From Armatimonadota bacterium (GTDB lineage Bacteria; Armatimonadota; Hebobacteria; CAIYQO01), in NCBI GenBank assembly GCA_029553475.1, contig JAKPKV010000096.1:1-54308 (forward strand): a stretch of DNA of 54,308 nt, written 5' to 3'. The position numbers and the translations under genes were made by a program. The notes beneath the pieces were generated by a model. The model was not told the origin of the DNA, did not search any database, and was given only the letters and a program-made list of their open reading frames with translations. Within the stretch, counting starts at the first letter, position 1. Each line of letters opens with the position of its first letter. Positions 1 through 54,308 of the stretch are shown one piece after another.

Positions 1-37
1 GGGGGGCGATCATCTGTTTGTTGGTGGCGCTACACAT
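1..37 (-). CDS. Unidentified gene, 5' end only
   Basis: A minus-strand ATG at 37-35 is preceded by a strong AGGAGG ribosome binding site at 50-45, with 7 nt of spacing, and stays open to the window edge. Only the first 12 codons are visible (starts MCSATNKQ), so no function can be given. It would be transcribed divergently from the metal ATPase, the two sharing the roughly 210 bp between them. The call rests on the ribosome binding site alone. Confidence 0.4.
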   Translation of the reverse strand, partial: MCSATNKQMIAP

Positions 38-249
38 CAGGATACCTCCTTCTCAAGTACGCGGCGCAGCCAAGCGTCCACTCGCGGCGCCTGCTACACC
101 TATAACTAAATGTTACGGCTGGTACCACCGTTTGTCAAGCGGTCGCTAGGGTCCGCCGCGCGTGATCCGCGTTTGTCAGTCGAATATCCCCCTCCCCGCA
201 TGCTCGCGTGATACAGTGTGCGCAACGGTGGCGAAGAGGAGACCAGCGC

Positions 250-2325
250 ATGCGAGACCACGCCCAACCTGCGGGGCACGCCGTGCCCGCGAAGCACGGT
301 GATGCCACGCCCGACGCCGCTGAGCGACACGGCGTGCGCCACACGGGCATGGAAGAGGATTTCAGGCGGCGCTTTTTCGTCACCGCGGCGCTCACCCTCC
401 CCGTGCTCGCGCTCTCGCCGATGATTCAGCAGTGGCTCGGTTTCTCCCTCGCCTTTCCCGGTCAGTTGCCGCTCCTCTGGGCGCTGGCGACCGTCATCGC
501 CGTCTGGGGCGCCTGGCCCTTTTATCGCGGCGCCGCGCGGGCGCTGCCGGCCGGCGTCCTGGATATGAACGTGCTGGTCTCGCTCGCCGTCGCCGCGGGC
601 TACCTGTTCAGCACGGCGGCAACGTTCCTCGTCACCGCGCCCGAATTCTACTGGGAAATCAGCACGCTGGTCGTCTTCCTCCTCTTCGGGCACTGGATGG
701 AGATGCGCGCGCTGCGCGGGGCCACCGGGGCGCTGCGCGCGCTCCTCACGCTCATCCCCCCCTCGGCGACGCGGGTGGTGGACGATCACACGGAAACCGC
801 GCCGACGGAGGCGTTGCGGCAGGGCGATATCCTGCTCGTGCGCCCGGGTGACCAGGTGCCGATTGATGGCGAAGTGCGCGACGGCGAGAGCGAGGTGAAC
901 GAGGCGATGGTGACCGGCGAGTCGCGCCCGGTGCCGAAATCGCCCGGCGATCGCGTCATCGGCGGCACGCAAAACGGCACGGGCGCGTTCCGCATGCGCG
1001 TCACCGCCACCGGCGCGGAGACCGCCATCGCGCAAATCGTCGCGCTCATCACCGCGGCGCAGGCTTCGAAAACCCGCGCGCAGCGGCTGGCGGACGCGGC
1101 CGCGCACTACCTGACGATCATCGCGCTGGTCGTCGGCATCGGCGCCTTCGCGTGCTGGAGCCTGTTCACCGGCGAAGGCCCGGTCTTCGCCCTGCTGCGC
1201 ATGGTGACCGTCTTCGTCATCGCCTGTCCGCATGCGCTCGGCCTGGCGATCCCGACAGTCGTCATCATCGCCAGCGCGCTGGGGGCGCACGCCGGCATCC
1301 TCATCCGCAATAACGAGGCGGCGGAGACGGCCATCCGGCTGGACAGCATCATCTTCGATAAAACCGGCACGTTGACGCGCGGCGAGTTCGGCGTCACGGA
1401 TCTCCTGCCGATGGAGGCGGTGGAGGAGCAGGAGCTGCTGCGCCTTGCCGCGGCGCTGGAAGCGCATTCGGAACATGCGCTCGCCCGCGGCATCGCGCGC
1501 GCGGCGGAGGAACGCGCGCTCACGCCGCCCCCCGCCGAGGATTTTCGTGCGATCCCCGGACGCGGCGCGCAGGCGCGGATAGCGGGCGCGATCATTGCTG
1601 GCGGCAATCAGCGCCTCATGGCCGATAGCGGCGTTGACATCGCCTCGGCCGCGGCGGACGTCGAACGGCTCACCCGGCAGGGAAAAACCGTCATTTACCT
1701 CGCGCGCGATGCCCGGCTCATCGGCCTGCTGGCCCTCGCCGACGTCATCCGCCCGGAATCGTATCAGGCGGTGCGCGACCTGAAAGCGCGCGGACTCGAC
1801 GTGGCGATGCTGACCGGCGATCACGCGCACGTCGCCGCGTATGTCGCCGGCGAACTCGGCCTCGATCGCTACTTCGCCGATGTGCCGCCCGGCGGGAAGG
1901 CGGAGACGGTCAAAGCGCTACAGGCGACGGGGAAACGCGTGGGGATGGTCGGCGACGGCATCAACGACGCGCCGGCGCTGATCCAGGCGGACGTGGGGAT
2001 CGCCATCGGCGCGGGCACCGCGGTGGCGATTGCGTCCGCCGATATCGTGCTGGTGCGCAATGACCCGCGCGACGTGGTGCGCCTGCTGCGGCTCAGCCGC
2101 GCCACGGTGCGCAAGATGAAACAGAACCTGGCATGGGCGACCGGATATAACGTCATCGCGCTCCCGGTGGCGGCGGGCGTATTCGCCCCGTTCGGCATCG
2201 TGCTGCGCCCGGAATGGGCGGCGCTCATCATGGCCGCCTCTACCATCATCGTGGTCATCAACGCCGCGCTGCTGCGTCGCGCGCGCATCACCGGCGCGCC
2301 GGCCGCGCAGAGCGGAGACGTCTGA
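250..2325 (+). CDS. CopB-like heavy-metal P1B-type ATPase
   Basis: This is a 691-residue metal-transporting P-type ATPase of the inner membrane. Visible motifs are TGES (222-225, actuator domain), CPH in the sixth membrane helix (326-328), the phosphorylated aspartate in DKTGT (D370), and GDGINDAP (568-575). CPH rather than CPC, a His-rich N-terminus (several His in the first 35 residues) and no N-terminal CxxC domain fit the CopB/P1B-3 group, usually assigned to copper or silver export. The ATG at 250 is chosen because GAGGAG lies about 10 nt upstream; the in-frame ATG at 208 lacks a good site and precedes a non-conserved tail. It converges on the oxidoreductase gene, 9 nt away. Metal specificity is inferred from the motif only. 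Confidence 0.88.
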   Translation: MRDHAQPAGHAVPAKHGDATPDAAERHGVRHTGMEEDFRRRFFVTAALTLPVLALSPMIQQWLGFSLAFPGQLPLLWALATVIAVWGAWPFYRGAARALPAGVLDMNVLVSLAVAAGYLFSTAATFLVTAPEFYWEISTLVVFLLFGHWMEMRALRGATGALRALLTLIPPSATRVVDDHTETAPTEALRQGDILLVRPGDQVPIDGEVRDGESEVNEAMVTGESRPVPKSPGDRVIGGTQNGTGAFRMRVTATGAETAIAQIVALITAAQASKTRAQRLADAAAHYLTIIALVVGIGAFACWSLFTGEGPVFALLRMVTVFVIACPHALGLAIPTVVIIASALGAHAGILIRNNEAAETAIRLDSIIFDKTGTLTRGEFGVTDLLPMEAVEEQELLRLAAALEAHSEHALARGIARAAEERALTPPPAEDFRAIPGRGAQARIAGAIIAGGNQRLMADSGVDIASAAADVERLTRQGKTVIYLARDARLIGLLALADVIRPESYQAVRDLKARGLDVAMLTGDHAHVAAYVAGELGLDRYFADVPPGGKAETVKALQATGKRVGMVGDGINDAPALIQADVGIAIGAGTAVAIASADIVLVRNDPRDVVRLLRLSRATVRKMKQNLAWATGYNVIALPVAAGVFAPFGIVLRPEWAALIMAASTIIVVINAALLRRARITGAPAAQSGDV

Positions 2326-2334
2326 CGCGCGCCG

Positions 2335-3291
2335 CTACCCCGGCAGGTCATCCAGGTGCCGTACCTGCCCGCCCGCCTCACGACTGGCGATGCCGGCGAT
2401 GACCAGGCGCATCAGTTCGACCGTCTCCGCGAACGGGAACGGATGGACGCCGGTGCGCAGGTAGTCCACGAAGGCCGCGAGCTGCGCTTTGAACGCGGAG
2501 AAGGTGTCGCGGAAGACGGCGTGCGCGGCGCCCGCCGTGCCGCAGAGCTGCAGGCAGCCGAAGGCGCCGCACATGTCGGCGCTGGCGACGACCACGGCGT
2601 CCACGCCCGCGCGGTGGGTGAGATGCACGACGTTGCGCTCCGCCGTGCCGGTGTTGCGCGCGCTCTGGAAGCCGGGGCCGAGGATGGGGTAGATCGCCTC
2701 CAGCGCGTGGATGCCGTAGCGCTCCCAGCTCTTCGGCGTGGTGATGGAGACGAAGCGCAGATCGCCCAGCTCGCGCGTGGACAGCCGGTAGGGCAGAAAC
2801 TCCTTCGCGTAGCGCATGCAGCTCGACGACATGAACGGTTTGCCCGCTTCCGCCCAGGCGATGACGGTGCGCAAATCTGCCGCGTTGTCGGTCAGCGGCT
2901 TGTCTATGAAGACCGGCACCCCCGCTTCGATGAAGGGGCGGGCGCGCTCGACGTGCTCGCCCCCGATATCCGTCGCCACGATCACCGCGTCCACCGCGCC
3001 GAGCATGGCGGCGGGGTCATCCACCACCCGCGGGATATGGCTGCACGCGGCCACGTGCTCGGCGGTGAAGCCGCCGTCGCCGGCACAGTGGATATGCGTC
3101 ACGCGGGCATCGGGGATCCGCAGCGTCTCCGGCGGCTGCTGATTCAGATACTGCGGAATCCCCGGAAAGGGGCACTCGCGCGTCATCCGCTCGCGGTCAT
3201 ACCCGTTGAAGATGGCGCTCCAGGAGTAGGGATGCCCGTTGCCGGCCGTGCAGCCGAGCATCCCCAAGCGCAGGACGTCGCGCGTGATCAT
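2335..3291 (-). CDS. Gfo/Idh/MocA-family NAD(P)-dependent oxidoreductase
   Basis: A 318-residue protein with an N-terminal Rossmann fold (starts MITRDVLRLGMLG) and the family's lysine motif as FIDKP near residue 130, followed by an alpha/beta substrate domain. Members oxidise or reduce sugars, inositols and related compounds with a nicotinamide cofactor; the substrate here cannot be told. The start at 3291 is supported by a purine-rich site (GGAGAGG) just upstream and by the position of the Rossmann motif. It is the last gene of a minus-strand group behind the aldo/keto reductase (49 nt gap) and the two may share a pathway. The glycine motif is atypical (GCTAGNG), so cofactor binding is worth checking. 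Confidence 0.8.
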   Translation of the reverse strand: MITRDVLRLGMLGCTAGNGHPYSWSAIFNGYDRERMTRECPFPGIPQYLNQQPPETLRIPDARVTHIHCAGDGGFTAEHVAACSHIPRVVDDPAAMLGAVDAVIVATDIGGEHVERARPFIEAGVPVFIDKPLTDNAADLRTVIAWAEAGKPFMSSSCMRYAKEFLPYRLSTRELGDLRFVSITTPKSWERYGIHALEAIYPILGPGFQSARNTGTAERNVVHLTHRAGVDAVVVASADMCGAFGCLQLCGTAGAAHAVFRDTFSAFKAQLAAFVDYLRTGVHPFPFAETVELMRLVIAGIASREAGGQVRHLDDLPG

Positions 3292-3297
3292 CGTCTC

Positions 3298-3338
3298 ACC
3301 TCTCCCCTCCTCCCCGCGGCAGGGAGGGAGGGACCAGC
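3298..3338. repeat. G/C-tract palindromic repeat, copy 1
   Basis: The gap between the aldo/keto reductase and the oxidoreductase is an imperfect hairpin of C-rich and G-rich tracts around a CCGCGGCAGGG core. Similar elements lie at 8041-8135 and 48397-48448. Here it also supplies the ribosome binding site of the downstream gene. It may be a dispersed palindromic repeat of the host genome. Confidence 0.35.
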
Positions 3339-3340
3339 GG

Positions 3341-4447
3341 TCATTTCTTCGCCAGCGCCGTCTCCGCCGCGTCGCCCACCTCGCGGATGCGGGCGATGAT
3401 GGGCAGGTGCTGGGTGCAGACGGCTTCGCAGGCGCCACAGGCGGTGCAGCGATCGAAGTAGTCGCGTTCCTTCAGCAGGCTCCAGTGCCAGCTCAGCCGG
3501 TTGGCGATATCCTGGGTCTTGCCGCTGAGCAGATACTGGTTATACGCATCCATCAGCTTCGGGATGGGCAGCTCTACCGGGCACTGATCACAATACTGGC
3601 ACCCGGTGCACATGGTATCGAACGACGCCGTCATCCCGGCGCGCATCGCCGCCAGCCGCTCATCCGTCAGCGGGACGAAGCCATCCACCGCGCGCACGGC
3701 TTCCCGCACCTGCGCGTCCGTGCTGAATCCCACCAGCGCGGTGGTGATGCGCGGATCATGAATGAGGAAGCGCAACGCGGCCTCCACCACCGTCTCGTCG
3801 TCGCGCGACTTCAGGAAGGCGAAGCGGTCGGGATGCTGCGGGATGATGCCGCCGCCGAGCGGATTCATGGCGATGACGCCGATGCCTTGCGCCGCCGCGG
3901 CGTTGAGCGCGGGCTCGCGGTAGAGAAAATTCATCGGCGAATAGCCGAGCAGGATGCTTTCGAAAGGATAATCCTCGAGCATCACGCGGATCTCATCGCC
4001 GGACATGTGCGAGGAGACGGCGATGTGGCGGATTAAGCCCTCCGCCTTCAGCTGCTCGAATTCGCGCAAAATCCCCTTGCGCTGCCGGTACGCCTCCGGG
4101 CTGAGCAAACACCAGAAGTGATAGAAATCGAGGTAGTCCAGCCCCATGCGCGTGAGCGACGTTTCGAGATCGCGGCGCAGATCATCCGCCGTATTCGCGA
4201 AGGTTTTCGAGGCCACGTAGAAGGGGCGCGCCGCGCGCGTCGGCTTCATCGCTTTCAGCGCGTGGCCAAACAGCTCTTCCGACTTGCCATAGCCGATGGC
4301 GGTATCGAAGTAATTGATGCCGGCGTCATAGGCCGCCAGCATCAGCGCCGCGCAGGCATCGGGATCGTCCGGATTCGCAAAACGCATGCCGCCAAAACCG
4401 ATCACGGACAGCGACAGACCGGTAGACGGATGGGTGCGATACAGCAT
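3341..4447 (-). CDS. Aldo/keto reductase with C-terminal ferredoxin-like domain
   Basis: A 368-residue protein. Residues 1-265 form an aldo/keto reductase barrel with the catalytic tetrad visible as D48, Y53, K81 and H110. The C-terminal 90 residues carry two four-cysteine iron-sulfur motifs, C280/C283/C286/C289-Pro and C334/C337/C340/C344, like bacterial ferredoxins. Such fusions are common in anaerobes and are thought to couple aldehyde or ketone reduction to iron-sulfur electron transfer; no substrate is known here. The ATG at 4447 has a GGAGAG site about 6 nt upstream. It lies 78 nt downstream of proA and 49 nt upstream of the oxidoreductase, so cotranscription is plausible. Confidence 0.9.
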   Translation of the reverse strand: MLYRTHPSTGLSLSVIGFGGMRFANPDDPDACAALMLAAYDAGINYFDTAIGYGKSEELFGHALKAMKPTRAARPFYVASKTFANTADDLRRDLETSLTRMGLDYLDFYHFWCLLSPEAYRQRKGILREFEQLKAEGLIRHIAVSSHMSGDEIRVMLEDYPFESILLGYSPMNFLYREPALNAAAAQGIGVIAMNPLGGGIIPQHPDRFAFLKSRDDETVVEAALRFLIHDPRITTALVGFSTDAQVREAVRAVDGFVPLTDERLAAMRAGMTASFDTMCTGCQYCDQCPVELPIPKLMDAYNQYLLSGKTQDIANRLSWHWSLLKERDYFDRCTACGACEAVCTQHLPIIARIREVGDAAETALAKK

Positions 4448-4525
4448 GAATCTCTCCTTGTCGGTGGTGAAAAGGTTCCGTTCACCATTCCCCGCGCCCG
4501 CGCGCGGTTCCTCGTGTTGATGCGC

Positions 4526-5773
4526 TCATTTTCGCAGGTGCCCCGCGCCGTAGGCGACCCACTTGCGGCAGGTGAGCTCGTCGGGGCCGACGGGGCCGCG
4601 GGCGTGGAGCTTGTCGGTGCTGATGCCGACCACCGCCCCCAGGCCGTAGTCGCCGCCGCCGGAGAGGCGGGTGGAGGCGTTCACCAGCACGGAGGCGGCA
4701 TCCACCCCGGCCACGAAGCGGTCGGCGAGCGCCATGCTGCCGGTGATGATGCCGTCGGTATGCCCGGAGCCGTAGGTCGTGATATGCGTGATGGCCGCTT
4801 CCACGCCGTCCACCACGCGGACGGCGAGGATGGGCGCCAGGTATTCGGTGGACCAGTCGTCCTCGGTGGCGGCGTCCATCGGCACGACGGCGCGGGCGCG
4901 CGCATCGCCGCGCAATTCCACGCCCTGCGCCCGCAACGCCGCCGCCAGCGCGGGCAGCACGCGCTCCGCCGCGCCGGCGTCCACGAGCAGGGTCTCCAGC
5001 GCGTTGCAGACTTCCACCTTTTCGCATTTCGAGTTCACCACCACCGCCACCGCCATCTCGAGGTCGGCGTCGGCGGCGATATACTGGTGGCAGATGCCGT
5101 CGTAATGCTTGATGACCGGGATGCGGCTCTCGGCGGCGATGCGCGCGATGAGCGATTGGCCGCCGCGGGGGATGATGACGTCAATGAAGCGATCGAGCTG
5201 GAGCAATGCCCCGACCGCCGCGCGATCGGGCGTGCGCACGGTCTGCACCGCGTCAGCGGGCACGCCCGCCGCCGCCGCCGCGGCAGCCATGAGCTCGGCG
5301 AGCAGGGTATTCGTGCGCAGCGCCTCGGAACCGCCGCGCAGGATGACGGCGTTGCCGCTCTTCACGCAGACCGCCGCCGCGTCGGTGGTGACGTTGGGCC
5401 GGGACTCGTAAATGATGCCGATGACGCCCAGCGGCACGCTCACCCGCATGACCCGCAGGCCCGACGGCCGCACATGGCCGTTGCTGATCACGCCCAGCGG
5501 GTCCGGCAGCGCCGCCACCGCGATCAGCCGGTCATGCATGGAGCACAGCGTCCGCTCCGACAGGCGCAGCCGCTGCACCAGCGGACCGGAAAGGCCGCCG
5601 GCCTCCGCGTCCGCCAGGTCCGCCGCGTTCGCCCGTTGAATCTCCGCCGTATGCGCCCGCAGCGCCGCCGCCATCTCCCGCAGCGCCGCCGCGCGCACCG
5701 CGCCTGACAGCGCGCCCAGCGCCCGCCCGGCATCACGCGCGCGCCGCGCCATGTCGTAGATTTCAGCCGTCAT
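4526..5773 (-). CDS. proA: Gamma-glutamyl phosphate reductase (proline biosynthesis)
   Basis: A 415-residue aldehyde-dehydrogenase-fold enzyme that reduces gamma-glutamyl phosphate to glutamate semialdehyde with NADPH, the second step of proline synthesis. The length is standard. Diagnostic stretches include IYESRPNVT (121-129), the nucleotide-site motif ILRGGSEA, and the catalytic cysteine C255 in VCNALE. The glutamate kinase gene proB, its usual neighbour, is not in the window; instead a TIM-barrel isomerase gene ends 9 nt upstream. The start codon is well placed relative to the conserved N-terminus. No anomalies seen. Confidence 0.96.
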   Translation of the reverse strand: MTAEIYDMARRARDAGRALGALSGAVRAAALREMAAALRAHTAEIQRANAADLADAEAGGLSGPLVQRLRLSERTLCSMHDRLIAVAALPDPLGVISNGHVRPSGLRVMRVSVPLGVIGIIYESRPNVTTDAAAVCVKSGNAVILRGGSEALRTNTLLAELMAAAAAAAGVPADAVQTVRTPDRAAVGALLQLDRFIDVIIPRGGQSLIARIAAESRIPVIKHYDGICHQYIAADADLEMAVAVVVNSKCEKVEVCNALETLLVDAGAAERVLPALAAALRAQGVELRGDARARAVVPMDAATEDDWSTEYLAPILAVRVVDGVEAAITHITTYGSGHTDGIITGSMALADRFVAGVDAASVLVNASTRLSGGGDYGLGAVVGISTDKLHARGPVGPDELTCRKWVAYGAGHLRK

Positions 5774-5782
5774 GCCGGTATC

Positions 5783-6811
5783 CTACCACGGGGGCGCCGG
5801 CTTGCCAACGGGGGTCGCGTTCGCCTTCACCAGCGTTTTCACATATGCGACACTCTCGACAACGGCGTCATCCACCCACTGTAAAAACCGCGCGCCGTCG
5901 GCAGGCGGCAGGTGCGCCGGATTCCGGTAGTTGGGATAGGGGGCAACGCAGGCCGGGTCATACGGAGGCGACATCAGACGGAACGCGCCGCGCCCGAGCC
6001 GTTCGCCGCCGCCCTGCCCTTCCGGCAGGCGGAAGGCGGCGCGGTATCCGTAGCAGACTTCAATGCAGAGACGCATGAGTGTCGTCGCGTCGGAGAGGAC
6101 ACGGCAGCATGCCGGCAGATCAATGGTGCCGCGGCCAAGCGGCACGCCCACGACATACGGTGCATCGCCATCCAGGATGACGGCGTGATCTTTGACGTGC
6201 GTGCTGATGGCCCAGGGGGCCATCGCCGCCACCGCCGCCACCGGATCTTCCCAGACGGTCATCATATTGCCGGTATCAATGAGAATCCCCACCCACTCGC
6301 TGTCCAGCGCGCGCACCAGCGCGATCACCTGCGCCGAGGTCTCGTATTCGTGGTTCTCCAGCGCCAACCGGATACCGTATCGCTCGCACAACGGCAACAC
6401 GGATTGGATCGCCGGGATCGCCTGCTTCAGATCGTCATCCAGGCCGCCGCCGGGTCTCATGTAGGCGCCAAGGGCCGCCCCATGCAGCTCATCCGGGATA
6501 CTGACGTAAGTGCGCAGCGTATCCGCCCCCAGCGCGGCGGCGATCTCCAGCGCCCGGGTCAGCGTATCCCGGTCATAGGTGCGCGTATCAACCTCGACAA
6601 AAAGGCCTGACGCGTCACACAGCGCCCGTATCGCCCGCAGATGCGCCGGGTCGTCACCCCCCAGCATCCCCCAGTGATCCTGCGGGACGCCGATGTTGAG
6701 CTGCACGCCGTCCAGACCGAGGGCAGCGGCGCGCCGGACGAATCCGCAGACATCCATGCGCCCGGCCATGAACCAGGGCAGATAACTGAACGTTTCCAAT
6801 CCGATACGCAT
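5783..6811 (-). CDS. Sugar phosphate isomerase/epimerase-like TIM-barrel protein
   Basis: A 342-residue xylose-isomerase-like TIM barrel. The expected divalent-metal ligands are visible in order: glutamate in LALENHE (about 150), aspartate in LIDTGN (about 178), histidine in STHVKDH (about 205) and glutamate in LCIEVCYG (about 248). Families with this fold isomerise or epimerise sugars, inositols or hydroxypyruvate; the reaction here is unknown. It is the first gene of the minus-strand group with proA, the aldo/keto reductase and the oxidoreductase. The last two, with this gene, suggest carbohydrate catabolism, proA being a probable bystander. Confidence 0.8.
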   Translation of the reverse strand: MRIGLETFSYLPWFMAGRMDVCGFVRRAAALGLDGVQLNIGVPQDHWGMLGGDDPAHLRAIRALCDASGLFVEVDTRTYDRDTLTRALEIAAALGADTLRTYVSIPDELHGAALGAYMRPGGGLDDDLKQAIPAIQSVLPLCERYGIRLALENHEYETSAQVIALVRALDSEWVGILIDTGNMMTVWEDPVAAVAAMAPWAISTHVKDHAVILDGDAPYVVGVPLGRGTIDLPACCRVLSDATTLMRLCIEVCYGYRAAFRLPEGQGGGERLGRGAFRLMSPPYDPACVAPYPNYRNPAHLPPADGARFLQWVDDAVVESVAYVKTLVKANATPVGKPAPPW

Positions 6812-7077
6812 GGCGCATCCCCCGTCAACCAGTATCGCCTCGCGTTATTCTACGCCACCGCGCCGCGGTCAGGCAACGCCCCGGTGCATGATCATCAACG
6901 ATGATGACCGGACCATGCCTGTGGACATCGGCGGCGCACGCCCCCGGCTGCCGGCGACTGACGGGAGGGAACGCGCACAGCGGGCAGACCGGCGATGAGA
7001 CTTTAGACGCCATACATGCGCGTACTCCGGGTATACATCATATCGCTGACAATACACACAGGAGGGAGGGGCACGTG

Positions 7078-7824
7078 ATGAAAGCGTTTGTGGCGGGGTT
7101 CGCGGTGCTGGCGGGGCTCATGGCGGTGACTCCATCCGCGGCATGGGCGCAGATGGGCGCCACCGTTGCCTTCGGGCAGCAGGGAGCCTACCGCGGCTAT
7201 TTCGTCCCGGGCGGAGAGGGGGCGCGACTGCCCGGCATCGTGCTGATCCACGAGTGGTGGGGCTTGAACAGCGCCATGAAGGCGGAGGCGGACAAGTACG
7301 CCGGGGCCGGGTATAACGTGCTGGCGGTGGACCTGTTCGGCAAGGTCGCCACCACACCGGAGGAAGCGAGGAAGCAGGTGCAGGAATTAGCCCAGCAAGC
7401 CGCGACGGCCCACCTGCTGGCGGCGGCGAACTACCTGCGGGCACTGCCGAACTCCAATGGGCGGGTGGGCAGTCTGGGCTGGTGTTTCGGCGGGGGACAG
7501 TCGCTCACGCTGGCGATCCATGATCCCAGGCTCAACGCGGCGGTCATCTATTATGGCCAGCCGGTAAGCGACCCGCGGCAACTGGCGAAGATTACGGCTC
7601 CTCTTCTCGGCCACTTCGGCGAGGCGGACCAGTCCATTCCGCTCGCGCGGGTCAACGAGTTTCGCCAGGCATTGGCCGCTGCCGTCGTCGCGCACCTCAT
7701 CTACACCTATCCCGACGCGGGCCATGCCTTCGCGAACCCCACCAACACCAATGCCTACCAGCGTGACGCGGCCATGACGGCGAACAAACGGACGGAGGAA
7801 TTTTTGCACCGATATCTCAAATAA
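7078..7824 (+). CDS. Secreted dienelactone hydrolase-family protein
   Basis: A 248-residue alpha/beta hydrolase with a cleavable signal peptide (hydrophobic core 4-22, AWA-Q cleavage near residue 24). The dienelactone hydrolase triad is visible as C136 in GWCFGGG, D184 and H216, with the supporting glutamate E59 in IHEWWG. The family opens lactones or esters; as an exported enzyme it probably acts outside the cytoplasm on an unknown ester. The ATG at 7078 is preceded by AGGAGGGAGGGG. It stands alone, with 266 bp before it in which I see no gene. A GTG at 7075 is an alternative start. Confidence 0.87.
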   Translation: MKAFVAGFAVLAGLMAVTPSAAWAQMGATVAFGQQGAYRGYFVPGGEGARLPGIVLIHEWWGLNSAMKAEADKYAGAGYNVLAVDLFGKVATTPEEARKQVQELAQQAATAHLLAAANYLRALPNSNGRVGSLGWCFGGGQSLTLAIHDPRLNAAVIYYGQPVSDPRQLAKITAPLLGHFGEADQSIPLARVNEFRQALAAAVVAHLIYTYPDAGHAFANPTNTNAYQRDAAMTANKRTEEFLHRYLK

Positions 7825-7835
7825 GCGCCGCCGGC

Positions 7836-7868
7836 GGGGCATGTCGGACACGGGCGCAGGCATGCCCC
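7836..7868 (+). terminator. Possible hairpin terminator after the hydrolase gene
   Basis: GGGGCATG (7836-7843) can pair with CATGCCCC (7861-7868), 12 nt after the stop codon. There is no T-run, so it could be a weak or Rho-assisted terminator, or just an RNA 3' end structure. The stretch 7869-8040 holds no gene I can support. Confidence 0.3.
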
Positions 7869-8040
7869 CACACCGCAGCACCGCCGGGCGATTTCGGGCC
7901 GCGGGCTTGCGCACGGTTCCTCTCGCGCTTCAGCGTCCGTCCCCTGGCCGCGACACACGGCACGCCCGCCACCCGAAGCCGTCACGTGCAACCGTAAGAG
8001 TTCAGTTTTGTCAGCATGTCGCCGATTGATGTGAAACCTA

Positions 8041-8135
8041 ACCCCCCACCCCCCTTCCCTGACAGGGAAGGGGGAGTGATGGGTGCGCAGATCCGGTGCT
8101 CCCCTCCCCGCTCAGGGGAGGGGCGGGGGGAGAGG
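8041..8135. repeat. Two adjacent G/C-tract palindromes, copy 2 of the dispersed repeat
   Basis: Two perfect hairpins lie 26 nt apart: an 11 bp stem with a 3 nt loop (8050-8060 with 8064-8074) and a 9 bp stem with a 5 nt loop (8101-8109 with 8115-8123). Their CCCCTTCCC and CCCCTCCCC arms match the elements at 3298-3338 and 48397-48448. They sit in the intergenic region ahead of the first riboswitch promoter, consistent with a dispersed intergenic repeat. Confidence 0.5.
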
Positions 8136-8196
8136 TGGGTGGACAGACGCCACAGCATGCGGACAAGACTGAGGCTATCACGCGCAACCGGCATTG

Positions 8197-8225
8197 TTGA
8201 CGCGCGCGCGTTTTCCCGTTACACT
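8197..8225 (+). promoter_or_regulatory. Sigma70-type promoter of the cbiB operon
   Basis: TTGACG (8197-8202) and TACACT (8220-8225) are separated by exactly 17 nt and end just before the cobalamin aptamer, where a riboswitch transcript should begin. Five of six bases match the consensus in the -35 box. Confidence 0.65.
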
Positions 8226-8227
8226 AT

Positions 8228-8392
8228 CCCCAGATTCCTGATGTCGGGAAGCCGGTGAGAATCCGGCGCTGCCCCGCAACTGTCATCGCTGACGAACGTC
8301 GCAAAGATGCCACTGTCCTCCGTAGCCTTGGCGAAGGAGGATGGGAAGGTGCGATCAGTAGGGTGACGCGAAAGCCAGGAGACCGGTCAGGG
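8228..8392 (+). promoter_or_regulatory. Cobalamin riboswitch 1, leader of the de novo cobamide operon
   Basis: The conserved core is present: a GCCGGTGAGAATCCGGC stem region, the invariant GCTGCCCCGCAACTGT segment, and the B12 box GCCAGGAGACC near 8374-8384. Cobalamin riboswitches bind adenosylcobalamin or related cobamides and lower expression when it is abundant. The aptamer is followed by a leader of about 250 nt before cbiB. That leader ends in a hairpin that can mask the ribosome binding site, so control is probably translational. Confidence 0.93.
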
Positions 8393-8618
8393 AGTAACAC
8401 GACGAGATGCCTCGCGGGAGGCGTGCGTGCAGAGAGATGCGCGGCGGTATTCCGCCGCGATACCGGCTGTATTCCCATACGGCCGGCGTTCCTCTTGCCC
8501 CCTCCTCCGCCCGTCCTCTCGCCGATGTGGTCATCCCATGCGATGCCGCACGCGGAAAGGCGGGCTTCACCATGACGCACCTCATCGAGGATGCGTGGAC
8601 ACCGACGGCATCCCTGTC

Positions 8619-8635
8619 CTCCGTTCGCGAAGGAG
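8619..8635 (+). promoter_or_regulatory. Hairpin masking the cbiB ribosome binding site
   Basis: CTCC at 8619-8622 can pair with GGAG at 8632-8635, with TT/AA pairing inside, folding the AAGGAG (8630-8635) of cbiB into a stem 9 nt before the ATG. A pyrimidine-rich strand identical to part of the aptamer (TGTCCTCCG) is used, so alternative pairing between aptamer and platform is possible. Folding was judged by eye. Confidence 0.45.
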
Positions 8636-8644
8636 CGGCCACCG

Positions 8645-9583
8645 ATGGCTGACGACGCGCTGTTCGCGCTGGGGACGGTGCTGCTCGCCGGGGTGTTCGA
8701 CGCGCTTCTCGGCGAGCCGCCCGCGCCGGCCCATCCGGTGGTGTGGATCGGCAAGCTGATCGGCATGTTTGAACGCCGCCGCCCCCGCCGCGCGCCGCGG
8801 CGGGAATTCGCCTGGGGCCTGCTGACGGTGCTCGTCGTGGGCATGGTCACCGGGGGAGTGGCCTGGGTCGCGGCGCGCGGGATCGCGCTGCTCCCCTGGT
8901 GGGGCCAACTGCCGCTGCTCGCCTATCTGTTGAAGACGACCTTTTCCCTGCGCGGGCTGGTGGACGCCGGGCGCGCCATGCAGCGGGCGCTGGCGCGCGA
9001 CACCGCCGCCGCGCGCGAGGAGCTGCGGGCGCTGGTGAGCCGCAGCCGCGATCTCGACCCGCCGAAGATCGTCTCGGCGACGGTGGAGTCGCTGGCGGAG
9101 AATCTGACCGACAGCGTGTTGGCCCCGTTGCTTGCCTTCGCCGTATTCGGCTTGCCCGGCGCGGCCATCTACCGGGCGATCAACACCATGGACGCCATGA
9201 TCGGCTATCGCGGCGAGTACGAATATTACGGCAAAGCGGCGGCGCGGCTGGATGATGCGGCGAACTGGCTGCCGGCCCGCCTGGCCGGTGCAGTGCTCTG
9301 CCTGGTCACCGCCGTCTTCGGCGGTTTTACGCGCGCGCTGTCCGTGCTGGCGCGCGAGCGGCGCGCGGTGGAAAGCCCGAACGCGGCATGGACGATGGCG
9401 CCGATGGCCGGGGCGCTGCGCGTGCAATTGGAGAAGGCCGGGCATTACCGGTTGGGCATCCCGGAACGCCCGCTGACGCCGGAGCGCATCGGCGAAGCGA
9501 TCACCCTCGTCTGGTGCTCCGGCGTATGCTATGTGCTCATGGGGGGGACGCTCGCCGCCGTCCTCGCGCATCTCATATGGTAG
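8645..9583 (+). CDS. cbiB: Adenosylcobinamide-phosphate synthase, membrane protein
   Basis: A 312-residue integral membrane protein of the CbiB family, which attaches (R)-1-amino-2-propanol phosphate or a related amino alcohol to adenosylcobyric acid. Visible features are an early GEPPAPAHPVVWIGK motif, several hydrophobic segments, the SRSRDLDPPKI stretch before the VESLAENLTDSVLAPL helix, and a NTMDAMIGYR motif. All are typical of the family. The ATG at 8645 is chosen for its AAGGAG site; an upstream in-frame ATG at 8591 lies in the leader. It is the first gene of the operon, and its stop overlaps the start of cobD by 7 nt. Confidence 0.95.
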   Translation: MADDALFALGTVLLAGVFDALLGEPPAPAHPVVWIGKLIGMFERRRPRRAPRREFAWGLLTVLVVGMVTGGVAWVAARGIALLPWWGQLPLLAYLLKTTFSLRGLVDAGRAMQRALARDTAAAREELRALVSRSRDLDPPKIVSATVESLAENLTDSVLAPLLAFAVFGLPGAAIYRAINTMDAMIGYRGEYEYYGKAAARLDDAANWLPARLAGAVLCLVTAVFGGFTRALSVLARERRAVESPNAAWTMAPMAGALRVQLEKAGHYRLGIPERPLTPERIGEAITLVWCSGVCYVLMGGTLAAVLAHLIW

Positions 9584-10656
9584 TGTCGTCCACCACATCC
9601 CGCGCATTTTTTCGCGACGTGCAGCCGTCAGCGCACGGGGGCGCCGAGGCCGGGGCTTTGGCGCGCCTGGGCCTCGACCCGGCGGCGGTGACCGACTTCA
9701 GCGCGAATCAATCGCCGCTGGGGCCGGCGCCGGGCGTCGCCGACGCCATCGCCCATGCCGCGATTGATCGGTATCCGGACCGTGACGCCGCGCCGCTCGC
9801 CGCCGCCATCGCCCGCCGCCATGCCCTCTCCCCGGCGCAGGCGGTGGTCGGCAACGGCAGCACGGAGCTCATTCGCCTCATCGCCCAATTGGCCCTGCAG
9901 CCGGGCGATGCTGCGCTGATGCTTTCCCCAACGTTCGGCGAATATGCGGTCGCAACCCGGATGAGCGGGGGCGTGCCCGCGGAGTGCGCGGCGGAAGAGC
10001 TCCCGCAGCGGCTCGCCGAAGTATCGCCACGCCTCTGCTGGCTGTGCTCGCCGAATAATCCCACCGGGGTGGCGCTGGCTCCCGCGGATATCGCCACGTT
10101 GACGGCCCGGCACCGCCGAACGCTCTTCGTGCTGGACGAAGCCTACTGCGACCTCCTCGCCGCGCCGCAGTGGACGCCCGACCTGCTGGCGCGCGGCAAC
10201 CTGCTCATCTTGCGCTCGATGACGAAGGCGTGGGGCCTGGCCGGCCTGCGCCTCGGCTACGCGCTGGGCGACGCGGCGCTCATGCGCCCGCTGCGCGCGG
10301 GCGGGGCGCCGTGGAACGTCAATGCCTGCGCACAGGCGGCGGGCCTGGCGGCGCTGCACGATGCCGACCATTACGCGCGCACCGTCGCCGTGCTGCGCGA
10401 GCAGAAGGCGGCGCTCATCGCCGGGTTGCGGGCGCTGGGCTGGGACGTGCTGCCCTCCGACGCCGCCTTCTTCCTGGTGCGGGTTGGCGATGCGCCCGGC
10501 GTGGCGCGCGCCTTGCTGCGCCACGGGTGCCTGGTGCGCGATTGCACCTCGTTCGGCCTGCCGGCGCATATCCGCATCAGCCCGCGCCGCCCGGAAGAGA
10601 ATCGGCGGCTGCTCGCGGCCTTTGCCGCGCTGCCGCCGGCGGGAGGGAGCGGATGA
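9577..10656 (+). CDS. cobD: Threonine-phosphate decarboxylase (cobD-type PLP enzyme)
   Basis: A 359-residue fold-type I PLP enzyme related to histidinol-phosphate aminotransferase. In this context it should make aminopropanol phosphate from L-threonine phosphate for CbiB. The PLP lysine is K217 in RSMTKAWGLAGLRLGY, preceded by the LDEAYCD aspartate motif and SPNNPTG. The ATG at 9577 overlaps the cbiB stop, and the position next to cbiB supports the assignment over a histidine-pathway aminotransferase. The alternative (histidinol-phosphate aminotransferase) cannot be wholly excluded from sequence alone. Confidence 0.88.
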   Translation: MVVSSTTSRAFFRDVQPSAHGGAEAGALARLGLDPAAVTDFSANQSPLGPAPGVADAIAHAAIDRYPDRDAAPLAAAIARRHALSPAQAVVGNGSTELIRLIAQLALQPGDAALMLSPTFGEYAVATRMSGGVPAECAAEELPQRLAEVSPRLCWLCSPNNPTGVALAPADIATLTARHRRTLFVLDEAYCDLLAAPQWTPDLLARGNLLILRSMTKAWGLAGLRLGYALGDAALMRPLRAGGAPWNVNACAQAAGLAALHDADHYARTVAVLREQKAALIAGLRALGWDVLPSDAAFFLVRVGDAPGVARALLRHGCLVRDCTSFGLPAHIRISPRRPEENRRLLAAFAALPPAGGSG

Positions 10657-12026
10657 ACGTACCACGCGTCCTGATCGGCGGCACGCGCAGCGGCGAGGGG
10701 AAGACCACCGTCGCCCTCGGGCTGATGGCGGCGCTGCGCCAGCGCGGCCTGCCGGTGCAGGGCTGCAAAGTCGGCCCGGATTACCTGGACACCGGCTATC
10801 AATTGCTGGCGACCGGGGCGCCGGGACGCAATCTCGACCTGTGGATGATGGGCGAAGAGGCGGTGCGCGCGAGCCTCGCCCGCCACGGCGACGCCGCCGG
10901 GATCGCCGTCATCGAAGGGGCGATGGGGCTGTATGACGGGCACCGCGACGGCGTCACGCCCACCAGCACGGCGGAGGTGGCGAAGGCGACGGGCACCCCG
11001 GTCGTGCTGGTCATTGATGCCAGTCACCTGGCGGCCAGCGCGGCGGCGACGGCTCTCGGCTTTCGCCTGTTCGATCCCGCGGTGCACATCGCCGGGGTGA
11101 TCTTGAACCGCTGGAACCCGTCCCGGTCGAAAACCGCCGTCGAAGGCGCCATGACCCGCGCGGGCCTGCCGATCCTCGGTTACGTGCCGGCGATGCCGGA
11201 GGTGACGCTGCCGTCGCGCCACCTCGGCCTGGTGATGGCCGACGAGATGCGCGATGAGGTGAACGCGGTGTTGCGCACGCTGGGCGAATGCCTGTCCGCG
11301 TGCATTGATCTCGACCGCGTGCTGGCCGCCGCGCGGGCGGCGGACCCGTTGCCCGCGCCTCCGCCGCGGCGCGCTGAATGGGAATACGCCGGCCTGCGCG
11401 TCGCCGTCGCCCGCGACGACGCCTTCGCCTTTTATTACCCGGAAAACATCGAGCTGTTGGAAGAGGCCGGCGCGCGGATCGTCTACTTCAGCCCGCTGGC
11501 GGATGGCGCGCTCCCGGCGGCGCACGGCCTCTACCTGGGCGGCGGCTACCCCGAATTGCACGCCGAGCGTCTGGCGGCCAACGTCGCGCTGCGCGCCAGC
11601 CTCGCCGCGGCGATTCGCGGGGGACTGCCGACTTATGCGGAATGCGGCGGCTTGCTGTACCTGTGCGAGTCGCTCGCCGATCTCGATGATCGGCGCTGGC
11701 CGATGGTTGGCGCGGTCCCCGCCCACGCGACGATGGGCCGGCGCTTGCAGGGCATGGGGTATCGCACGGGCATCTTGCGCCGGGACAGCATCCTCGGCGA
11801 GGCCGGCACCTCGCTGCGCGGGCATGAATTCCACTATTCGCGCTGCGACGGCGACCCGACCCAGGCTGCGTACACCCTGGACGAGAGGCCGGACGGCTAT
11901 TGCGCCGGCAATCTGCTGGCCTCCTACCTGCATCTGCATTTCGCCGGGTGCCCGCAGGTGGCGCGGCATTGGCTGTCGTGCTGCCAACGGTACCGAGTAT
12001 CGCTACAAGGAGGCGTCCCGTCATGA
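10653..12026 (+). CDS. cbiA: Cobyrinate a,c-diamide synthase
   Basis: A 457-residue ATP- and glutamine-dependent amidotransferase that amidates the a and c side chains of the corrin ring. The N-terminal P-loop domain shows GGTRSGEGKTT (9-19) and VGPDYLDTGY. The C-terminal class I glutaminase-like domain has its nucleophile C331 in YAECGGLLYL and a histidine in SYLHLHF. The length matches the family. The ATG at 10653 overlaps the cobD stop in an ATGA junction, indicating translational coupling. Early placement in the operon is not unusual. Confidence 0.95.
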   Translation: MNVPRVLIGGTRSGEGKTTVALGLMAALRQRGLPVQGCKVGPDYLDTGYQLLATGAPGRNLDLWMMGEEAVRASLARHGDAAGIAVIEGAMGLYDGHRDGVTPTSTAEVAKATGTPVVLVIDASHLAASAAATALGFRLFDPAVHIAGVILNRWNPSRSKTAVEGAMTRAGLPILGYVPAMPEVTLPSRHLGLVMADEMRDEVNAVLRTLGECLSACIDLDRVLAAARAADPLPAPPPRRAEWEYAGLRVAVARDDAFAFYYPENIELLEEAGARIVYFSPLADGALPAAHGLYLGGGYPELHAERLAANVALRASLAAAIRGGLPTYAECGGLLYLCESLADLDDRRWPMVGAVPAHATMGRRLQGMGYRTGILRRDSILGEAGTSLRGHEFHYSRCDGDPTQAAYTLDERPDGYCAGNLLASYLHLHFAGCPQVARHWLSCCQRYRVSLQGGVPS

Positions 12027-12388
12027 CTCGCGCCATTGTGGTATTGGGCCACGGCAGCCGCTCGCCGGAAGCCACCGCACAATTCCTTCAGGTGATTGAT
12101 CTGTTGAAACGGCAACAGGGGACGGCGCTCGTGCTGCCCGCCTTCATGGAGTTGGCGGAACCCCAGCTCCAGGCGGCGCTGCGGCAGGCGGTGGACGCCG
12201 GGGCGCGGGAGGTGCTGGTCATCCCCTGCTTCCTCTTTCAGGGGATTCACATCAAACATGATATCCCCGAGATGCTGGAAGCGTTGACGACCGCGCATCC
12301 GGGGCTGGCGGTGCGCTTTGGGCGCCCCATCGGGCCTGACCCGCGCATCGCCGACATCCTCGCCGAACGCGTGAAGGAGCTGCAATGA
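12023..12388 (+). CDS. cbiX: Sirohydrochlorin cobaltochelatase, short single-domain form
   Basis: A 121-residue class II chelatase inserting Co(II) into sirohydrochlorin at the start of the oxygen-independent corrin pathway. Metal-site histidines are visible at H10 in LGHGSR and H76/H79 in GIHIKHDIP. At this length it is the single-domain CbiX(S) form, which works as a homodimer in archaea, rather than the two-domain form common in bacteria. It lacks a C-terminal His-rich or iron-sulfur tail. ATGA overlaps join it to cbiA and cbiC. Confidence 0.9.
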   Translation: MTRAIVVLGHGSRSPEATAQFLQVIDLLKRQQGTALVLPAFMELAEPQLQAALRQAVDAGAREVLVIPCFLFQGIHIKHDIPEMLEALTTAHPGLAVRFGRPIGPDPRIADILAERVKELQ

Positions 12389-13005
12389 CCCCACAGGAAA
12401 TCGAAATCCGCAGCATGGAGATTATCGCCGGCTTATTGCCGCCGCACAGCTGGACGCCCGAGGAATTGCTGATCGTGAAACGACTGGTGCACACGTCCGG
12501 CGACCCCAGCCTGGCCGAGGTGGTGCGCATCCATCCCCACGCGATTGCCGACGGGCTGGCGGCGCTGCGGCGCGGCGCCCCCATCTTCTCCGATGTGCAG
12601 ATGGTGCGCATGGGGATGAACAGCGGGCGATTGGCGGCGCTGGGGACGGCGTGCCGCTGTCTGATTGACGATCCGGCGGTGGCGGCGGCGGCCCTGGCGC
12701 ACGGCCGCACGCGCGCGCAGACGGCGATGCGCCTGTTCGGCGCGGCACTCGATGGCGCCATCGTCGCCATCGGCAATGCGCCGACGGCGCTGCGCGAAGT
12801 GCTGGCGCTGGCGCGCGAAGGCGTCGCGCGCCCGGCGCTGGTCATCGGCATGCCGGTCGGCTTTGTTGACGCGGCGGAATCGAAAGAGGCGCTGATGGCC
12901 GCTGACCTGGCCTATATCGCCGTCGCCGGCACGCGCGGCGGCAGCCCGCTGGCGGCGGCGACGGTGAACGCGCTGCTGCGCGTATTGGAGGCGCGAGAGG
13001 GATGA
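12385..13005 (+). CDS. cbiC: Cobalt-precorrin-8 methylmutase
   Basis: A 206-residue methylmutase moving the C11 methyl group to C12 to give cobyrinic acid. The catalytic histidine is H36 in RLVHTSGD, and the family motifs FSDVQMVRMG, IGNAPTALREV and GMPVGFVDAAESK are all present. Length and spacing are normal. It overlaps cbiX and cbiDE by 4 nt each. Confidence 0.96.
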   Translation: MTPQEIEIRSMEIIAGLLPPHSWTPEELLIVKRLVHTSGDPSLAEVVRIHPHAIADGLAALRRGAPIFSDVQMVRMGMNSGRLAALGTACRCLIDDPAVAAAALAHGRTRAQTAMRLFGAALDGAIVAIGNAPTALREVLALAREGVARPALVIGMPVGFVDAAESKEALMAADLAYIAVAGTRGGSPLAAATVNALLRVLEAREG

Positions 13006-14690
13006 CCACCACTCTCCGTTCCGGCTACACCACGGGCACCTGCGCGGCGGCGGCGGCCAAAGCCGCGGCGTTATGCCTGCGCGGCGAAACCTGCTGGGCG
13101 GTGGAGATCGTCCTGCCGGACGGGGCGGCGGTGACGCTGCCGGTGGAGGAGGTCGAACGGCTCTCCGCGCGCGCGGCGCGCGCCGCCGTGGTGAAGGACG
13201 CGGGTGATGACCCGGATATCACCCACGGCATGCGCGTGGTCGCGACCATTGATCTCACCGACACGGCGATGACCTTTCACGCCGGCGAGGGCGTGGGCAC
13301 CGTCACGCTGCCGGGGCTGCAGATATCTCCGGGCGAGCCGGCGATCAACCCCGTGCCGCGCGCGATGATCGTCCAGGCAATCCGCGAAGTGCTCGGCGAG
13401 GTGGGCTGCCGCGTCACGGTGAGCATCCCCGGCGGCGCGGCGGTCGCCGCCAAGACCTTCAACCCGCGGCTGGGCATCACCGGCGGCTTATCAATCCTCG
13501 GCACGTCGGGCCGCGTGCTGCCCAAATCGGAAGAGGCGTGGCTGCAATCGTTGCTGCCCCAGGTGGATGTCGCGCTGGCGGCGGGGCTGACCACCCTCTA
13601 CCTGACGCCGGGCGGTTTCGGCGAGCGGGCGGCGCGGGAAGGGCTGAGTGCGCCGGCGCAGGCGGTCATCCAAACGAGTAATTTCATCGGCGATGTCATG
13701 CGCGCGGCGGCGGAGCGCGGGGCGCGGGCGTTGGTGCTGGTGGGCCACGTCGGCAAGCTGGTGAAGATCGCCGCCGGGCTGTTCAATACGCACAGCCGTT
13801 TCGGCGACGCGCGGCTGGAGACGGTGGCGGCGCTGGCGGCGGCGGAAGGCGCGCCCGCGCCGCTGGTCGCCGCACTGCTGGAGTTGCCGACGTGTGAAGC
13901 CGCGATCCCGGTGCTGGAATCCGCCGGGCTCGCCGGGGTGTGGGACGCGCTGGCCGAGCGCGCCGCCCGGCGCGCGACGCAGCACGCGGGCGCGCCGGTG
14001 GATTGCGCGCTGACCGGCTACGCGGGGGAGATCATCGGGCGCAGCGCCGGATTGCGCGAAGAGGGAGCGATGCCGGAGTACTGGGTCGTCGGCGTCGGCC
14101 CCGGCCCGGCGGAATGGCTCACCCCCGCCGCCTGGCAGCGCCTGCGCCGGGCGCAGGTGGCGGTGGGCGGCGCGCGGCAGTTGGCGGCCTTCGCCCCACC
14201 CCACGCCGAGCAGATCGTCATCGGCGCGGAGATGGCGCCGGTGATCGCGGCCATCCGCGCGCGGCGGGACAAAGCGATCGTCGTGCTGGCCTCCGGCGAT
14301 CCCGGCTGCTTCGGCATCCTCGCCACGCTGCGGCGCGAGCTGGGCGATCTCCCCTGGCAGGTGCTGCCCGGCATCAGCGCCATGCAGCTGGCGCTGGCGC
14401 GGTTGGGCGAGTCCTGGCAGGAGGTGCGTTTCTGCAGCGCGCACGGGCGGGGGGCCGACGCGGTGCTGGCGGCGGCATGCGCATCGCCCCGCGCGCTGGC
14501 GTTCACCGACCGCGCGCACCCGGCGCAGGCGCTGGCGCAACGGGTGCATGATGCCGGCCTGCGGCGCGCCCTCGTCGTGCTGGAGCGGCTGGGCTATCCC
14601 GATGAACGGATCACGCGTGGCACGGCGGAAGAGATCGCGCGGGGAGCATTCGACCCGCTGGCCGTCGTGTGGATCGAGGAGCACGCATGA
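13002..14690 (+). CDS. cbiDE: CbiD-CbiE fusion: C1-methyltransferase plus C5-methyltransferase
   Basis: A 562-residue two-domain protein. Residues 1-355 are CbiD (starts with RSGYTTGTCAAAAAKAA; SIPGGAAVAAKTFNPRLGI; VGHVGKLVKIAAG), the C1-methyltransferase of the anaerobic route. Residues 358-562 are CbiE (YWVVGVGPGP, LASGDPGCFGI, VLPGISAMQLA), the C5-methyltransferase domain of the precorrin methylase fold. The reading frame is continuous through the junction with no stop. An in-frame ATG at 14070 preceded by GAGGGAG could also give free CbiE by internal initiation. CbiE is more often separate or fused to CbiT; here CbiT follows as its own gene with an ATGA overlap. Confidence 0.94.
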   Translation: MTTTLRSGYTTGTCAAAAAKAAALCLRGETCWAVEIVLPDGAAVTLPVEEVERLSARAARAAVVKDAGDDPDITHGMRVVATIDLTDTAMTFHAGEGVGTVTLPGLQISPGEPAINPVPRAMIVQAIREVLGEVGCRVTVSIPGGAAVAAKTFNPRLGITGGLSILGTSGRVLPKSEEAWLQSLLPQVDVALAAGLTTLYLTPGGFGERAAREGLSAPAQAVIQTSNFIGDVMRAAAERGARALVLVGHVGKLVKIAAGLFNTHSRFGDARLETVAALAAAEGAPAPLVAALLELPTCEAAIPVLESAGLAGVWDALAERAARRATQHAGAPVDCALTGYAGEIIGRSAGLREEGAMPEYWVVGVGPGPAEWLTPAAWQRLRRAQVAVGGARQLAAFAPPHAEQIVIGAEMAPVIAAIRARRDKAIVVLASGDPGCFGILATLRRELGDLPWQVLPGISAMQLALARLGESWQEVRFCSAHGRGADAVLAAACASPRALAFTDRAHPAQALAQRVHDAGLRRALVVLERLGYPDERITRGTAEEIARGAFDPLAVVWIEEHA

Positions 14691-15274
14691 ATGTCTACCC
14701 ACCGGGGATCCCCGACACCGAGTTCATCCGCGGCGACGTGCCGATGACGAAGGCGGAAGTGCGCGCGCTCACCCTGTCGAAAGCCCGGCTGCGCGACGGC
14801 CTGCGCGTGCTCGACATCGGCGCGGGCACCGGGAGCCTGTCCATCGAAGCGGCGCTGCTCTGCCCGCGGGGAGAGGTGACGGCGGTGGAGCGGGCGCGCG
14901 GCGCCCTGGAGCTGCTCGACCGCAATATCGCGCGCTTCGGCGTGACCAATGTCGCCGTCGTCGCCGGGGAAGCCCCCGACGCCCTCGCCGGGCTGGGCAT
15001 CTTCGACCGCATCCTGCTCGGCGGGTCCGGTGGGCGGATGGCGGAGCTGCTCCACGCGTTGCCCGCCGCGCTGGCGCCCGGCGGTTGGGTCGTCGCCAAC
15101 GCCATCTGCCTGGAATCGGCGTATCAGCTCCTGGCGCGCTTCCGGCGGGCGCCCTGGTTCGGCTGCGACATCGTGCACGTCGCCGTGTCGCGCGGCGCGC
15201 CCATCGGGTCCCTCACGCGGTTCGAGCCGTTGAGTCCGGTGTGGATTGTCGCCGCACAGGTGGAGGGAGAGTGA
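14687..15274 (+). CDS. cbiT: Cobalt-precorrin-6B C15-methyltransferase (decarboxylating)
   Basis: A 195-residue class I SAM methyltransferase that methylates C15 and decarboxylates the C12 acetate side chain. Motif I is VLDIGAGTGSLSIEAA (about 43-58), and the CbiT N-terminal signature PGIPDTEF with DVPMTKAEVRAL is present. Together with the CbiE domain encoded just upstream it corresponds to CobL of the aerobic pathway. The ATG at 14687 overlaps the cbiDE stop, and the stop overlaps the cbiL start by one base. Confidence 0.95.
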   Translation: MNVYPPGIPDTEFIRGDVPMTKAEVRALTLSKARLRDGLRVLDIGAGTGSLSIEAALLCPRGEVTAVERARGALELLDRNIARFGVTNVAVVAGEAPDALAGLGIFDRILLGGSGGRMAELLHALPAALAPGGWVVANAICLESAYQLLARFRRAPWFGCDIVHVAVSRGAPIGSLTRFEPLSPVWIVAAQVEGE

Positions 15275-15972
15275 TGGGGGCGATTTACGGCATCGGCGTC
15301 GGGCCGGGCGATCCCGCGTTGCTGACGCTGCGCGCGGCGGAGGTGTTGCAACGGGTCTCCGCGGTGATGGCCCCGCGGGCGACGCGGGAGGGCGGGAGCC
15401 TGGCGCTGTCCATCGCGCGCCCGCACCTGCCCGCCTCCTGCGCCGTGCTGGAGGCCGTGTTCCCCATGACGGAAGAGCGCGCCGTGCTGGAGCAGGCATG
15501 GCAGGACGCCGCCGCCGCGCTGCTGGCGCGCGCGCGCCAGGGTGAGGCGGTGGCCTTTCTCACCCTGGGCGACGCCCTGCTCTACAGCACGTGGAGCTAC
15601 CTGCTGCGGGCCATCCGGCGGCAGGATGCGGAGATCGAGGTGGTGACGATTCCCGGCATCACCGCCATGTCCGCCTGCGCGGCGGCGGTGAACCGGCCGT
15701 TGGCCGAGGGGCGCGCGCCGCTGCTGGTGTGGCCGGATGCCCCGCCCACCGATCTCGCGCCGCTGCTGGAGATCGCCCCCAATCTCGTCTTCATGAAGGC
15801 GGCGCGCCACCTGCGGCGGCTGGCCGACATGGCGGAGGCGCGGGGCGCGGCCGCCGTCGCCGTGCAGCGCTGTACGCTGCCGGAACAACGGGTGATCGGC
15901 GATCTGCGCGATGATCCCGGCAGGCCGGACTACTTCACGACGGTATTACTCCAGGCGGAGGGCGGGAGATGA
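15274..15972 (+). CDS. cbiL: Cobalt-precorrin-2 C20-methyltransferase
   Basis: A 232-residue precorrin methylase making cobalt-precorrin-3. The family motifs are clear: IGVGPGDPALLTLRA near the N-terminus, FLTLGDALLYSTWSYL (about 90-105) and VTIPGITAMSA (about 125-135). The GDALLYST variant distinguishes C20-methyltransferases from the other methylases in this operon. Start at 15274, in a TGATG junction with cbiT and with GGAGGGAGAG just upstream. Confidence 0.94.
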   Translation: MGAIYGIGVGPGDPALLTLRAAEVLQRVSAVMAPRATREGGSLALSIARPHLPASCAVLEAVFPMTEERAVLEQAWQDAAAALLARARQGEAVAFLTLGDALLYSTWSYLLRAIRRQDAEIEVVTIPGITAMSACAAAVNRPLAEGRAPLLVWPDAPPTDLAPLLEIAPNLVFMKAARHLRRLADMAEARGAAAVAVQRCTLPEQRVIGDLRDDPGRPDYFTTVLLQAEGGR

Positions 15973-16715
15973 TCCTGTTTGTCGGCGCGGGACCGGGCGA
16001 CCCGGAGCTCATCACCGTGAAAGGCCAGCGCGCCTTGCGGGAGGCGGACCTGGTGCTCTACGCCGGCTCGCTGGTGCCGACCGCGCTGCTGCAATGGGCG
16101 AAACCCGACGCGGCATGCCGCGACAGCGCGGGCATGCATCTGGAGGAGCAGATCGCGCTGATGGCGGAGGCGCATGCCGCCGGCAAGTCGGTGGTGCGCC
16201 TGCACACCGGCGATCCGAGCCTCTACGGCGCCATCGGCGAGCAAATGGCGGCGCTGGATCGCCTGGGCATCCCCTACCGCGTCATCCCCGGCGTGAGCTC
16301 GTTCCTCGCCGCGGCGGCGGCATTGCCGGCGGAATTGACCTTACCCGGCGTGTCGCAGACGGTGATTATCACCCGCTGCGCCGGGCGCACGCCCGTGCCG
16401 CCGGGCGAGGATCTCGCCGTATTGGCATCCCATCGCGCGACGATGGCGATCTTCCTCTCCGCCGGTCGGCTGGACGAGACCATCGCCGCGCTGGCGCGGC
16501 ACTATCCGCCGGACACGCCCGCCGCCGTCGTGCAGCGCGCCAGTTGGCCGGAGCAGAAGATCGTGCGCGGGACGCTCGCAACGATTGTCGCGCGGGCGGC
16601 AGGCATCGAGCGCACCGCGATGATTCTGGTGGGCGAGGCGCTCGCCAACGAGGGCGAGGCGTCGAAGTTGTATGACCGAACGTTCAGCCACGGCTACCGG
16701 GAGGGACAGGAATGA
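15969..16715 (+). CDS. cbiF: Cobalt-precorrin-4 C11-methyltransferase
   Basis: A 248-residue SAM-dependent methylase adding the C11 methyl group. Residues 3-12 (LFVGAGPGDP), the YAGSLVP motif, RLHTGDPSLYGA (about 78-89), VIPGVSSFLAAAA and the TRCAGRTP motif identify CbiF/CobM. Length is normal. It overlaps cbiL by 4 nt and cbiG by 4 nt. Confidence 0.95.
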   Translation: MILFVGAGPGDPELITVKGQRALREADLVLYAGSLVPTALLQWAKPDAACRDSAGMHLEEQIALMAEAHAAGKSVVRLHTGDPSLYGAIGEQMAALDRLGIPYRVIPGVSSFLAAAAALPAELTLPGVSQTVIITRCAGRTPVPPGEDLAVLASHRATMAIFLSAGRLDETIAALARHYPPDTPAAVVQRASWPEQKIVRGTLATIVARAAGIERTAMILVGEALANEGEASKLYDRTFSHGYREGQE

Positions 16716-17533
16716 TCGCGTTCACTCGGCAAGGGCCGATCGCCATATTGGCCGTCTCGCGCGAGGGCGCGCGCATCGGGGCGCGCCTGCTCGCCCTGCC
16801 GGAGAGCGCCCTGTACGCGCCCAAACCCTTCGCGCCGGAAGCGGCCGTCTACACGGGATCACTGCAAGTATTCGTGGGCGCGCTCTGGCCGACGCACGCG
16901 GCGATCATCGGCGTCATGGCGAGCGGCATTCTCATCCGCTCCATCGCCCCCTGGATTGCGTCGAAATACACCGATCCGGCGGTGGTGGCGGTGGATGACG
17001 CCGCCCGCTTCGCCATCAGCCTGCTCTCCGGACACGAAGGCGGGGCGAACCGCCTCGCGGAGCAGGTCGGCGAGATGCTCGGCGCCATCCCGGTGATCAC
17101 CACCGGCAGCGAGGCGCTGCGGCGCGTGATCGCCGGCGTGGGCTGCCGCCGCGGCGTGCCCGCGCAGCGGATTCTCGCCGCGCTGGATGCCGCGCTGGCG
17201 GAGCAGGGGCGTACCCGCGCGGAGCTGTACGCCCTCGCCACGATTGACCTGAAGGCGGATGAGCCGGGACTGCGCGAGGCGGCGTCCCGTTTGAACGTCC
17301 CCCTGCGCATCGTGCCGCGCAGCCGCATCAAGACCTTGCAGGACGTATTGCGCGAGAAAACCTTTGCCGAAGACATCACGGGAGTGGCCGCCGTATGCAT
17401 ACCCGCCGCGTTATTGACGAGCCCGCACAGCGAGCTGCTGGCGCCGAAATGGGCGCGGGACGGAGTGACCATCGCCCTGGCGCAGGATGCCTGTGGCTGG
17501 TGGGACTCGGTCCCGGAGGACGCGACCACCTGA
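16712..17533 (+). CDS. cbiG: Cobalt-precorrin-5A hydrolase, compact form
   Basis: A 273-residue CbiG, which opens the delta-lactone of cobalt-precorrin-5A and releases acetaldehyde. The N-terminal domain has IGVMASGILIRSIAPW, VVAVDD and LSGHEGGANRLAEQ. The CobE-like C-terminal domain begins at GVGCRRG (about 147). The family is usually near 330-370 residues, and here the N-terminal domain runs almost directly into the C-terminal domain, so the middle domain appears to be missing. It overlaps cbiF by 4 nt, and its end overlaps cbiH. Confidence 0.9.
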   Translation: MIAFTRQGPIAILAVSREGARIGARLLALPESALYAPKPFAPEAAVYTGSLQVFVGALWPTHAAIIGVMASGILIRSIAPWIASKYTDPAVVAVDDAARFAISLLSGHEGGANRLAEQVGEMLGAIPVITTGSEALRRVIAGVGCRRGVPAQRILAALDAALAEQGRTRAELYALATIDLKADEPGLREAASRLNVPLRIVPRSRIKTLQDVLREKTFAEDITGVAAVCIPAALLTSPHSELLAPKWARDGVTIALAQDACGWWDSVPEDATT

Positions 17534-18210
17534 CGCCGGCCGCGCTGGCGGCGCTCCGGATGGCCGATGTGGTGGTGGGATATCGCCCCTATCTGGAGCT
17601 GGTGAGCGATCTGCTCGCCGGCAAGCGCACGGTCGCCAGCGGCATGCGCGAGGAGGTGCCTCGCGCGCGGGCCGCCATCGCGGAAGCGCGGCGCGGGGCG
17701 CGGGTCGCCGTGGTGAGCACCGGCGACGCCGGGATTTACGGCATGGCGGGTTTGGTGATGGAGCTGCTGCCGGACGCGTGCGACATCCCGGTGGAGGTGG
17801 TGCCCGGCATCACCGCCGCGTCCGCGGCCGCCGCCTGCCTAGGCGCGCCGTTGATGAACGACTTCGCGGCCATCAGCTTGAGCGACCTGCTGACCCCATG
17901 GGCGGTCATCGAGCGGCGCCTGCGCGCGGCGGCGGCGGGCGATTTCGTCATCGCCCTGTATAACCCGCGCAGCGGCCGACGACACGAGCCGCTGGCGCGG
18001 GCGCTGGCGATCCTGCGCGCCGAGCGCCCGCCGGAGACGCCGGTGGGAGTGGTGCGCAATGCGCTGCGCGCGGAGCAAACCGTCCGCCTCACCACGCTCG
18101 GTGCGCTGGCGGAGGCGGAGGTGGACATGCTCACCACGGTGATCGTCGGCAACAGCATGACGGCGGTGCGCGGCGGGCGCATGGTGACGGCGCGGGGGTA
18201 TGAGCGATGA
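17449..18210 (+). CDS. cbiH: Cobalt-precorrin-3 C17-methyltransferase
   Basis: A methylase that adds the C17 methyl group and contracts the ring, forming cobalt-precorrin-4. Visible motifs are LVGLGPGGRDHLTPAA, VGYRPYLEL, VSTGDAGIYGMAGLV, VVPGITAASAAAA and ALYNPRSGRR, all diagnostic for CbiH/CobJ. The start is uncertain. The ATG at 17449 overlaps cbiG by 85 nt and adds about 17 non-conserved residues, whereas the in-frame GTG at 17500 falls inside the LVGLGPGG motif. A non-ATG start between them is possible. No iron-sulfur extension is present. Confidence 0.9.
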   Translation: MGAGRSDHRPGAGCLWLVGLGPGGRDHLTPAALAALRMADVVVGYRPYLELVSDLLAGKRTVASGMREEVPRARAAIAEARRGARVAVVSTGDAGIYGMAGLVMELLPDACDIPVEVVPGITAASAAAACLGAPLMNDFAAISLSDLLTPWAVIERRLRAAAAGDFVIALYNPRSGRRHEPLARALAILRAERPPETPVGVVRNALRAEQTVRLTTLGALAEAEVDMLTTVIVGNSMTAVRGGRMVTARGYER

Positions 18211-18962
18211 TATTGGTGCTGGGCGGCACGGCGGATGCGCGCGCGATCGCGATGGCGCTCCGCGACGCGGGACAGGCGGTGACGCTGACGACGGTGGGCG
18301 CGTATGCCGGGGAGCTGGCCGCGGGGGTCACCGTCCGCGTGGGGGCGTTGGATGCCCGCGCACTGGCGGACCTCCTGCCGACAGTCACGGCGGTGATTGA
18401 CGCCACGCACCCTTTCGCCACCGCAATCTCCCGCCTGGCCATCGCCCTGTGCCCGCAACACGGCGTGCCTTATCTGCGCTATGAGCGACCGCAGGCCCGG
18501 CTCACCGCGGGGATCATCGCCGCCGCGAGCGCCGAGGAGGCCGCGGCAGACGCTGTCCGGTTGGCGCGGGGCGGCCTCATCTTTTTGACGGTGGGCAGCA
18601 AGACCCTGCCCGGCTACCTCGCGGCGGCGCGGGCGGCGGGCTGCCGGGTCGTCGCGCGCGTGCTGCCGACGTCGGCGGTGCTGGCGGAGTGCGAACGGCT
18701 GGGACTGGCGCCGCGCGACATCATCGCCATGCAGGGGCCGACCAGCGCGGAGCTGGATGCCGCGCTCATCCGCCATCTCGGCGCGGCGGTCATCGTGTCA
18801 AAGGAAAGCGGCGAGGTCGGGGGCGTGGAGGAGAAGCTGCGCGCGGCGGAGCTGGCCGGGATCCCCATGGTGATCGTGCGCCGGCCGCCGGTGGCGTATC
18901 CGCGCACCGTGCAGACGATTGACGATGTCGTGAAGGAGTTGCTATGGCAGCCAACGTCGTGA
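18207..18962 (+). CDS. cbiJ: Cobalt-precorrin-6A reductase
   Basis: A 251-residue NAD(P)H-dependent reductase converting cobalt-precorrin-6A to 6B. The N-terminal ILVLGGTADARAIA nucleotide motif, IDATHPFATAIS (about 60-71), the RYERP motif and IVSKESGEVGGVEEKL (about 194-209) are characteristic of CbiJ/CobK. Length is normal. It starts in an ATGA overlap with cbiH and its 3' end overlaps cbiP by 19 nt. Confidence 0.94.
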   Translation: MILVLGGTADARAIAMALRDAGQAVTLTTVGAYAGELAAGVTVRVGALDARALADLLPTVTAVIDATHPFATAISRLAIALCPQHGVPYLRYERPQARLTAGIIAAASAEEAAADAVRLARGGLIFLTVGSKTLPGYLAAARAAGCRVVARVLPTSAVLAECERLGLAPRDIIAMQGPTSAELDAALIRHLGAAVIVSKESGEVGGVEEKLRAAELAGIPMVIVRRPPVAYPRTVQTIDDVVKELLWQPTS

Positions 18963-20458
18963 TGGTGCAGGGGACCACGTCGCACGCGGGCAAGAGCGTG
19001 CTGGCCGCGGCGCTCTGCCGCATCTTCGCGCGGCAGGGGCTGCGCGTCGCCCCTTTCAAGGCGCAGAATATGGCGTTGAACTCGTTCGTCACGCCGGAGG
19101 GGGGCGAGTTGGGGCGCGCGCAGGCCTATCAGGCGGCGGCCGCCGGCATTGAACCGCACGTTGACATGAACCCGGTGCTGCTCAAGCCGAACTCGCAGAC
19201 TGGCAGCCAGGTGATCGTGCTCGGCAAACCGGTGGGCAATATGGCGGTGCGCGAATACCACGCCTACCAGCCGACCGTCTGGCCCACCGTCACGGCGGCG
19301 TTGGACCGCCTCCGCGCGCGGTATGATCTGGTGGTCATCGAGGGGGCGGGCAGCCCGGCGGAGATCAACCTGCGCGACCGGGACATCGTGAACATGCGCG
19401 TGGCGCGCTACGCGCGGTGCCCGGTGCTGCTGGTCGGCGACATTGACCGCGGCGGCGTCTTCGCCTCGCTCGTCGGCACGACGCTGCTGGTGACCGAGGA
19501 AGAGCGCGCCTTGATCAAAGGGTTCATCATCAACAAGTTTCGCGGCGACGCCACGCTGCTGGAGAGCGGCATTGCCTTCCTGCACCAGCGGACGGGCATC
19601 CCGACGCTGGGGGTGCTCCCCTACCTGAAAGATTGGCGCGGCGACGAGGAGGATTCGCTTGGCGTGGAAGACCGGCGGCGGGTGAAGCGGGACGCGCCGC
19701 TGGTCGTCGCGGTGGTGCGGCTGCCGTTCATCGCCAATTTCACCGATTTCGACGCGCTGGCGGATGAGGAGGATGTGGCGGTGCGTTACGCCCTCACCCC
19801 CGACGAGCTGGCCGGCGCGGATGCCATCATCCTGCCGGGGACCAAAAGCACGGCCGATGACCTGCGCTGGCTGCGCGACTCCGGCATGGCGGATGCGGTG
19901 CTCGCTCACGTGCGGGCCGGCGTGCCGCTCGTCGGCATTTGCGGCGGCTACCAGATGCTCGGCCGACGGATTCTCGATCCGCATGGCGTAGAATCCGCTT
20001 CGCCGGAGATCGGTGGGCTCGGCCTGCTGGACATCGTGACCACGTTCACCGCGGCGAAACGCACCGTGCGCGCCGCCGGCACCTTGACCGGCGCGGCGCT
20101 GGGCGAAGCGGGCACGCCGGTGCGCGGGTACGAGATCCACATGGGACAGTCCACCCGGGACGCGGGCGTGCCGCCGCTGGTGCTGGTGCGCGACGGGGAC
20201 GGCAAGGAGACCGCCGATGGCGCGGCGAGCGCCGATGGCCGCGTCTGCGGCTGCTATCTGCACGGCCTCTTCGACCACCCGCAGCTTCGCCGCGGGTGGC
20301 TGAATCACTTGCGCGCGCGAAAAAGGTTGGCCCCGTTGCCGGTCACCACACAGGAGGGTCTGGAGATTGACCGCATGGCCGGCCACGTGGCGGCGCATCT
20401 GGATTTGCGCATGATCGCCGACATCATCGGCCTCCCCGGTGACGGGGTGCGATCATAG
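18944..20458 (+). CDS. cbiP: Cobyric acid synthase
   Basis: A 504-residue ATP- and glutamine-dependent amidotransferase that amidates the b, d, e and g side chains of adenosylcobyrinic acid diamide. The N-terminal MVQGTTSHAGKSV P-loop, the FKAQNMALNS motif, DIDRGGVFAS and LPGTKST are all present. The glutaminase nucleophile is C333 in GICGGYQMLG, with YLHGLFDH near the C-terminus. It is the last gene of the operon. Amidation of CobI-level intermediates normally needs the adenosylated corrin, and the adenosyltransferase gene lies in the other operon at 29382-29906. Confidence 0.96.
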   Translation: MAANVVMVQGTTSHAGKSVLAAALCRIFARQGLRVAPFKAQNMALNSFVTPEGGELGRAQAYQAAAAGIEPHVDMNPVLLKPNSQTGSQVIVLGKPVGNMAVREYHAYQPTVWPTVTAALDRLRARYDLVVIEGAGSPAEINLRDRDIVNMRVARYARCPVLLVGDIDRGGVFASLVGTTLLVTEEERALIKGFIINKFRGDATLLESGIAFLHQRTGIPTLGVLPYLKDWRGDEEDSLGVEDRRRVKRDAPLVVAVVRLPFIANFTDFDALADEEDVAVRYALTPDELAGADAIILPGTKSTADDLRWLRDSGMADAVLAHVRAGVPLVGICGGYQMLGRRILDPHGVESASPEIGGLGLLDIVTTFTAAKRTVRAAGTLTGAALGEAGTPVRGYEIHMGQSTRDAGVPPLVLVRDGDGKETADGAASADGRVCGCYLHGLFDHPQLRRGWLNHLRARKRLAPLPVTTQEGLEIDRMAGHVAAHLDLRMIADIIGLPGDGVRS

Positions 20459-20489
20459 ATGCGCCGGCAGCCAAGCGTTGCCAAGCCTT

Positions 20490-20510
20490 CCCCGCGCGTA
20501 GGGGATTTTT
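20490..20510 (+). terminator. Probable intrinsic terminator of the de novo cobamide operon
   Basis: CCCC (20490-20493) pairs with GGGG (20501-20504) and is followed by ATTTTT. The stem is short. A second stronger hairpin without a T-run (CCGGTG with CACCGG, 20521-20536) follows. Confidence 0.45.
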
Positions 20511-20569
20511 CCTGGGAGCGCCGGTGTCCCCACCGGCATGACATCGCGCGTGACATTTTGTGCAAAAAT

Positions 20570-20615
20570 CACTACATCTAGTGTTGACATGCGCCAAACA
20601 ACTCTATATACTGAT
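20570..20615 (+). promoter_or_regulatory. Promoter of nrdDG with two putative NrdR boxes
   Basis: TTGACA (20584-20589) and TATACT (20607-20612) form a near-perfect promoter with 17 nt spacing. CACTACATCTAGTG (20570-20583) matches the NrdR box core CACWATATATWGTG at 12 of 14 positions, and the overlapping CTCTATATACTGAT (20602-20615) matches at 10 of 14. The two start exactly 32 bp apart, the three-turn spacing typical of NrdR sites. NrdR is the ATP/dATP-sensing repressor of ribonucleotide reductase genes; no nrdR gene is in the window. Confidence 0.6.
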
Positions 20616-20631
20616 ACCCAGCTATCGGTTC

Positions 20632-20822
20632 GCCCTCCTGGGAGGGCGTCGCAAGAGGGAACCCGGTGCGAATCCGGGACTGCCCCGCAGCGGTATGGAG
20701 AAACGACCGCCGTCATGAAGCACTGTCCGCCGAAGCTGTAAAGCGAAGGTGGGCGGGAAGCGACGGCCAGTAGGCCCGCGACACGCCGTGTCGCCCGTCT
20801 CCGAGTCCGAAGACCTGCCGAC
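20632..20822 (+). promoter_or_regulatory. Cobalamin riboswitch 2, leader of nrdDG
   Basis: The core is present: GGGAACCCGGTGCGAATCC, the invariant GACTGCCCCGCAGCGGT, and a B12 box variant AGTCCGAAGACCTGCC at 20804-20819. It lies between the promoter and nrdD with about 140 nt of further leader that can form several hairpins. Because class III reductase needs no cobalamin, repression by B12 is the expected logic: the gene is made when B12 is scarce. Confidence 0.92.
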
Positions 20823-20963
20823 GGCCCGCGTGTCCAGCACGCGGAATCACGACTGCAACCTGCGCGGGACGGGTTTGGTCGGGCTGTCGCGCCGGTGTTG
20901 CGCGCCTCTCGCCCTCCCTCCCTGGCTCACGCCTGTTGCGATCTCGTTCGAGGAGGAGTGGCG

Positions 20964-23102
20964 ATGATCGGAACCCGATCCCAACATGAGACCCAGCCCA
21001 CAGCGGCGGTGACGTTTACCGCCGTGCGCAAGCGTGATGGGCGGTTGATGCCCTTCGACGCCGAGAAGATCACCCGCGCCATCGCGCGCGCCGGGCAGGC
21101 CACCGGCGAATTTACCGACGACACCGCGCGCCGCCTGACCGTGCGCGTGCTCACGTTGGCGCAAACCGTCCTTTCCGCCGACATTCCCACCGTCGAGGCG
21201 CTGCAAGACCTGGTCGAGGAGACGCTGCTCGCCTCCCCGTTCAAAAAGACCGCCAAGGCCTATATCCTCTACCGCGACCAGCACGCGCGCATCCGCGAGA
21301 TGGTGCGACAGGCCGATGTTGATCTCATTGACCAGTACCTGGAGCGGCTGGACTGGAAGGTCAAAGAGAACAGCAACATGGCCTACTCGCTGCAGGGGCT
21401 GAACAACTACATCGCCAGCCAGGTGAGCGAGGTGTACTGGCTGAACAAACTCTACACGCCGGAGGTGCGCGACGCCCACCAGAGCGGCGACCTGCACCTG
21501 CACGACCTGGGGCAGCTCTCGGTCTATTGCGTGGGATGGGATTTGCAGGACCTGCTGCGCTCCGGCTTTCGCGGCGCGTCCGGCAAGGCGGAGAGCCGTC
21601 CCGCGCGGCATTTTCGCGCGGCGCTGGGACAAATCGTCAATTTCTTCTACACCCTGCAGGGGGAAGCCGCCGGGGCGCAGGCCTTTTCCAACTTCGACAC
21701 GCTGCTCGCGCCGTTCATCCGCTACGACGGGTTGAGCGATACCGAGGTGAAGCAGGCGCTGCAGGAATTCGTCTTCAACGTCAACGTGCCCACCCGCGTC
21801 GGCTTCCAGACGCCCTTCACCAATGTGACGCTGGACCTGCAGCCGCCCGCCATGCTGGCCGGGCAGCCGGCCATCATCGGCGGGGAGCCGCAGGATGTCA
21901 CCTATGGGGAGTTTCAAGAGGAGATGACGCGCTTCAACCGCGCGTTCCTGGAGGTGCTGGCGGAGGGTGACGCGCGCGGCCGCGTCTTCACCTTCCCCAT
22001 CCCGACCTACAACATCACCGCCGATTTCGACTGGGAGGCGCCGGGGCTGGAGGGGCTGTGGGAGGCCACCGCCAAATACGGCATTCCCTACTTCGCCAAT
22101 TTCGTCAATGCGGAGATGTCGCCGGATGACGCGCGCTCCATGTGCTGCCGGTTGCGCCTCGACCTGCGCACGCTGGAGCGGCGCGGCGGCGGACTCTTCG
22201 GGGCGAATCCGCTCACCGGCTCCATCGGCGTGGTCACCATCAACATGCCGCGCCTGGGGTATCTGGCCGAGCACGAGGCGGATTTCCTGGCGCGTCTCGA
22301 CCGGCTGATAACGATCGCGCGCACCAGCCTGGAGACGAAACGCAAGGTATTGGAAGGGTTTACCGCGCGCCAGCTTTACCCCTACACGCGCTATTACCTG
22401 CGCGACGTGTACGCGCGTCATGGCTGCTACTGGCACAACCACTTTTCCACCATCGGCCTCGTCGGGCTGAATGAAGCCTGCGTCAATCTCCTCGGCGTAG
22501 ACATCGGCGCCCCGGAGGGCCAGGCGTTCGCGCTGCGCGTCTTGGACTTCATGCGCGAGCGGTTGCGCGCCTTTCAGGAGGAAACCGGCCATCTCTACAA
22601 CCTGGAAGCCACGCCGGCGGAAGGCACCAGTTATCGGTTAGCTCGCCTGGACCGCGCGCGCTACCCCGACATCGAGACCGCGGGACAGGGTGACGCCGAG
22701 CCGTTCTATACCAACTCCTCCCAGTTGCCGGTGAACTACACCGACGACCTGTTCCACGCGCTGGACCTGCAGGACGAGCTGCAGGCGCGCTACACCGGCG
22801 GCACCGTGCAGCACATCTTCCTCGGCGAAGCGGCGCCCGATCCGGAGGCGGTGAAGGCGTTTGTGCGCACGGTGTGCGCGCGCTATCGGCTGCCGTACTT
22901 CACCCTCACGCCCTCCTTCAGCATCTGCCCGGAGCACGGCTATCTGCGCGGCGAAGTGGCGGCCTGTCCGGCCTGTGGCGGCGAGACGGAGATCTATTCG
23001 CGCGTGGTGGGCTATTTGCGCCCGGTGAACCAGTGGAACGCCGGCAAACAGGCGGAATTCGCGCTGCGCAGCCGTTTTCGCCTGGAGGGCGCGCCATGCT
23101 GA
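20964..23102 (+). CDS. nrdD: Anaerobic (class III) ribonucleoside-triphosphate reductase
   Basis: A 712-residue glycyl-radical enzyme reducing ribonucleotides to deoxyribonucleotides without oxygen. An ATP-cone allosteric domain covers about residues 17-105 (VRKRDGRLMPFDAEKI). The catalytic barrel follows, and near the C-terminus sits the zinc site C655, H658, C668, C671 and the glycyl radical G683 in RVVGYLRPV, 29 residues from the end. The CxxH first half of the zinc site replaces the CxxC of the T4 and E. coli enzymes. The ATG at 20964 follows AGGAGGAG. It is overlapped by nrdG and controlled by a B12 riboswitch and probably NrdR. Confidence 0.96.
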   Translation: MIGTRSQHETQPTAAVTFTAVRKRDGRLMPFDAEKITRAIARAGQATGEFTDDTARRLTVRVLTLAQTVLSADIPTVEALQDLVEETLLASPFKKTAKAYILYRDQHARIREMVRQADVDLIDQYLERLDWKVKENSNMAYSLQGLNNYIASQVSEVYWLNKLYTPEVRDAHQSGDLHLHDLGQLSVYCVGWDLQDLLRSGFRGASGKAESRPARHFRAALGQIVNFFYTLQGEAAGAQAFSNFDTLLAPFIRYDGLSDTEVKQALQEFVFNVNVPTRVGFQTPFTNVTLDLQPPAMLAGQPAIIGGEPQDVTYGEFQEEMTRFNRAFLEVLAEGDARGRVFTFPIPTYNITADFDWEAPGLEGLWEATAKYGIPYFANFVNAEMSPDDARSMCCRLRLDLRTLERRGGGLFGANPLTGSIGVVTINMPRLGYLAEHEADFLARLDRLITIARTSLETKRKVLEGFTARQLYPYTRYYLRDVYARHGCYWHNHFSTIGLVGLNEACVNLLGVDIGAPEGQAFALRVLDFMRERLRAFQEETGHLYNLEATPAEGTSYRLARLDRARYPDIETAGQGDAEPFYTNSSQLPVNYTDDLFHALDLQDELQARYTGGTVQHIFLGEAAPDPEAVKAFVRTVCARYRLPYFTLTPSFSICPEHGYLRGEVAACPACGGETEIYSRVVGYLRPVNQWNAGKQAEFALRSRFRLEGAPC

Positions 23103-23716
23103 TCGGCGGCTACCAGCCGTGCAGCCTGTGCGATTATCCGGGGCACGTGGCGGCGGTGATCTTCACCCAGGGGTGCAATTTCCGCTGCCCGTTCTGCCAC
23201 AACGGCGCGCTGCTGCCCGCGGCGGCGCCGGCGGAATGCCTGGTGCCGGTCGAGGATATTCTCGACCGCCTGCGCCACCGACGCGGGCAGCTCGACGCGG
23301 CCGTGGTGAGCGGGGGCGAGCCGACGCTGCACGCGGACTTGCCCGACCTGCTGGCCCGCCTGAAAACGCTGGGATTCGCGACCAAACTCGATACGAACGG
23401 CAGCCAGCCGGCGATGATCCGCGCGCTGCTGCGCGACAAGCTGCTGGACTACCTCGCGATGGACGTGAAAGCGCCCTGGGCGACATACGACGCGGTGACC
23501 GGCGTCCACGCCCCGACGGAGGCGATACGGGAGAGCATGGCCCTGCTGGCGCGGAGCGGAGTACCCCATGCATTTCGCACCACGTGGGTACCGACATTAC
23601 TCAGCAGGGATGATCTGGCCGCGATACGGGGCGCCATCCCGCCCGGATCACCCTATCACCTCCAACCGTTTCGCGCCGCGGCGGCGCTCGACCCGCGCTT
23701 GCGCCATGCCGTATAA
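23096..23716 (+). CDS. nrdG: Anaerobic ribonucleotide reductase activating protein
   Basis: A 206-residue radical SAM activase generating the glycyl radical on NrdD. The [4Fe-4S] cluster cysteines are C27, C31 and C34 (CNFRCPFC), with the SAM-binding SGGEPT motif near residue 81. The N-terminal [16 protein letters not shown] is typical of NrdG of the TIGR02495 style. It overlaps nrdD by 7 nt, so the pair is translationally coupled. The length is slightly above that of E. coli NrdG and normal for this subgroup. Confidence 0.94.
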
Positions 23717-23757
23717 TCATGCCGACAACGCTATCGCGACGTGCAGGAGTTCACGAG

Positions 23758-24324
23758 ATGAGTATTCGACCTGACCACTGGATCACGAAAATGGCGCGCG
23801 AGCATGGCATGATCGAGCCGTTCGTCGAGACGCAGGTGCGCGAGGTGAACGGCCTGCCGGTCATCTCCTACGGCGTCTCCTCCTATGGCTATGATATCCG
23901 CGTCGCGGACCAGTTCCGCATCTTCACCAATATCTACGGGTCCGTCGTGGACCCCAAGCAGTTCGATCCCCGGGGGCTGGTGGAGTTCGCAGGCGACGTC
24001 TGCCTGATTCCGCCCAACAGCTTCGCGCTGGCGGTGAGCGTGGAGTATTTCCGCATCCCGCGCAACGTGATGACCATCTGCCTCGGCAAATCCACCTACG
24101 CCCGCTGCGGCATCATCGTCAACGTCACCCCCTTCGAGCCCGGCTGGGAAGGGCACGTCGTGCTGGAGATCTCCAACACCACCCCGCTCCCCGCCCGCGT
24201 CTACGCCGGCGAGGGCCTGGCGCAAGTGCTCTTTTTTGAAAGCGACCAGCCCTGCGACATCTCCTACGCCGACCGCCGGGGGAAATACCAGCGGCAGCAG
24301 GGGATCACCTTGCCGCGGACGTAA
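23758..24324 (+). CDS. dcd: dCTP deaminase
   Basis: A 188-residue trimeric deaminase converting dCTP to dUTP for thymidylate synthesis. Family motifs include [15 protein letters not shown] (36-50), [15 protein letters not shown] (about 131-145, containing the catalytic glutamate), and the C-terminal [14 protein letters not shown] nucleotide-binding tail. The ATG at 23758 has a CAGGAG site. Its position 41 nt after nrdG makes functional sense (dNTP supply). Its last 96 nt are repeated, with eight differences, at 25588-25683. Confidence 0.96.
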
Positions 24325-24359
24325 AGGGCGGGCGGCCTGCACGCGATAGGCGTCTGGGG

Positions 24360-24701
24360 TTAGCGGTCGATGCCGGTTTCGTAGAGTGCCCTCACCACAC
24401 GCAGCATCCGACGCCGATCCTCTTCGCGAGCGCTCCGATAATACATGAGTAACTCCGCGGCGCCTTCAGGCATCGCCGACGCATGCGGGAGGAGGCCGGC
24501 GCGCCGGAAGACATCTTCAGACGGAATTTGGAAGGCGCGGGCGATCGCACGAAGCGTCTTCGGGCTTGGCTCGCGCTCCAGCGAGAGAATGCGGGAGAGC
24601 ACCCCCGTCGTCAGGTTCGCCCGGCGCGTCAACTCCGACTGATCCCAACCGCGACAAGCCATCTCCTCGCGCAACCAGTTCGCGAAGTCTTCACGTGACA
24701 T
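24360..24701 (-). CDS. XRE-family transcriptional regulator
   Basis: A 113-residue protein with an N-terminal helix-turn-helix of the XRE/Cro type: WDQSELTRRANLTTGVLSRI (about 19-38), followed by a short C-terminal region (SEDVFRRAGLLP, then an acidic-basic helix DRRRMLRVVRALYETGI). It most likely represses its own promoter, since an inverted repeat lies just upstream. A degraded paralogue with the same C-terminal pattern is at 44590-45045. It belongs to the AT-richer cassette between the two copies of the dcd 3' end. Target genes beyond its neighbours are unknown. Confidence 0.85.
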   Translation of the reverse strand: MSREDFANWLREEMACRGWDQSELTRRANLTTGVLSRILSLEREPSPKTLRAIARAFQIPSEDVFRRAGLLPHASAMPEGAAELLMYYRSAREEDRRRMLRVVRALYETGIDR

Positions 24702-24710
24702 GCCATCATT

Positions 24711-24781
24711 GTCGTATAAATGTCAATGTCATACGACATAAAATGATGACTGTTGACATAATCCTCACATCAGGCTAGACT
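24711..24781. promoter_or_regulatory. Divergent promoter region with candidate XRE operator
   Basis: GTCGTAT (24711-24717) and ATACGAC (24731-24737) form a perfect inverted repeat with a 13 nt spacer, just upstream of the XRE start. On the plus strand TTGACA (24753-24758) and TAGACT (24776-24781) are spaced 17 nt and would drive the small membrane protein gene. On the minus strand a TTGACA-type element overlaps the repeat, so autorepression is likely. Confidence 0.5.
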
Positions 24782-24855
24782 AGGGTAACCCGTCCCAGGG
24801 GCCCGATCCATCGCGGTGACATTTGGCGCCTATCGTTCGAAGGGAGGAATACCTC

Positions 24856-25221
24856 GTGTCTCTGAACGACAAGCCTTCAATGCAGCGTGAGGCGAAGATA
24901 GCACTGTGGTTGATTGCCTGTAGCTGTTTTGTCGTTGGCCTTGAATACCTGGGGCTTAGCCTTGCGCCCTTATATAGTAACACCATTGTGATAGGTCCAG
25001 GGGTGCTGGTAGTGCCAATAGCTGGCATATGGGGAGGAGTGGCTACCGCATATGTGGCTATTACCGGACGAATTCCTCGATGGGTGTGGAAATCACAACG
25101 CGAGGAGTTTCAGCGCCTCATGGATAGTCCCCAGCAGTTCCTGCTGATAGCTATTTTCGTGTCAATAGTCCTCATATCCGTTTCTACTTGGATGTTAACG
25201 TTGCTGGTCAAAGGCGAGTAG
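24856..25221 (+). CDS. Small integral membrane protein of unknown function
   Basis: A 121-residue protein with three predicted membrane helices: about 10-32 (ALWLIACSCFVVGLEYLGL), 42-68 (VIGPGVLVVPIAGIWGGV) and 92-115 (LLIAIFVSIVLISVSTWML). A short basic loop (RIPRWVWKSQREEFQR) separates the last two. I do not recognise the family. The GTG at 24856 is preferred because AGGGAGGAAT lies just upstream; an in-frame ATG at 24823 has no site. Its base composition is clearly lower in GC than the neighbouring metabolic genes. It is followed 27 nt later by the zinc-ribbon gene, likely cotranscribed. Confidence 0.65.
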   Translation: MSLNDKPSMQREAKIALWLIACSCFVVGLEYLGLSLAPLYSNTIVIGPGVLVVPIAGIWGGVATAYVAITGRIPRWVWKSQREEFQRLMDSPQQFLLIAIFVSIVLISVSTWMLTLLVKGE

Positions 25222-25248
25222 AGGGTGCAAGAAGGAGGTAATGACGCC

Positions 25249-25437
25249 ATGGCCGATAATGATTCTTCCGAAAGGGGTTGTCCAAAGTGTGGGGGACAAT
25301 CCGCCAAACGTATTGTGTTTGATTGGGTGACTGGTTGGATCGGACCTTTGCTCTTCCCCCGTGCTAAGTGCGACAAGTGTGGCAAGGTCATTTCTCTCAA
25401 GAGGGCTGATGATAGGCTCAAAATCCATTGGCCGTAG
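25249..25437 (+). CDS. Small zinc-ribbon protein of unknown function
   Basis: A 62-residue protein with two CxxCG knuckles, CPKCGG (about residues 11-16) and CDKCGK (about 40-45), expected to bind one zinc ion. A hydrophobic stretch with two tryptophans (DWVTGWIGPLLFP) lies between the knuckles. AAGGAGG at 25232-25238 sits 10 nt before the ATG at 25249 and too close to the ATG at 25241, which decides the start. It follows the membrane protein gene in the same cassette, and the two may form a complex. No function can be assigned. Confidence 0.65.
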   Translation: MADNDSSERGCPKCGGQSAKRIVFDWVTGWIGPLLFPRAKCDKCGKVISLKRADDRLKIHWP

Positions 25438-25517
25438 TCAAGTCCAGAATCTGGTGTAAATCCCCACCTCGCTGGTCAGTGGGGTGAGTGCCCATGCTCC
25501 CCGACCATATTTCCTTC

Positions 25518-25541
25518 CGTAATCCCCCATGGGGGATTACG
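25518..25541. repeat. Perfect 24 bp palindrome
   Basis: CGTAATCCCCC followed by its exact reverse complement (centre CATG at 25528-25531) forms a 12 bp perfect dyad with no spacer. A weaker CCCCAC/GTGGGG hairpin lies at about 25465-25487. Together they fill the gap between the zinc-ribbon gene and the dcd remnant, and could be a bidirectional terminator, a protein-binding dyad or a recombination site. Confidence 0.6.
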
Positions 25542-25587
25542 CCGCCAATCTCACTGGGCAGAGCGGACCCTGCCCGGCGCGTACCCG

Positions 25588-25683
25588 CTCTTCTTCGAGA
25601 GCGACCAGCCCTGCGACATCTCTTACGCCGACCGCCGGGGGAAATACCAGCGGCAGCAGGGGATCATCCTGCCGCGCACGTAG
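25588..25683 (+). pseudogene. Duplicate 3' end of dcd (fragment)
   Basis: These 96 nt match 24229-24324, the last 31 codons and stop of dcd, at 88 positions. Translated in frame they give [12 protein letters not shown] and the same [14 protein letters not shown] tail. Of the eight differences, seven are silent (including TAA versus TAG) and one changes Thr to Ile. Weak similarity seems to continue a little upstream with an internal deletion. There is no start codon or ribosome binding site, so it is a remnant. The silent-biased pattern means the two copies diverged while both were coding. Confidence 0.85.
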
Positions 25684-25684
25684 G

Positions 25685-26011
25685 CTATGGCAGGCGCAGA
25701 CCTTTGATGCGCTTCATCGTCAGCCCCTGGGGGAGACGCGCATGCTTCTCCACGCGGTACACGGCGATGGCGGCGGAGTCGGCGTGCCGGCAGGCGCGAT
25801 GGAGCAGAAACCATTCCATCAATACCTCAATAACGTCACGATGGTCCTGTTCAGCTTGGGCGAGGATTTCTTGCGCGAGCGGATTCTGAATGCCGTACTC
25901 CGCCGCCGCCGCCGCCAGGATGGCTTTCCGCAAGGTCTCAACCTTCGACGTTTGCGCGGCGATGCGTTCATGAAACGGCTTCTGTCGTTCATTTCTCTGC
26001 ACCGGTGCCAT
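25685..26011 (-). CDS. Small hypothetical protein, last gene of the salvage operon
   Basis: A 108-residue, mostly helical, charged protein with an alanine-rich segment (ILAAAAAEYGI, about 31-41) and a basic C-terminus. I do not recognise the family. AAGGAAGGAG lies about 9 nt before the ATG at 26011, which is preferred over an in-frame ATG at 26038. It begins 36 nt after the ABC permease gene on the same strand, so it may be cotranscribed, and its stop abuts the dcd remnant at 25683. No signal peptide or membrane helix is seen. Confidence 0.6.
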   Translation of the reverse strand: MAPVQRNERQKPFHERIAAQTSKVETLRKAILAAAAAEYGIQNPLAQEILAQAEQDHRDVIEVLMEWFLLHRACRHADSAAIAVYRVEKHARLPQGLTMKRIKGLRLP

Positions 26012-26047
26012 GACTTTTCGCTCCTTCCTTACCTTCATGGAGATCGT

Positions 26048-26782
26048 TCAGTCACGCGCCGTGCGGACCACCGCGATGGCCGCGAGCAGACTGAGCGTGC
26101 CGAATATACACAGGTACAGTGCCGCGCCGGGGGGCACCGGGGCGTGCAGCGCCGCCGCGCGGATCACGTGCGAGGCCGGGGTGAGGGGCAAGGCGTGGAT
26201 GAGCGCCTGCAGCCAGCCGGGGTAGACGTCCACCGGAAAAAACGTGCCGCACAGGAAGGCCATCGGGGTGATGATGAAACTGGTCAGCATCCCCTGATCG
26301 GCGTGCGATTTCGCCAGCATGGCGGCGCTGATGGCGAGAGAGGCGAAGACAAAGGTGGTGAGCAGGATGCCGCCCAGCAGCGCGGGGGTCACGGCGATGG
26401 GCACGCGAAAGGCCAGGCCGATGGCGAGCACGATGCACGCCGCCAGCAGGCCGCGCACCATGCCGCTCAGCACTTCGCCCGCCACATAGGCCCAGTCGGC
26501 CACCGGCGCGGTGCGCACCTCGTCGAAGGTCTTCCAGTAAAAACGCGCGGTATTGATCTCGACGGCGAGGGCAAAGCTGTTGATCATCGCGCTCATGGCG
26601 ATCAATCCCGGCAGCATGAAGGCGCTGTAGTCCGCGCCATCCACCGCGAAACGCTCGCGCCCCGCCCAGCCGAAGGCGATCACGTACAACAACGGCGATA
26701 TCGTAAACGAAAAGAACAGGCGCCAGAACTTGCGCTTAAGAATGATGAGCTCGCGCAGCACGACGGCCATGACCTGTTGCAT
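26048..26782 (-). CDS. ABC-2 type transporter permease
   Basis: A 244-residue membrane protein with about six hydrophobic segments, of the ABC-2 (DrrB/NodJ-like) permease type. It includes the characteristic C-terminal MAFLCGTFFPVDVYPGWLQ segment. Such permeases pair with a DrrA-like ATPase for export of drugs, polysaccharides or lipids. Its start at 26782 lies inside the 3' end of the ATPase gene (47 nt overlap), which makes them a pair. Its placement at the end of a B12-riboswitch operon raises the possibility of export of a corrinoid or metal, but nothing in the sequence shows the substrate. Confidence 0.85.
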   Translation of the reverse strand: MQQVMAVVLRELIILKRKFWRLFFSFTISPLLYVIAFGWAGRERFAVDGADYSAFMLPGLIAMSAMINSFALAVEINTARFYWKTFDEVRTAPVADWAYVAGEVLSGMVRGLLAACIVLAIGLAFRVPIAVTPALLGGILLTTFVFASLAISAAMLAKSHADQGMLTSFIITPMAFLCGTFFPVDVYPGWLQALIHALPLTPASHVIRAAALHAPVPPGAALYLCIFGTLSLLAAIAVVRTARD

Positions 26783-27644
26783 GGGGGGCGACTCCTTCCG
26801 TTGCCGCCGGATTGACGTGGCGGCCGGTGAGCTGGAGGAAGACATCTTCCAGATTCGCCTGGCGAATGGTGGCGCTGACCTGGACGGCGGCGACATGGGC
26901 GGCAGCCGCCTCGCGGGTGTCGAAAAAAGCCACCTGGGTGCCGGCCGGATACATGCAGTCCACGGCAATCGCGCCGACGCCCTCGATCAGCGCGCGCGGG
27001 CTGCCGTCTGCGATGAGCCGGCCCCGATCAATCACCGCCACGTGATCGGCCAGCATCTCGACTTCCTCGATGTAGTGCGTGGTCAGCACCACCGTGCTGC
27101 CGGCATCGCGCAGGCGGCGGATCAAATCCCAGACCTTGCGGCGCGCGAAGGCATCCAGGCCGACGGTGGGCTCGTCGAGCAGGATCACCCGCGGCGCGTG
27201 CATCAGGGCGCGCGCGATGGAGAGGCGGCGCTTCATGCCGCCGGAGTAGGTGGAGACGCCGCGATGCGCGGCGTCCTCCAATTCGACGAAGGCCAGCAAT
27301 TCGGCCGAGCGCGCCCGAATCGCCACGCGGGACATGCCGTAGAGCATGCCGTGCACCAGCAGGCTCTCGCGCGCGGTGAGCTCCGGGTCGAAATTCAACG
27401 TCTGCTGCACCACGCCGAGCTGCCGTTTGACCTGCAGCGGGTGCTTCACCACGTCGAATCCCGCCACGGATGCCGTCCCGGCCGTCGGGCTGGTCAACGT
27501 GGACAGGATGCGCAGGGTGGTGGTCTTCCCCGCGCCGTTCGGCCCGAGCAGGCCATGGATCCGCCCCGCCGGCAGCGCCAGGCATAATCCATCCACGGCG
27601 GTCACCTCGCCATAGCGTTTCACGAGCTGCTCGATCGCGATCAT
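26736..27644 (-). CDS. ABC transporter ATP-binding protein, DrrA-like
   Basis: A 302-residue ABC ATPase. Walker A is GPNGAGKTT (about 33-41), the signature is YSGGMKRR (about 134-141), Walker B is VILLDEPTVGLD, and the switch histidine is in TTHY. The C-terminal region (about 225-302) matches the extension seen in DrrA-type exporters, ending in an Ala/His-rich tail. It overlaps the AIR-synthase-like gene by 4 nt and the permease gene by 47 nt. Substrate unknown. Confidence 0.9.
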   Translation of the reverse strand: MIAIEQLVKRYGEVTAVDGLCLALPAGRIHGLLGPNGAGKTTTLRILSTLTSPTAGTASVAGFDVVKHPLQVKRQLGVVQQTLNFDPELTARESLLVHGMLYGMSRVAIRARSAELLAFVELEDAAHRGVSTYSGGMKRRLSIARALMHAPRVILLDEPTVGLDAFARRKVWDLIRRLRDAGSTVVLTTHYIEEVEMLADHVAVIDRGRLIADGSPRALIEGVGAIAVDCMYPAGTQVAFFDTREAAAAHVAAVQVSATIRQANLEDVFLQLTGRHVNPAATEGVAPHATGHGRRAARAHHS

Positions 27645-28378
27645 GGCGCCCCCTCGCTGACCGTGCCCAGCCGCATCACCGGCATGTCGTCAAGCGTGAA
27701 CGCTTCGCCCGACGTGACGACCGCGCAGGTCGCCGGCCCGGCGCTTGCCGTCAGAAGCGCCGGGGCGATTGCCGCGGCAAGCTGTACGGGGAGGCCGATT
27801 TCGCGTTCCAGCACCCGCAGCTCCCACCCGATGCCCCGTGAGCCGCACGGCAGCAGATCGCCGGCCATCGGCAGCGCGCGAATGTCGCGCGTGCGCGCTG
27901 GCGTCAGCAGCTCGTCGAGATGTGCGATCACCTCCGGCCCGACATACGGCAGCCCGGCCAGGTAGACGCCGTCACCCGGCCGCGCCCGTCGCCAGGCCGG
28001 CGCCGCGCACGCGCCGAGCAGCGTGATGCCCAGGGCGGTCATGCTGGTGGGCATATTGTCTTCGCTGCTGCCGCCCAGCGGGAGATCGGCCAACCCCGCC
28101 TCGGCTAACTCCGCGCGAATGCCGGCCAGCAGGCGCATACCGGTCGGTTCGTGTTCATTACACGTCAGGGCGGTCAGCGCGACCGGGGTTGCGCCGACCG
28201 CCAGCGTCTCGATCAGGCAGACGCGCGCCGTCAGGCGGCCGCCCAGCTCCGGCGGCGCGCACAGATGATCCGCGGGCTTCTCGCCGATCGCGCCCAGGGT
28301 GTCGGCGGCGATGGTCAGATACCGGCGGCCCTGTCGAAAGACCGCGATGTCGCGATGCGTGGTTATCGGGGTGAGCAT
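27641..28378 (-). CDS. AIR-synthase/PurM-like protein, candidate alpha-ribazole kinase (CblS-like)
   Basis: A 245-residue single-chain protein of the PurM/SelD/ThiL/HypE (AIR synthase) superfamily: an N-terminal half with RRYLTIAADTLGAIGEKP, the glycine-rich GGSSEDNMPTSMTALGITLLG, and a C-terminal ATP-binding half (RPGDGVYLAGLPYVG). In Firmicutes, alpha-ribazole kinase CblS belongs to this superfamily and salvages the lower ligand of cobalamin. CobU, CobS and CobT are not seen here, and the operon is B12-regulated, so a CblS-like role is an attractive but unproven inference. It overlaps the TIM-barrel gene by 16 nt and the ABC ATPase gene by 4 nt. Confidence 0.6.
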   Translation of the reverse strand: MLTPITTHRDIAVFRQGRRYLTIAADTLGAIGEKPADHLCAPPELGGRLTARVCLIETLAVGATPVALTALTCNEHEPTGMRLLAGIRAELAEAGLADLPLGGSSEDNMPTSMTALGITLLGACAAPAWRRARPGDGVYLAGLPYVGPEVIAHLDELLTPARTRDIRALPMAGDLLPCGSRGIGWELRVLEREIGLPVQLAAAIAPALLTASAGPATCAVVTSGEAFTLDDMPVMRLGTVSEGAP

Positions 28379-29382
28379 GGCGCCTCCTCCCGCTTGTCGC
28401 CATGCACGCTGGCCATCGCGAAACGTTGCCGGCGGATCTTCTCCAGCCATTCCTCGCGCGAGGCGTAGGTGAATTCATAGGTGACATAGGCCGGGGCGAT
28501 GACCTCAAACAGGCCGGCGATCGCCGGGTCGGTGAAGGCGTCATGCTGGTCAATCTGCCGTACATGGTCAATCGCCTGGTGGAAACGATCCCAGAAGGAC
28601 CCCGGCGCGGGCGCCGGCGGCCGCGCCGCGCGGGTGCGGGTCACATAGTCGGCGGAGAGGCTCCGCGTCAGATGCACGCCGCGAATCGCCCGGCGCATCT
28701 CCCCCCACGAGCGCGCGGTCGCGAGCAGGAAGCGAATCCCGTCCGCTTCCGCGGCGATGTGCTGATTCGTATTGAGCACATGCCCGGTATCGAGCATGAT
28801 GCCGGTACGGGGGTACGCCACGCGTTCCAGCGCATAGGCGATCTCTTCCGCCTCCAGCGCGCGAAAACTGCCCGGCCACCAGAGGTTTTCCAGCAGCAAT
28901 TCGCCGGTATACGGCGTGTCGGCGAATACCGCCCCCAGCAGCTCGGCGCAGAGATCAATGGTGTCGCGCCAACTCCAGGGAAAGCGCCAATCGTATATAT
29001 GCTCGAATTCGCTTTGCGCCAGGTGAAACACCACGTAGGCGCAGCCGAGCTGCTGGGCGAGCGCCAATTGCGCGCGGTACTCGGCAATCAGCGCCTCGCG
29101 CGTGAGACCGCCGTAGAAATGCGCCACCGTCTCCTCATCGTCGAAAATCTCCAGCAGGCGACGCCGGTCGCCCTGCCAGAACGGCGTGAGGATCGGGTAA
29201 AAGCGCAGGTGCAAACCGCGCATCAGGCCCGACGGGACGCGTTCCCAGGGATGATGGCCGACGGGATACAACTCATACCCATCAAAACCCTCATCGGCCG
29301 AGAGCTGTTGCGCATGCGCCCAATCATCGCCGATGATCGCCAAATCGCCCGGGTGCGTGCTGATATTCAAGGTGAATTGCAT
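28363..29382 (-). CDS. Xylose-isomerase-like TIM-barrel protein of the cobamide operon
   Basis: A 339-residue TIM-barrel protein of the sugar phosphate isomerase/AP endonuclease 2 type. Possible metal ligands are the glutamate in LLLENLWW (about 172), the aspartate and histidine in IMLDTGHVLNTNQ (about 200-212) and the histidine in RGVHLTRS (about 242). The usual final glutamate appears in VTYEFTY. No family with a known reaction is recognised. It sits between cobO and the AIR-synthase-like gene with overlaps at both ends (1 and 16 nt), so it should act in corrinoid metabolism, perhaps on a ribose or ribazole moiety. Confidence 0.7.
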   Translation of the reverse strand: MQFTLNISTHPGDLAIIGDDWAHAQQLSADEGFDGYELYPVGHHPWERVPSGLMRGLHLRFYPILTPFWQGDRRRLLEIFDDEETVAHFYGGLTREALIAEYRAQLALAQQLGCAYVVFHLAQSEFEHIYDWRFPWSWRDTIDLCAELLGAVFADTPYTGELLLENLWWPGSFRALEAEEIAYALERVAYPRTGIMLDTGHVLNTNQHIAAEADGIRFLLATARSWGEMRRAIRGVHLTRSLSADYVTRTRAARPPAPAPGSFWDRFHQAIDHVRQIDQHDAFTDPAIAGLFEVIAPAYVTYEFTYASREEWLEKIRRQRFAMASVHGDKREEAPCSPR

Positions 29383-29906
29383 TAAAACTCGATCCCTTTC
29401 TGCGCCTTGATCCCCGCTTTGAGGGGATGCTTCACCGCGCGCATCTCCGTCACCAGGTCGGCGAGCTCGATCAACGCCGGCGGGGCGTCGCGCCCGGTGA
29501 TCAACACGTGCAGCGCCTCCGGTTTATGGCGCAGCACCGCGAGCACCTCTTCCTCATCCACCATGCCGTATTTCAGGGCATAGGTGAATTCGTCGAGGAT
29601 AATCAGGTGATGTTTGCCGGCGGCAATGCGCGATCTCGCCAACTCCCAGCCTTCACGCGCCGCCTGCCGGTCGGACGCCGGGTCTTTCGACTTCCAGATG
29701 AAGCCCTTGCCGGCGACGTGGAATTCCAGCAGGTCGCCAAAACGCTCCGCCGCCGTCAATTCGCCATACTTCCAGGTGCCTTTGATGAACTGGATGATGC
29801 ACACCGGCAACCGGTGTCCCAGCGCGCGGAAGGCGAGTCCCAACGCGGCGGTGGTTTTCCCTTTGCCGTGGCCGGTATGCACCATGAGTAAGCCTTTAGT
29901 CGCCAT
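29382..29906 (-). CDS. cobO: Corrinoid adenosyltransferase, CobO/BtuR type
   Basis: A 174-residue P-loop ATP:co(I)rrinoid adenosyltransferase adding the 5'-deoxyadenosyl upper ligand. The P-loop GHGKGKTT (12-19) and the family motifs IQFIKGTWKYGE, HLIILDEFTYALKYG and LITGRDAPPALIELADLVTEM are intact. It serves both de novo synthesis and salvage; being in the salvage operon, it must supply the de novo pathway encoded at 8.6-20.5 kb. It overlaps cbiZ by 11 nt and the TIM-barrel gene by one base. Confidence 0.96.
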   Translation of the reverse strand: MATKGLLMVHTGHGKGKTTAALGLAFRALGHRLPVCIIQFIKGTWKYGELTAAERFGDLLEFHVAGKGFIWKSKDPASDRQAAREGWELARSRIAAGKHHLIILDEFTYALKYGMVDEEEVLAVLRHKPEALHVLITGRDAPPALIELADLVTEMRAVKHPLKAGIKAQKGIEF

Positions 29907-31074
29907 GCGCCGCCTCCTCGATGACCGGTTCCGGCCATTTGTCCTGGAACCCCAGCGCCAGCGCCCGCCCCACCAGGCGCAGGAGGTCCTCGTGCGTCGC
30001 GGCATAGCCCGCCAGCGCCAGCGCGTCGCGGTAGGCGGGGATGCGCGCGTAATTTCCGGAGACCGCGGCGGCGATCTGCGCCCCGTAGGCCGCCCACAGC
30101 TCGGGCACGCATCCGCCGGGCAGGATGCCCCAGGCCACTTTGTCGCGGATATGCGCCAGCGCGGCGACGGCGGCGACCACCAGCGGATCGCGCTCGATGC
30201 CGGTGAAGTTTCGCTCCACCAGCCGCGCCTCATCCGCGGGGAGATGGGCGGCGATCAGTTCGGTCAGTCGTTCGCGCGTGGCGCCGAAACGTTCCAGATG
30301 GCGCACGACCGAGCGCTGGCCTTCCGGGGTCAACGCGTTTTGCAGCTTCAGCGTCTCCAGGATGGCGTCGTGCACCGTCTTCCCGATGAGCTCCCCGAGC
30401 ACGCAATGCTTGCCCGCGCCGGCCAGGATGGCCCCGGTGTGCAGGCGGGCGGCGACGCCGATCTGATCGGTGCCGGTGCCGGTGGCCAGCCCATCGGAAT
30501 AGCGCGAATGGACCGCCAACTCCTGCAACGCCGCCGACTTCGCCTCCGTCGCCGTCATCACCGACCGCACCATGGCGCCGGGGGTGAGTTCATGGTTGAT
30601 GAAGAGCAGGGTATTGATGGTGCCGTGCGGCGCCAGCGCCTCGCCCGCGACCTGCTCATAGCTGCCGTTCCACTCATAGACCGACGCGGGGTCGCCGGCG
30701 CGCCCGGCGTTGGTCTCCACGCCGCCGGTGCAGACCGCCACCACCGTGAGATCGCGGAAACGCGCCTCCCTGATAGCGGCGTAGCGCATATTGGCGGCAG
30801 TGCCCAGCGTCGCGCAGCGCTCGTCCGGCAAGCCGTAGGGTTGACAGATCACGCGCCGATAGGCCCGCGGGTCGCGCGTGACCAAGCGATGCAGCGCCCG
30901 CTGATGCCCGCGCGGCTCGCAGGATTGATGATTATATACGTATTCGAGATCGTCGTGCAGCCCGCCCGCCGCCGAGCAGGTGGAGATCACCCGGTGCGGG
31001 GCCAGAAAACGCGCGTAGATGATCTTCTCCTCGCGGTGCAGCTCCACACCGTCGTAGTAGGTGCCTAAATGCAT
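29896..31074 (-). CDS. cbiZ: Adenosylcobinamide amidohydrolase with C-terminal extension
   Basis: A 392-residue protein. Residues 1-250 are a CbiZ domain (RVISTCSAAGG at 28-38, VYNHQSCEP, AVCTGGVETNAGRAGDP at 113-129, NTLLFINHELTPGAMVRSVM with TATEAKSAALQEL at 154-186, and GTGTDQIGVAA at 199-209). CbiZ removes the aminopropanol tail from cobinamide or pseudocobalamin to give cobyric acid, which can be rebuilt with another lower ligand. Residues 250-392 form an extra helical region (FTGIERDPLVVAAVAALAHI, GILPGGCVPELW) also seen in longer family members. The ATG at 31074 has an AGGAGAA site; the gene follows chlI by 11 nt. Confidence 0.88.
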   Translation of the reverse strand: MHLGTYYDGVELHREEKIIYARFLAPHRVISTCSAAGGLHDDLEYVYNHQSCEPRGHQRALHRLVTRDPRAYRRVICQPYGLPDERCATLGTAANMRYAAIREARFRDLTVVAVCTGGVETNAGRAGDPASVYEWNGSYEQVAGEALAPHGTINTLLFINHELTPGAMVRSVMTATEAKSAALQELAVHSRYSDGLATGTGTDQIGVAARLHTGAILAGAGKHCVLGELIGKTVHDAILETLKLQNALTPEGQRSVVRHLERFGATRERLTELIAAHLPADEARLVERNFTGIERDPLVVAAVAALAHIRDKVAWGILPGGCVPELWAAYGAQIAAAVSGNYARIPAYRDALALAGYAATHEDLLRLVGRALALGFQDKWPEPVIEEAAHGD

Positions 31075-31085
31075 CAGTTCTCCTC

Positions 31086-32099
31086 TCATGCCGCCGTGGG
31101 GCGCGGCCCGCGCACCTCCCGCGCGATGTCCTGCAATGGCTGCCGTCGCACGCGGTGCGGCAGCGCGAATTGCGCGGCCTCCTCGATGTCCTCCCGGCTC
31201 ACCTCGGCGCGCCCGTGATAGGCCGCCAGCGTTTTCGCGGTCTTCAGCATGATGATGTCGCCGCGATGCCCATCTACCCCCACTTCGATGCAGCAGGCGG
31301 CGATGTCGAAGAGCCATTCGCGCGCCACCGTCACCGCGGGGTAGCGGGCGATGGCCGCGGTGATCGCCGCGGCGAGCTGCCGCGAGGGCTCCGCCCAGCG
31401 GGAGAGGAACGCCGCGGGGTCCGCTTCGAAGGCCGCGCGCCGCTCCATGATCTCCACGCGTTCCGCCGCGTCGCGCGAGCCTTCCACGGTGACGCACAGG
31501 CCGAAACGGTCGAGCAATTGCGGGCGCAGCTCACCTTCCTCCGGGTTCATGGTGCCGACCAGCGAAAAGCGCGCGGGGTGTGAGAAGGAAATGCCTTCGC
31601 GCTCCACGGTGTTCACGCCCATCGCCGCCGAATCGAGCAGCACGTCCACCACGTGGTCGTCGAGCAGGTTCACTTCGTCCACGTAGAGGATGCCGCGATG
31701 CGCGGCGGCGAGCAGCCCCGGCTCGAAATGCTTCACCCCCTCCCGCAGGGCCTTCTCCAGATCGAGCGTGCCGACCACGCGGTCCTCGGTGGCCCCCACC
31801 GGGAGTTCGACGACGGCGATTTTTCGCGCGGCGGTGTCCGTCTCCCGGCACTGCGGCCGCGCACAGTCGCGGCACACGGCGCCGCGCTCGACGGGCGCGA
31901 GGTGGAACGGGCAGTCGCGCACCACCTCCACCTGGGGCAGGATATCCGCCAGCGCGCGCACGGCGGTGGATTTGGCGGTGCCTTTCTCGCCCCGGATCAA
32001 CATGCCGGAGATGGCGGGATTGATGACGGTGAGAATCAGCCCCAGTTTCATCCGCTCCTGGCCGACGATGGCGGCAAACGGATAGATGTTGTTCTGCAT
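31086..32099 (-). CDS. Magnesium/cobalt-chelatase AAA+ subunit, ChlI/BchI-type
   Basis: A 337-residue AAA+ ATPase of the MgCl/CobS-like chelatase family. Walker A GEKGTAKST is at 37-45, Walker B in ILYVDEVNLLDD, and the sensor region in GTMNPEEGELRPQLLDRFGL. A cysteine-containing insert (CPFHL, then CRDCARPQC) sits at about residues 62-85, as in other non-photosynthetic ChlI proteins. It would form a hexamer powering metal insertion by the CobN-type subunit encoded two genes upstream. It overlaps chlD by one base. Confidence 0.92.
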   Translation of the reverse strand: MQNNIYPFAAIVGQERMKLGLILTVINPAISGMLIRGEKGTAKSTAVRALADILPQVEVVRDCPFHLAPVERGAVCRDCARPQCRETDTAARKIAVVELPVGATEDRVVGTLDLEKALREGVKHFEPGLLAAAHRGILYVDEVNLLDDHVVDVLLDSAAMGVNTVEREGISFSHPARFSLVGTMNPEEGELRPQLLDRFGLCVTVEGSRDAAERVEIMERRAAFEADPAAFLSRWAEPSRQLAAAITAAIARYPAVTVAREWLFDIAACCIEVGVDGHRGDIIMLKTAKTLAAYHGRAEVSREDIEEAAQFALPHRVRRQPLQDIAREVRGPRPTAA

Positions 32100-33985
32100 C
32101 AGCCTTGTCCCTTCGCGACCTGCACCAGGTCAGTGGCCCGCAGGTCTTCCACATGAAAATAGTCGGCGCCCAGCGCGAGGGCGATACGGTGCGCGAGCCG
32201 GAGGCGAACGCCCTGCGGCTCCTCGGTATCCACGACCACCCAGCGGACGCGCGCATCCTGTCCGAGACGCTCGGCCAGGCGGCAGGCATCCTCCACGCCG
32301 TTGCCCCCATCCAGGCCGACGTTGGCCTTTCCATCGCTCACCAGTATCACCAGCGGGCGCACGGTGGGGTCGCGACGCAATGCCGGCGAGAGCGTCTCAT
32401 ACGCTTTGGCCAACCCGGCCGCCAACGGCGTGCGCCCGCCGACGGGCAATGCGCGCAACAGCGTGCCCGCCATGTCAATGGAGGCGGTGGGCGGCAGCGC
32501 CAGCGCCGCCTCACGACGGCGGAAGGTGATCATGGCGACGGTATCGCGCTTCTGATACGCGTCGAGCAGCAGCGACATCACCGCCCCCTTGGCGGCGACC
32601 ATGCGCCCCCGCGCGCCCATGGAGCCGCTGGCGTCCACCACGAACAGGATGAAGCTGCCGATGCGCTTCTCGCGGACTTTTTCCCGCCAATCTTCGCGGT
32701 GAATCACCACGGCGACGCGTGAGTCCGCCCGGCGGCGGCATTGATGGGGCGCGGCGGCGCGCAGGGTGGCATCCAATGCCAGGTCGCGGCACTCGGCGCA
32801 CGATTGGCTGCGCACATATCGCCCCTGCTTCTCGCTGGTGCGGGTGCGCCCCCGGCGACCCGAGCCGCGCCGCCGCAGCCGGTCCTCCACCGGCGCGATC
32901 CGCTTCACGCGAAAGGTCTCCCCGATGGCGTGCAGGCTGTCGCCGGCCTCATCACCGGGCGGCGGGGGCGGCGCCGTGCCCGCGCCGTCCTGATCCGGCA
33001 TCGGCGCGGGAGGCGGATCGCGCGGCGGCGATTGGTCCGGCGGCCGCGCCGATGGCTCTTCCGCGTTGTCGTCGCGCGGCGGGGGCGGCGGGGGCGGGAG
33101 GGCCTCGCGCTGCCGATGGAGCAGCGCCATCTCCGCCACGGCCAGCACGTCATCCACCGTCGCCGCCGCGCGCCCCTGCCAGGCGGCGTGCGCGATGGCC
33201 GCGCGGGCGATGACGAGGTCGGCGCGATGGCCGGCGACATGCCGGCTCATAGTCAATTCGCCGATGTAGCCGCGCAGCGTGGTTGACAGCCGCAATCCCC
33301 GGCAGGCTGCGCGCGCACGCGCTATCCGCGCCGCGACGGCCGCGTCTTCCTCCGCACATGCGCGCGCGAAGGCGCCCGGATCGCGCTCATACGCCTCGCG
33401 TCGCTCGATCAGCGTCACGCGCACCTCCGGGTCGCGTTCCGACGCCACTTCCACGCAGAGGCCAAAGCGGTCCAGCAGTTGCGGGCGCAGCGCGCCTTCC
33501 TCCGGGTTCATGGTGCCGATGAGCGCGAAACGGCAGTCATGCTGAACGGACAAGCCCTCCCGTTCCACGATATTCACGCCGAATTCCGCCGCGTCGAGGA
33601 TGAGATCAACCAGGTGATCGTCGAGCAGATTCACCTCGTCAATATACAACACGCCGCCGTGCGCCCGCGCCAGCACGCCGGGCTGGAAAGCCCGCTCCCC
33701 GGTGCGCAGCGTGGCGCTGAAGTCCAGCCCGCCCGCCACCATCTCCTCGGTGGCGTTGAGCGGCAGGGTCACCAGGCGCGCCTCCGCATCCACTGCAGCG
33801 AGCAGCCCCGCCAGCGCGCGCGCCGCCGTGGATTTCGCCGTGCCCTTTTCGCCGCGGATGAGGGCGCCGCCGATGCCGGGATCAATCGCCACGAGCAGCA
33901 GCGCCAGCTTCATCCGCTCCTGCCCGATGATGGCGCTGAAGGGGAAAAAGGGACGCGGGCCGGCAGAAGATGCGGGGGCGATCAT
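32099..33985 (-). CDS. Chelatase subunit D: AAA+ and von Willebrand A domains
   Basis: A 628-residue ChlD/BchD-type protein. The N-terminal AAA+ domain retains Walker A (GEKGTAKST, about 45-53) and Walker B (VLYIDEVNLLDD), unlike many ChlD proteins in which ATP sites are degenerate. A proline- and acid-rich linker covers about 300-370. The C-terminal integrin I-like domain begins with an intact MIDAS motif DASGSMG at 451. With the ChlI-type protein it forms the ATPase part of a chelatase whose porphyrin-binding partner is the CobN-type subunit. It overlaps cobN by 4 nt. Confidence 0.92.
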   Translation of the reverse strand: MIAPASSAGPRPFFPFSAIIGQERMKLALLLVAIDPGIGGALIRGEKGTAKSTAARALAGLLAAVDAEARLVTLPLNATEEMVAGGLDFSATLRTGERAFQPGVLARAHGGVLYIDEVNLLDDHLVDLILDAAEFGVNIVEREGLSVQHDCRFALIGTMNPEEGALRPQLLDRFGLCVEVASERDPEVRVTLIERREAYERDPGAFARACAEEDAAVAARIARARAACRGLRLSTTLRGYIGELTMSRHVAGHRADLVIARAAIAHAAWQGRAAATVDDVLAVAEMALLHRQREALPPPPPPPRDDNAEEPSARPPDQSPPRDPPPAPMPDQDGAGTAPPPPPGDEAGDSLHAIGETFRVKRIAPVEDRLRRRGSGRRGRTRTSEKQGRYVRSQSCAECRDLALDATLRAAAPHQCRRRADSRVAVVIHREDWREKVREKRIGSFILFVVDASGSMGARGRMVAAKGAVMSLLLDAYQKRDTVAMITFRRREAALALPPTASIDMAGTLLRALPVGGRTPLAAGLAKAYETLSPALRRDPTVRPLVILVSDGKANVGLDGGNGVEDACRLAERLGQDARVRWVVVDTEEPQGVRLRLAHRIALALGADYFHVEDLRATDLVQVAKGQG

Positions 33986-36900
33986 ACCGGCGCGCCCTCC
34001 ACCACTTCTTCAATCTCGCCTTCGATGTCGAGGTAGGCATCGCGCAGTTGTCGCTGCATCTCGTCGGACGCCCCCCACATGCCGCGCTGAATGGTCTCCA
34101 GCAATTTATCGAGGATGTTGTGCAATGCGTACGGGTTGACGGCTTTCAGCCACTGCTGCATCGCCGGATCGAGGGCATATTTCGCCGCCACCCGCTCGTA
34201 CATCCAGTCGTCCATCACCTCGGCGGTGGCGTCCCAGCCGATGATGATGTCCATCACCTTGGCGATGTCGCCCGCGCCTTTATAGCCGTGCCGCTTCATG
34301 CCCTCCAGCCACTTGGGGTTGAGCAGCCGCGCACGCAGCACGTGTTTCGCCTCTTCCCGGGCGGAGCGCACAGCGACGCGGCGCGGATCGGCGCTGTCGC
34401 CCACCAGCGCGACGGGCATCGCGCCGCGCACCGCCGCCGCCGCGGCGATGAGCCCGCCGTAGTAGTTGTAAAAATCGGTGCAGGAGAGCAGATCATATTC
34501 GCGCGAATCCTCATTCTTCACCGTCACCTCCATGCGGGACAGCAGCCGGCGGAAGGCGCGCGGCCGCTGCTCGCCATAGCTCCCCTCGCCATAGGCGTGG
34601 GCGGAATAGCGGATATACGCCTCACCGAGGTCGGCCTGCGTCCGCCACGCTTTCGCTTCCACCAGTTCGGCCACGCCCGCACCATAGGTGCCCGGCGGGC
34701 AGCCGAAGACGCGCAGCGTCGCCAGCCGCCAGGCTTCCTCCTCGGACAGCCCCTCCGCGCGGTATTCCGCCTGGTCGGCGAGCACGTGGCGGCGGATGAA
34801 ATTCGTCTCCGGGTCTTCCCGCAGCGCGGCCACCATGCGCGCAGCCTCGTCAATGAGCTGCACCAGATTGGGAAAAGCGTCGCGGAAGAAGCCGGAGATG
34901 CGCGGCGTGACGTCAATGCGCGGGCGGCCGAGCTCCTCCGCGGGGATGATTGCCAACCCGCTGACGATGCCGTTCGCCTGCCAGACGGGGCGCACGCCAA
35001 GCAGGTACAAAATCTCCGCAATATCGTCGCCCTTCGAGCGCATGGTGGGCCCGCCCCAGACGATGATGCCCACGCTGTCGGGGTAATGCCCCTGCTCGTC
35101 GAGGAAGCGCGCCAGCAGCGCGTCGCCCAGCGCGACGCCCACCTCCCAGGCGGCGGGGCTGGGGATGATGCGCGGGTCGAGCGAAAAGAAGTTGCGCCCG
35201 GTGGGCAGGATATCGGCCTGCCCGCGACTCGGCGCGCCGGAGGGGCCGGGCGGGACGAAACGCCCGTCGAACGCCGCCAGCGACGCGGCGATCTCGTCGG
35301 TCACGCGGCGAATATTCGGCACCAGCGTCTCGGCGAGATAGCGCAGGGCGCGGGCGATGCGCGGCGCCGGGCCGCCGCAGTGCGCGCGCACCACCTCCTC
35401 CACCGCGCCGGAGTCATACGCGCGCGCCGCGAGGGCGCTGATGAGCGCGACGGCGCGATCATGCGCGCGGGCGATGAGCTGTCCACCGGTTTGCCCATCG
35501 TAATACGGCATGATTTCGCCGCGATGGGCGAGCAGGTCATCGTAATCGTGGCCCATCATCGCGACGAGTTCTTCGCGCAGTGACGGCACGTCGCCGTTCG
35601 GCAGGCGCGTCAATTGCGCGAGGAATTCGACCAGGCGCTCGCCCGCGGGCGCGTGCCCCATAATATGAAGGCCGTCATGGATCATGGTATCGGCGAGTTC
35701 GGAGAGATACGCGTGTATCCGCCCGATGACGGCCGCCATATCGGCTTTCGCCTCGTCTTCCGTCACCTCCAGCTCCTGGTGGAGATCGGCCTTGACCACC
35801 GCCTCCCAGAGCATGCCCGCGAGCACCGGCAGTTTGCCGGGATCTTGCCGTTGCGCCTCGGCATAGTCGGCCAGCGCCCGTTCCACGCCGGATAAATCTT
35901 CATAGAGATCGGCGTTGACACAGGCCGGGGTGAGGTGATCAATGATGCAGCAATAGGCACGCCGCTTCGCCTGCGTGCCCTCGCTGGGGTCGTTGATGAT
36001 ATACGGGTAGACGTTGGGCAGGTCCTGAATGGCGAGGTCGGGATAGCACTCCTCGCTCAACCCCAGCGCCTTGCCGGGCAGCCACTCCAGCGAGCCGTGC
36101 TTGCCCACGTGCATCACGGCATCCGCCTTGAAGACGTCGCGAATCCAGCGGTAGTGGGCCAGATAATGATGCGGCGGGGACAAGTGCAGGTCGTGGAGGA
36201 TCGCCTCGACCTTCTCCAGATAGCCGCGCGGCGGCTGGATGGTGAGAAAGATGTTGCCGTTCAACAGCCCGGCGAAGTAGAGCGTATCCTCATGCACGAA
36301 CAACTCGCCCGGCATCGGCCCCCAATCGGCGGTCATCTGCTCGCGGATCGCTGGCGGCAGCGCCTCGTGCCAGGGGAGAAATACCTCGCGCCCGGCGGAG
36401 GCTGTTGCGCGCGCGGCCAGTTGGTCGGGGGTGAGCCAGCGTTGATCGCAGGTCATGCGCTGCAGCAGCGCGTTGGCGAGCTCGTCACCGTCCGCATATT
36501 GCTGATCGATCTGATAACCGGCTGCCGCCATGGCGTCCAGCAGGTATTTGACGCTGGCAAAACTGTCCAGCCCGGCGGCGCAGCCAATACGGTCGTTGCG
36601 CGGCGGATAGTGGTGGAAGATGATGGCGATGCGCTTCTCCGCGTTCGTGAGGCGGCGCAACTTCGCCCAGTTCAGCGCCAGGGAGACCAGCGTGTCAATG
36701 CGGTCCGGGATCGGCGCGAGGCGCGCGAGCAGCGCGCCGGTGAGCGGATCAATGGTGTCCTCCTCGCGCGTCGCCACCGGCACGGTAATCAGGTTGCCGT
36801 CGAATTCCGGCTGCGCCGCCTGATGGGTCACATCCATCACCCCCATCCCTTGCGGGCTATCTCTCCAGACGGCGTAGGGTTGCGAACAGGTCATCGCCTG

Positions 36901-37764
36901 GAGCACCGCCACGCCGAGTTCCGGGTACAGCGCCTGATACGCCGCGTTGGTCAGCGTCATTGACATTGACATGACGTTGATCAGCACATCAATGCGCGGC
37001 GCGCCGTCCGCCATAAAATAGCCGCGCACGATCTCATCGGCCCCGCGATTCCCCAGGGATGCGTCGTAGAGACGCATGCTGAAGACCGGCAGCACATTCG
37101 CCCCCCGCGCCTCGATGGCGCGGATCAATGCGTCAATGTGCTCGAGGTTTTGATTGATCCAGTAGTGCTGGAAAAACCACAGGCCGACGGTGGGCTTCGC
37201 GGGGTCGAGATGCGCGCGGCAGTAGGCGTCACTATCCGGCACCAGCCCGCAATCGGGGTGGTAGATGCCTTCCAGCGGCACGGGCCGCGGTTCGGGCAGA
37301 TCGAGGGCGACCTCCCGGCAGGCGGCGAACACACAGCGCAGCGCCTGTCGGAAATTTTCGGCGCCGCCGAAGCTCAAATACTGGAACAGGCGCTGCCAAC
37401 AGCCGGTATCATGGCCGTCGGCATGCTCATGCGCCAACTGCAGCGCATCCTCGTCGCCGCCCACCGGTTGAATATGCAGATAAGGGACGGGAAGACCCCG
37501 CGCGCGCCGCGCGTCGCGGGCCGCGATGAGCGGCGTGAAGGCGGGACAGCACTGCTGCCCGCCGTGCAGGCTGAGCACGACGGCATCGGCCTGCAGAGCG
37601 GCCTCGACGAATTCGGCGACGCGCGACGCATCGAACAGTTGCGTCTGCGTGCGCGCGGTGACGCGAAGGGGGCCATCGGTCTCCGGCCATAAGGCCAGCG
37701 CCCGGCTCAACGACGGCAGCTCGCCTGCCGTCGCGCTGTAATATACGATGGTGAATGGCTGCAT
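33982..37764 (-). CDS. cobN: CobN/BchH-type chelatase large subunit
   Basis: A 1260-residue protein of the CobN/Mg-chelatase H family, the subunit that binds the tetrapyrrole. Recognisable stretches include GLWFFQHYWINQN (about 195), HVGKHGSLEWLPGKALGLS (about 540), DKIGVI-like WGGPTMRSKGDDI, and CPPGTYGAGVAELVEAKAW (about 1010). In aerobic B12 synthesis CobN inserts cobalt into hydrogenobyrinic acid diamide, but here a full CbiX route exists, so the substrate is uncertain (salvaged metal-free corrin, or another tetrapyrrole). The ATG at 37764 has GGAGGT 6 nt upstream; an in-frame ATG at 37788 does not. Confidence 0.93.
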   Translation of the reverse strand: MQPFTIVYYSATAGELPSLSRALALWPETDGPLRVTARTQTQLFDASRVAEFVEAALQADAVVLSLHGGQQCCPAFTPLIAARDARRARGLPVPYLHIQPVGGDEDALQLAHEHADGHDTGCWQRLFQYLSFGGAENFRQALRCVFAACREVALDLPEPRPVPLEGIYHPDCGLVPDSDAYCRAHLDPAKPTVGLWFFQHYWINQNLEHIDALIRAIEARGANVLPVFSMRLYDASLGNRGADEIVRGYFMADGAPRIDVLINVMSMSMTLTNAAYQALYPELGVAVLQAMTCSQPYAVWRDSPQGMGVMDVTHQAAQPEFDGNLITVPVATREEDTIDPLTGALLARLAPIPDRIDTLVSLALNWAKLRRLTNAEKRIAIIFHHYPPRNDRIGCAAGLDSFASVKYLLDAMAAAGYQIDQQYADGDELANALLQRMTCDQRWLTPDQLAARATASAGREVFLPWHEALPPAIREQMTADWGPMPGELFVHEDTLYFAGLLNGNIFLTIQPPRGYLEKVEAILHDLHLSPPHHYLAHYRWIRDVFKADAVMHVGKHGSLEWLPGKALGLSEECYPDLAIQDLPNVYPYIINDPSEGTQAKRRAYCCIIDHLTPACVNADLYEDLSGVERALADYAEAQRQDPGKLPVLAGMLWEAVVKADLHQELEVTEDEAKADMAAVIGRIHAYLSELADTMIHDGLHIMGHAPAGERLVEFLAQLTRLPNGDVPSLREELVAMMGHDYDDLLAHRGEIMPYYDGQTGGQLIARAHDRAVALISALAARAYDSGAVEEVVRAHCGGPAPRIARALRYLAETLVPNIRRVTDEIAASLAAFDGRFVPPGPSGAPSRGQADILPTGRNFFSLDPRIIPSPAAWEVGVALGDALLARFLDEQGHYPDSVGIIVWGGPTMRSKGDDIAEILYLLGVRPVWQANGIVSGLAIIPAEELGRPRIDVTPRISGFFRDAFPNLVQLIDEAARMVAALREDPETNFIRRHVLADQAEYRAEGLSEEEAWRLATLRVFGCPPGTYGAGVAELVEAKAWRTQADLGEAYIRYSAHAYGEGSYGEQRPRAFRRLLSRMEVTVKNEDSREYDLLSCTDFYNYYGGLIAAAAAVRGAMPVALVGDSADPRRVAVRSAREEAKHVLRARLLNPKWLEGMKRHGYKGAGDIAKVMDIIIGWDATAEVMDDWMYERVAAKYALDPAMQQWLKAVNPYALHNILDKLLETIQRGMWGASDEMQRQLRDAYLDIEGEIEEVVEGAPV

Positions 37765-37768
37765 CGTC

Positions 37769-38782
37769 TTACCTCCGGGAAAGCACATCCGCGATGGTCT
37801 GATAAATACGGCACATCACGGGAGCCGCGCCCGCGTTATACACCAGCCGGGAGGGGCAATCGCCCGGACAGCGCCCGGACAGCGCGCAGGCGGCGCACTC
37901 GCCCCGCAACTGCACGCCGTGATAGACCGCGCGCAACCGCGCCCAATCCACGGCGTCAACGTCGCCCACCTGCATGGCCGGATCGCCGACGGCCTGCGCG
38001 CAGGGATAGGCCGTGCCATCCGGATGGATCGCCAGGCTCTCCCCCCGGCAGGCGTGGCAGTATGGCCGCACAGGCGCGTCGCCGGCGAGCGCGCGCTCCA
38101 CGGCCGCGCACTCGCGCCACTGGAACGGTCGCGCGCGCAGCCGATTGAGCCCGCTCACCGCCGCGTACATCGCCCGCACCCCGCGGCGAACCGCTTCGGG
38201 ATCGGGCATGAGCGCCTCGGCATGGCGCGCCGCCCCCGCGGCGACTACCGGATCAAGCCCGACGCCGCTGACGTTGGGATAAACGCCGAGGCACAGCACC
38301 AGCTCCCGCAATCGCGCCACGTTGGCCGAGGAGAGGACGGCCGTCACGCGCACCGGCAGCGCCGCCCGCTCCAGCAATCGCAGCCCTCGAAAGGTGGCGG
38401 CCGCCGATCCGCGCACGCGCTCCTGCACCTCGGGCGGGCCGTCTATACTCACCCCGATGCCGATGTCATAGCGGCGGCACAGCTCGATCAACGCGGTATC
38501 GAGTCGCGTCCCGTTCGTCTGGAGCGCCAGCGTCGCCGGCCATCCGGCTTGCCGCACCATGCGCCCGACCGCCTCGATGACGGCGGGTTCCAACGTCGGC
38601 TCGCCGCCGGTGAGTTGGACGTGAAAGGGCTGCCCGGAGGCCGCCGCCAGCGCCAACGCCGCCCGCGCGACCGCGATGGGCATCACCGCGTCCCGCCCCG
38701 GTCGGCGATAGCAATACGCGCAGCGCAGATTGCACGCCGCCGTCACCCAGAGCACCAGATAGCGAACCGCGGGAGGCGTCAT
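37769..38782 (-). CDS. Radical SAM/SPASM protein of unknown function
   Basis: A 337-residue radical SAM enzyme: cluster cysteines C17, C21 and C24 (CNLRCAYC), GGEPT at about 60, and a C-terminal SPASM domain with at least seven cysteines (CHACRGES, AYPC, CAACALSGRCPGDC, MC) able to hold auxiliary [4Fe-4S] clusters. The SPASM family includes peptide-modifying enzymes and heme-pathway enzymes acting on porphyrin side chains. It overlaps the nitrilase-like gene by 4 nt and ends 4 nt before cobN, so a role on a tetrapyrrole is suggested by context. No short precursor-peptide gene is visible beside it, which argues against peptide modification. Confidence 0.82.
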   Translation of the reverse strand: MTPPAVRYLVLWVTAACNLRCAYCYRRPGRDAVMPIAVARAALALAAASGQPFHVQLTGGEPTLEPAVIEAVGRMVRQAGWPATLALQTNGTRLDTALIELCRRYDIGIGVSIDGPPEVQERVRGSAAATFRGLRLLERAALPVRVTAVLSSANVARLRELVLCLGVYPNVSGVGLDPVVAAGAARHAEALMPDPEAVRRGVRAMYAAVSGLNRLRARPFQWRECAAVERALAGDAPVRPYCHACRGESLAIHPDGTAYPCAQAVGDPAMQVGDVDAVDWARLRAVYHGVQLRGECAACALSGRCPGDCPSRLVYNAGAAPVMCRIYQTIADVLSRR

Positions 38783-40248
38783 CGTCGCAGCAACACCTCC
38801 AGGTCCACGCGGTCGAGGAAACGCTTGTTGCGGGTGGCGGCGGTATCCAGGCATGCCTGACAGACGCTCGGCCCCCGCCGATACGTTTCCCGCCAGCGCG
38901 CGTGGCCGCCCGGCGGCTCGCAGATCATCGCGCCGTCGGGCGAGGCGACGGCCACCAGGACTTTTTCCAGACATTTGATGCCGAAGAGCAGCCGCGCATC
39001 CGCATCGAGACGGTCCGCCAGCGTCACGATCGCATCACAGCCCTGCTTGGACAGCGCCACCGCCACCTCGGGATGGCGCAATGCCGCCGGCCAGGCAATG
39101 CCCAGCCGCGCCGGCCCGAAATCGGCGGTGACGGCGCCCGTCTCCGGCGGGAGGATGACATGCCGGTCGGCGCTGATGAGGTGCAGCGCTTCCCCAACTC
39201 GCGTGAGCACCGCCTGCTCACGCCCGCGCAACGCGGCCATCAGCGCATCGAGGGATACCGTTGGCCTCCCGGCGATCAGCAACACGCCGGGATGCGCCCG
39301 CGCATCGTCGTCGAGCGCGCGCCGGATCATCTCGTCGGTCACCGGCGTCCCCGGCGCGGCGATCAGGCATTGCACGCTGAACGGGCCACCCGGCGGCAGC
39401 CCCCAGAGGCCGGCGAAATCGCCCAGCCCGTTCATGTCCAGCGCGATGGCCCCGTAGTCAGCGGGACGACGCCCCGCGAGCGCCGCCCGCCGCGCGGCCG
39501 CGGGCAGCCTGCCCTCCTCCAGCGGGAAAGCGAGATGATGGATGGCGGATGCTGCGCTCGCGGCGTCATGCAGCACCTGCCCCTCGCCGGTCACCGCGTA
39601 GGACGGCGCCCGGCGGCAATCCATCCGCCGATCCACGCCGGTGCGATTACACGCCACCACGCCCATGCCGTTTTCCAGCGCCCGCGCGCGCCAGATTTCA
39701 CGCGGGTCGAGCCCCGCGGGCGGCCAGTTGGCGGGCACCAGCAGCAGCGCGACCTCCTGCAGCGCCAGCGAACGCGGGAGGAGGCCATAATAGGTATCCG
39801 AACAGATCAAGACCCCGATGCGCCCCCACGGGGTCGCGAACATATTGCGGCGTGTCGGGGCGCCCGGGGTGGCCCACTGCCGTTCGGCCACATGCTTGCG
39901 GTGATGCGCCGCCGGCGCGCCCTCCGGTCCGATGACGCAGGCGCTGTTATAATAGATCTCGGTGGCGGGATCGCGTTCGGCCAGACCGACGCAGCAGTAG
40001 ACGCCGTACCGCCGGGCGATCTCCGCCAGCGCGGCCACCGTGTCCCCCGTCATCGCCTCGGCATAGGCCGCCACCTCGCCCCGCCCGTCGAAGCTGTAGC
40101 CGGAGACGGCCATCTCCGGGGCCACGATGATGCGCGCGCCGTCGCGCGCGGCCTGTTCGGCATGCGCCAGCAGCGCGGCGCGATTCTCCGCCACCTCACC
40201 GTGCCGGATCTCCAGGTGCAGCAGCGCAATCGGCAGAGAATCAGCCAC
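38779..40248 (-). CDS. Nitrilase-superfamily protein with a degenerate second nitrilase-like domain
   Basis: A 489-residue protein. Residues 1-270 form a carbon-nitrogen hydrolase domain with the intact triad E45 (VAPEMAVSG), K118 (HHRKHV) and C149 (VLICSDTYYG). Residues about 300-480 resemble the later half of a nitrilase fold (ARLGIAWP, then CDAIVTLADRL, and KCLEKVLVAVAS) without the catalytic cysteine. The enzyme class hydrolyses amides or nitriles, or transfers acyl groups. A corrinoid side-chain amide is a plausible substrate in this operon. The start is a GTG at 40248 with GGAGG upstream; it overlaps the ATPase gene by 8 nt. Confidence 0.8.
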   Translation of the reverse strand: MADSLPIALLHLEIRHGEVAENRAALLAHAEQAARDGARIIVAPEMAVSGYSFDGRGEVAAYAEAMTGDTVAALAEIARRYGVYCCVGLAERDPATEIYYNSACVIGPEGAPAAHHRKHVAERQWATPGAPTRRNMFATPWGRIGVLICSDTYYGLLPRSLALQEVALLLVPANWPPAGLDPREIWRARALENGMGVVACNRTGVDRRMDCRRAPSYAVTGEGQVLHDAASAASAIHHLAFPLEEGRLPAAARRAALAGRRPADYGAIALDMNGLGDFAGLWGLPPGGPFSVQCLIAAPGTPVTDEMIRRALDDDARAHPGVLLIAGRPTVSLDALMAALRGREQAVLTRVGEALHLISADRHVILPPETGAVTADFGPARLGIAWPAALRHPEVAVALSKQGCDAIVTLADRLDADARLLFGIKCLEKVLVAVASPDGAMICEPPGGHARWRETYRRGPSVCQACLDTAATRNKRFLDRVDLEVLLRR

Positions 40249-41275
40249 CGGGCGCCTCCTCGCACAGCGTGGAGCAGAGACGCGGCAGCAGCGCCAACAC
40301 CTCTTCCAGCGACCGGCAGGTTTCCTCGTGAATCTGCCAGACGGGACGGCCGCCCTCCTCCCGCACCTCGATGAGCGGCTCCGCCATCCCGCGCGGCAGC
40401 ACGCGATACCCCGCGCGTTCCAGCGCCCGGCACGTCCACAGGGCGGGAACGCCGTCGCCGCGGAGCGCGGCCGTGCCGCGGCGCGCGCCCGCCAGGGTGA
40501 AAGCGCCCGATCCTTTGTCGAACTGGGCGCCGGCATCGGCAAAGGCGGCGGCAAAGGCGTCGCAGAGCACCAAATCTTCCGGAACGCCGTCACGCACTGG
40601 CCCGCCCGGCGGCAGCAGCCAGAGGCGGTCGGCGCAGCGCAGCGCCAGGTCGAGGTCGTGGGTGGAGAGCAGGATCGCCCGCCCGCCGTCATGCGCCAGC
40701 CGCCGCAGCAGGTGCATGAGCTCCACGCGGCGCGGCAAATCGAGGAACGCCGTCGCTTCATCGAGGAGCATCACCCGCGGCTCCTGCGCCAGCGCGCGGG
40801 CGATCATCACCTTTTGCCGCTCCCCGTCGCTCAATTCGCACACCGGACGATGCGCCAGCGATTCGATGCCGACATCGGCGATGGCGCGCGCGACCGCCGC
40901 TTCATCCTCCGCCCGCAGACGACCCGCCCAATCGGTATAGGGATGCCGCCCCAGCGCGACCAGCGCGGCGGCGGGCATCATGCCGACGGCGACGCGCTGC
41001 GTGAGCACCAGGCTCATGCGTTGCGCCAGCGCCCGCGCGGAAAGCGCGGCCAGCGCTTCCCCGCCGAGCAGCACCGTGCCGGCCAGCGGCGCCTGCATGC
41101 CGGCGAGGGTGCGGATGAGCGTTGATTTCCCCGCGCCGTTCGGCCCGAGCAGGCAGACGAACGCTCCCGCGCGCAAGGTGAGATCCATGTCCGCCGCGAC
41201 GATGGACGGCGGATGCTTGGGCCGTTGATACCCGATGGTCAATGCCCTGGTGGTCAACATCGCCGTCTCCCTCAT
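40241..41275 (-). CDS. btuD: Corrinoid ABC transporter ATP-binding protein
   Basis: A 344-residue ABC ATPase of the FecE/BtuD type: Walker A GPNGAGKST (about 44-52), signature LSDGERQK (about 148), Walker B VMLLDEATAFLD. The C-terminal 90 residues extend beyond a typical BtuD (about 250 residues) and hold a short domain with several cysteines (LCSTLCEE at the end), also seen in cobamide-cluster homologues. The ATG at 41275 overlaps the permease stop; an in-frame ATG at 41260 with GGGAG upstream is an alternative start. With the next two genes it forms a vitamin B12 importer. Confidence 0.87.
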   Translation of the reverse strand: MRETAMLTTRALTIGYQRPKHPPSIVAADMDLTLRAGAFVCLLGPNGAGKSTLIRTLAGMQAPLAGTVLLGGEALAALSARALAQRMSLVLTQRVAVGMMPAAALVALGRHPYTDWAGRLRAEDEAAVARAIADVGIESLAHRPVCELSDGERQKVMIARALAQEPRVMLLDEATAFLDLPRRVELMHLLRRLAHDGGRAILLSTHDLDLALRCADRLWLLPPGGPVRDGVPEDLVLCDAFAAAFADAGAQFDKGSGAFTLAGARRGTAALRGDGVPALWTCRALERAGYRVLPRGMAEPLIEVREEGGRPVWQIHEETCRSLEEVLALLPRLCSTLCEEAPGG

Positions 41276-42348
41276 GCCCCGGCCTCCATCACGTGTCGCC
41301 GCCGCAAAATCACGCCGACCACCACCGGCGCGCCGATCAACGAGGTCACCGCGTTGAGCGGCAAGGCGATCTGCGTGCCCGGCGCCTGCGCGAGGAGATC
41401 AGCCAGCATCGCCAGCGTCGCGCCGAGCAGCATCACCGCCGGCACCAGCGCGTGGTGGTCTGAAGTTTTGAGCAGCAGGCGGCACACATGCGGCACCGCG
41501 ATGCCCAGGAAGCCGATCGGCCCGCAAAACGCGGTCACGCTCCCGGCCAGCAGCGACGCGCCCAGGATGATCCAAAAACGCGCGGCGCGGACGTTCACCC
41601 CCATGCTGCGCGCGTACCCCTCGCCGAGCAGCAAGGCGTTCAACGGCTTGGCGAGTATCCAGGATAGGGTCAGTCCGCAGGCCACTGTCGCCGCAAACAC
41701 GCCCATCTGCCGCCAGGTGACGCCGCCGAAGGAGCCGAAGGTCCAGGTGATGTAATTCTGCATCTGGTGTTCCACGGCGAACTGCATGAGGATGCTGACC
41801 ACCGATCCGGTGATATAGCCGAACATCAGGCCGACGATGAGCAGCGTCAAATTGCTCTCGACATGGCGCGCGACACCCAGCACGAGGCCGAGCACCGCCA
41901 CCGCGCCCAGCGTCGCCGCGAGGATGAGCGCGGCGTCGCCCGCCAGACCGGATCGCTCCAGCAGCAGGCTCCACCCGAACCCGCCGGCCGCCAACACCAC
42001 CAGCGCCACGCCGAGGCTCGCGCCGGAGCTGATGCCCAGCACGAAGGGGTCGGCCAGCGGATTGCGAAAGAGCGTCTGCATCTTCAGCCCGGCGATGCCC
42101 AGCGCCGCCCCCGCCAGCATGGCGGTGGCCGTGCGCGGCAAACGAAAGAGCAGGATGATTTGCCGCCAGCCTTCGGGCACGTCCTGATGCCCGCTCAGCA
42201 CGGCGAGCACGCTTTTCAGCGGGATCAACACCGATCCCAACGAGAGCTCCAGCGCGCAGACGAGCAGCAGCGTGCCGAGCAAAGCGGCCCAGACGAAAGG
42301 GCGCGGGCGCGCTAGCGGAGGCGTGATCGGTGCGTGCTGCGTGGTCAT
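41272..42348 (-). CDS. btuC: Corrinoid ABC transporter permease, FecCD family
   Basis: A 358-residue polytopic membrane protein with about ten hydrophobic helices. It carries the FecCD-family motifs RLPRTATAMLAGAALGIAGLKMQ (about 69-91) and NPLADPFVLGISSGASLGVA (about 95-114), and the coupling-helix region GFLGIAVPHVCRLL. A dimer would form the channel of a type II importer, and the setting between btuF and btuD under a B12 riboswitch supports cobamide as substrate, though FecCD siderophore permeases look alike. It overlaps both neighbours by 4 nt. Confidence 0.9.
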   Translation of the reverse strand: MTTQHAPITPPLARPRPFVWAALLGTLLLVCALELSLGSVLIPLKSVLAVLSGHQDVPEGWRQIILLFRLPRTATAMLAGAALGIAGLKMQTLFRNPLADPFVLGISSGASLGVALVVLAAGGFGWSLLLERSGLAGDAALILAATLGAVAVLGLVLGVARHVESNLTLLIVGLMFGYITGSVVSILMQFAVEHQMQNYITWTFGSFGGVTWRQMGVFAATVACGLTLSWILAKPLNALLLGEGYARSMGVNVRAARFWIILGASLLAGSVTAFCGPIGFLGIAVPHVCRLLLKTSDHHALVPAVMLLGATLAMLADLLAQAPGTQIALPLNAVTSLIGAPVVVGVILRRRHVMEAGA

Positions 42349-43574
42349 CGCTGTCCTTGTACGCGTGCCGGGAGCTGTTGATACCAGACGCGCCGATGAT
42401 CCGGCTCCAGCTCGGGATGGATGATGCCGATCAACTCCGCGAGGACGCGATCGGGGTGCGCGACGCCGGTCTCCCAGTAGTCGTTGCCGCCGCCCGCGCC
42501 GACCTTCGCGTTATTGTTGTAGACGCGGCCGGCGCGATAGGCGCGAAAGAGCGCGTAGCGCGTATCGGCGCCGGACAGCTCCTGCAGCGAGCGACAGACC
42601 CCGGGATTCAGCCAGATGTCGGCATCCCGGGCGCGGGCGATGACCGTTTCCATGTTCAACGGCATACTGCCGGTGCTGGTATCTTCCTTCCAGAGGTAGT
42701 CCGCGCCCGCATCGCGCAGATAGGCCGCGACGTAGCTCGCGCCGCCGGGCATGTGCCAGACGCCCTGAAAATCCATGCCGCAAAAGACGGTCGGCCGTTT
42801 GGCGACCGCGCGCGCCTTCGCCGCTTGCGCTTCGTAGCGGCGCGCAATGTCGGCGAATTGGCGTTCCGCCTCCGCGTCTTTGTCGAAAAAGGCGGCGATG
42901 AACTTCATCCACTCCGTGCGCCCCAGCGGGGTCGTCTCCATATATTCGGCGTTGAGCGCGACGCGAAAGCCGGCCTCGCGCAGTTTATCCTGCTGGTCGT
43001 ACTGGGGATCGCCGGTGCCATAGGTCATGATCAAGTCCGGCTGCAGGCTGTAGAGCCGCTCCAGGTCCAACGCCGCGCCCATGCCCGTCCCGGTGCCGAC
43101 TTCCACGATGCGCTTGGCGCGAATCCGTTCCGCCACGGCGGGCGTATTGACCAGCGCGCCGCCCGCGATGCCGACGAGCGTCTCCTCCAGGCCGAGCATG
43201 GCGAAATACGGCACATAGGTGGTGCTGGTGATCACGATGCGGCGCACGGGCACTTCCACGATGGTCGCGTTGGCCTCGGCCGCGGGGGGCGCGGCGCCGC
43301 GCGGCACCAGCAGATAGGTGAAGGTCGTGTTCGCGTCGCGCCAGGGAGAGAGCACGCGCAGGATTTTGTACCCCCGGCGGTACTCCAGCGTGAAGCCGCT
43401 GGCGTACCGAACCGTCGCCCTCCCGGCCGTCTCACCGCCATGCCGGGCGGACGGTGCGGTGGTGCGCGGCGCCGCCGCGTGCTGGCTGCCCCGCCACACA
43501 TGGACGAGCCCTAGGAGCACGAGCACGCCCAATGCTGCCACGATGACATATCTGCCTGCTTGCCGTCGTCTCAT
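42345..43574 (-). CDS. btuF: Corrinoid ABC transporter substrate-binding protein
   Basis: A 409-residue periplasmic binding protein of the BtuF/FepB class, with two lobes separated by a long helix. A signal-anchor-like N-terminus (hydrophobic 9-25) lacks a lipobox cysteine, so it may stay anchored by the helix. Typical signatures are RIVITSTTYVPYFAMLGLEETLVGI (about 112-136) and YSLQPDLIMTYGT (about 184-196). First protein-coding gene of the long salvage operon; it lies about 490 nt downstream of the riboswitch. Substrate specificity is inferred from the riboswitch. Confidence 0.86.
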   Translation of the reverse strand: MRRRQAGRYVIVAALGVLVLLGLVHVWRGSQHAAAPRTTAPSARHGGETAGRATVRYASGFTLEYRRGYKILRVLSPWRDANTTFTYLLVPRGAAPPAAEANATIVEVPVRRIVITSTTYVPYFAMLGLEETLVGIAGGALVNTPAVAERIRAKRIVEVGTGTGMGAALDLERLYSLQPDLIMTYGTGDPQYDQQDKLREAGFRVALNAEYMETTPLGRTEWMKFIAAFFDKDAEAERQFADIARRYEAQAAKARAVAKRPTVFCGMDFQGVWHMPGGASYVAAYLRDAGADYLWKEDTSTGSMPLNMETVIARARDADIWLNPGVCRSLQELSGADTRYALFRAYRAGRVYNNNAKVGAGGGNDYWETGVAHPDRVLAELIGIIHPELEPDHRRVWYQQLPARVQGQR

Positions 43575-43614
43575 ACGCGTTCCTGTTCACGGATGTGATG
43601 GGTGGCGCCATCGG

Positions 43615-43791
43615 CGATCCCGCGCGGATGCCACCCGTGTGGAGATTCATGAGCAATCGCGGCGTCCACCGGAAGCTGGCCTCCGCGCGGTAGTGCTGGC
43701 GCGGGCGCCGGGTCAGCGGTTGGCCGTTCGGGCCTTCCGCGTCCGTATTGGTGTCGTTGCGATTGACGTTCAGCGCGTTGGACAGGCAAGA
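43615..43791 (-). pseudogene. Possible remnant of a TonB-dependent receptor gene
   Basis: Read on the minus strand, about 59 codons give text resembling a beta-barrel strand pair of TonB-dependent receptors: NALNVNRNDTNTD, then GQPLTRRPRQHYRAEASFRW. The frame has no credible start and no plug domain, and the surrounding sequence is not convincingly coding. An outer-membrane corrinoid receptor would fit between the riboswitch and btuF. Resemblance is by eye and weak. Confidence 0.28.
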
Positions 43792-43928
43792 GGAGGCGAC
43801 CAGTTTCCCCCCATCCCCGCGCGAGAGCGCAGGAGGAATGGCAGCGCGATCACACGCATCACGTCCACGCCCGGTGGAGCGGTAGCTGTGCGACGGCAGA
43901 CTGGTGTGGCACAATAATATGGCGACAT
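43770..43928 (-). other. Short open frame with good ribosome binding site in the btuF leader
   Basis: A 52-codon frame (starts MSPYYCATPVCRR) begins at 43928 with GGGAGG 6 nt upstream. Its protein shows no recognisable domain, though a hydrophobic stretch (VMRVIALPFLL) is present. It could be a leader peptide in the long stretch between riboswitch and btuF, or a chance frame. It overlaps the putative receptor remnant in another frame. Confidence 0.22.
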
Positions 43929-43976
43929 CGGCGACCTCCCTTTGGCACGGAGATTGCGATGCCGCCACACGAACAA

Positions 43977-44006
43977 CACCCCTGCCACACAGACGCGACA
44001 GGGGTG
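43977..44006 (-). terminator. Hairpin between riboswitch 3 and btuF
   Basis: CACCCCTG (43977-43984) pairs perfectly with CAGGGGTG (43999-44006). Read on the minus strand the 8 bp stem is followed by TTGTTCGT, a weak T-rich tail, about 65 nt after the B12 box. It could act as the transcriptional expression platform of the riboswitch. Confidence 0.4.
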
Positions 44007-44069
44007 CAGAGAGACGAAGGCAACGCCAACATCCGCACCAGATTCCCGCGAAGTGGTGTCGAACTCCAT

Positions 44070-44225
44070 GACGAACCCGGTCTCCTGGCTTCCGCGTCCT
44101 CCTACTGGCCCGGCCTTCCCATCCCGAGGTTCATCGAGACAGTGGCCTGTTCAGGCGTTCGTCAGCGGTTACAGTTGCGGGGCAGCGCCGGATTCCCACC
44201 GGCTTCCCAATGCTGTCCGTTTGGC
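44070..44225 (-). promoter_or_regulatory. Cobalamin riboswitch 3, leader of the corrinoid salvage operon
   Basis: On the minus strand the conserved elements appear in order: GGGAAGCCGGTGGGAATCC, the invariant GCTGCCCCGCAACTGT, and the B12 box GCCAGGAGACC (about 44089-44079). It is very similar to riboswitch 1 in these blocks. Placed ahead of btuF, it should reduce import and salvage when cobamide is plentiful. Confidence 0.93.
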
Positions 44226-44246
44226 AGGTATGCAGTTATCGGGAGT

Positions 44247-44275
44247 ATGCTAGCCCATGTGGGGGCTGGTGTCAA
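44247..44275 (-). promoter_or_regulatory. Promoter of the corrinoid salvage operon
   Basis: On the minus strand TTGACA (44275-44270) and TAGCAT (44252-44247) are separated by 17 nt, immediately upstream of riboswitch 3. The -35 box is perfect. The three riboswitch promoters in the window share the same spacing. Confidence 0.65.
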
Positions 44276-44589
44276 GCCCTCATCCGGGGGACAGGACTTT
44301 TTTCCGTTGAACGAGCACGCGGCTCCCCGCACGAGCCTCAACGCCATTCGATCTTTCACATGCAATTCATTGTCGCGGGCCGTTGCGTTGAGCCTCGCTT
44401 TGCCATATTGACCGGGGCCGCCCCGAGCATGCGGGTCGTCGCATGCAGCGGATAGCCCCGCTGGTAGAGCGGAATTTCATACGGCCTTTGCCGACCTGTT
44501 GTGATCGCCCCGGCAGCCACGCTCCTTTGCTCGGCGTTGCATACCACGGCGGATAACATCGCGCCTACCGATGACCGCGACCGCTATCT
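44276..44589. other. Intergenic stretch with no supportable gene
   Basis: Upstream of the salvage-operon promoter I see only short frames on both strands without ribosome binding sites or recognisable products. A tRNA-like GGTAGAGCGG near 44470 does not extend to a cloverleaf. Confidence 0.5.
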
Positions 44590-45045
44590 CGGTGCCCTGT
44601 TTAACCTGCTGCGCGCCTGGCTTCGTGCCGCTGGTGCGGGGATGACGGAACCCCCAAAGACCTTCCCACCCCTTAGAAACTGTCCGAACAGTCTGGGTGC
44701 GTGCCTGCTGGTGGCTTCCGGCCTGGCTCCGCGTTGGCCGTCCTCACCCTTTCTCTCGATAGCGCCTCGGACGTCCGCCGTGATCCAGGCCGGCATCCCC
44801 AAGAGCAGCCCCACATCGAGACTGCTCGGACAATTTCTGAGGCCTGCGTGAAAATTGCCCGTGCCCTCCAACTGCCCCCCCGAAGAACTGTTCCGCCAGG
44901 CCGGCTTGCTTCCACGCACCAAAACCGCCCCCGCGGGCGCCGATGAGCTGCTCTATTCCTACACCGAGGCCAGCGACGACGACCGCCGCGCCTCCTGGCC
45001 ATGGCCCGCGCCGTCGGAAACGCGCGCTTCGACACCACAGGTTCT
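44590..45045 (+). pseudogene. Decayed XRE-family regulator gene interrupted by an inverted-repeat element
   Basis: From about 44848 the plus strand encodes KIARALQLPP, then in a shifted frame EELFRQAGLLPRTKTAPAGA with DELLYSYTEASDDDRR, then in another frame RLLAMARAVGNARFD. Together these mirror the C-terminal half of the XRE protein at 24360-24701 (SEDVFRRAGLLPH, RRRMLRVVRALYETGID). One shift occurs at a run of seven C near 44880. Upstream, LLRAWLRAAGAGMTE (about 44600-44645) may be the start of its helix-turn-helix, separated by the element at 44672-44841. It is non-functional as read. Confidence 0.65.
44672..44841. mobile_element. Small element bounded by 23 bp inverted repeats
   Basis: The sequence at 44672-44694 (CTTAGAAACTGTCCGAACAG...) is repeated inverted at 44819-44841 with three mismatches, bounding 170 bp. 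No transposase is encoded. It interrupts the XRE-like pseudogene, as a miniature inverted-repeat element would. Target-site duplication is not obvious. Confidence 0.45.
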
Positions 45046-45063
45046 TCGGGCGCCCATACGCGC

Positions 45064-48000
45064 CTATGTCCACTCGATAATCGTATACATCGGATAGAGC
45101 GGGGTCCACTCGGTTTCCCACCAGATGTGGTAGCGATGGGTGATATTGCTGATGAAGGTGGGGTGGCCGCGATGGGCGCGGAAGAGGTGCTCTTCGGGTG
45201 ACTGCCACCGATGCCAGGCGTAGGGGGCGCCGGAGTGCCACCGCAGCGTGCGCGCCTCCGCGTCGATAGTGATGCCCAGGTAATGGCACACGGGGGACGC
45301 GGACTGGACGATGGGCGTCAGGTATTGCAGCAAGGCGGTGTTCTGCACTTCAGTGGCGGGGCTGACCAGCGTGCCGCCTTGCCAACGGCAGAAGGCTATC
45401 GCTTCCTGCCGGGGCAGCCGTATCGGCAACGACAGATAGGCGCGCTCCCCCATCGCCGCCGCAACGGGGCGCAACGCGTACCGGTGATCCAGGGGGATGC
45501 TCGGGTTGTTGCGCCAGGCTGTGAGCGCGGCATACGCCGTCGGCGCGACGCGCAGCACATGGTCCCGTACATGCGCGTTGACGATGTGCAGCGTGGGATG
45601 GGCAGCGATCAGCGCCAACATCGCCTCATCCAAACAGTCGGCTCCCAATTCACGCAGCGGCAAGGCGGCCAACGCCTCCCCATTCGCGGGGGTGAGGGGA
45701 ATCGTCCCGATGCCCAGGATGGCGAGGGGCAGGTGAGCGAGCGGGGTGAGATCGGTGATGGGATTTCCTTCACAGTACAGGCAGGATAACGGCATGGCGG
45801 CCAGCGGGCGCAGGTCGGTGAGGCGATTCATCCCGCACGCGAATTCGCGCAAGGCAAGGTGGGCGATCCCCCGCAAATCGGTGATCCGGGTGGCGGTGCA
45901 GTAGAGCACCTGGAGGGTGGCCGGCAACGGGGTGAAGTCGCTGATGGGATTCAGCGTGCAATCCAACCGCTCCAGCGGCGACGCCGCCAATGCCCGCACC
46001 TCCTGGATCTGATTCTCCGCGCAAGACAGCACGGTCAACGGCGCCCCGGCCAGCGGGGAGAGATCGCGCACCAGGTTGCCGCTGCAATTGAGCGCCTGCA
46101 ACGGCATCCCCCGCAGGGGCGTGAGATGCTCGATACGGTTATCATTACAGGTTAACGTGGTCAGCGGCATGCCGGCCAGCGGGGAGAGATCGGTGATGGC
46201 GTTGCGCGCCACGCTGCACGCGGTGAGCGACATCCCGGCCAGCGGGGTCAACGCGGTCAACTGGTTGTTATCGCACGTCAGATTGGTCAGCGGCATGTCG
46301 GCTACCGGGGAGAGGTCATCGATATACCCCGGCCAACAGGCCAGGTGCGTTAAGCGCATGCCGCGCAAGTCTTCCAGGCTGACCAGGGGCGCATCGCTGA
46401 GCTGCAACAAGGTTAATGGCAGCGCGGCGAGACAGGTGAGCACCGGGGCTTGCGCTTCACGGCCGACGGTTTTCACCACGGAAACCAGGGAATTCGCCAG
46501 GTGCTGGACCAGCCCGGCATCCGGCGTGAGCGCTTGCAGTTGTACGGCGCTCTCGACGGCCCCGGCAAAATCACCACGACGCAACCGCAGCAAGGCGTGT
46601 TCCCGTAACGCGCGCGTGCGAAAAGGATTCTCGCTGTCGCTTGTCACCCGTTGCAACGCCGCATCCTTCACCGCCTCCTCAGTATCCGGCGTTGCCAGCG
46701 CCACCAGGTAGGCCGCTTCATGCTGGAGGCTAGCTTCCTGATGTTCCTCCGCGATGCGCTGAAACCAGCGGAGGGCGTCCTCACGATGGCCGTGCCGCAG
46801 CAGTACGCGCCCCGGCTCCAGGATATCGACATAGCGCGGGCTGCGGCGCGACCAGAGGTGCACACTGTCGATCAACGCATCCCCGAGAACCCCGTAGCGT
46901 CCGAGGCCGATGGTGCGGTGGGTCGCCCCCTGGGCGGCAAAGGGCTCCTCGTAGGTCATGATGCGTTCGCCGTTCACCTCGGCGTAGAAGACGTTGTCCG
47001 CGCGCCAGAGCACAAAGGTGTAAGCATCCGCCCGGGCATCGAGGGTGAACGCGCACCGCTGCAGCATTTCCCAATAACCATGCTGGATCGTTTCGAGGTC
47101 GATCTGGTGATACCCGTCGATGCGCAACCGATACCCGGTTTGCAGGTCACCCGAGATGGCGATGGCCAGATTGGGACCGTCCGGCGGCGTGTTCCGCACC
47201 TGCACGACGATTTTCACTTCCTCATCCACCGCGTGCCGGTAGCGCAAAGCCGTCCAGGATTGGGCGTTCCGCACGCGCAGGCGCATGGCGCCTTCCGCCA
47301 CCTCCGCCAGTTCCGGCGCCGGAATGAGCTGCAGGGGATTCGGTTCGAAGTCATAATAATAACACACTTCCCAATCGGTCTCGGCGCTCGTCGCGGTGGA
47401 GTAATCCAGATGCCGCACCGGCGACCAGCCTTCCCGCGTCCAGCGGGCGAATTCCGCCGACCGGCGTTCCTCGACCAGGCGCCGGCGCGCTTCATCCCCG
47501 CTCATCCCTTTGCGCATCGCCCGCGGGTTGACGCCGAAATACTCGGAGAACGCCTTGGAGAAGTTGGGGTAATTGTCATAGCCCACACGGCGGGCGACTT
47601 CCTGGATCGAAAGATTTTGATTGTTCAGCAAAAACCGCGCATGCTCCAGGCGCACCCGTCTCAGGTACTCCATGGGAGTCATATCGAAGTACCGTTTATA
47701 CAGGCGGGAGAAGTGCGGCTGCGAGAGGCTCATGCGCTCGACGAGCATCTCCAGGGTAATCGGTTCGACAAAATGCTCATCCAGATATTGCTTCAACGCC
47801 AGCCAGGGGCCGGGCATCCGCTGATCGGTTTGCGGGTGGCGGATGGCGCGCCCCACCCGCAGACACCAGAGGGTGAAGAGATGCCGAATAATGTCCGGTT
47901 CCGGCGCACCGCCGGCGCATTCGTGCCGGATCTCCTGGAAGAACGCCTCACAGTCGACCGCGTCCCCCAAGGGCAGCAGCGTATTGGTGGGCAGGTGGGC

Positions 48001-48315
48001 GTCCTTGAGCTGCGCTTCGACCAAGGGGCCGGTGCAGTGGAGCCAGGAGTAATCCCACCCCCCGCCGGTATTGCCATAGTAGTGCCGGTACCTGGGTTCC
48101 CAAATCACCAGGCTGGAGGGGCCGGCACGGTGCTCAATGCCCTGCAGCCGCACCGCCACCTCGAAATGGAAGACGGTGAAGAGGAACCCCGCCATGCCCA
48201 GGGGACGATGGATGATGCCCGCCGGATTGGCCTCATGGATCCCCACCCCTAACAATTGCCACTCCGCCTCCGCAAGCAGCGGCGTATCAGGGAGATAAAC
48301 GGCGCTGTGTTTCAT
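45064..48315 (-). CDS. AraC-family regulator fused to lamin-G-like, LRR and C-type-lectin-like regions
   Basis: A 1083-residue multidomain protein. About 10-150: cupin-like sensor domain of AraC regulators. 170-270: two helix-turn-helix motifs (LEMLVERMSLSQPHFSRLYK; LSIQEVARRVGYDNYPNFSK), a complete AraC DNA-binding domain. 315-490: beta-rich concanavalin-like region (TGYRLRIDGY, ADNVFYAEVNGERIMTYEEP). 500-610: TPR-like helices. 630-890: about ten leucine-rich repeats of PLTxLxCxxNxIxDLxPLAGM type. 955-1083: C-type-lectin-like (LPRQEAIAFCRWQGGTLVSP, HYLGITID, RWHSGAPYAWHRWQSPEEH). No signal peptide or membrane helix, so all parts should be cytoplasmic. It is divergent from the prepilin gene. 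The start at 48315 fits the sensor domain; its ligand and targets are unknown. Confidence 0.88.
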   Translation of the reverse strand: MKHSAVYLPDTPLLAEAEWQLLGVGIHEANPAGIIHRPLGMAGFLFTVFHFEVAVRLQGIEHRAGPSSLVIWEPRYRHYYGNTGGGWDYSWLHCTGPLVEAQLKDAHLPTNTLLPLGDAVDCEAFFQEIRHECAGGAPEPDIIRHLFTLWCLRVGRAIRHPQTDQRMPGPWLALKQYLDEHFVEPITLEMLVERMSLSQPHFSRLYKRYFDMTPMEYLRRVRLEHARFLLNNQNLSIQEVARRVGYDNYPNFSKAFSEYFGVNPRAMRKGMSGDEARRRLVEERRSAEFARWTREGWSPVRHLDYSTATSAETDWEVCYYYDFEPNPLQLIPAPELAEVAEGAMRLRVRNAQSWTALRYRHAVDEEVKIVVQVRNTPPDGPNLAIAISGDLQTGYRLRIDGYHQIDLETIQHGYWEMLQRCAFTLDARADAYTFVLWRADNVFYAEVNGERIMTYEEPFAAQGATHRTIGLGRYGVLGDALIDSVHLWSRRSPRYVDILEPGRVLLRHGHREDALRWFQRIAEEHQEASLQHEAAYLVALATPDTEEAVKDAALQRVTSDSENPFRTRALREHALLRLRRGDFAGAVESAVQLQALTPDAGLVQHLANSLVSVVKTVGREAQAPVLTCLAALPLTLLQLSDAPLVSLEDLRGMRLTHLACWPGYIDDLSPVADMPLTNLTCDNNQLTALTPLAGMSLTACSVARNAITDLSPLAGMPLTTLTCNDNRIEHLTPLRGMPLQALNCSGNLVRDLSPLAGAPLTVLSCAENQIQEVRALAASPLERLDCTLNPISDFTPLPATLQVLYCTATRITDLRGIAHLALREFACGMNRLTDLRPLAAMPLSCLYCEGNPITDLTPLAHLPLAILGIGTIPLTPANGEALAALPLRELGADCLDEAMLALIAAHPTLHIVNAHVRDHVLRVAPTAYAALTAWRNNPSIPLDHRYALRPVAAAMGERAYLSLPIRLPRQEAIAFCRWQGGTLVSPATEVQNTALLQYLTPIVQSASPVCHYLGITIDAEARTLRWHSGAPYAWHRWQSPEEHLFRAHRGHPTFISNITHRYHIWWETEWTPLYPMYTIIEWT

Positions 48316-48396
48316 GATTGTGCCTTTCGAACATTCCCCCCTGCGGGAGCCCGAACCTCCAGGTGGGCGCTCCCAGCTAGGCCGGCTCACACAGAC

Positions 48397-48448
48397 GGAC
48401 CCCCTCCCCCAACCCCTTCCCCCGCCGCGGCAGGGGAAGGGGAGGGTC
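48397..48448. repeat. G/C-tract palindromic repeat, copy 3
   Basis: CCCCTTCCCC (48413-48422) pairs with GGGGAAGGGG (48433-48442), extended outside by GACCC/GGGTC. The core CCGCGGCAGGGG matches copy 1 at 3298-3338 and the arms match copy 2 at 8041-8135. It lies between the regulator gene and its candidate operator. Confidence 0.5.
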
Positions 48449-48456
48449 ACACACTC

Positions 48457-48524
48457 TCAAAATGATTAGATTTCACAAGAAATCGCATACATTAGGCAAC
48501 TACACGGCTTAAAATGATTATATT
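48457..48524. promoter_or_regulatory. Direct repeats in the regulator/prepilin intergenic region, candidate operator
   Basis: TCAAAATGATTAGATT (48457-48472) and TTAAAATGATTATATT (48509-48524) differ at two positions and start exactly 52 bp apart, five helical turns. Direct repeats of this size are typical AraC-family sites. The second overlaps an AT-rich TATATTGTATAG stretch that could hold the -10 region of the prepilin promoter. Confidence 0.5.
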
Positions 48525-48590
48525 GTATAGGAAGAGAGAGTTCAAGAGGCTTACGAGCCTCGCTGCTCTCCCCAGACGAAAGGAGTTGTT

Positions 48591-49685
48591 ATGTCTCAAA
48601 TCAATCAGCGCAAAGGCTTCACCCTCATTGAACTCCTGGTGGTCATCGCCATCATCGCGATCCTGGCCGCCATCCTCTTTCCGGTCTTCGCCAAAGCGCG
48701 GGATAAGGCGCGCCAGACCACCTGCATGAACAATCAGCGACAGGTGGCGTTGGCGATCCAGATGTATGCGCAGGATCATGAGGAAACGCTGCCGGGCACG
48801 AACTGGTCCCAGGCGATCGCGCTGACAGGCAAAGTGCTGGATTGCCCGGCCACTACCCACAAAGGTACCGCCGGCGAGCCCGATTATTTCTTCGTCGGCG
48901 GTTCGCTGCTGGCCGATCGCGCCGTGGGCGATTTCAGCACGGTTGACGTCACCGAAGTGCCGATGCTCTGCGATCTGGCTTCCGCGGGTAAAACGAACCT
49001 TGGCGCTTCGTATGTCGTGCATGCCGGTCAGTACGTCGTCCCTGCCACGGAAATCAACCCGAAAGTCGATTATCGCCACAATGGCGGCACGCTCGTTGCC
49101 TATCTGGACGGCCATGTAGGCTATACCCCGCAGACGAGTAAAACGACATTGGAAGCGCAATTTCTCAACTGTTTCGGCGATGACGACATCCCGACGGGCA
49201 CGCCGATTACCGTTACCGCCGCGATGCTCTCCACCGACGGCACCCCATATGACGGAATGCCGTTGACGAATTTATTCGACGGCAACCCGTCAACATTCAA
49301 TTACAACACGGGGGGGACACCCGCCGGCAATATTGTGATCAGCGTTGATCTGGGCGCTCCCAAGATTATCACCGAGGCACGGTTTGTCGCGACGAAAAAC
49401 GGTTGGTGGAGCAATGCCGTCGAAGCAGGTTTGGCCTCGAAAGTACTCCTCCAAGGCGCCGCCAGCGCGAGCGGACCGTGGGTAGACCTGGCCTCAAGCG
49501 GCGACTTCACGGCAACGGAAGCGGGAGCCGGCACCTACCATGATGTCAGAGTCAACTCGGGCAATGTGCCGTACCAGTACCTGCGGTACAAATGCAACAA
49601 TCCGAACGGCGTCTCCGGTTACACCGCCGCGTATTGCTGGTACGGCTATATCGGTGATCTCGCAATTTCCGGGGCTAATCCGTAA
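48591..49685 (+). CDS. Prepilin-like secreted protein (H-X9-DG) with discoidin-like C-terminal domain
   Basis: A 364-residue protein with a class III signal: [12 protein letters not shown], prepilin peptidase cleavage after G9, E14 conserved, then a hydrophobic helix to about 33. [22 protein letters not shown] follows, and the H-X9-DG motif lies at H163-G174. Residues about 205-362 form an F5/8 type C (discoidin) domain ([33 protein letters not shown]), a fold that often binds carbohydrates. AAAGGAG precedes the ATG. An intrinsic terminator follows at 49758. It may be displayed by a type II secretion-like pseudopilus and bind glycans. Confidence 0.9.
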
Positions 49686-49757
49686 CCGATTCGCCTAAGT
49701 AAGCACACGTACCATTGCACTCTCGTTTTCTATACCAGGACAATTGAAGGGTTCGAG

Positions 49758-49806
49758 GACGCTATTTAACTCGCCATCACCGTCAGTTAAATAGCGTCTT
49801 TGTTCT
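49758..49806 (+). terminator. Strong intrinsic terminator after the prepilin gene
   Basis: A perfect 14 bp stem (GACGCTATTTAACT at 49758-49771 with AGTTAAATAGCGTC at 49785-49798), a 13 nt loop and a TTTGTTCT tail. It separates the prepilin transcript from the next gene. Confidence 0.9.
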
Positions 49807-49845
49807 CCTGTGCCCTGGTGATTCAATACGTAAAGAAAGTACCGC

Positions 49846-51567
49846 ATGCCGGAATTTCGTCACATTCATCTCGACACTCGTGCCCCTGCATCCGAGGCGA
49901 TGGATGCCATCATCCGTCTACTGTGCCAGCGCATCGAGGAACGCACCGGCATTGTCGTCACCGCCGGCGACGTCCCACATGACTGTAGTGGATTACGTCT
50001 ACACCTGGAATTACGCCCAGGCATTGATCGCGAAGGGTTCGCTATCGAAGGCGACGAGCAAGTGATGCGCATTGCCGGGAGTGAGCCGTGCGGATTGTTG
50101 GCGGGCGTCGGGCATTTCCTGCACACCACCGGCTATGGAGAGGGAACATGCCATCCCGCCCATTGGCGCGGCATCTCCCTGCCCGAGTGCCCGGTGCGGG
50201 GCATCTTCTTTGCGCTGCACAATAACTGGTACGCGCTGGCGCCGCGGGCAGAGATTCATCGCTATATCGAAGACCTGGGGTTGTGGGGCATCAATACCAT
50301 CTGCTTCCACTTTCCGCAATATGAAGACCCCACCACCCCGGAAGCGCGCGCAGCACTGGCGGAATTCCGTGAGTTGCTGCGAGTGGTCAAGCGCCTGGGG
50401 ATGAAAGTGGCGCTGCTCAAGGAGCCGAACATCGGTTTTGTGAATCCGCCGGCCGCCATCCGGGCGGCAATCTTTCCCGACACCATCCCGCCGCGCCGGG
50501 GCACGGGGGGACCGCGTGTGTGCCCCAGCCGGCCGGCCGGCTTTGCCTACCTCTCCCACATGCTGGCGACTTGTCTGGATGGATTTACCGACATCGGTGT
50601 GGACTATATCGTGACTTTTCCCTACGATGCGGGCGGTTGCGGCTGCGCGGACTGCTGGCCGTGGGGGGCGCGCGGCTACCTCACTATCGCCCAAGAATTC
50701 TTCCGCCTGGCACGCGAACGGTATCCGGAATGCAAGCGTGTGCTGGGCACCTGGTGCTTTGATGTGCGTGAGGAATCGGACGGCGAATACCCCGGCCTGG
50801 CGCAGCGATTGGCGCAGGATGACGGCTGGGTTGACTATTTGATGGCCGACTCGCATGAGGATTTCCCGCGCTTCTTGCTGGAGCATGGCGTTCCCGGCAA
50901 TCTGCCCGTGCTCAACTTCGCCGAAATCAGCATGTGGGGCCGCTTCCCCTGGGGCGGGTCCGGCGCCAATCCGCTGCCGGCGCGCTTCCAACGGTTGTGG
51001 GATCAGGCGCAGCACCTGCTGGCGGGCGGTTTCCCGTATTCCGAAGGCAACTTTGAGGATATCAACAAGATTATCTGCAGTCGATTCTACTGGAAGAAGG
51101 ACACCCCGGCGACCGACGCGGTGCGCGCCTACATCGCCTACGAGTTTTCCCCTGTGGTCGTCGAGCTGGTGGCGGAAGCCATCACCCTGCTGGAACGCAC
51201 CTACCCGCATACCGACCGGCAATCTGTGGAGGTGGAGCGGGCGTATGCGTTGATCCAACAGGCCGATACCGTGTTGCCGCCGCGGGCGCGCGCCTCCTGG
51301 CGCTGGCGCATCCTCTACCTGCGCGCGGTGATCGATCATGAACTCATCAATCACGACAACGAACCCACCGACCGTTGCGACGCGGCATACGAGGAGCTCA
51401 TCCGCCTGTACCATGTCGAAAACGGCTGGTTCTGCATCGCCCCACCCTCCCGCGCCTACCTGGCACGCCAGGCAATGGCACGGCGTCAGCATGAAGAGAC
51501 AGCGCCATTGCCACCGGGGGCGGAAGAGGGCATGGTGAAAAACGAGAGCAGGCGCGTGCTAGCCTGA
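49846..51567 (+). CDS. Glycoside-hydrolase-like TIM-barrel protein
   Basis: A 573-residue protein without a signal peptide. The first about 110 residues form an alpha/beta domain like the N-terminal domains of GH20, GH67 or GH115 enzymes (GFAIEGDEQVMRIAG, GLLAGVGHFLH). Residues about 115-420 form a TIM barrel (VRGIFFALHNNWY, WGINTICFHFP). A cysteine cluster, GGCGCADCWPW, lies near 265, and the C-terminus is helical. I cannot assign a family or catalytic residues. An AAGAAAG sequence lies 10 nt before the ATG. The setting with a glycan-type regulator and pectate-lyase-like protein suggests carbohydrate breakdown. Confidence 0.72.
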   Translation: MPEFRHIHLDTRAPASEAMDAIIRLLCQRIEERTGIVVTAGDVPHDCSGLRLHLELRPGIDREGFAIEGDEQVMRIAGSEPCGLLAGVGHFLHTTGYGEGTCHPAHWRGISLPECPVRGIFFALHNNWYALAPRAEIHRYIEDLGLWGINTICFHFPQYEDPTTPEARAALAEFRELLRVVKRLGMKVALLKEPNIGFVNPPAAIRAAIFPDTIPPRRGTGGPRVCPSRPAGFAYLSHMLATCLDGFTDIGVDYIVTFPYDAGGCGCADCWPWGARGYLTIAQEFFRLARERYPECKRVLGTWCFDVREESDGEYPGLAQRLAQDDGWVDYLMADSHEDFPRFLLEHGVPGNLPVLNFAEISMWGRFPWGGSGANPLPARFQRLWDQAQHLLAGGFPYSEGNFEDINKIICSRFYWKKDTPATDAVRAYIAYEFSPVVVELVAEAITLLERTYPHTDRQSVEVERAYALIQQADTVLPPRARASWRWRILYLRAVIDHELINHDNEPTDRCDAAYEELIRLYHVENGWFCIAPPSRAYLARQAMARRQHEETAPLPPGAEEGMVKNESRRVLA

Positions 51568-51734
51568 TTTGGGCACGAGGAGTCTGTCAATGTGAAAAGG
51601 CGTAGGACTCTCAACTCACGGACTGTGGCCCATTCACAATTCATGGGCCAGGAAGTGCATACCCCGACTGTCGCGCACGGCAGGTACCATTGCCGTTTCG
51701 CTCTCATGCTTGCATGGTCACGAAAGGGGATTCG

Positions 51735-54308
51735 GTGGTGACTCAACACGGTATTCCACAGTATCCGGTGTGCAGAACGGCTATTTGTCTCTGGACACTC
51801 CTCGTCTGTTGCCTCGCAGTATACGCGGGGCACATACCGAATTTGGCCTGGACACCGCGTTCGGATTGGATCAATGTGCAATCCGCTCCGTACAACGCCG
51901 TAGGCAACGGCGATCCTGCCAATGCCACTACCGATACCGCGGCCATCCAGGCGGCGCTGAATGCGGTTCCCCAGGGGGGGACGGTCTATTTTCCGGCAGG
52001 GACATATTGCATTAACCAACCGCTCACCCTCACTTGCGGCACGTTACGTTTCGGCGTCAACCTCATCGGCCACGGCAGCGCGACGACGTTACAGTGGTAT
52101 GGGGCCACCGGCGGCACCATCCTGACTATTAACAGTAATCCCTATGCGTGTTACAACGGTCTGACGCTGGATGGCCGGAGCATTGCCGCGAATGGGATTT
52201 TCCATTCGAATACGCTCTGGTTTGAAACGAGTATACGTTATACCAACATGGCGTTTCTCAACTGTACCAACATGGGGGTGGGCACCGATGCCGCCCATGG
52301 CGGCTCCACCGCGACCGCGGAGACCAGTTATGCGAACTGCCGCTTTGAGAATTGTGGCTTCGGCGCCTATATCAGCGGCTTTAATATGTACGACCACACC
52401 TTCGCCGGGTGTGACTTCCTCAACTGCAACGATGGCATCGCCTGTGTCAACGGCAACGTCTACGTCCGCGATTGTTACTTTTACCGGAGTGCTACCTGTG
52501 ATGTGTTTTTGTATCCCTCACACGGCAGCTCCGTGCGACGCTGCGTCTCCAATGGCTCCGCGCAGTTTATCGCTTCCACCTCGCCGAGTGGCGCGCTGGT
52601 GGTGGAAGACTGCTATGTCAGTGGGTGGACCGGCACGGCAGTGACGGTGGACGGCGCCGCGGCCGCCCTCTTCCATAACAACGCCTTTGTCAATCCACCG
52701 AACGGCGCGCCGCCCGTCAAGGCGAAGGTCCCCCGCATACCGGTGATACTGTGCAATAACTCTGCCCCGCAATCCGCCTTCGTAGCCACGGGGACGTCGG
52801 TGATATACACCATACCGGCCGGGCAATATGGGCCGCGCGTGGGCAGCACCGCCAACGGGCCCAACATCACCAGCTTCGTCACGACACATGTGACCGCGCC
52901 TCCCGTGGTCTATGACGCCAAGGTGAACTATGGCGCGTATGGCGACGGCGTCCACGATGACACCACCGCCATTCAGCATTGCATCAACGCCGCTCGCACG
53001 GCGGGCAACGGCGCCATCGCCTACCTGCCCACCGGTACCTATAAAGTGACGTCCACGCTCACCGTCACCGGCAGCAACTACGTGGTCGGCGGTAACGGGT
53101 ACTTTACCCGACTGTACTGGGGCGGCGCGCCCAACGGCACCATGATGCAGGTGACGGATCCCCAGCAGGTGCGGCTGGAGAATATGATGATCGGGCATCA
53201 CGACGCCGGTATCATGCATAACAGCTACGACATCGTGCAAACCAGCACCGGCGCCGTCTCGCATATGACCTATGCCAATGTGTACGTCTTTGGCAAGTAT
53301 CAAGATGCCCCCGACACGAAAGGGCTCTACCTGAATGGCCTGGGCAGCAACTGTAAGGTGCTCATGGATATGGTGGAAGGCAATGTGCGCATCAACAACT
53401 CGGCGGACGCCACCATTCTCGGCAATACCATCTTCGACGGCATCGTCACCGTTGACGACACGACCTCCGCGCGTACGGGTTTTCTCGGATTTATGACACG
53501 CTTGACCACCTGTAGCTTGTTCACCACGTATGTGCGCAACAGTAATAGCCTCGTCATGACGGATTTTTATCAGGAGTCGGACGCCAACGGACTCCACTTA
53601 AGCGGCACACCCGGTAATCCGGCCGGCCGCGTGTCGGTACAATTCTCCAATAACGATTTCGGCAGAAGCGGCACGCCCAGCGGCAATATGGCGCATATCG
53701 CGAACTACAATGGCCAGGTGTTCTATGGCCCCTCGTGTTCGTATTATAACCCCGGCACGCAGGCGATCGTCCAGACGGGGAACGTGCCGGTAGATATCGT
53801 GCTGTATGGCACCGAATTCGTCGGAACCAACTTCGCCTTCTCCGGCGTCTCGGCGACGCTGGCCACCGTTGGCAATACGAACGGGGGATTACAGAACTAT
53901 CCGGTGGATAGCTATACGGCGCAGACACTGGCGAAGCTGTCCAGCGCCCAGGATGATTTCCAGCGCTTGGGGAATGTGGATCTCGAGCTGAATTTCCCCT
54001 CATTGCATGTAACCTCAACGCTGGTCGCCGCTCCGACATTCTCACTGGCACCATGCATGTTCACCTCCCCCAAGTCGGTCACGATCAGCACGACGACCAG
54101 TGGCGCAACTATACGCTATACGACGGATGGCAGTGATCCCAGCCCCACGAACGGCACGGTGTATAGCACCCCTGTGACTATCAGCGCCACCACGACGCTG
54201 AAGGCCATGGCCTCTAAAAGTGGCGCGGGAACGAGCGCCATGACGAGTGGGACGTATACCCTGGTGAGCGGCATCGCGCCGACAGCCTGGTGGAAGTTGG
54301 ATGAACAT
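51735..54308 (+). CDS. Secreted beta-helix (pectate-lyase-like) protein, 3' end beyond the window
   Basis: An open frame of 858 codons starting at GTG (51735, or the next GTG at 51738) with AAAGGGGA upstream, and running off the window. A hydrophobic N-terminal segment (AICLWTLLVCCLAVYAG) is a signal peptide or anchor. Two pectate-lyase-type starts are visible: GDPANATTDTAAIQAALNAV (about residue 60) and GDGVHDDTTAIQHCINAARTAG (about 405), each followed by right-handed beta-helix-like repeats. Near the end is a chitobiase-type domain (ATIRYTTDGSDPSPTNGTVY), then AWWKLDE, the start of a LamG-like domain. Likely a cell-surface polysaccharide-acting protein; no catalytic residues assigned. Confidence 0.88.
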   Translation, partial: MVTQHGIPQYPVCRTAICLWTLLVCCLAVYAGHIPNLAWTPRSDWINVQSAPYNAVGNGDPANATTDTAAIQAALNAVPQGGTVYFPAGTYCINQPLTLTCGTLRFGVNLIGHGSATTLQWYGATGGTILTINSNPYACYNGLTLDGRSIAANGIFHSNTLWFETSIRYTNMAFLNCTNMGVGTDAAHGGSTATAETSYANCRFENCGFGAYISGFNMYDHTFAGCDFLNCNDGIACVNGNVYVRDCYFYRSATCDVFLYPSHGSSVRRCVSNGSAQFIASTSPSGALVVEDCYVSGWTGTAVTVDGAAAALFHNNAFVNPPNGAPPVKAKVPRIPVILCNNSAPQSAFVATGTSVIYTIPAGQYGPRVGSTANGPNITSFVTTHVTAPPVVYDAKVNYGAYGDGVHDDTTAIQHCINAARTAGNGAIAYLPTGTYKVTSTLTVTGSNYVVGGNGYFTRLYWGGAPNGTMMQVTDPQQVRLENMMIGHHDAGIMHNSYDIVQTSTGAVSHMTYANVYVFGKYQDAPDTKGLYLNGLGSNCKVLMDMVEGNVRINNSADATILGNTIFDGIVTVDDTTSARTGFLGFMTRLTTCSLFTTYVRNSNSLVMTDFYQESDANGLHLSGTPGNPAGRVSVQFSNNDFGRSGTPSGNMAHIANYNGQVFYGPSCSYYNPGTQAIVQTGNVPVDIVLYGTEFVGTNFAFSGVSATLATVGNTNGGLQNYPVDSYTAQTLAKLSSAQDDFQRLGNVDLELNFPSLHVTSTLVAAPTFSLAPCMFTSPKSVTISTTTSGATIRYTTDGSDPSPTNGTVYSTPVTISATTTLKAMASKSGAGTSAMTSGTYTLVSGIAPTAWWKLDEH

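Follow-up and report, generated by a model that had tools for sequence, protein, structure and literature searches.

The gene at 45064..48315 raises the question of how a transcriptional regulator of the AraC family comes to carry a long series of receptor-type domains. AraC regulators normally consist of about 250-350 residues, and the protein encoded here has a further 800 after its helix-turn-helix (HTH) part. The gene lies in a stretch of 54,308 nucleotides from an Armatimonadota bacterium (contig JAKPKV010000096.1), the whole of which we call the window. The following parts can be distinguished:

45064..48315, minus strand: whole gene of a 1083-residue AraC regulator with a receptor-type tail (full-length homology to paralogs)
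47971..48279, minus strand: cupin of the AraC ligand-binding/dimerisation type, residues 13-115 (weak Pfam match, Pfam match of the paralog, model, Foldseek)
47509..47811, minus strand: AraC double HTH, residues 169-269 (HTH_18, model helices)
46831..47490, minus strand: junction helix and concanavalin-like (ConA-like) sandwich, residues 276-495, junction at about 276-280 (hhalign, HSP, Foldseek)
46426..46830, minus strand: TPR-like alpha helices, residues 496-630 (eight model helices, aligned to kinase tails)
45703..46425, minus strand: about eleven internalin-type leucine-rich repeats (LRRs) of about 21 residues each, residues 631-871 (LRR_4, structure matches, repeat listing)
45478..45702, minus strand: LRR cap and helical connector, residues 872-946 (models; conserved with the kinase L173)
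45067..45477, minus strand: C-type-lectin-like domain without EPN/QPD/WND, residues 947-1083 (model, Foldseek and VIA-align, motif check)

ORF inspection revealed 1083 uninterrupted codons at 45067-48315 on the minus strand, followed by a stop. The ATG at 48315, preceded by AAAGG, is the natural start of the gene; a GTG start would give a longer frame, but the 45 additional residues have no counterpart in the paralogs. A paralog in the same genome, on another contig (C46), is 52% identical to the window protein over residues 10-1082. Three more copies (C763, C28 and C318) are found in a genus-mate, the public record Armatimonadetes bacterium UR.bin144 (G001). The C763 protein is full length (1091 residues) and 42-43% identical, and the C318 copy ends at the contig end. 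The C28 copy (L027 8700-9710) shows a frame change within the LRR part on a low-coverage draft contig, and either the gene is broken or the assembly is at fault. The preliminary description had named a frameshift or assembly join between the head and the later modules as the finding that would overturn it. That an AraC gene and a receptor-type gene were joined artificially is hardly credible: although the genomes are drafts and C28 has its frame change, such a join is ruled out by full-length copies that occur independently on different contigs and in another assembly, and the divergence between the copies is biased towards third codon positions.

The N-terminal head is that of an AraC protein. 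HTH_18 (E 2e-22) and HTH_AraC (E 6e-15) both score above the Pfam cut-off and identify an AraC/XylS double HTH, with NCBIfam models matching only at and just beside this region. AraC_binding stays below the cut-off in the window protein (20.5 vs 21.1 bits) and exceeds it in the paralog. In the full-chain model, the N-terminal domain forms a beta barrel, and the head was matched by Foldseek to CsvR, ToxT and Rns. A protein kinase domain was not detected in the window protein (no Pkinase match in Pfam).

The full-chain model, computed from ten sequences (pLDDT 78.4, pTM 0.51), shows the cupin barrel and the AraC helices followed by a sandwich (297-490), eight helices (500-630) and the LRRs (636-870). 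Most LRR blocks exceed a pLDDT of 90, and the C-terminus is poorly modelled. The sandwich is matched by VIP36, GH16 and CBM66 in Foldseek, TPR_2 lies below the Pfam cut-off in the window protein (E 0.14), and LRR_4 is well above it (E 6e-18). The closest structures to the LRRs are 4fmz (inlF, Z 31.4), a Roco LRR domain (Z 30.7) and InlA (about Z 30). Almost all LRR units carry a cysteine at the equivalent position (660, 681, 700, 723, 744, 765, 786, 806, 827, 848), similar to the cysteine ladder that PDB 3bz5 (InlJ) names in its title; if the cytoplasm is reducing, their thiols would be free.

Lectin_C is below the Pfam cut-off in the window protein (E 0.089) and above it in the homologous tail of a kinase (E 2e-9). 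Folded alone from 16 sequences, the C-terminal domain reached a pLDDT of 85.3 and a pTM of 0.84, and among the matches listed by Foldseek and VIA-align all were C-type-lectin domains (best match: Z 11.8, 3.1 A, 127 residues). Based on this model and its structural matches, the predicted C-type-lectin fold is confirmed. The weak Pfam calls for cupin, TPR and lectin can be regarded as settled, since relatives and structure models show these domains. Thus, the order proposed earlier, AraC, ConA-like, TPR-like, LRR and C-type-lectin-like, proved right, and the objection that profile searches might find neither an LRR nor a lectin-like fold falls away.

Where does the tail come from? A first scan of genome contigs with a single protein query gave no match. 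When 84,980 species genomes were scanned with a family alignment, the genus-mate was recovered together with LRR relatives that belong mostly to Planctomycetota, Lentisphaerae/Victivallales and Verrucomicrobia (PVC). Several of these relatives are Ser/Thr kinases with a hydrophobic helix behind the kinase domain and, beyond it, the modules of the tail in the same order. By hhalign, the ConA-TPR part matches the PVC kinase tails with a probability of 98.7 and E 1.5e-16, and profile comparison of the lectin part gave a probability of 91 and E 9e-7. The closest of these kinases, a protein of a planctomycetal MAG (L173:1-3255) whose contig starts inside the kinase domain, aligns with residues 280-1033 in a single BLASTP stretch (29% identity, E 4e-87), and its aligned tail is preceded by a kinase C-lobe and a hydrophobic helix (137-155). 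Because this alignment begins just past the AraC HTH, the junction is placed at about residue 276-280, and the fusion lacks the membrane helix of the kinases. A hydropathy scan of the 1083-residue chain found no membrane helix (the highest 19-residue value, 1.56, lies within the LRRs), and no signal peptide was visible by eye at the N-terminus, as the earlier claim of a missing export signal had it.

Within 40 fetched PVC stretches, 43 ORFs carry the tail module; the head is a kinase in 40 of them and an AraC domain in none, and a hydrophobic helix usually precedes the tail. For the extracytoplasmic position of the kinase tails we rely on the hydropathy scan together with predictions published for other planctomycetal kinase parts (PMC11032199). 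That paper describes kinases of Planctomycetota whose TPR and WD40 parts are periplasmic, and its main text makes no mention of LRR or lectin parts; our literature search found no paper on LRR/lectin receptor kinases of Planctomycetota. The PVC genomes G291, G294, G299 and G302 (loci L155-L194) each encode about 6 to 16 proteins with the ConA-TPR module; nearly all are kinases, and they often end in LRR and C-type-lectin parts. These form an expanded receptor-kinase family for which we found no description.

In the tree, the AraC-fused tails form one clade (support 100/99; the four tails having the analysed part were included), with L173 as the nearest row. These comparisons establish the architecture, its conservation in the genus, the homology to the kinase part behind the membrane helix and the grouping of the AraC-fused tails in one clade. 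We infer that the AraC form derives from the kinase form, because the former is confined to a single genus and the latter is widespread. The window protein belongs to the AraC family by its head and, having neither kinase nor membrane helix, is not a receptor kinase despite the homologous tail. The preliminary description knew of no family with this module order. This does not apply to the tail, which is a PVC receptor-kinase ectodomain; the novelty lies in its attachment to an AraC head and, with the membrane helix gone, in its presumed cytoplasmic position.

Among 291 Armatimonadota genomes, full-length or tail matches occurred only in the window genome and the genus-mate. A profile spanning HTH, junction and ConA retrieved only ordinary AraC proteins from 392 Planctomycetota and 388 Verrucomicrobiota genomes; as only the best five candidates per genome were scored, absence of the fusion from these genomes is likely rather than proved. 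No relative was found among viral contigs, PADLOC gave no match to anti-phage defence, and the literature search yielded no paper on AraC proteins with LRR or lectin parts. In a genome of the same family (G002), an AraC protein of ordinary type (290 residues, 36% identity with the head of the window protein) is encoded divergently from a gene that by eye looks like the DUF2961 type. Weak A2 matches in other Armatimonadota turned out, in those opened, to be proteins with TPR arrays or a TPR membrane protein without relation to the family; there are further weak A6 matches. Two long AraC frames, in G580 (841) and G002 (734), were stop-to-stop frames whose AraC genes actually have 301 and 364 residues.

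The restriction to one genus would also suit a tail that is a mere passenger, acquired by recombination and adding bulk while the AraC head alone regulates. We consider this very improbable, since the fusion has been kept in five copies in two genomes and its tail is about as conserved as the head: identity to the window protein is 48-55% in the tail domains and 50% in the head for C46, and 37-46% and 40% for C763, with third codon positions the most diverged in each domain.

The divergent neighbourhood of the regulator includes the following features:

48316..48590, no strand assigned: intergenic region separating the divergently oriented regulator and pseudopilin genes, probable control region (sequence)
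48482..48492, plus strand: ATCGCATACAT, tentative operator element (common to the C46 intergenic region)
48459..48520, plus strand: AAAATGATTA direct repeat, tentative, with copies at 48459 and 48511, 52 bp apart (sequence)
48591..49685, plus strand: divergent pseudopilin-like gene with N-methylation motif and DUF1559, probable target (Pfam/NCBIfam)
49846..51567, plus strand: 573-residue protein, glycosidase-like by eye, in the probable target locus (no Pfam/NCBIfam match)
51690..54308, plus strand: pectate-lyase/rhamnogalacturonase-like beta-helix protein running off the contig (Pect-lyase_RHGA_epim, E 1.5e-21)

In the window, C46 and C763, the regulator is divergent from a pseudopilin-like gene with an N-methylation motif and a DUF1559 start. 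The preliminary description had suggested a search for the architecture beside H-X9-DG prepilin genes; pseudopilin-like genes of this type (DUF1559 / H-X9-DG) lie opposite three copies of the family. In C28, the divergent neighbour encodes a LamG/GH66-like protein. Near C46 there are genes for a sulfatase and a pectate-lyase-like protein, and near C763 FAD-oxidoreductase and URO-D genes. Pairs of a regulator and a DUF1559 pseudopilin recur in the window genome, and adjoining C46, a LacI-type regulator is divergent from another pseudopilin-like gene (L025 7275-8456). The regulated locus most likely serves polysaccharide use.

The gap between regulator and pseudopilin gene contains a sigma-70-like site on the minus strand (48545-48517). 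ATCGCATACAT begins 109 bp upstream of the pseudopilin start in the window and 110 bp upstream of it in C46. Elsewhere in the genome it occurs within open frames, and 4 matches vs 0 for the reversed control is a weak difference, so that ATCGCATACAT alone is not a regulon marker. A GC-rich inverted repeat, CCCCTTCCCC...GGGGAAGGGG, at 48401-48455 in the same gap resembles other short palindromes of the window, near 8043 and 3314 (REP-like element). Comparing the intergenic region with the rest of the window revealed no second operator and only GC-rich matches.

In C763, the gap between regulator and pseudopilin gene contains AAAGTCAATATC and AAAGTCAACATC, 21 bp apart, and on the same contig this pair recurs with equal spacing in the gap between the FAD-oxidoreductase and URO-D genes. 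This second tandem candidate operator is accompanied by an imperfect further site (L026 10340-10700). AAAGTCAANATC has 8 matches in the genus-mate genome and 0 for the reversed control; four of the eight form two 21-bp-spaced pairs on the regulator's 11.7-kb contig, both in divergent gaps. The C46 gap contains AAAGTCAAGATC and a 12-of-16 repeat at 21 bp. Shuffled sequences equalled these spacing repeats in 1 of 300 cases for C763 and 4 of 300 for C46. The tandem half-sites are clear in C763 (two promoter gaps) and partial in C46; in the intergenic region of the window itself, no tandem repeat with 21-bp spacing stands out clearly. C46 and C763 have the half-site in common, as they do the first recognition helix (PQY.CRMFKHYF), and the window protein differs in both. 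For the paralogs, the sequence patterns support half-sites 21 bp apart as expected of a working AraC protein. The C763 regulator probably controls more than its divergent neighbour, because a second copy of the tandem operator lies between the FAD-oxidoreductase and URO-D genes.

How might such a chain work? We regard it as reasonably probable that the protein is a cytoplasmic one-component regulator of the AraC type, whose sensor is the transplanted ectodomain (ConA-like, TPR, LRR and C-type-lectin-like) of a PVC receptor Ser/Thr kinase. The tail would stay in the cytoplasm and bind a ligand, either an imported polysaccharide fragment or a partner protein. Binding would set the dimerisation of the AraC head and the occupancy of the divergent promoter, which in turn would switch the regulator's own gene and the pseudopilin and polysaccharide-degradation genes. 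Judging from the glycosidase-like, pectate-lyase-like and sulfatase neighbours, the chain may plausibly sense a glycan fragment. The folds do not by themselves point to a sugar ligand, because the calcium/sugar motifs EPN/QPD/WND are absent from residues 881-1083 and LRRs often bind proteins.

In the main rival reading, the tail would be an interaction scaffold in which LRR and TPR hold a partner protein, while the cupin alone senses a small molecule as in an ordinary AraC regulator. LRR and TPR folds are protein-binding in most cases, internalin-type LRRs are the best structural matches, the lectin motifs are missing and the cupin is retained. However, two lectin-like folds (ConA-like and C-type) beside polysaccharide-related genes fit ligand binding better, and no partner gene is evident, so that we consider the scaffold unlikely, if still deserving of attention.

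If the tail is indeed the sensor, the fusion is a clear case of the sensing half of a receptor kinase being re-used by a transcription factor after removal of the membrane helix, apparently across a phylum boundary. More tentatively, moving an outside-facing ectodomain inside and wiring it to DNA might allow large polysaccharide or protein ligands to be read by an LRR-lectin receptor without signal passage through the membrane or phosphorylation, with gene duplication then providing copies for different substrates. The fusion also reveals possible attachment partners of the common, little-studied PVC ectodomains and, since the AraC output is a simple promoter readout, offers a soluble, testable route to what these bind.

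Compared with known systems, the individual parts are familiar. The lectin-like domain shares its fold with the C-type lectins PLA2R, collectins and langerin (Z up to 11.8), but lacks EPN/QPD/WND and is predicted to be cytoplasmic. The LRRs have the fold of internalins and Roco LRR domains, without the export signal, wall anchor or Roc-COR GTPase of these proteins. With AraC/XylS regulators (AraC, RhaS and the ToxT/Rns fold), the window protein has the cupin, the double HTH and the divergent placement in common, and its paralogs the 21-bp tandem half-sites; the difference is the 800-residue tail. Long AraC regulators such as Btr of Bacillus, AryK and Rsp also have an extra region after the HTH. 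In Btr this is a solute-binding-protein domain, an outside-type binding domain taken into the cytoplasm, whereas the module captured here is a four-part receptor ectodomain. The PVC Ser/Thr receptor kinases (for example G291:C130, G297:C18, G302:C14, G291:C181) have the same tail domains in the same order, but in place of their kinase and membrane helix the window protein has a cupin and an AraC HTH.
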